Position numbers and translations under genes: made by a program
Part shown: in pieces, positions 1 to 32,864 of the stretch
Position numbering within the stretch: the first letter of the stretch is position 1
Layout of the letters: every line of letters begins with the position of its first letter
The notes under the pieces: model-generated
What the model was told of the DNA's origin: nothing
The model's database searches: none
What the model saw: only the letters and a program-made list of their open reading frames with translations
Source of the DNA: an uncultured Verrucomicrobiota bacterium
GTDB taxonomy: Bacteria > Verrucomicrobiota > Kiritimatiellia > RFP12 > UBA1067
Length of the DNA: 32,864 nt
Reading direction: 5' to 3'
NCBI GenBank assembly: GCA_945834475.1
Contig: CAMAHK010000017.1
Coordinates: forward strand, 1-32,864

Positions 1-2
1 CC

Positions 3-1727
3 GCGTCCTATGACATCGTCGTGGTCGGCCTCGGCACAGCCGGCGCGGAGGCGTTTGTCCGCTCGGTCGAACGCGGCCGTACGTGTTTCGGCATTGAGAA
101 GACGGGCGGTATGGGCGGACAGGCGACCGTCGGCTGCATCTGCTGGGGCGATGGCATTGTCAAGGCCCTGGAAGGCTACGAGCGGCGGGCGGCGCGAGCC
201 GATCTCGCCTACGAGTCCGCGGCAATCGGCGTTTGGCTCGACAAGGGCCGCATCGTCGGCTTGCGCTATGTCACGAACGGCATCGTGCGCGATGTCGCCG
301 CGAAAATCGTGATCGACGCGAGCGGCAACGCGACGGTGGCGAAGATGTGCGGACTGCCCGTGCGCCGCGGACGCGACTTTGACGGCGTGATGGCAACGTG
401 TGCGCGCGGCGAGACCTGGGCGAACCGCGAGACGAACGCGACGCGTCCGACCTACGGTGGAAGACCCTTCGGCCTAGCGTGTCCCTCGGCGGAATATTCG
501 CGTTACGTTTGCGAGCTGAGCCGGCTTCGCCATACGAACTGGAAGAATCAGACGAAGAACGAGCGAATGATCCGTGCGTCGTCCCTCGTCAATGCCCGCG
601 AAGAGGAGCGCGTTGTCACGGAGGAGATCGTGACGCTCAAGGACGCCCTGACGGAACGGAAATTCCCGAATCCGATTTTCTACGCCTGGGAGCCCGAAGA
701 TCTGCCGGTCTACTATGATGACCATGCGTTCGAGTCCGACGAGATCCAGAACTGGAAAGTGCTGTGCGGTCTGCCTATGTTCGGCTATCCCTCGGTCATT
801 CCCTACGGCACGCTCGTCGCCAAGGGCATTGAGGGACTCCTCGTGCCGTCCAAGCATTTCGGCGTTGCCCATGACTTGGGCGGCGGTCTGCGGATGCAAG
901 GCGAGATGCGCAAGACGGGCATTGTCGCGGCGATTGCTGCCGATCTCGCGCTGAAGGAGGGGTGTGCGCTCAAGGATGTTCCTTATGCGCGGCTTGAGCC
1001 GGAGATCCGCAAGGCGGGCACGCTTGTGCCGTCACGCAAGGCCTATGTCACAACGTACCGGGGCTATGCGTTCACGCCGTACTCGGACGACCAGGCGATC
1101 GCCGCGCTCAAGCAGGACATCGTGCGGACGGACGAATGGTGGCAGGCGAAGGGCGCGTCGACGAACTCGTCCGCCGACCAGGCCGCGTATGCGCTCTGGA
1201 CATGTTGGAGTCGGCGGCTGACGGGAACGGACGCCGAGCGTCGCGCGCTCGCGGATCGTCTTGCGGCGGAGATGGCGACGGCGGGACGTTTCGCCGCGAA
1301 CTTCGCCGTGGCGCTCGGGCTGATGGACGACCGTCGTGCCGTGCCGGTGTTGCGGGAGATCGTCCGCCATCCGGGCGGTGCGACCGATCCTGTCATCGTC
1401 AACGCCTATCCGAACCGCGTGAAGGCGATTCTGCTGCTCGGACGTTTCCGTGACCTTGAGATCGTTCCGACGTTGTGCGAGCTGGTGCTCGACAATGCGG
1501 AAACCTACATGAAGGATCTCTATTCCAAGCGCGCCTTTCCCTCTCCGCAACGCTGCCGCTTCCAGGCGCTGTCGTATGCGTTGATGGCACTGAAGGCGAT
1601 CCTGTCGATCCATTCCGACGCCGCGACGGCACAGGCGATTGCGGACTGGCAGAAGAAGCCGCTTGAAATGAAAGAAAACGAAGGCGTCGACTTGGCCGAC
1701 CGCCTGAGACACGTGAGGGTCGGCTGA
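3..1727 (+). CDS. FAD-dependent oxidoreductase with C-terminal helical repeats (5' partial)
   Basis: The reading frame is open from the window edge, so the true start lies upstream; a GTG at 21 would cut into the nucleotide-binding fold. The first visible residues read YDIVVVGLGTAG, a Rossmann beta strand followed by GxGxxG for the FAD ADP moiety. About 280 residues in comes the segment DLGGGLRMQGEMRKTGIVAA, typical of the second FAD-contacting region of the FAD_oxidored family (PF12831), which is common in PVC bacteria. After about residue 360 the protein changes to alpha-helical, HEAT-like units (LMDDRRAVPVLREIV and LLGRFRDLEIVPTLCELV). The substrate is unknown; family members are often secreted or linked to sugar metabolism. 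The 43-nt gap to the next gene holds that gene's promoter, so this gene probably ends its own transcription unit. I see no obvious terminator. Confidence 0.85.
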   Translation, partial: ASYDIVVVGLGTAGAEAFVRSVERGRTCFGIEKTGGMGGQATVGCICWGDGIVKALEGYERRAARADLAYESAAIGVWLDKGRIVGLRYVTNGIVRDVAAKIVIDASGNATVAKMCGLPVRRGRDFDGVMATCARGETWANRETNATRPTYGGRPFGLACPSAEYSRYVCELSRLRHTNWKNQTKNERMIRASSLVNAREEERVVTEEIVTLKDALTERKFPNPIFYAWEPEDLPVYYDDHAFESDEIQNWKVLCGLPMFGYPSVIPYGTLVAKGIEGLLVPSKHFGVAHDLGGGLRMQGEMRKTGIVAAIAADLALKEGCALKDVPYARLEPEIRKAGTLVPSRKAYVTTYRGYAFTPYSDDQAIAALKQDIVRTDEWWQAKGASTNSSADQAAYALWTCWSRRLTGTDAERRALADRLAAEMATAGRFAANFAVALGLMDDRRAVPVLREIVRHPGGATDPVIVNAYPNRVKAILLLGRFRDLEIVPTLCELVLDNAETYMKDLYSKRAFPSPQRCRFQALSYALMALKAILSIHSDAATAQAIADWQKKPLEMKENEGVDLADRLRHVRVG

Positions 1728-1754
1728 TGTCACTGCCTATGGGTAGGAATAAAA

Positions 1755-1763
1755 TGGTATAAT
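1755..1763 (+). promoter_or_regulatory. extended -10 promoter, probably giving a leaderless mRNA
   Basis: TGGTATAAT is a perfect extended -10 (TGnTATAAT) with no recognisable -35. Its last base is 7 nt before the ATG at 1771, so initiation at the usual distance would fall at or next to the start codon. There is no Shine-Dalgarno sequence in that gap, which agrees with leaderless translation. Confidence 0.6.
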
Positions 1764-1770
1764 ATTCCAC

Positions 1771-2703
1771 ATGAAGAAATTGATCTCGATAGTTTCGGTT
1801 TGCGGGGCGATCATTGCGGCGTCGGCGGCAGCGATTGTCGTCGCGACGCAGCGCGCTGCTGCGGCGCGGGCCTATGCCGAGGCTGCGGCGAGCGAGGAGG
1901 TGAAGGCTGAGGCGGAGCGAAAAGCCGAGCAGGCAGCGGCTCAGCAGGAGGCCGACAAGCGTCGGACTGCTGAAGCGTCCGAGAAGGCCGAGGCCGACAG
2001 GCTGGCGGCGGCGAAGCTCGCGCAGGAGCAGGCGCTCATTGAGCAGAAGACGGCCGAAGAAAACCGCTTGGCTAAGGAAGCCGAGGCCGTGACGGCCAAG
2101 GCCGAGGCCGAGAAGGCGTCGGCGAATCGTGACGCGGCGAAACTGACGGCCGATACGGCCAAGGCCGAAAAGGCGAAGGCCGCCGACCTCGCGAAGGCGG
2201 AGGAGGCCAAGGCTCGCGGCGAAGAGGCGAAGCTGGCTGCCGAGCAGCTTAAGAGCGAAAAGGTCATTGCTGAGGCAAAACTTCTGGAACTTCGGAAGAT
2301 CGATTTCGAGACGGCCCAGCAGACGCTGAACGAATGGCGGCTCGACCTAGAAGAGCGTGAGGCCGCGCTGGCACCGGAGAAAACAATCGCCGATCTCGCG
2401 TGGGCTGGCGAGCAGGAGGATATGACGGTGGACGAGAACGGCGATCTTAAGAAAATCAAGAAGGCTGTGTACTCGCCCGAGACGGATCGGTCGCTTCCGC
2501 GCAGCACCCGGTGGCTTGCAAAGGTCGAGCGCCTTGCGCACGAGGCTGAGACGAACGAACTCGCGCAGGTGCGCGCGTCGGTGGTGCGTCCCCTGGAGAA
2601 GCTTTATGTCGAGGCGATTCGCGAGAATCGTGTAATTGACGCCGAGTATTACAAGAAGACGTTGAAGTCGTTGTATCCGGATTGGGAGTTCAAAGGCGAA
2701 TGA
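1771..2703 (+). CDS. membrane-anchored Ala/Glu/Lys-rich coiled-coil protein
   Basis: 310 aa. Residues about 4-27 form one hydrophobic N-terminal segment after MKK, either an uncleaved signal anchor or a signal peptide. Residues about 30-200 are almost pure A/E/K/D heptad-like sequence with repeated KAEAEKA and AAKLAQEQA blocks, a long coiled coil like the middle of TolA. The last 110 residues are less biased, contain WRLDLEEREAALAPE and end in LYPDWEFKGE. I recognise no enzymatic motif. The start at 1771 is the only one that gives a membrane segment, and a promoter lies immediately upstream. The stop overlaps the next gene's start as ATGA, so it is translationally coupled to metX-metW. The functional link to methionine synthesis is unclear, and sharing an mRNA may be incidental. 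Confidence 0.75.
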   Translation: MKKLISIVSVCGAIIAASAAAIVVATQRAAAARAYAEAAASEEVKAEAERKAEQAAAQQEADKRRTAEASEKAEADRLAAAKLAQEQALIEQKTAEENRLAKEAEAVTAKAEAEKASANRDAAKLTADTAKAEKAKAADLAKAEEAKARGEEAKLAAEQLKSEKVIAEAKLLELRKIDFETAQQTLNEWRLDLEEREAALAPEKTIADLAWAGEQEDMTVDENGDLKKIKKAVYSPETDRSLPRSTRWLAKVERLAHEAETNELAQVRASVVRPLEKLYVEAIRENRVIDAEYYKKTLKSLYPDWEFKGE

Positions 2704-4478
2704 TGAGTACGGGCGTTGGTATTGTCGAACCGAAGAAACTGAAGCTGGAGCTTCCCGCCGGAGGGCTTCGGCTGGCGTATGGCGGCGTTCTCAAGGAAAT
2801 CGAGGTCCAGTACGAAGAGTGCGGTGCGCCCGTGACGCCGACGAATGTGATCTACATCTGTCACGCGCTGACGGGCGATGCGCATGTCGCCGGTATCAAA
2901 CCCGGTGAGGAGAAGCCGAGCGGCTGGTGGGAGGGCATGGTCGGTCCCGGACGCGCGATCGACACAAACCGCTATCACGTCATCTGCGCGAACGTCCTCG
3001 GCGGCTGTTCGGGCACGACCGGTCCGATGTCGATCAATCCCGACACGGGCAAACCCTACGGTTCCTCGTTCCCGCAGTACACGTTCGACGATGCGATTGA
3101 TGTCTTCCGGATGTTTCTCCATCAGCTCGGCATCGACCATCTCGCGGCGGTGATCGGCGGCAGCTTTGGCGGACTCCAGGTCGTCAATTGGATCACGCGC
3201 TTCCCGGACGACATGGATAAGGCGTGTCTCATCGCGACGAGCGCGAACCTCAACACGCAGGCGATTGCGTTCAGCGTGATGAGCCGCAATTCGATTACGG
3301 AAGACCCGAGCTGGAAGGGCGGCGACTACTATCTCGAGGGTGACGGCAAGGGACCGAAGGTTGGCCTCGCCGCGGCGCGCCAGCTCGCGCACATCACGTA
3401 CCTTTCGCGCGAACTCCTGCAGGAGAAGTTCCATCGCGACCTGCAGACGAACTTCGTGCAGGCGTCGGATGCCGAACGCGCCGAACGCGACCGGCTCTTC
3501 AAGACGTATTTCCAGATCGAGAGCTACCTCGACTACCAGGCGATGAAGTTCGTCAAGCGCTTTGACGCGAACTCCTACCTGCACATCACGCGTTCGATGG
3601 ACCTCGTCGACCCCTGCGACCGCTACGGGTCTCTTGACGCGGCGTTCGCGCGCGTCAAGGCGCGGGTCCTCGTCTGCTCGTACGAGAATGACATTCTCTT
3701 CCCCGACTGGCAGTCGAAGGAGATGGTCTATTCGCTCATGAAGGCCCATAAGCGCGTCTCGTACGCGCACCTCGAGAGCGGCACGGGTCACGACTCGTTC
3801 CTCACCGACATCGACGACCTCTCGAAGATCGTCGGCGGCTTCCTCTCGGAGCGTCCCGTCAAGGTGATGAAGTGGCAGGAGCGCCTTTACGCGCAGGTCG
3901 CGAAGATGGTGAAACGCGATGCGCACGTTGTCGACATCGGCTGCGGCGACGGCACACTGCTCGGGATCCTGCGCGAGAAGAAGGGCGTGAAGGGCGACGG
4001 TATCGAGCTCGACATCGAACGCTACGAGGAGGCGATCGCCGACGGCCACGACATGTTCTTTGACGACGTGGACGAGAACGGCATGGAGCTCGTTCCGGAC
4101 CGTCACTACGACGTTGCAATCGTCTCCGACACGCTGCAGGAGGTGAAGAATCCGCGCGGCCTCCTCCACGAGGCGCTGCGTGTCGCTGACGAGGCGATCG
4201 TTACATTCCCGAACTTCGCCGACTACCATATTCGGCTGACGCTCGGCTTCAAGGGACGCCTTCCCGTCTCGAAGGCGCTGCCGTTCGAGTGGTACGATAC
4301 ACCGAACATCCACTGCATCACACTCAAGGATTTCCGCCGCCTGTGCGACAAGGAGAGTATTGAGATTCGTGAGGTGCGCGCGGAGTCGCGGCATCTTCTC
4401 GGCAAGATCCTGATGACCCTCGGCTTCAAGAATCTCGGGGCCTCCAGGATCATCGCCCGCATCGCGCGTAAGGTCTGA
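2700..4478 (+). CDS. metX: homoserine O-acetyltransferase MetX fused to MetW
   Basis: 592 aa from ATG 2700 (ATGA overlap with the preceding stop; ATG 2703 is equally possible). Residues about 1-385 are the alpha/beta-hydrolase MetX: CHALTGDAH near 54, the nucleophile elbow GGSFGG with Ser155, and the rest of the triad as Asp331 (ENDILFP) and His364 (GTGHDSF). MetX transfers an acetyl (sometimes succinyl) group to homoserine, the first committed step to methionine. Residues about 391-592 are a complete MetW-type methyltransferase fold: SAM motif VDIGCGDGTLL at 411-421, SDTLQEVKNP, IVTFPNF, GRLPVSKALP and WYDTPNIHCIT. MetW is usually a separate protein next to MetX and is needed for its activity in several bacteria, so this is a covalent version of a known pair. 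Aspartate kinase, the first enzyme of the same pathway, follows 50 nt downstream. Confidence 0.93.
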   Translation: MMSTGVGIVEPKKLKLELPAGGLRLAYGGVLKEIEVQYEECGAPVTPTNVIYICHALTGDAHVAGIKPGEEKPSGWWEGMVGPGRAIDTNRYHVICANVLGGCSGTTGPMSINPDTGKPYGSSFPQYTFDDAIDVFRMFLHQLGIDHLAAVIGGSFGGLQVVNWITRFPDDMDKACLIATSANLNTQAIAFSVMSRNSITEDPSWKGGDYYLEGDGKGPKVGLAAARQLAHITYLSRELLQEKFHRDLQTNFVQASDAERAERDRLFKTYFQIESYLDYQAMKFVKRFDANSYLHITRSMDLVDPCDRYGSLDAAFARVKARVLVCSYENDILFPDWQSKEMVYSLMKAHKRVSYAHLESGTGHDSFLTDIDDLSKIVGGFLSERPVKVMKWQERLYAQVAKMVKRDAHVVDIGCGDGTLLGILREKKGVKGDGIELDIERYEEAIADGHDMFFDDVDENGMELVPDRHYDVAIVSDTLQEVKNPRGLLHEALRVADEAIVTFPNFADYHIRLTLGFKGRLPVSKALPFEWYDTPNIHCITLKDFRRLCDKESIEIREVRAESRHLLGKILMTLGFKNLGASRIIARIARKV

Positions 4479-4487
4479 CGGGATTTT

Positions 4488-4496
4488 TGCTATAAT
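4488..4496 (+). promoter_or_regulatory. extended -10 promoter of lysC
   Basis: TGCTATAAT is an exact TGnTATAAT extended -10 lying 32 nt before the lysC ATG. No convincing -35 is present at 16-18 nt. The predicted start near 4503 leaves a leader of about 26 nt containing GGGGAG and AAGGA (4520-4524), a well-placed ribosome-binding site. I see no riboswitch or leader peptide in this short leader. Confidence 0.6.
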
Positions 4497-4528
4497 ACAC
4501 GGCTAATTTTGGGGAGTACAAGGAAAAC

Positions 4529-5893
4529 ATGAAAGTCTGTAAATTCGGTGGCTCGTCCCTCGCGGATGCGGGGCAGCTCAACAAGGTGATCGACATCGTC
4601 CTTTCGGACCCTGCGCGGCGCATCGTCGTCGTCTCAGCTCCGGGCAAGCGCTCGAGCGGCGACACGAAGGTGACGGACCTTCTCATCGCGCTCGCGGAGA
4701 CGGCGATCAAGGGCGAGAACACCGACCTCGCGTTCGGTGCCGTCGTCGAGCGCTACGCCTCGATGGCCGACGAGCTCAAGCTCGGGCCCGACATCGTCAA
4801 TCTCATTTCTAACGATCTCAAGGACCGTCTCGCGCAGGTCAAGACGCTCGCGCCGGCCGAGTTCATGGACCTCCTCAAGGCCTCGGGCGAGGACAACAAC
4901 GCGAAGCTCGTGGCGGTCGCGTTCCAGGCGCGCGGCAAGAAGGCGCGCTATGCGAGTCCGAAGGATACGGGCATGATCCTCGAGGGCGAGTTCGGCGACG
5001 CGACGCTCGACCCGATTAGCTACGAGAAGCTCTCGAAGGCGTTCTCGAGCTTCGACGGCATCGTCATCTATCCGGGCTTCTTCGGCTACACGAAGGAAGG
5101 CAAGGTCGCGACGTTCCCGCGTGGTGGTTCCGACATCACGGGATCGATCCTCGCGGCGGCGGTCTGCGCCGACGTCTACGAAAACTTCACCGACGTCGAC
5201 TCGGTCTATCCGTGCGATCCGCGCATCGTTCCCGAAGTGAAGAACGGCGAGGGCATCGCGACGATGACGTACCGCGAGATGCGCGAACTCGCGTACGCGG
5301 GCTTCGGCGTCTTCGCCGACGAGGCCGTCATCCCGGCCGTCCGGGCGCGCATTCCGATCAACATCCGCAACACAAACCACCCGAACGAGCCCGGCACGAT
5401 GATCCAGCAGTCGCGGCGCGTCGTCCCGGGTACGGTCGTCGGTGTCGCGAGCGCGGACGACTTCTGCAACATTGTTGTCGAGAAGTACTTGATGAACCGC
5501 GAGATCGGCTTCGGCTGTCGGCTCCTGCAGGTTCTCGAGGACGAGGGTATCTCCTATGAGCACATGCCCTCGGGCGTCGACTCGCAGTGCATCGTCGTGA
5601 AGGGCAAGGTTCTTCCGAAGGAGAAGGAGATCAAGGTCGTCCAGGCGATCAAGCGCGCGCTCAAGCCCGACTTCATCGCGGTCGAGCGCGACATCACGAT
5701 CCTCATGGTCGTCGGCGAAGGCATGTGCTACACGCCGGGCATGCTCGCGAAGGCGTGCCTCGCGCTGGCCTCGGCCGGCATCTCGATGTCGATGGTGAAC
5801 CAAGGTTCAAGCGAAGTCTCGTTTATGCTCGCCATTCGCCGTCAGGACCGTGACGTCGCCGTCAAGGCCCTCTACAAGGCCTTCTTTGGTTAA
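4529..5893 (+). CDS. lysC: aspartate kinase
   Basis: 454 aa, normal length for a monofunctional aspartokinase. It phosphorylates aspartate in the first step to lysine, threonine and methionine. The N-terminal KFGGSSLAD (5-13) is the family signature that contacts ATP and substrate. FPRGGSDITGSILAAAV near residue 195, followed by YENFTDVDSVYPCDPRIVP, is the conserved kinase core. After about residue 310 there is a regulatory ACT-domain pair (for example ITILMVVGEGMCYTPGMLAK and ISMSMVNQGSSEVSFMLAI), so feedback control by pathway amino acids is likely. It has its own promoter and a good ribosome-binding site. It probably starts an operon that continues into the ferredoxin and oxidoreductase genes, since the next start is only 22 nt after its stop. 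Confidence 0.95.
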   Translation: MKVCKFGGSSLADAGQLNKVIDIVLSDPARRIVVVSAPGKRSSGDTKVTDLLIALAETAIKGENTDLAFGAVVERYASMADELKLGPDIVNLISNDLKDRLAQVKTLAPAEFMDLLKASGEDNNAKLVAVAFQARGKKARYASPKDTGMILEGEFGDATLDPISYEKLSKAFSSFDGIVIYPGFFGYTKEGKVATFPRGGSDITGSILAAAVCADVYENFTDVDSVYPCDPRIVPEVKNGEGIATMTYREMRELAYAGFGVFADEAVIPAVRARIPINIRNTNHPNEPGTMIQQSRRVVPGTVVGVASADDFCNIVVEKYLMNREIGFGCRLLQVLEDEGISYEHMPSGVDSQCIVVKGKVLPKEKEIKVVQAIKRALKPDFIAVERDITILMVVGEGMCYTPGMLAKACLALASAGISMSMVNQGSSEVSFMLAIRRQDRDVAVKALYKAFFG

Positions 5894-5899
5894 AGGTAG

Positions 5900-5913
5900 A
5901 AGGTTGAGGTTGA
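5900..5913 (+). repeat. short AAGGTTGAGGTTG motif before a start codon
   Basis: This 13-14-mer lies between lysC and the ferredoxin gene and supplies its GAGGT ribosome-binding site. The same 13 bases recur at 20244-20256, also directly before a start codon. Both may be remnants of a small purine-rich repeat or simply similar ribosome-binding regions. Confidence 0.4.
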
Positions 5914-5915
5914 CG

Positions 5916-6113
5916 ATGGTTATCATTGATAAGGAAAACTGCAAGGGCTGCGGACGCTGCGTGACGGCGTGTCCGAAGAAGTGCCTCGAGGTGGGCGAGG
6001 CACTGAACGCCATGGGCATCAAGGCCGTCCAGTACAAGGGCGAGGGTTGCATCTCGTGCGGCATCTGCTTCTACAACTGCCCGGAACCCTATGCGATCAA
6101 GGTGGAGAAGTAA
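5916..6113 (+). CDS. 2[4Fe-4S] ferredoxin-like delta subunit of 2-oxoacid oxidoreductase
   Basis: 65 aa from ATG 5916; the upstream in-frame extension lies inside lysC and is a shadow. Two classic cluster motifs are visible: CKGCGRCVTACPKKC (about residues 9-23) and CISCGICFYNCPEPY (about 47-61). Size and layout match the small delta subunit of VOR/KOR-type 2-oxoacid:ferredoxin oxidoreductases, which passes electrons from the TPP-bearing subunit to external ferredoxin. The alpha subunit starts 3 nt after its stop and the fused beta-gamma subunit follows, so it is almost certainly part of one cytoplasmic complex. Confidence 0.92.
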   Translation: MVIIDKENCKGCGRCVTACPKKCLEVGEALNAMGIKAVQYKGEGCISCGICFYNCPEPYAIKVEK

Positions 6114-6116
6114 GTC

Positions 6117-7172
6117 ATGACCAAGTTTGTGAAGAGCAACGAGGCCGTGGTGATGGGCGCGCTCTATGCGGGCTGTGACCTCTACTTCGGCTATCCGATC
6201 ACGCCGGCGAGCGAAATCGCCCATGGCGCGGCGAAGTGGTTCCCGATGCTCGGCCGCACGTTCGTGCAGGCCGAGTGCGAGACGGCGTCCGTCAACATGA
6301 TGTTCGGCGCGGCGGCTGCGGGCAAGCTGTGCATGACGGCGACCTCGGGTCCCGGCTTCTCGCTGATGCAGGAGGGCATCTCCTACCTCGCGGGCGCGGA
6401 ACTCCCGGCCGTGGTCGTGGACGTGAACCGCGCGGGCCCGGGCCTCGGCAACGTCTATCCGGAGCAGTCCGACTACACGCCGGCCGTGAAAGGCGGCGGC
6501 CACGGCAACTACCAGACCTTCACGCTGGCTCCTGCGAACGCGCAGGAGATGTGCGACCTCACGATCAAGGCCTTCGAGATGGCCGCGAAGTGGCGCACGC
6601 CGGCGATCGTCTTCGCGGACGGCCTGCAGGGCCAAATGATGGAGACGGTGAAGCTTCCCGAAGCGGAATCGCCGCGGCCCGACTTTAGCGCCTGGGCGGC
6701 GCAGGGCGAGCCGAAGACGCGCGAGAACCTCGTGAAGTCGATCTTTCTTGATGCGGCGGCGCAGGAGAAGTTCAACGAGTACCTGCAGGAGAAGTACGCG
6801 AAGATGGCGGCGGACGCGATGAGCGAGACGTATCTCGCGGATGACGCGGATCTCATGATTGTCGCCTTCGGCATCGGCAGTCGCATTGCGCGCACGACGG
6901 CCGAGGAGCTGCGCAAAGTGGGGATCAAGGCGGGCTGCTTCCGTCCGATCTCCCTCAATCCGTTCCCGCGCGAGGCGCTCGCGGCGTCCTGCAAGGGCAA
7001 GAAGGTTCTCACGATCGAGCTGGACGCGGGACAGTTCGCGGACGACGTGCGGCTCAACCTCGCGAAGGCGGGCTGCGGCGCGGAGGCGGCGTCGGTGAAG
7101 ATGCTCCACCGCATGGGTGGCGAAGTGGTTTCGGTGGATGCGGCGGTTGCGGCCGCGAAGGAGATGCTCTAA
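6117..7172 (+). CDS. vorB: 2-oxoacid:ferredoxin oxidoreductase alpha subunit (VorB/KorA type)
   Basis: 351 aa. The complex oxidatively decarboxylates a 2-oxoacid to its acyl-CoA and reduces ferredoxin. Near the N-terminus GYPITPASEI (about 23-32) and ECETASVNMMFGAAAAGK are the TPP-domain signatures of the alpha chain, followed by TSGPGFSLMQEGISYLAGAE and GPGLGNVYPEQSDY. These forms are closest to the VorB group (branched-chain 2-oxoacids) as annotated in clostridia, though 2-oxoglutarate-specific KorA enzymes share them and substrate choice cannot be settled here. The C-terminal half from about residue 235 is the transketolase-C-like domain (LMIVAFGIGSRIART). The next gene's ATG follows one base after this stop (TAA-A-ATG), so the two are tightly coupled. 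Confidence 0.92.
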   Translation: MTKFVKSNEAVVMGALYAGCDLYFGYPITPASEIAHGAAKWFPMLGRTFVQAECETASVNMMFGAAAAGKLCMTATSGPGFSLMQEGISYLAGAELPAVVVDVNRAGPGLGNVYPEQSDYTPAVKGGGHGNYQTFTLAPANAQEMCDLTIKAFEMAAKWRTPAIVFADGLQGQMMETVKLPEAESPRPDFSAWAAQGEPKTRENLVKSIFLDAAAQEKFNEYLQEKYAKMAADAMSETYLADDADLMIVAFGIGSRIARTTAEELRKVGIKAGCFRPISLNPFPREALAASCKGKKVLTIELDAGQFADDVRLNLAKAGCGAEAASVKMLHRMGGEVVSVDAAVAAAKEML

Positions 7173-7173
7173 A

Positions 7174-8568
7174 ATGGCGACGATTGAACAGAAGGGCATG
7201 TACAAGGTCTTTCCGCGTAGCGGGAAGAATGTGAGCTTCACTCATTATTGTCCCGGCTGCGGCCACGGCATCATCAACAAGCTGATCGCCGAGGCGTGTG
7301 CGGAACTGGGGCTCCAGGATAAGACAATCTTCGTCGATCCCGTCGGCTGCGGCGTCTTCACGTACTATTACTGGGACGCGGCGCACATCTCCGCGGCGCA
7401 CGGCCGTGCGAGTGCGGTGGCGACGGGTTCCTGCCGGGCGCGTCCCGACGCGGTGAACATCGCCTATCAGGGCGACGGCGACCTCGGCGCGATCGGCTTC
7501 AACAACGCCTTCCAGGCGGCGAGCCGCGGCGAGAACTTCGGCTGCATCTTCGTCAACAACTCGCTCTACGGCATGACGGGCGGCCAGATGGCGCCGACGA
7601 CGCTCGACGGCGAGACGACCACGACGACGCCGTTCGGACGCGATCCCGCGCTGACGGGCTATCCGCTTCACGTCTGCGAAGTCTTCAACCAGCTCAAGGC
7701 GCCCGTCTACATCGCGCGCGTCTCGGTCGCCGACACGAAGCGCATCATGCAGGCGAAGCAGGCGATCCGCAAGGTCTTCGAGATCCAGCGCGACAAGAAG
7801 GGCTACGCGATCCTCGAGATCCTCGCGCCGTGTCCGACAAACCTTCGCATGAACGCCGAGAAGGCCGCGCAGTTTTGCATCAACGAGATGGAGAAGGAGT
7901 TCCCGCTCGGCACGTTCCGTGACGAGACGGCGACGCGTCCCGCGCGCGAGGTGCGTCCGATTCCGCAGTGCGCGTCCTGCGCCGAGCTCTTCGCCGAGAA
8001 GACGGCGATCCCGGCGGCGGTGACCGATCCGGCGTTTGCCGAGAAACGCTTCAAGTTCGCGGGCTACGGCGGACAGGGCATTCTCTCGCTCGGTCTCACG
8101 GTCGCGGAGGCGGCGCGTCTCGAGCGGCGTCACACGCTCTGGTTCCCGAGCTACGGTCCCGAACAGCGCGGCGGCAGCGCGAACTGCTCCGTCGTCGTCT
8201 CGGGCACGCCGATCGGCTCGCCGACGGTGGAGCATCCGGACGTCCTCGTCTGCATGAACCAGCCCTCGTACGAGCGCTTTGCCCAAGACGTCAAGAAGGG
8301 CGGCCTCATCATCGTCGACGAGACGGTGCCTGTTCATGTGCAGCCGCCCGAAGGCGTTCAGCTCGTCGTCTGGCCGGCGATTCGCCTCGCGGAAGAATTC
8401 GGCGTCCCGAAGGCCGCGAACACGATGATGCTCGCCGCGCTCAAGAAGCTCAACTGCACGGGCCTTTCGGGCGATAGCCTTGAGGAAGCACTCGTCGCAA
8501 GCTTCAAGAAGAAACCCGAACTCGGCGAGAAGAACAAGCAGCTTCTGCGTCAGGCTGAACAAATGTAA
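7174..8568 (+). CDS. 2-oxoacid:ferredoxin oxidoreductase, beta and gamma subunits fused
   Basis: 464 aa from ATG 7174; the in-frame upstream extension lies inside the alpha gene. Residues 1 to about 250 are the TPP-binding beta subunit: CPGCGHG (26-32), GDGDLGAIGFNNAFQAASR starting at 100 (the GDG Mg-TPP motif) and NNSLYGMTGGQMAPTT (128-143). A linker with CASCAELFAEK leads to the gamma subunit from about residue 291: FKFAGYGGQGILSLGLTVAE, SYGPEQRGGSANCSVVVS and an acidic C-terminal helix region. Beta and gamma are usually separate genes in VOR/KOR operons, so this is a domain fusion. Together with the preceding ferredoxin and alpha genes the full alpha, beta, gamma, delta set is present. Likely roles are branched-chain amino acid fermentation or 2-oxoglutarate oxidation. 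Confidence 0.92.
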   Translation: MATIEQKGMYKVFPRSGKNVSFTHYCPGCGHGIINKLIAEACAELGLQDKTIFVDPVGCGVFTYYYWDAAHISAAHGRASAVATGSCRARPDAVNIAYQGDGDLGAIGFNNAFQAASRGENFGCIFVNNSLYGMTGGQMAPTTLDGETTTTTPFGRDPALTGYPLHVCEVFNQLKAPVYIARVSVADTKRIMQAKQAIRKVFEIQRDKKGYAILEILAPCPTNLRMNAEKAAQFCINEMEKEFPLGTFRDETATRPAREVRPIPQCASCAELFAEKTAIPAAVTDPAFAEKRFKFAGYGGQGILSLGLTVAEAARLERRHTLWFPSYGPEQRGGSANCSVVVSGTPIGSPTVEHPDVLVCMNQPSYERFAQDVKKGGLIIVDETVPVHVQPPEGVQLVVWPAIRLAEEFGVPKAANTMMLAALKKLNCTGLSGDSLEEALVASFKKKPELGEKNKQLLRQAEQM

Positions 8569-8572
8569 TCGT

Positions 8573-9982
8573 ATGAAGTCACTCGTCTTTTCCCTGTCGG
8601 TTGTTTTCGCTGCGGTCGTGTTCGGTGCGACGCCGAAGTACGTCTTCCTGTTCATCGGCGACGGCATGTCGACGCCTCAGCGTATGGTCGCCGAAGAGTT
8701 CTCGCGTGCGATCGGCGAGGGAACGTTGGCGATGAACGCCCTGCCGTTTCAGGCGACGACGCGGACCTGCTCGGCCGATTCGCTCGTGACGGACTCCGCG
8801 GCGGCGGCGACGGCGATTGCCTGCGGCGAGAAGACGAACAACCACTATTCGGGCGTTGACCCTGAGGGCAAGCCGGTCTATTCCTGTGCCGTTGCCGCGC
8901 AGGAGGCCGGCAAGAAAGTCGGTATTGTCTCGACCGTGACGATTACCCACGCGACCCCCGCAGGATTCTACGCTCATCGCAAGAGCCGTGGCGATCTCTA
9001 CGGCATCGCGCTTGACCTTGCGAATTCCGGCTTTGATTATTTTGCCGGCGGTGGTCTCGACAACCGGTTTGACGACAAGACCCATTCCGAGTACTGCGGC
9101 AATGCCTATGACTATGCGGCGCAAAAAGGTTATCGGATCGTCAAGACGCGTGATGAGTTCTTGGCGCTCCAGCCGTCCGACGGCAAGATCCTGACGCGTT
9201 TCCGTGACGGTGCGCTCGACAATGCGATCGACATCACGGAGGTCAAGGATCCGTCCCTTGACGAGCTCGTCGCAAAGGCGATTGAGATGCTCGATAACGA
9301 GAAGGGCTTCTTCCTGATGGCGGAAGGCGGTCGCGTCGACTGGGCGGGACACGCGAACGATGCCGCAACGAACCTTCGCGAGGTACTCGCGCTCGATAAG
9401 GCCGTCAAGGTCGCGCTGGCCTTCCAGAAAAAGCATCCCGAGGAGACGCTGGTCGTTGTGACCGGCGACCACGAGACGGGCGGACTCTCGATGGGGTTCG
9501 CCGGCACGGGCTATGCGATCTTCCCCGAACGCCTCTCCGAACAGACGATGAGCGTGGGTACGTTTGAGTCTCGCGTCAAAAAGCTCTTTGAGAAGAACCC
9601 GAACCTGTCGTTTGACGAGATCAAGCCGCTGGTTTCGGAGGCGTTCGGCTTCAAGTTCAAGGGCCCGGACGTCAAGAACAATGATCCGATGCGCCTGCAC
9701 TCGGCTGAAGAGAAGGAACTTCGGACGGCGTTCGAGCATGATGTGGCGTTTCACAAGTCGAAGGTCGAGGAAAACACGAAATACGACGGCGAGAAGCGCT
9801 ATCTGTTCGGTGGCGCGTGCCGGATTGTCATGTCGCACAAGTGCGGTCTCGGGTGGAGCTCCGGGGCGCATACGGCCATGCCCGTGTTGACGACGGCCAA
9901 GGGTTGCTGCGCCGAGCAGTTCGTCGGTTTCATTGAGAACACCGACATTGCCAAGAAGATCAAGGCGTTTTACAAGAAGTAG
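8573..9982 (+). CDS. secreted alkaline phosphatase (PhoA superfamily)
   Basis: 469 aa from ATG 8573, four bases after the oxidoreductase stop. The N-terminus (MKSLVFSLSVVFAAVVFGA) is a clear signal peptide, so it acts in the periplasm or outside. Metal-binding IGDGMS (28-33) and the nucleophile context VTDSAAAATAIACG, with Ser75 as the phosphorylated serine, are typical of alkaline phosphatases (PF00245). TITHATPAGFYAH, LMAEGGRVDWAGHAND, GDHETGG near residue 299 and SSGAHTAMPV near 430 supply the remaining zinc and magnesium ligands. It hydrolyses phosphate monoesters. Its position at the end of a central-metabolism operon rather than beside phosphate-transport genes is unusual. I see no Pho-box-like promoter, so phosphate control is not evident here. 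Confidence 0.93.
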   Translation: MKSLVFSLSVVFAAVVFGATPKYVFLFIGDGMSTPQRMVAEEFSRAIGEGTLAMNALPFQATTRTCSADSLVTDSAAAATAIACGEKTNNHYSGVDPEGKPVYSCAVAAQEAGKKVGIVSTVTITHATPAGFYAHRKSRGDLYGIALDLANSGFDYFAGGGLDNRFDDKTHSEYCGNAYDYAAQKGYRIVKTRDEFLALQPSDGKILTRFRDGALDNAIDITEVKDPSLDELVAKAIEMLDNEKGFFLMAEGGRVDWAGHANDAATNLREVLALDKAVKVALAFQKKHPEETLVVVTGDHETGGLSMGFAGTGYAIFPERLSEQTMSVGTFESRVKKLFEKNPNLSFDEIKPLVSEAFGFKFKGPDVKNNDPMRLHSAEEKELRTAFEHDVAFHKSKVEENTKYDGEKRYLFGGACRIVMSHKCGLGWSSGAHTAMPVLTTAKGCCAEQFVGFIENTDIAKKIKAFYKK

Positions 9983-9989
9983 GACGCAC

Positions 9990-11090
9990 ATGAGGGTGAC
10001 GGGCGAGCGTTGGGGGGTTGTCCTTGTTCTGGCCGTCTTCTCCGCCTGCCTCTGTTGCCTTCCGACGGTAAAGACCCTGACCTCGGACGGACGGCAGGCG
10101 CAGCGGGCGGAAGTTCTGTCCGTTGACGACAGCGGCGTGGCGCTTCATGGACTCATTGAGTTCGGGACGCAACGGCTGCGGGTTCGTCTTGCGGACGGAC
10201 GCGAGTTTTCCGCCGAGAACGAGCTTCGGGCCCAGATGGATCTTGATAAGAAGTTCGCCGTCGGGGATACGGCGCTCGTCATCGTGCCCGAAGGCGTGGC
10301 TGCCGACGATGTTCTCGTCGCGCGCGATCACTGGCGGCTCGGCTGGGGAAGCGTCCTGTTTGCGGGATTCGCCGTGTTGCTCGTGGCGTTCGGGGGACTC
10401 ACCGGACTCAAGGCGCTCTTTAGTTTCGCGTTCAGTTGTCTTGCCGTCTGGAAGATCCTGATTCCGCTGACGCTGCGCGGAGGATCGGCGTCCGGCATTG
10501 CGTTCATGACGGTGGCCGTGCTGACGGTGGTCATCATGGTTCTCGTCGCCGGCTGGACGAAGAAGTGCCTGGCGGCGACCCTCGGCTCGCTTCTGGGCGT
10601 CGTTTCTTCGCTGGCGCTGGCGCATGTTTTCGGACGGCTTATGCATGTCAATGGCGCGACGATGCCGTTCGCGCAGACGCTCCTCTATTCGGGCTATTCC
10701 TTTCTCGATCTGCAGGATGTCTTCTTCGGCGCGATCGTTCTGGCTTCGTCGGGTGCCGTAATGGATCTGGCGATGGATATCGCCGCCGGTGTCGCGGAAG
10801 TGAAGTTCCACAATCCGACGCTTGGGTTCCGTCCCTTGCTCGGCTCGGGCCTTCGCATGGGGCGAGCCGTGGTCGGGACGATGACGACGACGCTACTCCT
10901 TGCCTATTCCGGCGGCTACCTGACGCTCCTCATGGCTTTTGCGGCACAGGGAACGCATCCGCTTGATTTTCTCAATTCAACACTCGTCTCAGCAGAACTC
11001 GTCAAGACGCTTGTCGGTAGCTTCGGCCTTGTGCTCGTCGCGCCGTTTACGGCAACATTCTCGGCTGTTGTTTTCAGCCGCAGACATTGA
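9990..11090 (+). CDS. YibE/F family multipass membrane protein
   Basis: 366 aa from ATG 9990, 7 nt after the phosphatase stop. One hydrophobic segment at about 8-25 is followed by a soluble extracytoplasmic domain (about 30-110) rich in V/D/G. From about residue 113 there are roughly seven membrane helices (WGSVLFAGFAVLLVAFGGLT, FMTVAVLTVVIMVLVAG and others). LLYSGYSFLDLQDVFFGAIV and SSGAVMDLAMDIAAGVAEV are hallmark segments of the YibE/F family (PF07907). The molecular role of that family is not established; transport or signalling has been suggested for homologues. It is the last gene of the operon that begins with aspartate kinase. Confidence 0.85.
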   Translation: MRVTGERWGVVLVLAVFSACLCCLPTVKTLTSDGRQAQRAEVLSVDDSGVALHGLIEFGTQRLRVRLADGREFSAENELRAQMDLDKKFAVGDTALVIVPEGVAADDVLVARDHWRLGWGSVLFAGFAVLLVAFGGLTGLKALFSFAFSCLAVWKILIPLTLRGGSASGIAFMTVAVLTVVIMVLVAGWTKKCLAATLGSLLGVVSSLALAHVFGRLMHVNGATMPFAQTLLYSGYSFLDLQDVFFGAIVLASSGAVMDLAMDIAAGVAEVKFHNPTLGFRPLLGSGLRMGRAVVGTMTTTLLLAYSGGYLTLLMAFAAQGTHPLDFLNSTLVSAELVKTLVGSFGLVLVAPFTATFSAVVFSRRH

Positions 11091-11123
11091 TGTTCACAGG
11101 TTTTCTGTCTTTACCCCTACGGA

Positions 11124-11148
11124 GGCTGGCTATTATTATGTGCCAGCC
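11124..11148 (+). other. hairpin downstream of the yibE/F gene
   Basis: GGCTGGC and GCCAGCC form a perfect 7-bp stem around an 11-nt A/T-rich loop, 34 nt after the stop. No U-run follows, so it is not a standard intrinsic terminator, though it may stabilise the mRNA end. The rest of 11091-11202 holds nothing I can name. Confidence 0.35.
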
Positions 11149-11202
11149 GGGGACCTTCACCCGGAAGAGAGCGCTCCTCGAAGGGTTAAAGTTGAATGCC
11201 GA

Positions 11203-11231
11203 TTGACACGGCGGGGAATATTTGGTTTAAT
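11203..11231 (+). promoter_or_regulatory. sigma70-type promoter of hipBA
   Basis: TTGACA (11203-11208), a 17-nt spacer and TTTAAT (11226-11231), with TGG just before the -10 as an extended -10. The predicted start is about 50 nt before hipB. An imperfect inverted repeat, ATGTTCTGA at 11232-11240 and TCGGAACAT at 11284-11292, brackets the leader. HipB proteins repress their own operons through inverted repeats, so this is a candidate operator pair, but that is inference. Confidence 0.7.
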
Positions 11232-11290
11232 ATGTTCTGATTTCGGCACATGAAGTCGAATAATAAGACTACAAGTATTGTTTTCGGAAC

Positions 11291-11659
11291 ATGAAAATAG
11301 ATGACAGTCTGGGTACGCAAGCGGTATTGAGGGAGCTTGGCGAGCGCATTCGCCAGGTGCGCGTTGCGTCGGGCTTGAAGCAGGACGAGGTAGCGAAGTG
11401 CAGCGGTGTCTCTCGGGTGGCGGTGATACGGTTAGAACGCGGCGAGGGAAGCACCAAGTTGGCGACCCTGATTCCGGTCTTACGAACGCTCCGCTTGCTC
11501 CATGCGTTGGAGGCGGCGTTGCCGTCCCAGGAATATTCGCCGCTACAAATTGCCGATCAAGAGCTACGGCGTCAGCGTTTCCCGACGCAAGTGAGGACGC
11601 GGAAGAAGACGGGGACCGTCACCAAGACGTGGGGCGATGGAACAAAGATCGAGAGGTAA
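11291..11659 (+). CDS. hipB: HipB-like XRE-family antitoxin/repressor
   Basis: 122 aa. Residues about 15-70 form an XRE helix-turn-helix: LGERIRQVRVASGLKQDEVA, then CSGVSRVAVIRLERGEGS and TLIPVLRTLRLLHALEAALP. The basic tail (RTRKKTGTVTKTW) is typical of HipB-type partners of HipA kinases. The hipA start lies 3 nt after its stop, the usual antitoxin-first order. It should bind both HipA and its own promoter and so repress the operon. The ATG at 11291 is preceded only by a weak CGGAA. Confidence 0.88.
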   Translation: MKIDDSLGTQAVLRELGERIRQVRVASGLKQDEVAKCSGVSRVAVIRLERGEGSTKLATLIPVLRTLRLLHALEAALPSQEYSPLQIADQELRRQRFPTQVRTRKKTGTVTKTWGDGTKIER

Positions 11660-11662
11660 GAA

Positions 11663-12943
11663 ATGCTGAGAGCCGTTGATGTGATTTTGTGGGGGACGAA
11701 GGTTGGCTCGGTTGTCATGGAGCCGGACGATCCGATTGCGCGATTCCAGTATTCGCCTGAGATCCTTGATCTTGGGATTGAGCTTTCGCCGCTCCGGATG
11801 CCGCTCAATGCGATGACGTATCGGTTTCCGGAGTTGCCGATCGTTTCCTTCAAGGGCCTGCCCGGTCTGTTGGCGGATTCCCTGCCGGACAAGTTCGGCA
11901 ACAAGGTGATTGCCGCGTGGCTGCAGGAGGAAGGTCGGCGTGCGGACGAGTTGAACAGTCTGGATCGTCTGGCGTATACGGGAACGCGCGGTATGGGGGC
12001 GCTCGAATACCGTCCGTCTTTGCTGAAGGATGGCGATGCCGTTGACCAGTTGAATGTGGACGAACTCTCGCGGCTGGCGGATGATGTTCTGAAGTCTCGC
12101 GAGACGGCGCGCGCCGAACTGAAGGAAGGAATGAATCGGTACGGGGCTATTCTCAAGGTCGGCTCTTCTGCAGGCGGTGCCCGTGCTAAGGCCTTGATTG
12201 GCTGGAACGAGGTGACAGGCGAGGTGAGGTCGGGGCAGATCAAGCTGCCTCCCGAATACAGCTATTGGCTGATCAAGTTCGACGGACTGACTGGCAACGG
12301 CGACAAGGAGGGCGATGACAAGTGGGGCTATGGCCGTGTCGAGTATGCCTATCATCTGATGGCCAAGGCGGCGGGGCTTGAGATGACGGAGTGCCGACTC
12401 TGGAACAAGCGCCATTTCATGACGCGACGTTTTGATCGAACGCCTGATGGTGGACGTCTGCATCTGCAGACGCTGGGGGCTTTGGCGCATATGGATTTCA
12501 ACAATCCGCTTCTCTATTCTTACGAAGAGGCCTTTGAGGTCGCGCGGCGGATCGTGCGGGACGTGCGGGCCGAAGAGGAGCTGTTTCGGCGGATGGTTTT
12601 CAATGTGCTCGCGTGGAATTGCGACGATCATGTGAAGAACATCTCGTTCCTGATGGACAAGCAGGGCGAGTGGAAACTCGCGCCGGCGTATGACGTCTCA
12701 TACGCCTACAATCCGACGGGTGACTGGACGAGCCGCCATCAGATGAGTATCAACGGCAAGCGCGACGGGATCACCGACGAGGATTTCCTTGAAGCGGCCA
12801 AGGCCGCAGGTGTGAAGCCGAAGAAGGTCAAGGCGATCGTCGACCGGGTCCGCGACGCCATTCGAAACTGGCCGACCTTCGCCGCCGAGGCGGAAGTCCG
12901 CGACGAATTCGTCGACACGATCAAAGGAGTATTGGAAAAATGA
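11663..12943 (+). CDS. hipA: HipA-type serine/threonine kinase toxin
   Basis: 426 aa, full length for HipA. The N-terminal subdomain includes LPGLLADSLPDKFGN (66-80) and TGTRGMGALEYRP (107-118), both family signatures. SSAGGARAKA (168-177) is the nucleotide-binding loop. NCDDHVKNISF (319-329) is the catalytic loop with Asp321/322, His323, Lys325 and Asn326, and APAYDVSY (340-347) supplies the metal-binding Asp344. All key residues are present, so the kinase should be active. In E. coli, HipA phosphorylates glutamyl-tRNA synthetase and induces persistence; targets of other homologues vary. Its TGA stop overlaps an ATG as ATGA, the start of the damaged helix-turn-helix gene that follows. Confidence 0.93.
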   Translation: MLRAVDVILWGTKVGSVVMEPDDPIARFQYSPEILDLGIELSPLRMPLNAMTYRFPELPIVSFKGLPGLLADSLPDKFGNKVIAAWLQEEGRRADELNSLDRLAYTGTRGMGALEYRPSLLKDGDAVDQLNVDELSRLADDVLKSRETARAELKEGMNRYGAILKVGSSAGGARAKALIGWNEVTGEVRSGQIKLPPEYSYWLIKFDGLTGNGDKEGDDKWGYGRVEYAYHLMAKAAGLEMTECRLWNKRHFMTRRFDRTPDGGRLHLQTLGALAHMDFNNPLLYSYEEAFEVARRIVRDVRAEEELFRRMVFNVLAWNCDDHVKNISFLMDKQGEWKLAPAYDVSYAYNPTGDWTSRHQMSINGKRDGITDEDFLEAAKAAGVKPKKVKAIVDRVRDAIRNWPTFAAEAEVRDEFVDTIKGVLEK

Positions 12944-13190
12944 ATACCTGGTTGAACTTCGCAAGGCGTGCGGGTTGACGCGCAATCAGCTCGGGGCGCT
13001 GGCGCAAGTGCCGTCCCGCCGCATCGAACAGTATGAGCAGCGCGTGCGGGATATCAACTCTGCTCGTGCCGAGACCTTTCTGTCGCTGGCGACGGCCCTC
13101 GGTTGCGCGCCGTCCGAACTCCTCGAACGCGTACCGGCTCAAGATTTAACAGATGAGCTTTTTAGAAAGGAAAAGGCTAATGAAAGGTAA
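12940..13190 (+). pseudogene. third HTH regulator gene after hipA, frameshifted at its start
   Basis: The ATG at 12940 overlaps the hipA stop as ATGA but encodes only 12 codons. One base out of phase, the sequence from 12942 reads EYLVELRKACGLTRNQLGAL, then AQVPSRRIEQYEQR and FLSLATALGCAPSELLERV, a complete XRE-like helix-turn-helix. No ATG, GTG or TTG exists in that phase until TTG 12975, which would delete helix 1. One extra G after the ATG would restore MEYLVELRKACG, so a single-base deletion or an assembly error is the simplest explanation. Programmed frameshifting near the A-run at the end of hipA is possible but unsupported. The tail (DELFRKEKANER) ends at a TAA at 13190. Confidence 0.65.
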
Positions 13191-13208
13191 AACGAGTAAG
13201 CCCCAACG

Positions 13209-13237
13209 TTGACAACTCAATTGTTGAGTGGTATCAT
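13209..13237 (+). promoter_or_regulatory. strong promoter of the secreted-protein locus
   Basis: Consensus TTGACA (13209-13214), a 17-nt spacer and TATCAT (13232-13237), with TGG just upstream of the -10 as an extended -10. The predicted start near 13244 leaves about 20 nt with a GGGGGT ribosome-binding site before ATG 13265. The next four genes follow with short gaps or overlaps, so this promoter probably drives all of 13265-26177. Confidence 0.8.
13215..13229 (+). promoter_or_regulatory. palindromic operator-like site between -35 and -10
   Basis: ACTCAA-TTG-TTGAGT is a perfect 6-bp inverted repeat filling most of the spacer of the promoter above. A dimeric repressor bound here would block RNA polymerase. 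Candidate regulators are HipB or the damaged HTH protein immediately upstream, but no second copy of the site appears at the hipBA promoter, so the binder is unknown. Confidence 0.5.
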
Positions 13238-13264
13238 AAGAGCAACAATACGGGGGTAAATCAT

Positions 13265-16200
13265 ATGAAACGACTGATCGTCTTGGGTTCAGCATTGGTT
13301 TCGCTGTGCGGTTCCGCAGCGACTTACTATTGGAAGGGCGGTGCGAGCGAGTATGGGGACTATACCGCGCTGTCGAATTGGTCGACCGAGTCGGCGGAGG
13401 GGAGTGCGGCGACGATGTTGCCGGGAAGCGGGGACAGCCTTTCCCCCACGCAGAACTATGCGTTCGATCTCGCAGGACAGAAGCATCAGCTTGATTCGTG
13501 GAATCCGAATGGCGATTGGAATTCTTGGGATCTTTCGCTGCGGAATGGCGAGCTCGAGTTCCTGAATTCCGTTTCAACGCACAGCGGTAAGATCACCGTT
13601 GACGCGGGCGGCATCCTGACGATGCCGTCTGCGATGTCCTTCACGCCGGCCGTCGGCGATGCCGGCATCCGCAAGCTCGTCGTCAAGAACGGCGGCACCT
13701 GGAACTTCGCCGGCAAGTTCTACGGCTACCACTGGCAGTTCGACATCGAAGAGGGCGGCACGGCCACGATCGACACGACGAACTGGGGCGGGCACACGGG
13801 GTCCTTCCAGTCGGACAACTACCTCAAGAACAACGGCACGCTCAATCTTCCTCAAGGGCTCGTCTGGGTTCGCGGAGGTGGCGACAATCATTACACGACG
13901 AGTTTTGAGCAGCTCGCCGGCACGCTCAATCTAGGTGGTAAGATCTCAAACAAGAATGTCGCGAGCAAGGCCCTGCTCACGATCTCACTCGAGGGTGGTA
14001 CGATCAACGTGACGGGCGATGCTGCGTTTGAAGTGGATACGATCCACTTGTCGAATCAAGTCAACTTTGAAGTCGCCGAAGGCAAGAAGATCGAGATGGG
14101 GACGATTGCCTACAGTGACGGCTCGGTCGTCACGAAGTCCGGCGCGGGCACGATGGTCTTTGACGGCAACATGCCGCCGAACGTCTACCTCTGGGGCGGC
14201 ACGATACGCATTGCCGCGCCGAACCAGACGTTTGCGGGTAGTGTCCGCAGCGCCTCGCCGGTGACGGTCGAGATCGCGGAGAAGGGCTTTACCTTTGCGG
14301 CGGAAGTCTGCTCGGACGTCAACTACACGATTGATTCGGCCGTCTTTTCGGTCGGTGACACGATTCTCACGAGTGCGAACGCGGACGTTCTCGCGGCGGC
14401 GAAGGCGAGCCTTGCGACGACCGGCGTCAATACGACAATCGACGGCACGGCGCTCAAAATGTCGGCGAGCGAAGTGAAGTTCAACTCGACGACGGTGACG
14501 AACATCAACGATCCGAACGGCTGGTCGACCGGTGCGGTGCCGGCTGCTGGTATGCCGGCGCAGGTCGTGGGCGAAGGCGTGACGGTCGTCGTTTCCGATA
14601 CCGATTCGGCGATCCCGGCGTTTAGCGGACTCACGGTTGGCGCGGGCGCGACCCTGAAGCTCGATTGTGCCGACACGGTCGTGCCGTGCCCCCTGACACT
14701 TGTTTCGGGGGCGAAGCTCGTCCTCGTGCAGGCGGCGGAACTCAAGGGAATTTCCGGCGTGCTCGGCAAAGACGGCGCGCTCAATGAGATTACGGTCCCC
14801 GCTGGTGTGACGCTGAAGGTTCCGGGCAACACGAAGTTCGCGAACGTGAATCTCGATCTCAAGGGCTCGCTCGTCGCGACTTCGGACGGTAAGCTCGTCT
14901 TCGGTTACGCGAAGAACGGCGTGACGGCGAAGTTCGCGATGACGGCGGACGGCGCCACGATCACGGCGCAGAACGCGTCCGGTTCGGAGAACGGTTCGCG
15001 CCTCGAGTTCGTCTGTCCGGAGAAGGGCGGCACGGTTGTGGTCGATGATCCGATCGTCCTCAACAAGACGACGCTTACCTACAACAAGCTGGACGGCATG
15101 GCGTTCGGTCTCAACAATCCGACGGACAAACCGTTCACGGTCAAGGCGGTCGGGACCGATCTCAACATCGGCGCGGAAACGGTTGTCGCCGGTGCGGCGA
15201 ATCTCGTCCTCGAAGGTTCGCGTCTCCTGCGCAAGCGTCACAGCGAAGGCGATACGAACGAATCGATGTACAACATCGTCGTCCAGCAGCAAGGCAAGAT
15301 CACGGTGGGCGAAGGCGCTTCGATCTACGCGGGTGTGACGCGCGTCAATGGCAATACCACTGATGGCGTCATCCAGCTCAATCCGGATGAAAAGGATTTC
15401 GTTGGCATTGAATTCCTCGACGGTGGTACGGCGCACTGGTACAAGGCGGATGGACTCAACAAGGGTGCGATCAGCTTCGCCGACGCGACCTTCGAGTTCA
15501 CGAAGGCGTATTGGTGGGGCTGGGGAAACCGTTCACACCTCTTTAATAGGATGACTGCCGTTAAACTGCAGGAAGGTAAGACGCTGACGTTCAAGTGCGT
15601 AAAAGAAGGCCTCTACTCGAGCAATAACGACACGTACACGTATTTCATCATGGAAGCCCCGTTTACGGGAGCGGGCAACCTCTCTTTCACGAGTGAGCGC
15701 TCGAGTCAGACGATGCAGCCGACGATTGTCTGCGACAACAACACCTGCACGGGTACGCTCTCGGTTGATCCGGCGAAGAACGTCCTCGTTCACTTCGCGA
15801 ACGGGGCGAATTGGGCCGGCAAGGTGGTCCTCAACGGTAAAGTCGATTTCGTGCCGGTCGATCAGGATCACACCGGCTTCGACGCGAAGCCCTCGACGGT
15901 GACCTTCGGTGCGGTGCAGCTCGACAAGGACTTCACCGTTCGTCTCTGGGGCAAGGAAGGACTCAAGAACGATACGATCAACATCACGGGCGAAGGCTGG
16001 TCCGGCGAGGCGACGCTCCTTTTTGCCATGCAGGACGGTTATGAGCCAAAGCCGACGGACAAGTGGCTGCTCGGGACGGCGCCGAAGGGTGTGACGCTCC
16101 CGACTACGTCGGAGAAGTGGACGCTGGTCGCGGAGGGTGAGGATGAGACGGTCAACGTCTACATCACTCCGGCGGCGCTGAGCTACAACTTCATTTCCAA

Positions 16201-17956
16201 TGGCGACAAGTCGACGAATCTCGGTGACGCGTCGGCTTGGGAAGGCGGCAAGGTGCCGACCGGCAAGGAAGTGACGATTCTCGGTGAAGGCGTCACGGCC
16301 GAGATCAATGCGGAGCAGACGCTCCCGCAGTTCGCCTCCATCGATGTGAAGGGCGGCGCGACGCTCGTCATCAACGCCGACACCGATACGCTTCCTCCGC
16401 TCACGATCGACGGCAGCTCGAAGCTCATCGTCAAGGCGGGCGCGACGCTGACGCTACCGACCTCGTTCCTCTGCGCGAACAAGGAAAACGAGTCCGGCGA
16501 ATTCGTCTCGATGGCGAAGCTCGTCGTCGAGAAGGATGCGACGCTCGTCATTCCGACGAACACGAAATTCCGCAACGTCGACATGGAGATCTACGGTCTC
16601 GTCAAGTCGAGCGGCGAACACGGCGAGATCATCTTCGGTTATGCGAACAGCGGGGAGACGGCCTACTTCGCGTTCAAGGCCGAGGACGCGCGCTTTGAAT
16701 TCCCGGGCGATCAGAACAACGGCATCCGTACGCTCAGCTTTGTGCGTCCGGCTGCTACGGGTCGCGTGAAGGTGATCGGCGACATCACAATCAAGAACTC
16801 GCCGTTCGTGAACTGGGGTTGGGCGGACTGGATGTCGAAGTACATCGGTCAGCACAATCCCACGGACGAAACGTTCAAGATGATCTGGGATGCGACGGAC
16901 CTCGAGGCGTGCTATGATCTCACGATCGGCGGCGGTGCGCAGCTCGAATTCATTAACGGCGCGAAGCTGACGCGTCAGCATCGCTTCGCCGGCATGTGGG
17001 TTGACGTGTCGATTGGCGAAGCGGCCAGCGTCACCTTCGACGGCGAGGGAACGGGCGTGATGATCGAGTCGACGAACAACTCGAGCTTCCTCCTGAACAC
17101 GTCGGAAGACAACCGCACGGTCGTCACGCTCAAGAACGGGGCGTCGATCAACACGCGCCGCGTCTTCGCCGATCATGGCGCGAAGATTGCCATCGCGAAC
17201 GGCACGAGCGACCTGGTCGTTGGCAAGCCGAACACAAAGTATGTCGAGGATGAAACCACCGGAGAACTGAAGCTCGATAGCGGCGAAGAGTACATGCTCT
17301 ACAGCGGCGCGACGATCGACATTGCCGAGGGCGCGAAGGCGCGCTTCGTGTCGAAGGATGCGCTGAACGGCAACACGGTTGGAATGAAGGATGTCGTCTT
17401 CCTCGGCCAGTTCTCGGGTGCGGGTGATGTTGAGATCGCCAACCTTACGGACAAGAAATTCAATGTCCTTCTGATGAACGGCAGTGACGGCTTCACCGGC
17501 TCGGTCAAGGTTGTTCCGCCGGTCGAAGAGACCGAGACGAATGCGACAACGATGACGTTCGCCGCAAACGACAGCGTGGGCCTCGACTGGACAGGGGCGA
17601 CACTGGTTCTCGACAGCCATGTGAAGATGGCCGAGGATGGTGTGACGCTGACCTTCGGCGAAATCAATGTGGCCGAGGACTATGAGCTTCGCTTCGCGGA
17701 GGACGCGCCGGCGGGGATGTTGGATGTGCTCAACGTGACGGGCAAGGGCTTTACGGGTGATGGCAAGTTGATTATCGCCGTTTCCGAGACCTTTAATCCC
17801 GGTAAGACGGTCTATCCGCTCGGCACGATCGCGAAGGGTGCGGCGCTTCCGAAGCTGAAGGGCGGGTATTGGAAGATCGTGACGGAGACGGATGCTGAAG
17901 GTGTGACGACCTACGGCCTTAAGCGCAATAACGGTTTCGCTGTTTACTTCCGGTAA
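13265..17956 (+). CDS. giant secreted beta-helix/beta-strand-repeat protein
   Basis: 1563 aa. MKRLIVLGSALVSLCGSAA is a signal peptide. The rest is Gly/Thr/Val-rich, with many short turns of the type 'GTLNLGG' and 'GATLKLD', the composition of right-handed beta-helix or autotransporter-associated strand-repeat proteins. Three modules begin alike: YYWKGG..NWS..LPGSGDS near 22, DPNGWSTGAVPAAG near 415 and DASAWEGGKVPTG near 984. The last two are about 560-590 aa and align along their length (TKFANVNLDLKG with TKFRNVDMEIYG; KLVFGYAKNGVTAKFA with EIIFGYANSGETAYFA; INITGEGWSGEATLL with LNVTGKGFTGDGKLI). There is no beta-barrel, PEP-CTERM or LPXTG-like sorting signal; the protein ends in NNGFAVYFR. 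It is the first gene of a five-gene secreted locus and may bind or act on a polysaccharide or the cell surface. No catalytic site is recognised. Confidence 0.8.
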   Translation: MKRLIVLGSALVSLCGSAATYYWKGGASEYGDYTALSNWSTESAEGSAATMLPGSGDSLSPTQNYAFDLAGQKHQLDSWNPNGDWNSWDLSLRNGELEFLNSVSTHSGKITVDAGGILTMPSAMSFTPAVGDAGIRKLVVKNGGTWNFAGKFYGYHWQFDIEEGGTATIDTTNWGGHTGSFQSDNYLKNNGTLNLPQGLVWVRGGGDNHYTTSFEQLAGTLNLGGKISNKNVASKALLTISLEGGTINVTGDAAFEVDTIHLSNQVNFEVAEGKKIEMGTIAYSDGSVVTKSGAGTMVFDGNMPPNVYLWGGTIRIAAPNQTFAGSVRSASPVTVEIAEKGFTFAAEVCSDVNYTIDSAVFSVGDTILTSANADVLAAAKASLATTGVNTTIDGTALKMSASEVKFNSTTVTNINDPNGWSTGAVPAAGMPAQVVGEGVTVVVSDTDSAIPAFSGLTVGAGATLKLDCADTVVPCPLTLVSGAKLVLVQAAELKGISGVLGKDGALNEITVPAGVTLKVPGNTKFANVNLDLKGSLVATSDGKLVFGYAKNGVTAKFAMTADGATITAQNASGSENGSRLEFVCPEKGGTVVVDDPIVLNKTTLTYNKLDGMAFGLNNPTDKPFTVKAVGTDLNIGAETVVAGAANLVLEGSRLLRKRHSEGDTNESMYNIVVQQQGKITVGEGASIYAGVTRVNGNTTDGVIQLNPDEKDFVGIEFLDGGTAHWYKADGLNKGAISFADATFEFTKAYWWGWGNRSHLFNRMTAVKLQEGKTLTFKCVKEGLYSSNNDTYTYFIMEAPFTGAGNLSFTSERSSQTMQPTIVCDNNTCTGTLSVDPAKNVLVHFANGANWAGKVVLNGKVDFVPVDQDHTGFDAKPSTVTFGAVQLDKDFTVRLWGKEGLKNDTINITGEGWSGEATLLFAMQDGYEPKPTDKWLLGTAPKGVTLPTTSEKWTLVAEGEDETVNVYITPAALSYNFISNGDKSTNLGDASAWEGGKVPTGKEVTILGEGVTAEINAEQTLPQFASIDVKGGATLVINADTDTLPPLTIDGSSKLIVKAGATLTLPTSFLCANKENESGEFVSMAKLVVEKDATLVIPTNTKFRNVDMEIYGLVKSSGEHGEIIFGYANSGETAYFAFKAEDARFEFPGDQNNGIRTLSFVRPAATGRVKVIGDITIKNSPFVNWGWADWMSKYIGQHNPTDETFKMIWDATDLEACYDLTIGGGAQLEFINGAKLTRQHRFAGMWVDVSIGEAASVTFDGEGTGVMIESTNNSSFLLNTSEDNRTVVTLKNGASINTRRVFADHGAKIAIANGTSDLVVGKPNTKYVEDETTGELKLDSGEEYMLYSGATIDIAEGAKARFVSKDALNGNTVGMKDVVFLGQFSGAGDVEIANLTDKKFNVLLMNGSDGFTGSVKVVPPVEETETNATTMTFAANDSVGLDWTGATLVLDSHVKMAEDGVTLTFGEINVAEDYELRFAEDAPAGMLDVLNVTGKGFTGDGKLIIAVSETFNPGKTVYPLGTIAKGAALPKLKGGYWKIVTETDAEGVTTYGLKRNNGFAVYFR

Positions 17957-17965
17957 GAGGCGGGT

Positions 17966-20245
17966 ATGACTGCCAGCCTTGTTCTGGCTATTGTGACGGG
18001 CGTTTGCTCATTCGAGGATGGATGTCAGACGCTCGACAACCCCGGCGGGGGACTCGCCGGGGGTGGTTGGTCGACGCTCTCGACCAATCAGTATGTCAAG
18101 GTCGAACTCAAGAAGCCAAACCAGACGAAGCTCTGGTCGTTGCAGCAGTTCTCAAAGGGCTACGTCTACGACAACGATCAGGCGAACTACGCGAATTACG
18201 TCAAGAAGTATTGCGGCGACAAGGATATTCCGCTCAACGCCGTCGCGCTCCAGTCCGTTCGTGACGCGTTTGCCAGTTGCCGCGCGAATCGCGGCACGGT
18301 GATCCCGCGCTTCGCCTACACGTCGGATGGACACGGCGGCTGCGAGCCGGACGACTTTGAGATGATCCTCGTTCACATCCGCCAGCTCGCGGAACTCGTC
18401 ACGGAATATGCGGACGTCATTCCCGCAGTCGAATGCGGCATCATCGGCGCCTACGGCGAGATGCACACCTCGCGCTATACGGGCGCGGAATACTCGAACC
18501 GCATCATCGAGACCTGGCTTCGCAATACGCCGGAGGACGTGCGTCTTCTCATCCGGTCCTGCTCCTACATCGTCCATTACTTCGGCGCGAAGACGAAGAC
18601 GGAACTCTTCGCGAATGCCGCGAGCTACAACCAATCGGACTGGAAGCGCATCGGCTTCTACAACGACGGCTACCTCGGCACGGGCGGCGACTACGGCACG
18701 TGGGGCGGCGGCAGCACGATCGTCTTCACACGCGACGAGGGCATCGCCTTCCTCGAGTCCCGCGGCAACGTCCCCTACGGCGGCGAATTCGCCACGATTG
18801 ACGAGAACGTCTATCAGAAGTACGGCACGGACGATCTCTTCGATCCCGCGAAACACAACCTCGTCGAGGAATGGTACCGGACGCACCTCTCCTACCTGCG
18901 GACGTTCCGTTCGACCGGGATGACGATCTACCAGAAGCTCAAGGCGATCCCGTTTGTGGCGGCGAACTACGCGTCGCCGTATCTGCCGGATCTTCACGAG
19001 TATGAGGGCGTCGACCTCATGCAGTTCGCCGAGGATCATGCGGGTGCGCGCTACGTCGTGCGCGGCATCAGCCTCGAGCGCGGCGAGAAGACGGCGCGCC
19101 TCGATCTGACGCTCGAGAACACCGGCTTCGGTGAGCCGTTGTGGGAGCCGCAAGTTGAGGTGATGATTGTTGATGAGGCAGGCGAAACGATTGCACGGAC
19201 GTCTTGCCCGTTTGCGCCATCGATGCCGTTCGAACTGCCCGAAAACATGCGCTCCGGCGAATATCGCGTTTACTTGCAGATGCAAGTCGGGCCGGCTCCG
19301 TTCAAGTTTGCGAACGAGGGCATCTACGATGCAACGCGAGAGGCGAATTGTCTCTGCTCGTTCACGTATGACAAGAACGATACGGCGAGTCCGTTTGCGC
19401 ACGTGTGGTTTGCGGTTTCGCGTGACGGCACAGAAGAGCGCGTGACGGGGGGCGTGTGGGAAGGCGCAACGGCGGGGCGCCGCGTGTTTCGTCCCGACTT
19501 CACTTCGCCAGTCGGACACTTCATCCGCTGGCGCGGTACGGTGCCGGTCGAGGGCTTCGCGACGTTGCCTGATCCGGCCGAGGTGAACAGCAAGTTCAGC
19601 TTCGCGTTTGTGGAGGAGGATGGCGAGGTGGTGCCGGTCGTGTGGTCCGAAGGGAGGTGGACGCGGTTGGCGCAAGGCGGGGCTGCTCGCGAGAACGCGA
19701 GTAGTACGGTGAATTGGACGCCGAGTGGGGCGAATGCGGTGCTTGATGTTGTCTTTGATTTGCAGTCGGAGAAGCCGACGGCCCGGGTGACACTGGACGG
19801 TGACGTCCTAGGGACGTTCGCCCTTCAGACGGACGTCAAGCAGATCGTTTCGCTGGCCTTCGACAATACCGAGGCGGTTGGCTCGTTTGATTGTGTCTAT
19901 TGGAGCGTGATCGAGGATCTGATCGAGTTGAAGGTGCCGGAGTTGGGCGGGGTTGCGCTGACAAAGCTGCCGCCGGGGAGCGGCGGCAGTACGGGTGAAG
20001 GACTCGGACTTTCTCTGACGGTGGCGAAGCCGGTGAAGGGGGCGTATTATACGACGTTTGTGACGAACGATCTTCGGGCCGAATTTGTGGCCGAGGGAAC
20101 TTCGGTGCAGGCGACGGAATCGGATGTTGCGGCGGGCCTCCTTGTCCTTGAGGTGACGGCGCGGCCGGGCGAGAAGTCGAAGTTCGTGAAGCTCGTCGTT
20201 TCGTCCGCGCCGATTGCGCCGGGCACGCCGTTGGGGGATTTGTAA
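17966..20245 (+). CDS. DUF4874/DUF4832 secreted protein, paralogue 1 with C-terminal extension
   Basis: 759 aa from ATG 17966, 9 nt after the beta-helix stop, with a GAGGCGGG ribosome-binding site. The N-terminal hydrophobic stretch MTASLVLAIVTGVCS is short and lacks a basic residue, so export is likely but its signal is atypical. Residues about 20-300 match DUF4874 (LDNPGGGLAGGGW, CEPDDFEMILVHIRQLAELV, GIIGAYGEMHTS with Glu165, FYNDGYLGTGGDYGTW, PYGGEFATI), a TIM-barrel-like layout. Residues about 310-430 match DUF4832 (PDLHEYEGVDLMQFAEDHAG, LENTGFGEPL). The remaining 330 residues are beta-rich and absent from the paralogue encoded next. Members are often beside glycan-active genes, but no biochemical activity is established. 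Glu165 is a candidate catalytic acid by inference only. Confidence 0.82.
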   Translation: MTASLVLAIVTGVCSFEDGCQTLDNPGGGLAGGGWSTLSTNQYVKVELKKPNQTKLWSLQQFSKGYVYDNDQANYANYVKKYCGDKDIPLNAVALQSVRDAFASCRANRGTVIPRFAYTSDGHGGCEPDDFEMILVHIRQLAELVTEYADVIPAVECGIIGAYGEMHTSRYTGAEYSNRIIETWLRNTPEDVRLLIRSCSYIVHYFGAKTKTELFANAASYNQSDWKRIGFYNDGYLGTGGDYGTWGGGSTIVFTRDEGIAFLESRGNVPYGGEFATIDENVYQKYGTDDLFDPAKHNLVEEWYRTHLSYLRTFRSTGMTIYQKLKAIPFVAANYASPYLPDLHEYEGVDLMQFAEDHAGARYVVRGISLERGEKTARLDLTLENTGFGEPLWEPQVEVMIVDEAGETIARTSCPFAPSMPFELPENMRSGEYRVYLQMQVGPAPFKFANEGIYDATREANCLCSFTYDKNDTASPFAHVWFAVSRDGTEERVTGGVWEGATAGRRVFRPDFTSPVGHFIRWRGTVPVEGFATLPDPAEVNSKFSFAFVEEDGEVVPVVWSEGRWTRLAQGGAARENASSTVNWTPSGANAVLDVVFDLQSEKPTARVTLDGDVLGTFALQTDVKQIVSLAFDNTEAVGSFDCVYWSVIEDLIELKVPELGGVALTKLPPGSGGSTGEGLGLSLTVAKPVKGAYYTTFVTNDLRAEFVAEGTSVQATESDVAAGLLVLEVTARPGEKSKFVKLVVSSAPIAPGTPLGDL

Positions 20246-20256
20246 GGTTGAGGTTG
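20244..20256 (+). repeat. second AAGGTTGAGGTTG motif before a start codon
   Basis: Identical in 13 bases to 5900-5912. Here it continues into GGAGGTTGATG, so the array looks like degenerate GGTTGA units. It supplies the GGAGG ribosome-binding site of the next gene. Confidence 0.4.
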
Positions 20257-20272
20257 GAGGTTGATGTTGACA

Positions 20273-21673
20273 ATGGAACGTCGATTTGTTTTTGCGTTGG
20301 TCGGACTGATGGCCGGAATGGCTGTCGCCGGGGAGTATTTTTGTCCCGAGATCGCGTATGTCGACGGGTGCGAGACGATTGTCGAGAATCCGGGACGCGG
20401 TCTTGCGCCGGGCGGTTGGGTGACGTTTAAACCGGAGGGAATGCCGAATTGGCACGGTCAGGGCGGCTATCATTCGTCCCTCTGGGAACTGAGCCGCTTC
20501 TCCGGTGGACGCGAGCAGGGCAGGAAGCGTCCCTCGCCCGAGCGCGTGGGCGGGGCGGATATCCCGATCACGGCGGCGGTGAAAAACGATGTCGAACGGT
20601 TCCTGGCGGAAACCAGAGGCCAGGGGGGAACTCTGATTGTTCGCTTGGGTTATACTTGGAGCGAACAGCCCGGCTGCGAGCCGTTCGACTTTGAGATTTT
20701 GCTGGGACACATCCGCGACCTCTCGTCGATCATCGCGAAGTTCCCCGACGTCGTCATGGCTGTTGAAGCGGGCGTGGCCGGTCCGTGGGGCGAGATGCAT
20801 TCCTCGGACTACTGCAAGCCGGAATACATGAACCGCATTCTCGCGGCGTATCTCGAGACGCTACCCCCTGAGATTTCTCTTCTCGTGCGCAATCCCGGCA
20901 TTCTCGCGCGGTTCGACGGCGACAAGATGCGGCTCGGGATGTACAATGACGGCTATCTCGGCACGTGGTGGGACTACGGCACCTGGGCGGGCGAGTGGAC
21001 GCGCGAACGGAGTCTCGAACTGCTCGGTCCGCGCGTACGCCATCCCTACGGCGGGGAGCTCGCGTACATCGGGCGCGACTTCCTCGATCAGAACCTTCAT
21101 CGCTCGCGCGATCTCTGGGAGCCTGAGAAGTGGAACCTCGTCAAGGACTGGTATTCCGTTCATCTCAATTACCTCCGCAACCTCCAGGAGAAGGGACACA
21201 CCCTCGCGGGCTATTTCAACGAGGTGAAATTCGATTCCGCGAAGTGGCGGTTTGACGGAATGCCCGACCTTCACGAGTACGACGGACAGTCCATGGCGAA
21301 ATTCGTCCTCGATCACATGGGCTATCGGTATGTGATCCGTGACCTGCGCCTGCCGAAGGCGATCCGTCCCGGTGCGAAGGTGCGCCTGGCGCTCGACATC
21401 GAGAACACGGGCTTCGGCGAGATGCTGCGTCCCCCGAAGCTGGAACTGCGCCTTGCGTGCGGACAACGTAGCGAGCGGGTCGTTCCCACGGCGAATCTGG
21501 TGATCCCGTCCGGCTCGCGCAAGCGCGTGGCGATCGACTTCACGGTGCCGGCAGATCTGCCGCGCGGGACAAAGGATGCGACGATTCAGCTGTCAGGGCT
21601 GCGTTTTGCGAATCCCGGCCTGTGGGATGCCGACAACAGACTCTTTACACTTGGAAAGGTGACAATCGAATGA
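20273..21673 (+). CDS. DUF4874/DUF4832 secreted protein, paralogue 2
   Basis: 466 aa from ATG 20273. The in-frame ATG at 20264 lies only 3 nt after the GGAGG, so the later ATG, 12 nt after it, is preferred. MERRFVFALVGLMAGMAVAG is a standard signal peptide. The DUF4874 core repeats the blocks of paralogue 1: VENPGRGLAPGGW, CEPFDFEILLGHIRDLSSII, GVAGPWGEMHSS with Glu174, MYNDGYLGTWWDYGTW, PYGGELAYI. The DUF4832 part carries PDLHEYDGQSMAKFVLDHMG and IENTGFGEML. It ends there, 290 residues shorter than its neighbour, so it represents the bare two-domain unit. Tandem duplication followed by divergence is the likely origin. Its stop overlaps the next start as ATGA. Confidence 0.85.
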   Translation: MERRFVFALVGLMAGMAVAGEYFCPEIAYVDGCETIVENPGRGLAPGGWVTFKPEGMPNWHGQGGYHSSLWELSRFSGGREQGRKRPSPERVGGADIPITAAVKNDVERFLAETRGQGGTLIVRLGYTWSEQPGCEPFDFEILLGHIRDLSSIIAKFPDVVMAVEAGVAGPWGEMHSSDYCKPEYMNRILAAYLETLPPEISLLVRNPGILARFDGDKMRLGMYNDGYLGTWWDYGTWAGEWTRERSLELLGPRVRHPYGGELAYIGRDFLDQNLHRSRDLWEPEKWNLVKDWYSVHLNYLRNLQEKGHTLAGYFNEVKFDSAKWRFDGMPDLHEYDGQSMAKFVLDHMGYRYVIRDLRLPKAIRPGAKVRLALDIENTGFGEMLRPPKLELRLACGQRSERVVPTANLVIPSGSRKRVAIDFTVPADLPRGTKDATIQLSGLRFANPGLWDADNRLFTLGKVTIE

Positions 21674-24324
21674 AGACTTCGTTTCTGACGGCGCTGGTGT
21701 TAGCAGGGGGCCTGGTTCAAGCCGAACCGTTCGACGGACATCAGCACGACATCCTCGACCTGAAGGGGAAGACGGTCGAGGTTGCGGAGATTGAACAGAA
21801 GGAGTGGAACGGACTCAAGACCGTCGTCTCGAACGGACACCTTCGCGTGACGAAGCGCTACCACATGCGTGGCGGCGACACGGTGATCGGTCCGGGCGCC
21901 TCGCTCTCGATCGGCCCCGACGCGCATCTCGCCACCGGAGCGGGCGATGCGCGCACGCGGAGGATCGACCTCGCGCCCGGCGCGAAGCTGCGGTTCGAGG
22001 TCCGCGACTGGTCGATGGACCACACGAAGATCACCGTTCCCAAGGGTGCGGAGTGGTTTGCGGACGTCGGACGCTTCGTCCTCGCCGGCGCGATGAAGGA
22101 CAACGAGTGGCGCATTGCCGGCAAGGCGACGCTCCTGCGCGGTGTCAACGTCGCCGAATGCAAGTACGGCAACAAGCTCAAGATCGTCGTCGAACCCAGC
22201 GGCGAACTGTGGCTGGGCGGTCCGGTGAAGGACGTCACGGTCGAACTGAAGGGTGGCAAGGTCTTCCTCTTCTGGGACGGCGACTTCGCGCCGGGCGTGC
22301 TGCAGGTCGCGGGCGGATCGGAAAAGGACGTCACGCGCGTGAAGAAGTTGCCGAAGAATTTCCCCGCGCGGTACACGTTCCGCGTCGAGACGGACGACCA
22401 CAACCGTTGCTACTACATTTCCGCCGATCATTTCAAGGAGTCGATCAAGGAGCTTGGCTTCCGCTATCCGAATCCCGATGCCGAGAGCGAGACGAAGGTC
22501 CTGACGGCGCGTGCGACGGATCCGCTCTTCCGCAAGCGGTTCCCGGCGGGGAAGGGCCCGTGGACCGTGCAGGCGGCGATCAAGGACATCCACGGCGACA
22601 CGTACCGCACGAACATCGTCATCCGCAAGACGGCGACACCAAAGCGTCCGCCCGCCCCGAACGAGACGGTCCTCGTCGGGCAGTGCGGCTATGGGGACGC
22701 GACGGACCTTGCGACGGACATCCTCACGAACGACCTTTGCAATCTCTATGTCGGCTGGCATTCTGCCGGGAAGACGCTTGGCGAGAAGTTGCCGGAGGAT
22801 CTGCAGGGGCAATGGCGCGAGATGGTGAAGAGCCGTCCGCTCTGGTCCATGAGCATCTACGGCGGCGACAGCCAAGATCTTCAGGCGAAGCTCAGGGGTC
22901 TCTACGGCGCGCGCTATCTCGGCAACAACATCGGCGAGTACGCGAGCTATCTCTACCAGGACGACAACTGCCGTCCGAAGTCGATTCCGAACGACCGGAA
23001 TCTGCAGCAGTCGAAGGACCATCTTGTGAACCGCTTCATCCACGCCGTGCCGACGGGCTGGATGGGACGCTTTCCGTATTCCTTCTCGACGTGCGGCGCG
23101 GCGCTTTCGTGTTACGAACTCGCGGGCGGCATCGACTTCATCTGCAACGAGCAGTGGGCGATCGGAGCGCAGAATCTCGCGCACACGACGTCCGAGGCCC
23201 GCGGGGCGGCGCGCAAGTGGAAGCCCGAGTACTGGTGCGCGTGGAACGCGCACGAATGGCAGACGACGGGAATCCCGTATCATACGGACCAGAAGTACGA
23301 CTCGTGCTATGTCGGCTACCTGCAGGAGTACGTGATGGGGACGTCGATCATCGTCCTCGAGTCCGGCGCCCAGGGCACGCAGGCGTGGCAGTACACGGCG
23401 TCCTACCCAGGTCAGCCCAAGGAAGAGCGCGCGAAGGAAGGCTATGACGGCGAGGTCGCGCGGCGCTACCGCGAGGTGACGAAGAAGTTCTACGACTATG
23501 TGAAGGCGCATCCGCGCGACACGGGAACGCCCGAGACAAAGATCGCGATGGCGCTCGGCAACCTCGACGCCTATCTCGGGATGAACGGCGGCTTCGCGAT
23601 CTGGGCGCAACATGCGAACGCGGCGACGAATGCGCCGCTTTGGCAGTACGGGGCGCCGGAGCACACGCAGTGCGCGCTAGAGGACCTCTTCTTTCCGCTG
23701 GCGCCCAAGGCGGTCGAACCGTTTGCGAACCGCTGGCTTGCAGGCACGCCGTTCGGACAGGTGGACGTCGTGAACGTCGATGACGACATCGCGCTTGCGG
23801 ATCTCAGACGCTACGACCTTCTGGTCTTCGGCGGTTGGAACACGATGACGCCCCAGGCGAAGGACGTGCTCGAGCGCTACGTGCGTCAGGGCGGAACGCT
23901 GGTGATGTCCCGTCCCGAACTCACGACGCGCATCGACCGCGACTACAAGACCTATACGGACAAGGACCTCCTTCCGCTCTTCGGCTTCCTTCCGCCCGAA
24001 GGCAAGCCCGGCGATTTCATCGAGAAGAAGATCGGCAAGGGTCGTTATTTCCTCTTCACGGCGCACGACTTCCCGGCGGCGGACGCCGCAGCGAAGAAAG
24101 CCTATTGCGAGAAGATCGTCGCGTTGGCGCGCGCGGTGAAGCAGACGGTGACGATTGAGGCGGATGCCGAGACGCTGAGCTCAATCACCTACGCCGTGTA
24201 TCCGAATATGATTTATTTCCTCAATGTCGACACGCGCCATCCGCGGACCTTCCGCTGGATGACGAAAGTCGCGTCTCATGAACTGACGCTCGCACCGGGC
24301 GAAATCAAGGAAGTTCGAAAATGA
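21670..24324 (+). CDS. large secreted glycosidase-like protein with N-terminal beta module
   Basis: 884 aa from ATG 21670, which overlaps the preceding stop. MKTSFLTALVLAGGLVQA is a signal peptide. Residues about 20-310 are beta-rich (IGPGASLSIGPDAHLATGAG, LAPGAKLRFEVRDW). From about 335 the protein aligns with the whole of the next gene product: GNNIGEYASYLYQDD (Glu423), GGIDFICNEQW (Glu494), TSEARGAARKW, AHEWQTTG and GTSIIVLESGAQGTQAW (Glu564). Residues about 690-780 (VDVVNVDDD, YDLLVFGGWNTM, LERYVRQGGTLVMSRPEL) look like the amidotransferase-like, beta-galactosidase-trimerisation-type domain found after TIM barrels in GH42-like enzymes. A glycoside hydrolase role is inferred from this layout; I recognise no defined family. 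The three conserved Glu are candidate active-site residues. Confidence 0.7.
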   Translation: MKTSFLTALVLAGGLVQAEPFDGHQHDILDLKGKTVEVAEIEQKEWNGLKTVVSNGHLRVTKRYHMRGGDTVIGPGASLSIGPDAHLATGAGDARTRRIDLAPGAKLRFEVRDWSMDHTKITVPKGAEWFADVGRFVLAGAMKDNEWRIAGKATLLRGVNVAECKYGNKLKIVVEPSGELWLGGPVKDVTVELKGGKVFLFWDGDFAPGVLQVAGGSEKDVTRVKKLPKNFPARYTFRVETDDHNRCYYISADHFKESIKELGFRYPNPDAESETKVLTARATDPLFRKRFPAGKGPWTVQAAIKDIHGDTYRTNIVIRKTATPKRPPAPNETVLVGQCGYGDATDLATDILTNDLCNLYVGWHSAGKTLGEKLPEDLQGQWREMVKSRPLWSMSIYGGDSQDLQAKLRGLYGARYLGNNIGEYASYLYQDDNCRPKSIPNDRNLQQSKDHLVNRFIHAVPTGWMGRFPYSFSTCGAALSCYELAGGIDFICNEQWAIGAQNLAHTTSEARGAARKWKPEYWCAWNAHEWQTTGIPYHTDQKYDSCYVGYLQEYVMGTSIIVLESGAQGTQAWQYTASYPGQPKEERAKEGYDGEVARRYREVTKKFYDYVKAHPRDTGTPETKIAMALGNLDAYLGMNGGFAIWAQHANAATNAPLWQYGAPEHTQCALEDLFFPLAPKAVEPFANRWLAGTPFGQVDVVNVDDDIALADLRRYDLLVFGGWNTMTPQAKDVLERYVRQGGTLVMSRPELTTRIDRDYKTYTDKDLLPLFGFLPPEGKPGDFIEKKIGKGRYFLFTAHDFPAADAAAKKAYCEKIVALARAVKQTVTIEADAETLSSITYAVYPNMIYFLNVDTRHPRTFRWMTKVASHELTLAPGEIKEVRK

Positions 24325-26177
24325 TTGCATCGCTTTGCTTGTTGGCGCTGACCGCACCGATTGCGGACGGGGAGATCCTTGTCGGGACGACGGGGTACGG
24401 GATGAGTCCCGAGTATCGCGAGCTGATGACGAACGACGAATGCAATCTCTGGGTGCAGTGGACGAAATCGGAGAACCTGCTGCCCGAGAAACTGGGGCGC
24501 GACTGGTACGATTGGGCCGTCTCCAACCGCGTGCATGTGATGACCATCTACGGTGATCAGGACGGTCCGCGGACGAAACAGCTGAAGGAGGTCTGGGGCG
24601 ATCTCTATCTTGGCAACAATCTCGGCGAGTACGCGGGGTTCCTTTATCAGGACGAGAAGAGCTATGCCCCGCACTGGCCGAAGCTCTCGAATCTCCGAGA
24701 GGCGCGCGACTGGTTCGTCGGCGAGATGATGTCCGCGCCGAAGAAGACGCAGTTGGCGCGTCCCGCAGACGAACGCGAACCGTACGTCTTCTCGACCTCG
24801 GGTTCGCCCCTCGCCACGTACGAGCTTGAAGCGGGGGTGGACTACATCTGCAACGAGATGTACGCCGTCGGCTGCGGCAACATCGGCTATGCGACGGCCG
24901 AGGCGCGCGGCGCGGCGAAGCGGTGGGACCGCAACTGGTGGAGCGCGTGGCTCGCGCACGAGTGGCAGACGGCCTGGCCGCGACTTCCTTACACGGTGGC
25001 GCAGAAGATGGATTCGCTCGAGGTCGGCCTCAAGGAAATGTGGGTCATGGGGACGTCAATGATGGTCTTGGAGTCGGGCTCCCAGACGACCCAGGCGCAT
25101 CCGTACACGCCGCTGGACGCCACGATGCGCGAGTACAAGACCGAGAAGCAGTTCTATGACGATCCCGTGCCGCAGGCGTATCGCCGGACGATGAAGGACT
25201 TCTACCAGTGGACGAAGGCGCATCCGCGCGCGAAGGGGATGCCGCGCGTCCCGATGGCCGTCGCGCTCGGCAATTGCGACGGGTATGTCGGCATGACGTT
25301 TGACATCTTCGCGACGTTCGGGCAGCACCATCTTGCCGCGACGAACGCGAACTGGCGCTGCGGCAAGAGCGAGGAGACGTGGAATGCCGTGCAGGATCTC
25401 TTCTGGCCGCGACCCACCGATGCGCTGAAGCCCTATGCCAACGGCTGGCTCGGCGGTACGCCATACGGCCAGGTCGACGTCGTCGCGCTCGACGAGACGC
25501 TCGATCCGAAGAAACTCGCCGACTACAAGCTGATCATTCTCGGTGGCTGGAATACAATGACCTCGAACCTTTCCTACAAGGTCTGCCACGAGTATTGTGC
25601 GGCGGGCGGTACGTTGTACGCGACGCTTGCACAGTTCTCCTCGCGCGTCGACCGGGAAGGCGAGAATTTTACGGCGGAAGATCTTGTCGGTTTGCCGCGT
25701 GGCTTGAAGGTGACGGGGGCGTCGGTGGTGGAGGACATTCTGATCTCACCGCTTTATCCGGCGCATCTCTCGCAGAAGTTCAGAATGGCCGACGTCGAGC
25801 TTGACGCCACCTGGGAGGTCTTGGCGACGATGGGCAAGCGTCCGCTTCTTATTCGCAAGCGGGTGATGGGGGCAGGCTGGGTCTACCTCAACCTAGCGTG
25901 GGGGTATCCCGGGTGTCGCAACGACAAGGCCGACTTCCATCTCGCCGTCTGCGCGGCGCTGGCGAAGGAGGTCGAGGGGACGACGCGCGTGCAGGGTCCG
26001 GACGTACGCTACGTCAACTGGTCCGTCTATCCGGACGGCACGACCTATCTTCTCAATACCGATTGTGTGTTGTCACGTACCGTTGAAGTCGACGGTAAGA
26101 CCGTCACACTTGGGCCCAAGGAGATGAGAGTAATATTGGCATCATCAGCGGCGGCGAAGTGCGTTTCACCCCGATAA
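24321..26177 (+). CDS. secreted glycosidase-like protein, paralogue of the preceding gene
   Basis: 618 aa from ATG 24321 (ATGA overlap). MIASLCLLALTAPIADG is a short signal peptide with no basic residue. It corresponds to the C-terminal two thirds of the preceding protein without its beta module: GNNLGEYAGFLYQDE (Glu103), GVDYICNEMYAVG (Glu179), TAEARGAAKRW, AHEWQTAW, GTSMMVLESGSQTTQA (Glu251), then VDVVALDE and YKLIILGGWNTMT. Spacing of the three Glu (76 and 72 residues) is close to that in the paralogue (71 and 70), which supports a shared active site. The function is inferred as carbohydrate-active. It is the last gene of the secreted locus. Confidence 0.7.
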   Translation: MIASLCLLALTAPIADGEILVGTTGYGMSPEYRELMTNDECNLWVQWTKSENLLPEKLGRDWYDWAVSNRVHVMTIYGDQDGPRTKQLKEVWGDLYLGNNLGEYAGFLYQDEKSYAPHWPKLSNLREARDWFVGEMMSAPKKTQLARPADEREPYVFSTSGSPLATYELEAGVDYICNEMYAVGCGNIGYATAEARGAAKRWDRNWWSAWLAHEWQTAWPRLPYTVAQKMDSLEVGLKEMWVMGTSMMVLESGSQTTQAHPYTPLDATMREYKTEKQFYDDPVPQAYRRTMKDFYQWTKAHPRAKGMPRVPMAVALGNCDGYVGMTFDIFATFGQHHLAATNANWRCGKSEETWNAVQDLFWPRPTDALKPYANGWLGGTPYGQVDVVALDETLDPKKLADYKLIILGGWNTMTSNLSYKVCHEYCAAGGTLYATLAQFSSRVDREGENFTAEDLVGLPRGLKVTGASVVEDILISPLYPAHLSQKFRMADVELDATWEVLATMGKRPLLIRKRVMGAGWVYLNLAWGYPGCRNDKADFHLAVCAALAKEVEGTTRVQGPDVRYVNWSVYPDGTTYLLNTDCVLSRTVEVDGKTVTLGPKEMRVILASSAAAKCVSPR

Positions 26178-26188
26178 ATAAAGGGTGA
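26166..26188 (+). terminator. weak stem-loop over the stop codon, possible terminator
   Basis: TCACCC (26166-26171) and GGGTGA (26183-26188) pair perfectly around an A/T-rich loop that contains the TAA of the last glycosidase-like gene. A short TTTT follows at 26195-26198, but not directly after the stem. It is weak as an intrinsic terminator. The rest of 26189-26288 shows only minor inverted repeats. Confidence 0.3.
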
Positions 26189-26288
26189 GATGCGTTTTCG
26201 TGTCTGTATCGGAGTTAAAATCTCGGCTTGAGCAGCCTCATGCCCGCGAGAGGGCGAAAAATGGGTAAACACCAGAGGGCATAGGCCA

Positions 26289-26317
26289 TTGAATCACCCT
26301 CAGAGAAATGTTATAAT
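26289..26317 (+). promoter_or_regulatory. promoter of nifJ
   Basis: TTGAAT (26289-26294), a 17-nt spacer and TATAAT (26312-26317), with TG at 26309-26310 as an extended -10. The predicted leader of about 46 nt contains AAGGAA at 26357-26362, 7 nt before the ATG. Such a near-consensus promoter suits a highly expressed central enzyme. Confidence 0.8.
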
Positions 26318-26369
26318 AACGGAATAAATTTTCGCATAGTATACTCTAACCCGAAAAAGGAACAGGTAC

Positions 26370-29300
26370 ATGGCAAAGAAGATCATGGTCGACGGTAATA
26401 CCGCGGCCGCTCAGATCGCGTTCGCGTGCTCGGAAGTCGCGGCGATCTACCCGATTACGCCGTCCTCGCCGATGGCGGAAACGTGCGACGAACTCGCGTC
26501 GGCGTGCAAGACGAACCTCTGGGGCACGGTCCCCTCGATCGTCGAGATGGAATCTGAAGGCGGCGCGGCCGGTGCGGTGCACGGCTCGCTGACGACGGGT
26601 TCGCTCACGACGACGTTCACCGCGTCGCAGGGCCTCCTCCTCATGATCCCGAACATGTACAAGATCGCCGGCGAACTCTGCCCGACCGTCTTCCACGTCT
26701 CGGCCCGCTCGCTCGCGTGCCAGGGCCTCTGCATCTTCGGCGACCAGGGCGATGTCATGGCGTGCCGTCAGACCGGCTTCGCGATGCTCTGCTCCAACTC
26801 GGTTCAGGAAGCCCACGACATGGCGATGGTCGCCCATGCGTCCACGCTCGAGGCGAAGGTTCCGTTCATGCACTTCTTCGACGGCTTCCGCACGTCGCAC
26901 GAGGTCCAGAAGATCGACGAGATCCCGACCGAAGTCATCCGCGAGATGATCGACGACAAGTTCGTCGAAGACTTCCGCAAGCGCGCGCTCGATCCGGAGC
27001 ATCCGACGATGCGCGGTACGGCGCAGAACCCCGACATCAACTTCCAGGGCCGCGAGAGCTGCGAGAAGTACTACCAGGCCACGCCCGCGATCGTCCAGAA
27101 GTACATGGACAAGCTCGCGAAGCTCACGGGCCGCGCGTACAAGCTCTACGACTACGTCGGCGCGCCGGACGCGGAGTACGTCGCGATTGCGATGGGCTCG
27201 GGCTGCGACACGCTGCACGAGACCGTTGACGCGCTCGTCAAGGAAGGCAAGAAGGTCGGCCTCGTCAAGGTGCACCTCTACCGTCCGTTCTCGATGAAGG
27301 ACTTCGTCCAGGCGATCCCGGCGACCGTCAAGGTCATCACGGTCCTCGACCGCACGAAGGAGCCGGGCGCCATCGGCGATCCGCTTTACCTCGACGCATG
27401 CGCGGCGATCGGTCAGGCCAAGCAGCAGGGCCTCGTCACCTTCGCGTATCCGAAGATCCTCGCCGGCCGCTACGGCATCGGCTCGAAGGACTTCACGCCG
27501 AACATGTGCGCGAACATCTTCAAGAACATGACCGAGGCTCAGCCGAAGGACCGCTTCGTCGTAGGCATCGTCGACGACGGCACGCCGAACGCGCAGTACA
27601 TCCTCGGCGACGAGAGCTTCGTCGTTCCGAAGGGCGACCGCAAGGAGTGCATGTTCTGGGGCCTTGGCGCTGACGGCACGGTCGGTGCGAACAAGAACTC
27701 CATCAAGATCATCGGCAACTACACGGAGAACTACGCGCAGGGTTACTTCGAGTACGACTCGAAGAAGTCCGGCGGCGTGACGATCTCGCACCTCCGCTTC
27801 GGTTCCGACATGATTCGCAGCCCCTACTTCATCAACACGGCCGACTTCACGGCGTGCCACTGCTTCCCGTACCTCGAGAAGTACGACATGCTCAAGGCCG
27901 CGAAGCCGGGTTCGGTCTTCCTTCTCGCCTCGCCGTATTCGGCCGCCGAGATCTGGGACCACATGCCGGTCGAGGTCGAAGAGGCCATCATCGCCAAGCA
28001 GATCAAGTTCTACGTGATCAACGCCGCGAAGATCGCCCTTGAGAACGGCATGGGCACACGCACCAACACGGTGCTCCAGACCGCGTTCTTCAAGCTCTCG
28101 GGCATCACGCTCAAGAAGGCCGATGGCACGGTTCTCGACCCGATCCAGGTCCTCAAGGACTACGCGACGAAGGCGTACGCCAAGAAGGGCGATGAAGTCG
28201 TCGCGATGAACCACAAGTGCATCGAGGCTGCTTCGGCCGCGATTGAGGAAGTCAAGTATCCGGCCGCGCCTTCGGCGAAGGTCGCGAAGATGCCGGCGGC
28301 CGTCTCGGCCGAGGCGCCCGACTTCATCAAGAACGTCACGGCGAAGATGATCGCGCAGAAGGGCAACGAGCTTACCGTCAGCCAGATTCCGGACGACGGC
28401 ACGTGGCCGACGGCGACGACCCAGTGGGAGAAGCGCAACGTTGCGCAGTTCATCCCGCAGTGGGATCCGACCGCCTGCATCCAGTGCGCGAACTGCACGG
28501 CAATCTGCTCGCACGCGGCCATCCGCATCAAGGTTTACAACGAGAGTGCTCTCGCCGGCGCGCCCGCCGCGTTCAAGAGTGCCGACGCCAAGACGCCGAA
28601 GATCAAGGCTCTCGGCGCGAAGGTGACGGTGCAGGTCGCTCCCGAAGACTGCATGGGCTGCGAGCTTTGTGTGGTGCAGTGCCCGATGTCCAAGCCGAAG
28701 GCCGTCAAACAGGCCGATGGTTCGGTCAAGATGGAGCCCAACCCCAAGCCCGCCCTCAAGATGGTGCCGCAGATTCCGCTGCGTCAGCAGGAGGCGGCCA
28801 ACTGGAAGCACTTCTTGTCGATTCCCGACGTCGATCCCGCGAAGCTCGATACCAAGATTCTGCTTGATGTCCAGCTCAAGCGTCCGCTGTTCGAGTTCTC
28901 CGGCGCCTGCGCGGGCTGCGGCGAAACGCCGTACGTCAAGCTCCTCACCCAGCTCTGCGGTGACCGCCTCCTCATTGCGAACGCGACCGGCTGCTCGTCG
29001 ATCTACGGCGGCAACCTGCCGACGACCCCGTACTGCCAGCGCGCCGACGGCCGCGGCCCGGCGTGGTCGAACTCGCTCTTCGAGGATAACGCCCAGTTCG
29101 GTATGGGCATGCGCGTGTCATCCGACAAGCTCCAGGCCTATGCGTTCGAGCTCGTCGCCAAGGCTCTCGCCAACGAGAAGACGCCGGCCGAGATGAAGGC
29201 GTGCCTCGAAAAGATCCAGAAGGTCGATCAGTTCGACACGAAGGGTGTGGGCGTCGAGGAGATGCGTGCGCTCGTCGCGGAACTCAAGGGCTACTGCGCG

Positions 29301-30023
29301 GCCGGCAAGGCGGCGGGTTGCTCGACCTGTGCGCAGCTCCTCGCGGTTGCCGACAACCTCGTCCGCAAGTCGGTCTGGGTGCTTGGCGGTGACGGCTGGG
29401 CCTACGACATCGGCTACGGCGGTCTTGACCACGTCCTCGCCTCGGGCAAGAACATCAAGATCCTCGTCATGGACACCGAGGTCTACTCCAACACGGGCGG
29501 CCAGGCTTCCAAGGCGACGCCGACTGGCGCGATCGCGAAGTTCGCGGCGTCGGGCAAGGTTCAGGCCAAGAAGAACCTGGGTCTCATGCAGATGCAGTAC
29601 AAGAACGTCTACATCGCGTATGTCTCGATGGGCACCAACCCGGCCGCGACGGTAAAGGCCTTTAACGAGGCCGAGAACTACAACGGTCCGGCGCTCATCA
29701 TCGCCTACGCGCACTGCATTGAGCAGGGGCTCGCGACGAAGACGGGTCCGGCGCACCAGAAGGCGGCGGTCGAGTCCGTCCACTTCCCGCTGTGGCGTTA
29801 CAATCCGGAGGCCGCCGAGAAGAAGCTCACGATCGACTCGCAGGACAAGTCCGATACGGTCTCGTTCGCGAAGAACGCCGTCTCGAAGGAACTCGGTGAG
29901 AACCGCTTCAAGCAGCTGATCAAGAAGGTCGGCGAGGAGAAGGCGATGGCGATGCTCCAGAAGTCTGAAGAGGGCTTCAAGGAGAACTACCAGCTCATCA
30001 AGAAGCTCTCGGAGACGATGTAA
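26370..30023 (+). CDS. nifJ: pyruvate:ferredoxin (flavodoxin) oxidoreductase
   Basis: 1217 aa, the normal length of the single-chain homodimeric PFOR. It converts pyruvate and CoA to acetyl-CoA and CO2 and reduces ferredoxin, the main energy-yielding entry of fermenting anaerobes. IYPITPSSPMAE (30-41) and EMESEGGAAGAVHGSLTTG begin domain I. GRYGIGSKDF and FWGLGADGTVGANKNSIKII mark the middle domains. CIQCANCTAIC near 703 and CMGCELCVVQCPM near 761 ligate two [4Fe-4S] clusters. CAGCGETPYVK near 850, GGDGWAYDIGYGG near 1007 and DTEVYSNTGGQASKATP form the TPP site with the third cluster. The gene is complete, has its own promoter and uses strongly C-ending codons, consistent with high expression. 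Confidence 0.97.
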   Translation: MAKKIMVDGNTAAAQIAFACSEVAAIYPITPSSPMAETCDELASACKTNLWGTVPSIVEMESEGGAAGAVHGSLTTGSLTTTFTASQGLLLMIPNMYKIAGELCPTVFHVSARSLACQGLCIFGDQGDVMACRQTGFAMLCSNSVQEAHDMAMVAHASTLEAKVPFMHFFDGFRTSHEVQKIDEIPTEVIREMIDDKFVEDFRKRALDPEHPTMRGTAQNPDINFQGRESCEKYYQATPAIVQKYMDKLAKLTGRAYKLYDYVGAPDAEYVAIAMGSGCDTLHETVDALVKEGKKVGLVKVHLYRPFSMKDFVQAIPATVKVITVLDRTKEPGAIGDPLYLDACAAIGQAKQQGLVTFAYPKILAGRYGIGSKDFTPNMCANIFKNMTEAQPKDRFVVGIVDDGTPNAQYILGDESFVVPKGDRKECMFWGLGADGTVGANKNSIKIIGNYTENYAQGYFEYDSKKSGGVTISHLRFGSDMIRSPYFINTADFTACHCFPYLEKYDMLKAAKPGSVFLLASPYSAAEIWDHMPVEVEEAIIAKQIKFYVINAAKIALENGMGTRTNTVLQTAFFKLSGITLKKADGTVLDPIQVLKDYATKAYAKKGDEVVAMNHKCIEAASAAIEEVKYPAAPSAKVAKMPAAVSAEAPDFIKNVTAKMIAQKGNELTVSQIPDDGTWPTATTQWEKRNVAQFIPQWDPTACIQCANCTAICSHAAIRIKVYNESALAGAPAAFKSADAKTPKIKALGAKVTVQVAPEDCMGCELCVVQCPMSKPKAVKQADGSVKMEPNPKPALKMVPQIPLRQQEAANWKHFLSIPDVDPAKLDTKILLDVQLKRPLFEFSGACAGCGETPYVKLLTQLCGDRLLIANATGCSSIYGGNLPTTPYCQRADGRGPAWSNSLFEDNAQFGMGMRVSSDKLQAYAFELVAKALANEKTPAEMKACLEKIQKVDQFDTKGVGVEEMRALVAELKGYCAAGKAAGCSTCAQLLAVADNLVRKSVWVLGGDGWAYDIGYGGLDHVLASGKNIKILVMDTEVYSNTGGQASKATPTGAIAKFAASGKVQAKKNLGLMQMQYKNVYIAYVSMGTNPAATVKAFNEAENYNGPALIIAYAHCIEQGLATKTGPAHQKAAVESVHFPLWRYNPEAAEKKLTIDSQDKSDTVSFAKNAVSKELGENRFKQLIKKVGEEKAMAMLQKSEEGFKENYQLIKKLSETM

Positions 30024-30031
30024 TCGCGATT

Positions 30032-30068
30032 TACCCGTATCGCCGCCCGCCTCGGGCGCGGTGGGTAA
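30032..30068 (+). other. large GC stem-loop after nifJ
   Basis: Outer arms TTACCC (30032-30037) and GGGTAA (30063-30068) enclose an inner CGCCCG-CCT-CGGGCG hairpin (30045-30059). It starts 8 nt after the nifJ stop and has no U-run, so it is more likely an mRNA 3' stabiliser or part of a two-hairpin terminator than a terminator alone. Confidence 0.45.
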
Positions 30069-30076
30069 CACAAAAA

Positions 30077-30104
30077 GAACCCCCGACCGAAAGGCCGGGG
30101 GTTC
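30077..30104 (-). terminator. terminator-like hairpin with its T-run on the minus strand
   Basis: A 9-bp stem (arms 30077-30085 and 30096-30104) extended by CC/GG closes on a GAAA tetraloop. On the + strand it is followed by CGGCCTT, not a U-run. A run of A at 30072-30076 precedes it, so read on the minus strand it is a textbook intrinsic terminator. It may act in both directions, but no minus-strand gene in the window needs it. Confidence 0.5.
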
Positions 30105-30110
30105 GGCCTT

Positions 30111-30128
30111 GGATCAGAGGGATGATCC
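30111..30128 (+). other. small hairpin before nadE
   Basis: GGATCA and TGATCC form a perfect 6-bp stem around a 6-nt loop, 22 nt before the nadE start. No clear promoter or Shine-Dalgarno sequence is visible between it and the ATG, so how nadE is transcribed is not evident. Confidence 0.35.
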
Positions 30129-30150
30129 GTGCTCAAGGTTAAGTGTTGAT

Positions 30151-31161
30151 ATGAAAAAAGAAGTTGGCTCACTTGCGACGCATCGTGCCTATCTGGGGAA
30201 ACCCGCGAAGGACGGGAGCGTCGTTCCCTTTGTCATGAATCCCGCGAAGGTCTTCGCGACACAAGTCGCCGGCCTTACGAAGCGCCTGAAGGCAATCAAG
30301 TGCTCGCAGGTCGTGATCGGGCTTTCGGGCGGACTCGACTCGACGCTCACGTTGCTCGTCGCTGACGCGGCGTTCGACAAGCTCAGGCTCGACAAGAAGG
30401 GCATTCACGTCTTCACGATGCCAGGCTTCGGCACGACAAAGCGCACGAAGGGGAATGCCGAGCTTCTCGCGGAGGGGCTCGGGCTTACGATCGAGACGAT
30501 TTCGATCATCAAGGCGTGCAAGCAGCATTTCAAGGATATCGGGCACGACGGCGTGACGACCGACGTCACCTACGAGAACGCGCAGGCCCGCATGCGGACG
30601 ATGATCCTCATGGACAAGGCGAACATGGTGAACGGCATCGTGCTCGGCACGGGCGACCTCTCGGAGATCGCGCTCGGCTGGTGCACTTACAACGGCGATC
30701 ACATGGCGATGTTCGGCGTCAACTCGGGCGTCCCGAAGACGGTGATCCGCAAGGTCTGCGCCTGGTGGTGTAATGAGGTGGAGAAAAGAGGTGGAGAGCG
30801 GATGACGTCCGCACAGGCCATTCGCGACATCATCGCGACGCCGGTGTCGCCCGAGCTGAAGAAGGGACAGGTCACGGAGGACACGATCGGTCCGTACGAG
30901 CTTCACGACTTCTTTCTCTGGAACTTCATCGTCAACGAGATGGGGCCGAAGCGGCTCGTCATCGAGGCGCTCAAGTACTTTGAGGGCGCCTTCGATCCCG
31001 AGACCGTGGGCAAGACGTGTCAGACGTTCTTCCGTCGATTCTTCACACAGGCATTCAAGCGCAATTGTGCGCCGGACGGCGTGAAGGTCTTCCCGTTCGA
31101 GCTCTCGCTTCACGACTGGTGGATCCCCTCTGATCTCGGCCTCGTCAAGCTGCATGGATGA
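30151..31161 (+). CDS. nadE: NAD+ synthase, synthetase domain only
   Basis: 336 aa from ATG 30151. It adenylates and amidates nicotinic acid adenine dinucleotide to NAD+. IGLSGGLDSTLTLL contains the PP-loop (Ser59 to Ser64) for ATP. MPGFGTTKRTKGNAELLAEG, KQHFKDIGHD, VTYENAQARMRTMILMD and GTGDLSEIALGWCTYNGDHM are signatures of the synthetase half of the long, glutamine-dependent NadE. Those enzymes are about 640-680 aa with an N-terminal nitrilase-like amidase that makes ammonia, and this domain is missing. The protein begins only about 55 residues before the PP-loop, and 30024-30150 shows no amidase remnant. It may use free ammonia or an amidase encoded elsewhere. The last 8 nt overlap the next ORF. 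Confidence 0.92.
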   Translation: MKKEVGSLATHRAYLGKPAKDGSVVPFVMNPAKVFATQVAGLTKRLKAIKCSQVVIGLSGGLDSTLTLLVADAAFDKLRLDKKGIHVFTMPGFGTTKRTKGNAELLAEGLGLTIETISIIKACKQHFKDIGHDGVTTDVTYENAQARMRTMILMDKANMVNGIVLGTGDLSEIALGWCTYNGDHMAMFGVNSGVPKTVIRKVCAWWCNEVEKRGGERMTSAQAIRDIIATPVSPELKKGQVTEDTIGPYELHDFFLWNFIVNEMGPKRLVIEALKYFEGAFDPETVGKTCQTFFRRFFTQAFKRNCAPDGVKVFPFELSLHDWWIPSDLGLVKLHG

Positions 31162-32233
31162 GGGGAATGTCGACGCGAGCGCTGACGCGCTCCGCGATAC
31201 TTCTGCGCGTCCCGGCTTAACGCCGAAACGCTTGGTGTCTGTTACCGTCTCGCGGGAGGCAACGGGGGCGAGGCACACCACTCTAGCGACTTTGCTTCGC
31301 AAAGCGGTCTTCGACCGGTGGATACCTTGCCTCGCCGGAGAGGATGGAGATTCTTCTGAACGACGCGACAGGAGTGTCGCGTCCCCGTTGGGAGCGTCAG
31401 CAACGGGAGCGTCAGCAACGGGAGCGTCAGCAACGGGCGTGTCAGCAATGGGAGCGTCAGCAACGGGCGTGTCAGCAACGGGCGTGTCAGCAACGGGAGC
31501 GTCAGCAACGGGAGCGTCAGCAACGGGGGCGAGGCACTCTTGCCTCGCCGTAAGCGTTTCGGCCGAAGGACGGAACGCGCAGGACTCGCTTCGGGCGGCG
31601 GAGCCGCCGCGTCCGCAAATCCTTCCTCCGCGCTTCTTCGACCCTTCGCGTGCCGTCGTGCGCACGAAGGGCAATCTCCCCCATTGGCAACAGCCCCGCT
31701 GTGCCTGTTTTGTCACCTGGCGTACGGCTGATTCTTTATCGCAGTCAAAACTTGCCGAGCTTGAAGAAGAGCGAATGTTCTGGACTGCAAACCATCCACA
31801 TCCCTGGGATTCCGATACGCGCCGCGAATACAATCGTCTGTTCGAAGGTCGCATTCAGGAATGGCTTGACGCCGGTGGCGGTGCCTGTGTCCTTCGTCAA
31901 GTTCTTCTGCGTCGAAAGGTCGAAGATGTCTTGCGAAGATTCGACGGCAGTCGATATCAGCTTTACGCGCTCGTGGTGATGCCGAATCACGTGCACGTCC
32001 TTTTCATGCCGCTCGGCGAACAGTCCGTACGCGATATCGTTCGCACGTGGAAGGGTGTGTCGGCGCGAGCCGTGAATCAGGCGTTGGGCGCAACGGGCGA
32101 CTTTTGGCAAAAGGAATCGTGGGATCATCTGGTGCGGAGCGAAAGGCAGTTTGCGAAATTTGTACGCTACATTCGGACGAATGATCCGACGATTGCCTAC
32201 AGTGTTTATGGAGAGGGGACTGAAGATGAATAA
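31154..32233 (+). CDS. REP-associated tyrosine transposase (RAYT) with repeat-derived N-terminus
   Basis: 359 aa if started at ATG 31154, which overlaps the nadE stop by 8 nt. Only residues about 156-350 are transposase: PPRFFDPSRAVV, GNLPHWQQPRCACFVTWRTA, the HxH metal motif in VVMPNHVHVLF (His279, His281), DFWQKESWDHLVRSERQFAK and candidate catalytic Tyr339 in VRYIRTNDP. This is the Y1/HUH family that processes REP-type hairpins in other bacteria. Residues about 68-155 are translated from the composite repeat at 31342-31617, and residues before that come from older repeat remnants. No ATG lies near the natural family start (just before PPRFF); a GTG at about residue 167 would truncate it. 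The repeat has therefore either fused to the protein or removed its start. The stop overlaps murD by 8 nt. Confidence 0.8.
   Translation: MDEGNVDASADALRDTSARPGLTPKRLVSVTVSREATGARHTTLATLLRKAVFDRWIPCLAGEDGDSSERRDRSVASPLGASATGASATGASATGVSAMGASATGVSATGVSATGASATGASATGARHSCLAVSVSAEGRNAQDSLRAAEPPRPQILPPRFFDPSRAVVRTKGNLPHWQQPRCACFVTWRTADSLSQSKLAELEEERMFWTANHPHPWDSDTRREYNRLFEGRIQEWLDAGGGACVLRQVLLRRKVEDVLRRFDGSRYQLYALVVMPNHVHVLFMPLGEQSVRDIVRTWKGVSARAVNQALGATGDFWQKESWDHLVRSERQFAKFVRYIRTNDPTIAYSVYGEGTEDE
31202..31336 (+). repeat. diverged and inverted remnants of the composite repeat
   Basis: 31202-31236 matches, in reverse orientation and with roughly 75% identity by eye, the segment of the intact copy around the motif GCCGAAACGCTT. 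Next comes a broken right hairpin: GGCGAGGCA (31267-31275) and TGCCTCGCC (31328-31336), the arms of hairpin B in the intact copies, here separated by 52 nt holding two small perfect hairpins (31290-31304 and 31305-31317, each with a TTC loop). This indicates repeated insertion at one site. Confidence 0.5.
31342..31617 (+). repeat. composite palindromic element, copy 1 (in the transposase ORF)
   Basis: Order: purine-rich lead-in; hairpin A at 31362-31383 (9-bp perfect stem, arms GACGCGACA/TGTCGCGTC, loop GGAG); nine 15-bp units; hairpin B at 31528-31549 (9-bp perfect stem, arms GGCGAGGCA/TGCCTCGCC, loop CTCT); an inner palindrome TTCGGCCGAA; hairpin C at 31595-31610 (GCGGCG/CGCCGC). The last 92 nt (31526-31617) are identical to copy 2 except one C/T in the loop of hairpin C. 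The frame used reads SVASPLG, then (GASAT)n, then GARHSCLAVSVSAEGRNAQD. Confidence 0.85.
31391..31525 (+). repeat. 15-bp tandem repeat, 9 units
   Basis: The unit GGAGCGTCAGCAACG is repeated nine times without indels, with GGAGCG/GGCGTG variants and one ACG-to-ATG change. It encodes (G-A/V-S-A-T)n. Unit length is a multiple of three, so copy-number change keeps the frame. It is a tandem array without spacers. Confidence 0.95.
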
Positions 32234-32864
32234 GACGGCGTTGGTGATGGGCTACGGCCGCAGCGGCAAGGCCGCGGAGGCGTTGCTCAAGGATTTGGGG
32301 TATGAGGTTGTGGTGTGGGATAAGGAGACGGAGGGAGGTTTTGAACGACGCGACAAGAGTGTCGCGTCCCCGTTGGGCGCGTCAGCATCGGGGGCGTCAG
32401 CAACGGGCGTGTCAGCAACGGGGGCGAGGCACTCTTGCCTCGCCGTAAGCGTTTCGGCCGAAGGACGGAACGCGCAGGACTCGCTTCGGGCGGCGGAGTC
32501 GCCGCGTCCGCAGTTCGATTTCGCCGTGGTCTCGCCGGGGATTCCGCTGACGCATCCGTGGTTCGCGGAATGCCGCGCACGCGGCATTCCCGTGAAGAGC
32601 GAATTACAGCTTGGCTGCGAGGAACTGAAGCGACGCGGATGGAAGCTCCTGGCCGTGACGGGCTCGAAGGGCAAGTCGAGCGTCGTCAAGGTCGTCGCCG
32701 ATGCGATCAACCGCGCGGGCGGACACGCCGTCGCCTGTGGCAACTATGGTGTCCCGGTCTGTGAGGTGGCGCTCGGGAAGATGGAGGTTTGTTCTGTTGC
32801 ACGCGACAGGAGTGTCGCGTCCCATTTGGGTGTGGAGGGAGGCTCTGAACGACGCGACAAGAGT
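32226..32864 (+). CDS. murD: UDP-N-acetylmuramoylalanine--D-glutamate ligase, 5' part, interrupted in frame by repeats
   Basis: The frame is open from ATG 32226 to the window end (213 codons), so the 3' part is missing. MurD adds D-glutamate to UDP-MurNAc-L-Ala in cytoplasmic peptidoglycan synthesis. MNKTALVMGYGRSGKAAEALL with VVVWDKET is the N-terminal Rossmann-like domain. FDFAVVSPGIPLTHPWF (97-113) is the second family signature. LAVTGSKGKSSVVKVVADA contains the ATP loop with Lys150, and GNYGVPVCEVALG follows. Residues about 37-96 are not MurD-like: they are the translated composite element, inserted in the surface loop between WDKET and FDFAVVSPG. After ALGKM a second insert begins (RDRSVASHLG, then ERRDKS). 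The ATP-loop Lys lies about 35 residues later than in E. coli MurD (Lys115). A GGAGAGGGG ribosome-binding site precedes the ATG. Confidence 0.85.
   Translation, partial: MNKTALVMGYGRSGKAAEALLKDLGYEVVVWDKETEGGFERRDKSVASPLGASASGASATGVSATGARHSCLAVSVSAEGRNAQDSLRAAESPRPQFDFAVVSPGIPLTHPWFAECRARGIPVKSELQLGCEELKRRGWKLLAVTGSKGKSSVVKVVADAINRAGGHAVACGNYGVPVCEVALGKMEVCSVARDRSVASHLGVEGGSERRDKS
32331..32512 (+). repeat. composite palindromic element, copy 2 (inside murD)
   Basis: Same order as copy 1: hairpin A at 32347-32368 (arms GACGCGACA/TGTCGCGTC, loop AGAG), three 15-bp units at 32376-32420, hairpin B at 32423-32444 (loop CTCT) and hairpin C at 32490-32505 (loop GAGT). It is read in the same frame as in the transposase ORF, giving ERRDKSVASPLG, then GARHSCLAVSVSAEGRNAQD and SLRAAESPRPQ. 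Confidence 0.9.
32376..32420 (+). repeat. 15-bp tandem repeat, 3 units
   Basis: The same unit as at 31391-31525 but only three copies (GASAS, GASAT, GVSAT), inside murD. The difference in unit number from copy 1 contrasts with the near-identical flanking 92 nt. Confidence 0.95.
32783..32830 (+). repeat. composite element, left-end copy 3 (inside murD)
   Basis: A lead-in (GGAGGTTTGTTCTG) and hairpin A at 32801-32820 (8-bp stem ACGCGACA/TGTCGCGT, loop GGAG), then CCCATTTGGG instead of the repeat array. It encodes ARDRSVASHLG in the murD frame. Hairpins B and C are absent, so it is a truncated copy or is followed by nested insertion of copy 4. Confidence 0.75.
32833..32864 (+). repeat. composite element, left-end copy 4, cut by the window end
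   Basis: GGAGGGAGGCTCTGAACGAC leads into the left arm GACGCGACA (32851-32859), loop AGAG and the first T of the right arm, where the window stops. It is again in the murD frame (ERRDKS). Confidence 0.75.

Follow-up and report, generated by a model that had tools for sequence, protein, structure and literature searches.

A RAYT gene between nadE and murD

The 3' end of the window (the whole 32,864-nt stretch of DNA analyzed, from an uncultured Verrucomicrobiota bacterium) carries a gene for a REP-associated tyrosine transposase (RAYT) between nadE and murD, with hairpins of a REP family on both sides of it and in-frame inserts in murD itself:

30061..31161, + strand: nadE (NAD synthase), C-terminal part, its stop overlapping the ATG at 31154 (Pfam/NCBIfam)
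31154..32233, + strand: 359-aa open frame that starts at the nadE-overlapping ATG, crosses the REP array and ends with the RAYT
31362..31383, + strand: REP hairpin type A(+), upstream of RAYT
31390..31531, + strand: 9.5 copies of a 15-nt tandem repeat, lying between the upstream A and B hairpins (TRF)
31528..31549, - strand: REP hairpin type B(-), upstream of RAYT
31550..31617, + strand: long tail block with a GC-rich hairpin; the long form also matches 32445-32512, C114:1-74 and C10:42311-42402
31655..32233, + strand: RAYT, IS200-like HUH/Y1 transposase, start codon uncertain (Pfam, NCBIfam, alignment)
32226..32339, + strand: first part of murD, Rossmann N-terminus (HMM and MAFFT; right edge approximate)
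32340..32512, + strand: first murD insert (insert 1), in frame, of about 59 codons (BLASTP and MAFFT; edges approximate)
32347..32368, + strand: type A(+) REP hairpin of insert 1, giving the peptide RRDKSVASP
32375..32426, + strand: 15-nt tandem array in insert 1, 3.5 copies (TRF)
32423..32444, - strand: type B(-) REP hairpin of insert 1, giving the peptide GARHSCLAV
32513..32782, + strand: second part of murD, with the GSKGKS P-loop (HMM and MAFFT; right edge approximate)
32783..32864, + strand: second murD insert (insert 2), truncated where the contig ends, with an A hairpin at 32801-32820 and a second, truncated A copy

The RAYT product scores above the Pfam cut-off for Y1_Tnp (33.8 bits; cut-off 23) and below the curated NCBIfam cut-off for REP_Tyr_transpos (60.2 bits; cut-off 80). 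In an alignment with two relatives, HVH (residues 112-114 of the translated piece) and Y172 are invariant in all three sequences; we take these to be the catalytic residues. Inverted REPs flank the gene: B(-) at 31528-31549 on its 5' side and, on its 3' side, A(+) at 32347-32368, which already lies inside murD. The RAYT gene ends about 0.1 kb before insert 1, its 3' end overlapping the murD start by 8 nt. The overlaps on both sides, nadE-RAYT and RAYT-murD, suggest translational coupling. In a relative without RAYT (L080) the nadE stop directly overlaps the murD start, and the ATG that opens the RAYT frame thus occupies the position of the murD start in that relative. Among the murD loci of 12 relatives nadE lies beside murD in one, the fetched flanks of the others often being too short to reach nadE.

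One scan of genome contigs gave RAYT relatives at 55% (L211), 48% (L212) and 47% (L213), each with its own hairpins on both sides; the L211 stem, GACGCGAC, is identical to that of the A hairpin, and an RGAG loop occurs in one of the L213 hairpins. Nine 26-nt hairpins, alternating between two types, flank the L212 relative (L212:3552-5057, in a Verrucomicrobia MAG, UBA1731); their CCCTTGGG-like tail is close to the CCCGTTGGG tail of the present family. For four other RAYT-like genes in the same genome as the window (L205-L208, on C1, C11, C8 and C18), the 3.2-3.4 kb fetched contained neither type of hairpin; A/B hairpins thus adjoin only one of the genome's five RAYT-like genes, a point against the preferred reading given below.

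Inserts in murD

The sequence-only reading of this DNA had placed a composite palindromic element, in frame, between two murD motifs. The frame is indeed open throughout: from the murD start at 32226 it runs through WDKETEGG, about 59 extra codons at about 32340-32512, and FDFAVVSPG, and the fragment matches NCBIfam TIGR01087 (E 1.4e-24). In a search of the whole genome, the murD HMM matches on either side of insert 1, weakly for profile positions 2-37 (E 0.09) and strongly for 56-148 (E 1.5e-20). BLASTP aligns 181 query residues with 121 of the best relative, L079, making the query 60 aa longer, and MAFFT places the insert between the same two motifs, in a variable stretch that leaves its exact edges approximate. 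None of the 11 relatives aligned has it (12 were given; L072 fell under the E-value cut-off).

The hairpins (32347-32368 and 32423-32444) and the 15-nt array that had been described within the insert are real: it consists of an inverted REP hairpin doublet (GACGCGACARGAGTGTCGCGTC, GGCGAGGCARGAGTGCCTCGCC) with the tail CCCGTTG, plus the array and a GC-rich tail. The element is thus palindromic and apparently selfish, as proposed, and appears to work like the Rickettsia palindromic elements, presumably being translated; it is not unique, being a RAYT-associated REP doublet of a large genome-wide family. A search of the genome with a 187-nt query gave 71 matches at E<=0.001, although a single element often accounts for several of these. 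With this and a 96% identity across 138 nt between insert 1 and 31480-31617, upstream of the RAYT gene, chance does not explain the insert. The long form represented by this 138-nt block has probably spread locally, as three of its four genome matches lie within the murD locus. The neighboring RAYT, a second murD insert near 32783-32864 and the size of the family go beyond the original description.

A surface-loop position had also been proposed, and is weakly favored by an AF2 model of MurD: most of residues 38-90 (the insert) have pLDDT below 50, against averages of 63-94, mostly 78-94, for the flanking framework blocks. The best structure matches of the model are MurD (3lk7 at 2.4e-8). The loop that follows beta-2 of MurD is presumably near the UDP-substrate site.

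Insert 2 contains two A cores spaced 51 nt, and the contig (C17) ends within a REP. Another contig, C114, opens partway through a further copy of the element, read in the element frame that the murD insert uses, and resumes MurD from profile position 273; a third insert is therefore probably present in murD, on C114. Between the two contigs 82 aa of the MurD middle (measured on L079) are absent from the assembly, which is 85.5% complete, and no further murD piece was found among 11 HMM matches in the genome, nor was an intact second murD found there. Either a short repeat-bounded contig is absent, with a third insert, or there is a central deletion. The assembled murD is thus partial and has two inserts or more, and any function of this MurD is putative.

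Contig ends within repeats, at the end of C17 and the start of C114, are also what might be expected if the murD insert were an assembly chimera. This is scarcely credible for insert 1, which has murD sequence to its left and right well within C17; the same pattern recurs at many independent loci away from contig ends, with 67 intragenic clusters across many contigs.

A large REP family, mostly within open frames

The A hairpin can be written GACGCGACA-RGAG-TGTCGCGTC and the B hairpin GGCGAGGCA-RGAG-TGCCTCGCC, with variants at the stem base. Both have CCCGTTG on the 3' side and a weakly conserved G-rich, then T-rich stretch on the 5' side. A GTAG (or GYAG/GTGG) head beside the stem is absent from the position profile of 139 hairpins; the stem itself ends CGTC in many A copies and CGCC in many B copies. 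The window and 60 further regions of the genome (L081-L140), 339 kb in all, hold 142 REP-like hairpins; the loops AGAG, GGAG and GGAA account for 142 of the 211 perfect 7+4+7 hairpins in the same sequences. Clusters of two hairpins are inverted pairs without exception (41 of 41; 33 tail-to-tail, 8 head-to-head), with spacers that vary between copies.

With up to 3 mismatches, the A core gave strand counts of 135/137 in this genome vs 5/4 for the reversed pattern, each good site being counted on both strands at this setting because the core is nearly palindromic. With up to 2 mismatches there are 121 sites vs 0-8 in each of 57 relatives, and with a looser pattern 144 vs 0-8; a generic REP pattern showed no excess in the 57 relatives (0-8 each; controls 0-9). 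The family thus comprises about 120-135 A-type sites genome-wide and is near background in the 34 congeners searched: an expansion not seen in any of these.

Some hairpins are also arranged in the same orientation. The nine tandem spacings measured between such hairpins, which come from five clusters, are all divisible by three, although most such tandems lie within genes, making this no test of the element itself. Head-to-tail arrays have units of 42, 48 or 51 nt (L093, L095, L102, L118, L121 and window 32803/32854), all multiples of three, including the L121 array, which was called intergenic. A built-in multiple-of-three element length was considered and rejected, the spacings of intragenic tail-to-tail doublets falling into classes 0, 1 and 2 in 7, 11 and 14 of 32 cases. 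Adaptive stop-freedom was likewise rejected: the 29-nt hairpin unit is stop-free in all six frames, and so are 20% of its shuffles.

How are these hairpins placed relative to genes? Clusters were scored in 59 sequences from the genome (the window and L081-L138), chosen around 100 listed A-core sites and sites matched by the 187-nt query, with random-site baselines from the same regions; 89 clusters were found, of which 7 were too near a sequence end, leaving 82 scorable. Coding potential was scored by a codon model that had been trained on long ORFs and gave the right frame to 956 of 1,018 150-nt windows from the same ORFs. The gene caller put 67 of the 82 within a single unbroken gene, over 60 nt from its ends (such gene bodies make up 79% of the sequence), although it masks hairpins and may extend a gene through one into non-coding DNA. 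A stricter test requires a coding signal on both sides: it was passed by 63 of the 82 clusters (61 in one run, through score rounding) vs 3,407 of 4,721 random sites (72%; p=0.39), and placement relative to genes is therefore not distinguishable from random. By local flanks, a stricter criterion again, two coding flanks shared one open frame at 39 of 82 clusters vs 1,941 of 3,612 random sites in a comparable test.

A broken frame should leave genes of one strand to either side of the cluster. This arrangement was found at 5 of the 82 clusters at most, and the four candidates examined are all at open-frame ends. The L137 cluster is ambiguous, two scripts having placed it on different strands.

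The genes concerned include those for GatB, MetRS, ClpX, MutS, PriA, RsmA, IspE, MurC, UvrA and PurL, and further Mfd, RibD and ArgC. NCBIfam models match in one stretch across the insert in GatB (4-518, model 2-479 of 481), MetG (24-746, model 3-675 of 676), MutS (59-863, model 1-793 of 793), FolD, RecD2, GlgB, RsmA, PurL and XseA; in CarB, ClpX, ProA, IspE and UvrA the match to the best model is split into two or more. Aligned with orthologues, GatB has an insert of 26 aa and FolD one of 11 aa, each absent from 13 of 13 relatives; that of XseA is 13 aa as measured against 8 of 11 relatives, all 11 being without it. In GatB the insert falls between two stretches matched to a PDB chain (query 5-352 and 383-514, chain 4-338 and 341-472); the AF2 model of this protein was too poor for use (mean pLDDT 48.6). 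The ClpX insert is in a loop that varies among relatives, its size not measurable from the alignment. MurC (L118:1630-3645, on C53) has three in-frame REP hairpins, at about residues 436 to 478 of a 672-aa stop-to-stop frame; with murD, two consecutive cell-wall-pathway ligases are thus interrupted. Several of the hosts are genes for DNA repair or replication restart (RecD2, MutS, PriA, Mfd, UvrA, XseA and DinB; L087, L091, L104, L113, L134, L135 and the ambiguous L137).

Might these simply be decaying pseudogenes, their frames open by chance in GC-rich, stop-poor DNA? The ready stop-freedom of the hairpin unit, equaled by 20% of its shuffles, is in keeping with this, as are the missing murD middle in an 85.5% complete MAG and two of four ambiguous clusters (L085, L124), where one frame stays open to either side of the hairpin but has a stop immediately next to it. 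With doublet spacings spread over all three classes, however, chance should often break the frame, yet 67 of 82 clusters lie within one open gene, with at most 5 possible breaks; in addition, GatB, FolD, ClpX and XseA have one match each in the genome at the thresholds used. Decay is accordingly improbable.

All six frames of the A hairpin are in use in the 67 intragenic clusters, to unequal extents (sense 23, 7 and 9; antisense 12, 4 and 25; p=3e-5 over the full 80, p=2e-4 when each cluster contributes a single hairpin): the frames giving RRDKSVASP-type and GDATLLSR-type peptides account for 48 of 80, and the two that encode cysteine for 11. For the B hairpin frame bias is not significant (p=0.44 for all, 0.10 when each cluster contributes one), and cysteine frames are not scarce (11 of 31). 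The A bias fits selection on the peptide, as it would an insertion phase bias; B gives no support.

Removal of the inserts after transcription, or their being skipped by ribosomes, as with introns or translational bypass elements, would make frame, stop-freedom and frame choice irrelevant. The strong hairpins, the conserved ends and the very many conserved genes affected would suit such a process, yet 67 of 82 clusters are in open frames, the A frames are uneven and the inserts differ in length (11, 13, 26 and about 59 aa). Rfam gave no match up to E 0.1 in 31100-32864. Taken together, this makes removal or bypass highly improbable.

The reading preferred here, with a probability of about 0.87, is that the inserts are non-autonomous mobile elements, RAYT-associated, REPIN-like doublets that insert without regard to genes, those out of frame being lost and those in frame kept and translated. 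The RAYT would cut and copy REP hairpins as single strands, and insertions would land anywhere, those breaking a needed gene being lost; frame-preserving ones would persist, translated as extra, mostly flexible peptides, and tandem arrays in some of them might later expand by slippage in steps of three. On the gene and frame assignments above, the hairpins have entered dozens of genes besides murD, often indispensable ones, and many proteins of this bacterium appear to carry short translated pieces of selfish DNA.

Purging by itself would predict fewer copies in genes. If two thirds of genic insertions were lost through frameshifts and intergenic ones were neutral, about 46% of clusters should be intragenic, and the 63 of 82 seen exceed this (p=2e-8). 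The model takes intergenic insertions as unpurged, an assumption that may be wrong, and the excess is for this reason left unexplained. A variant in which the family has no avoidance of genes at all, either targeting coding or transcribed DNA or favoring frame-preserving outcomes during insertion or repair, with most copies inside proteins and the peptide selected via frame choice, seems unlikely, if less so than the other alternatives.

On the preferred reading, the genome resembles a natural insertion-scanning experiment: about three quarters of the scorable clusters are in frame in genes, many of them for core enzymes, mapping where these appear to tolerate 10-60 extra residues. It allows the filtering of insertions by frame and by peptide to be measured, and it offers a RAYT paired with REPs whose tag is not GTAG.

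Relation to known REP systems

REPs are named for their extragenic position. In the REP/REPIN-RAYT systems of E. coli, Pseudomonas and Stenotrophomonas, as here, short hairpins form inverted doublets in a species-specific family of more than 100 copies, and the RAYT has flanking hairpins; those systems have a GTAG/GTGG head, whereas the present hairpins have none, with the CCCGTTG tail and RGAG loop instead. A RAYT gene flanked by two inverted REPs is described in PMC2817692. For P. fluorescens SBW25, PMC3116915 gives 14 of 1,067 occurrences of the commonest REP 16-mers as overlapping genes, in contrast to 63 of 82 clusters here by the strict test.

Close precedents are given in PMC3733652, presumably by Di Nocera and co-workers, which describes REPs inside ORFs of several species, most of them in Opitutus terrae and Rickettsia conorii, others in Thauera and elsewhere, and many in replication or repair genes such as uvrA; DNA-repair hosts are thus common to those REPs and the present family. 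Intragenic REPs are reported there as singlets, dimers and groups, dimers and groups encoding 20-30 aa and larger clusters 43-82 aa. In the same account, Opitutus and Thauera REPs are mostly intergenic and have GTAG or CGTC tags, whereas here 67 of 82 scorable clusters are intragenic and there is no GTAG beside the stem.

As described in PMC10969869 and PMC3733652, Rickettsia palindromic elements are in-frame palindromes in many unrelated genes, and gene calls, NCBIfam matches and orthologue comparisons point to the same here. RPE-4 and RPE-6 are CGTC REPs and, according to PMC3733652, apparently lack a dedicated transposase; a RAYT is present here. Literature searches found no paper on such repeats in Kiritimatiellota, nor on such a tag combined with a RAYT and mostly intragenic clusters. 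Intragenic REPs are already known, from Rickettsia and Opitutus, and the present case is of that kind, unusual in extent: what sets it apart is a different tag, a RAYT in place, and most scorable clusters in genes.
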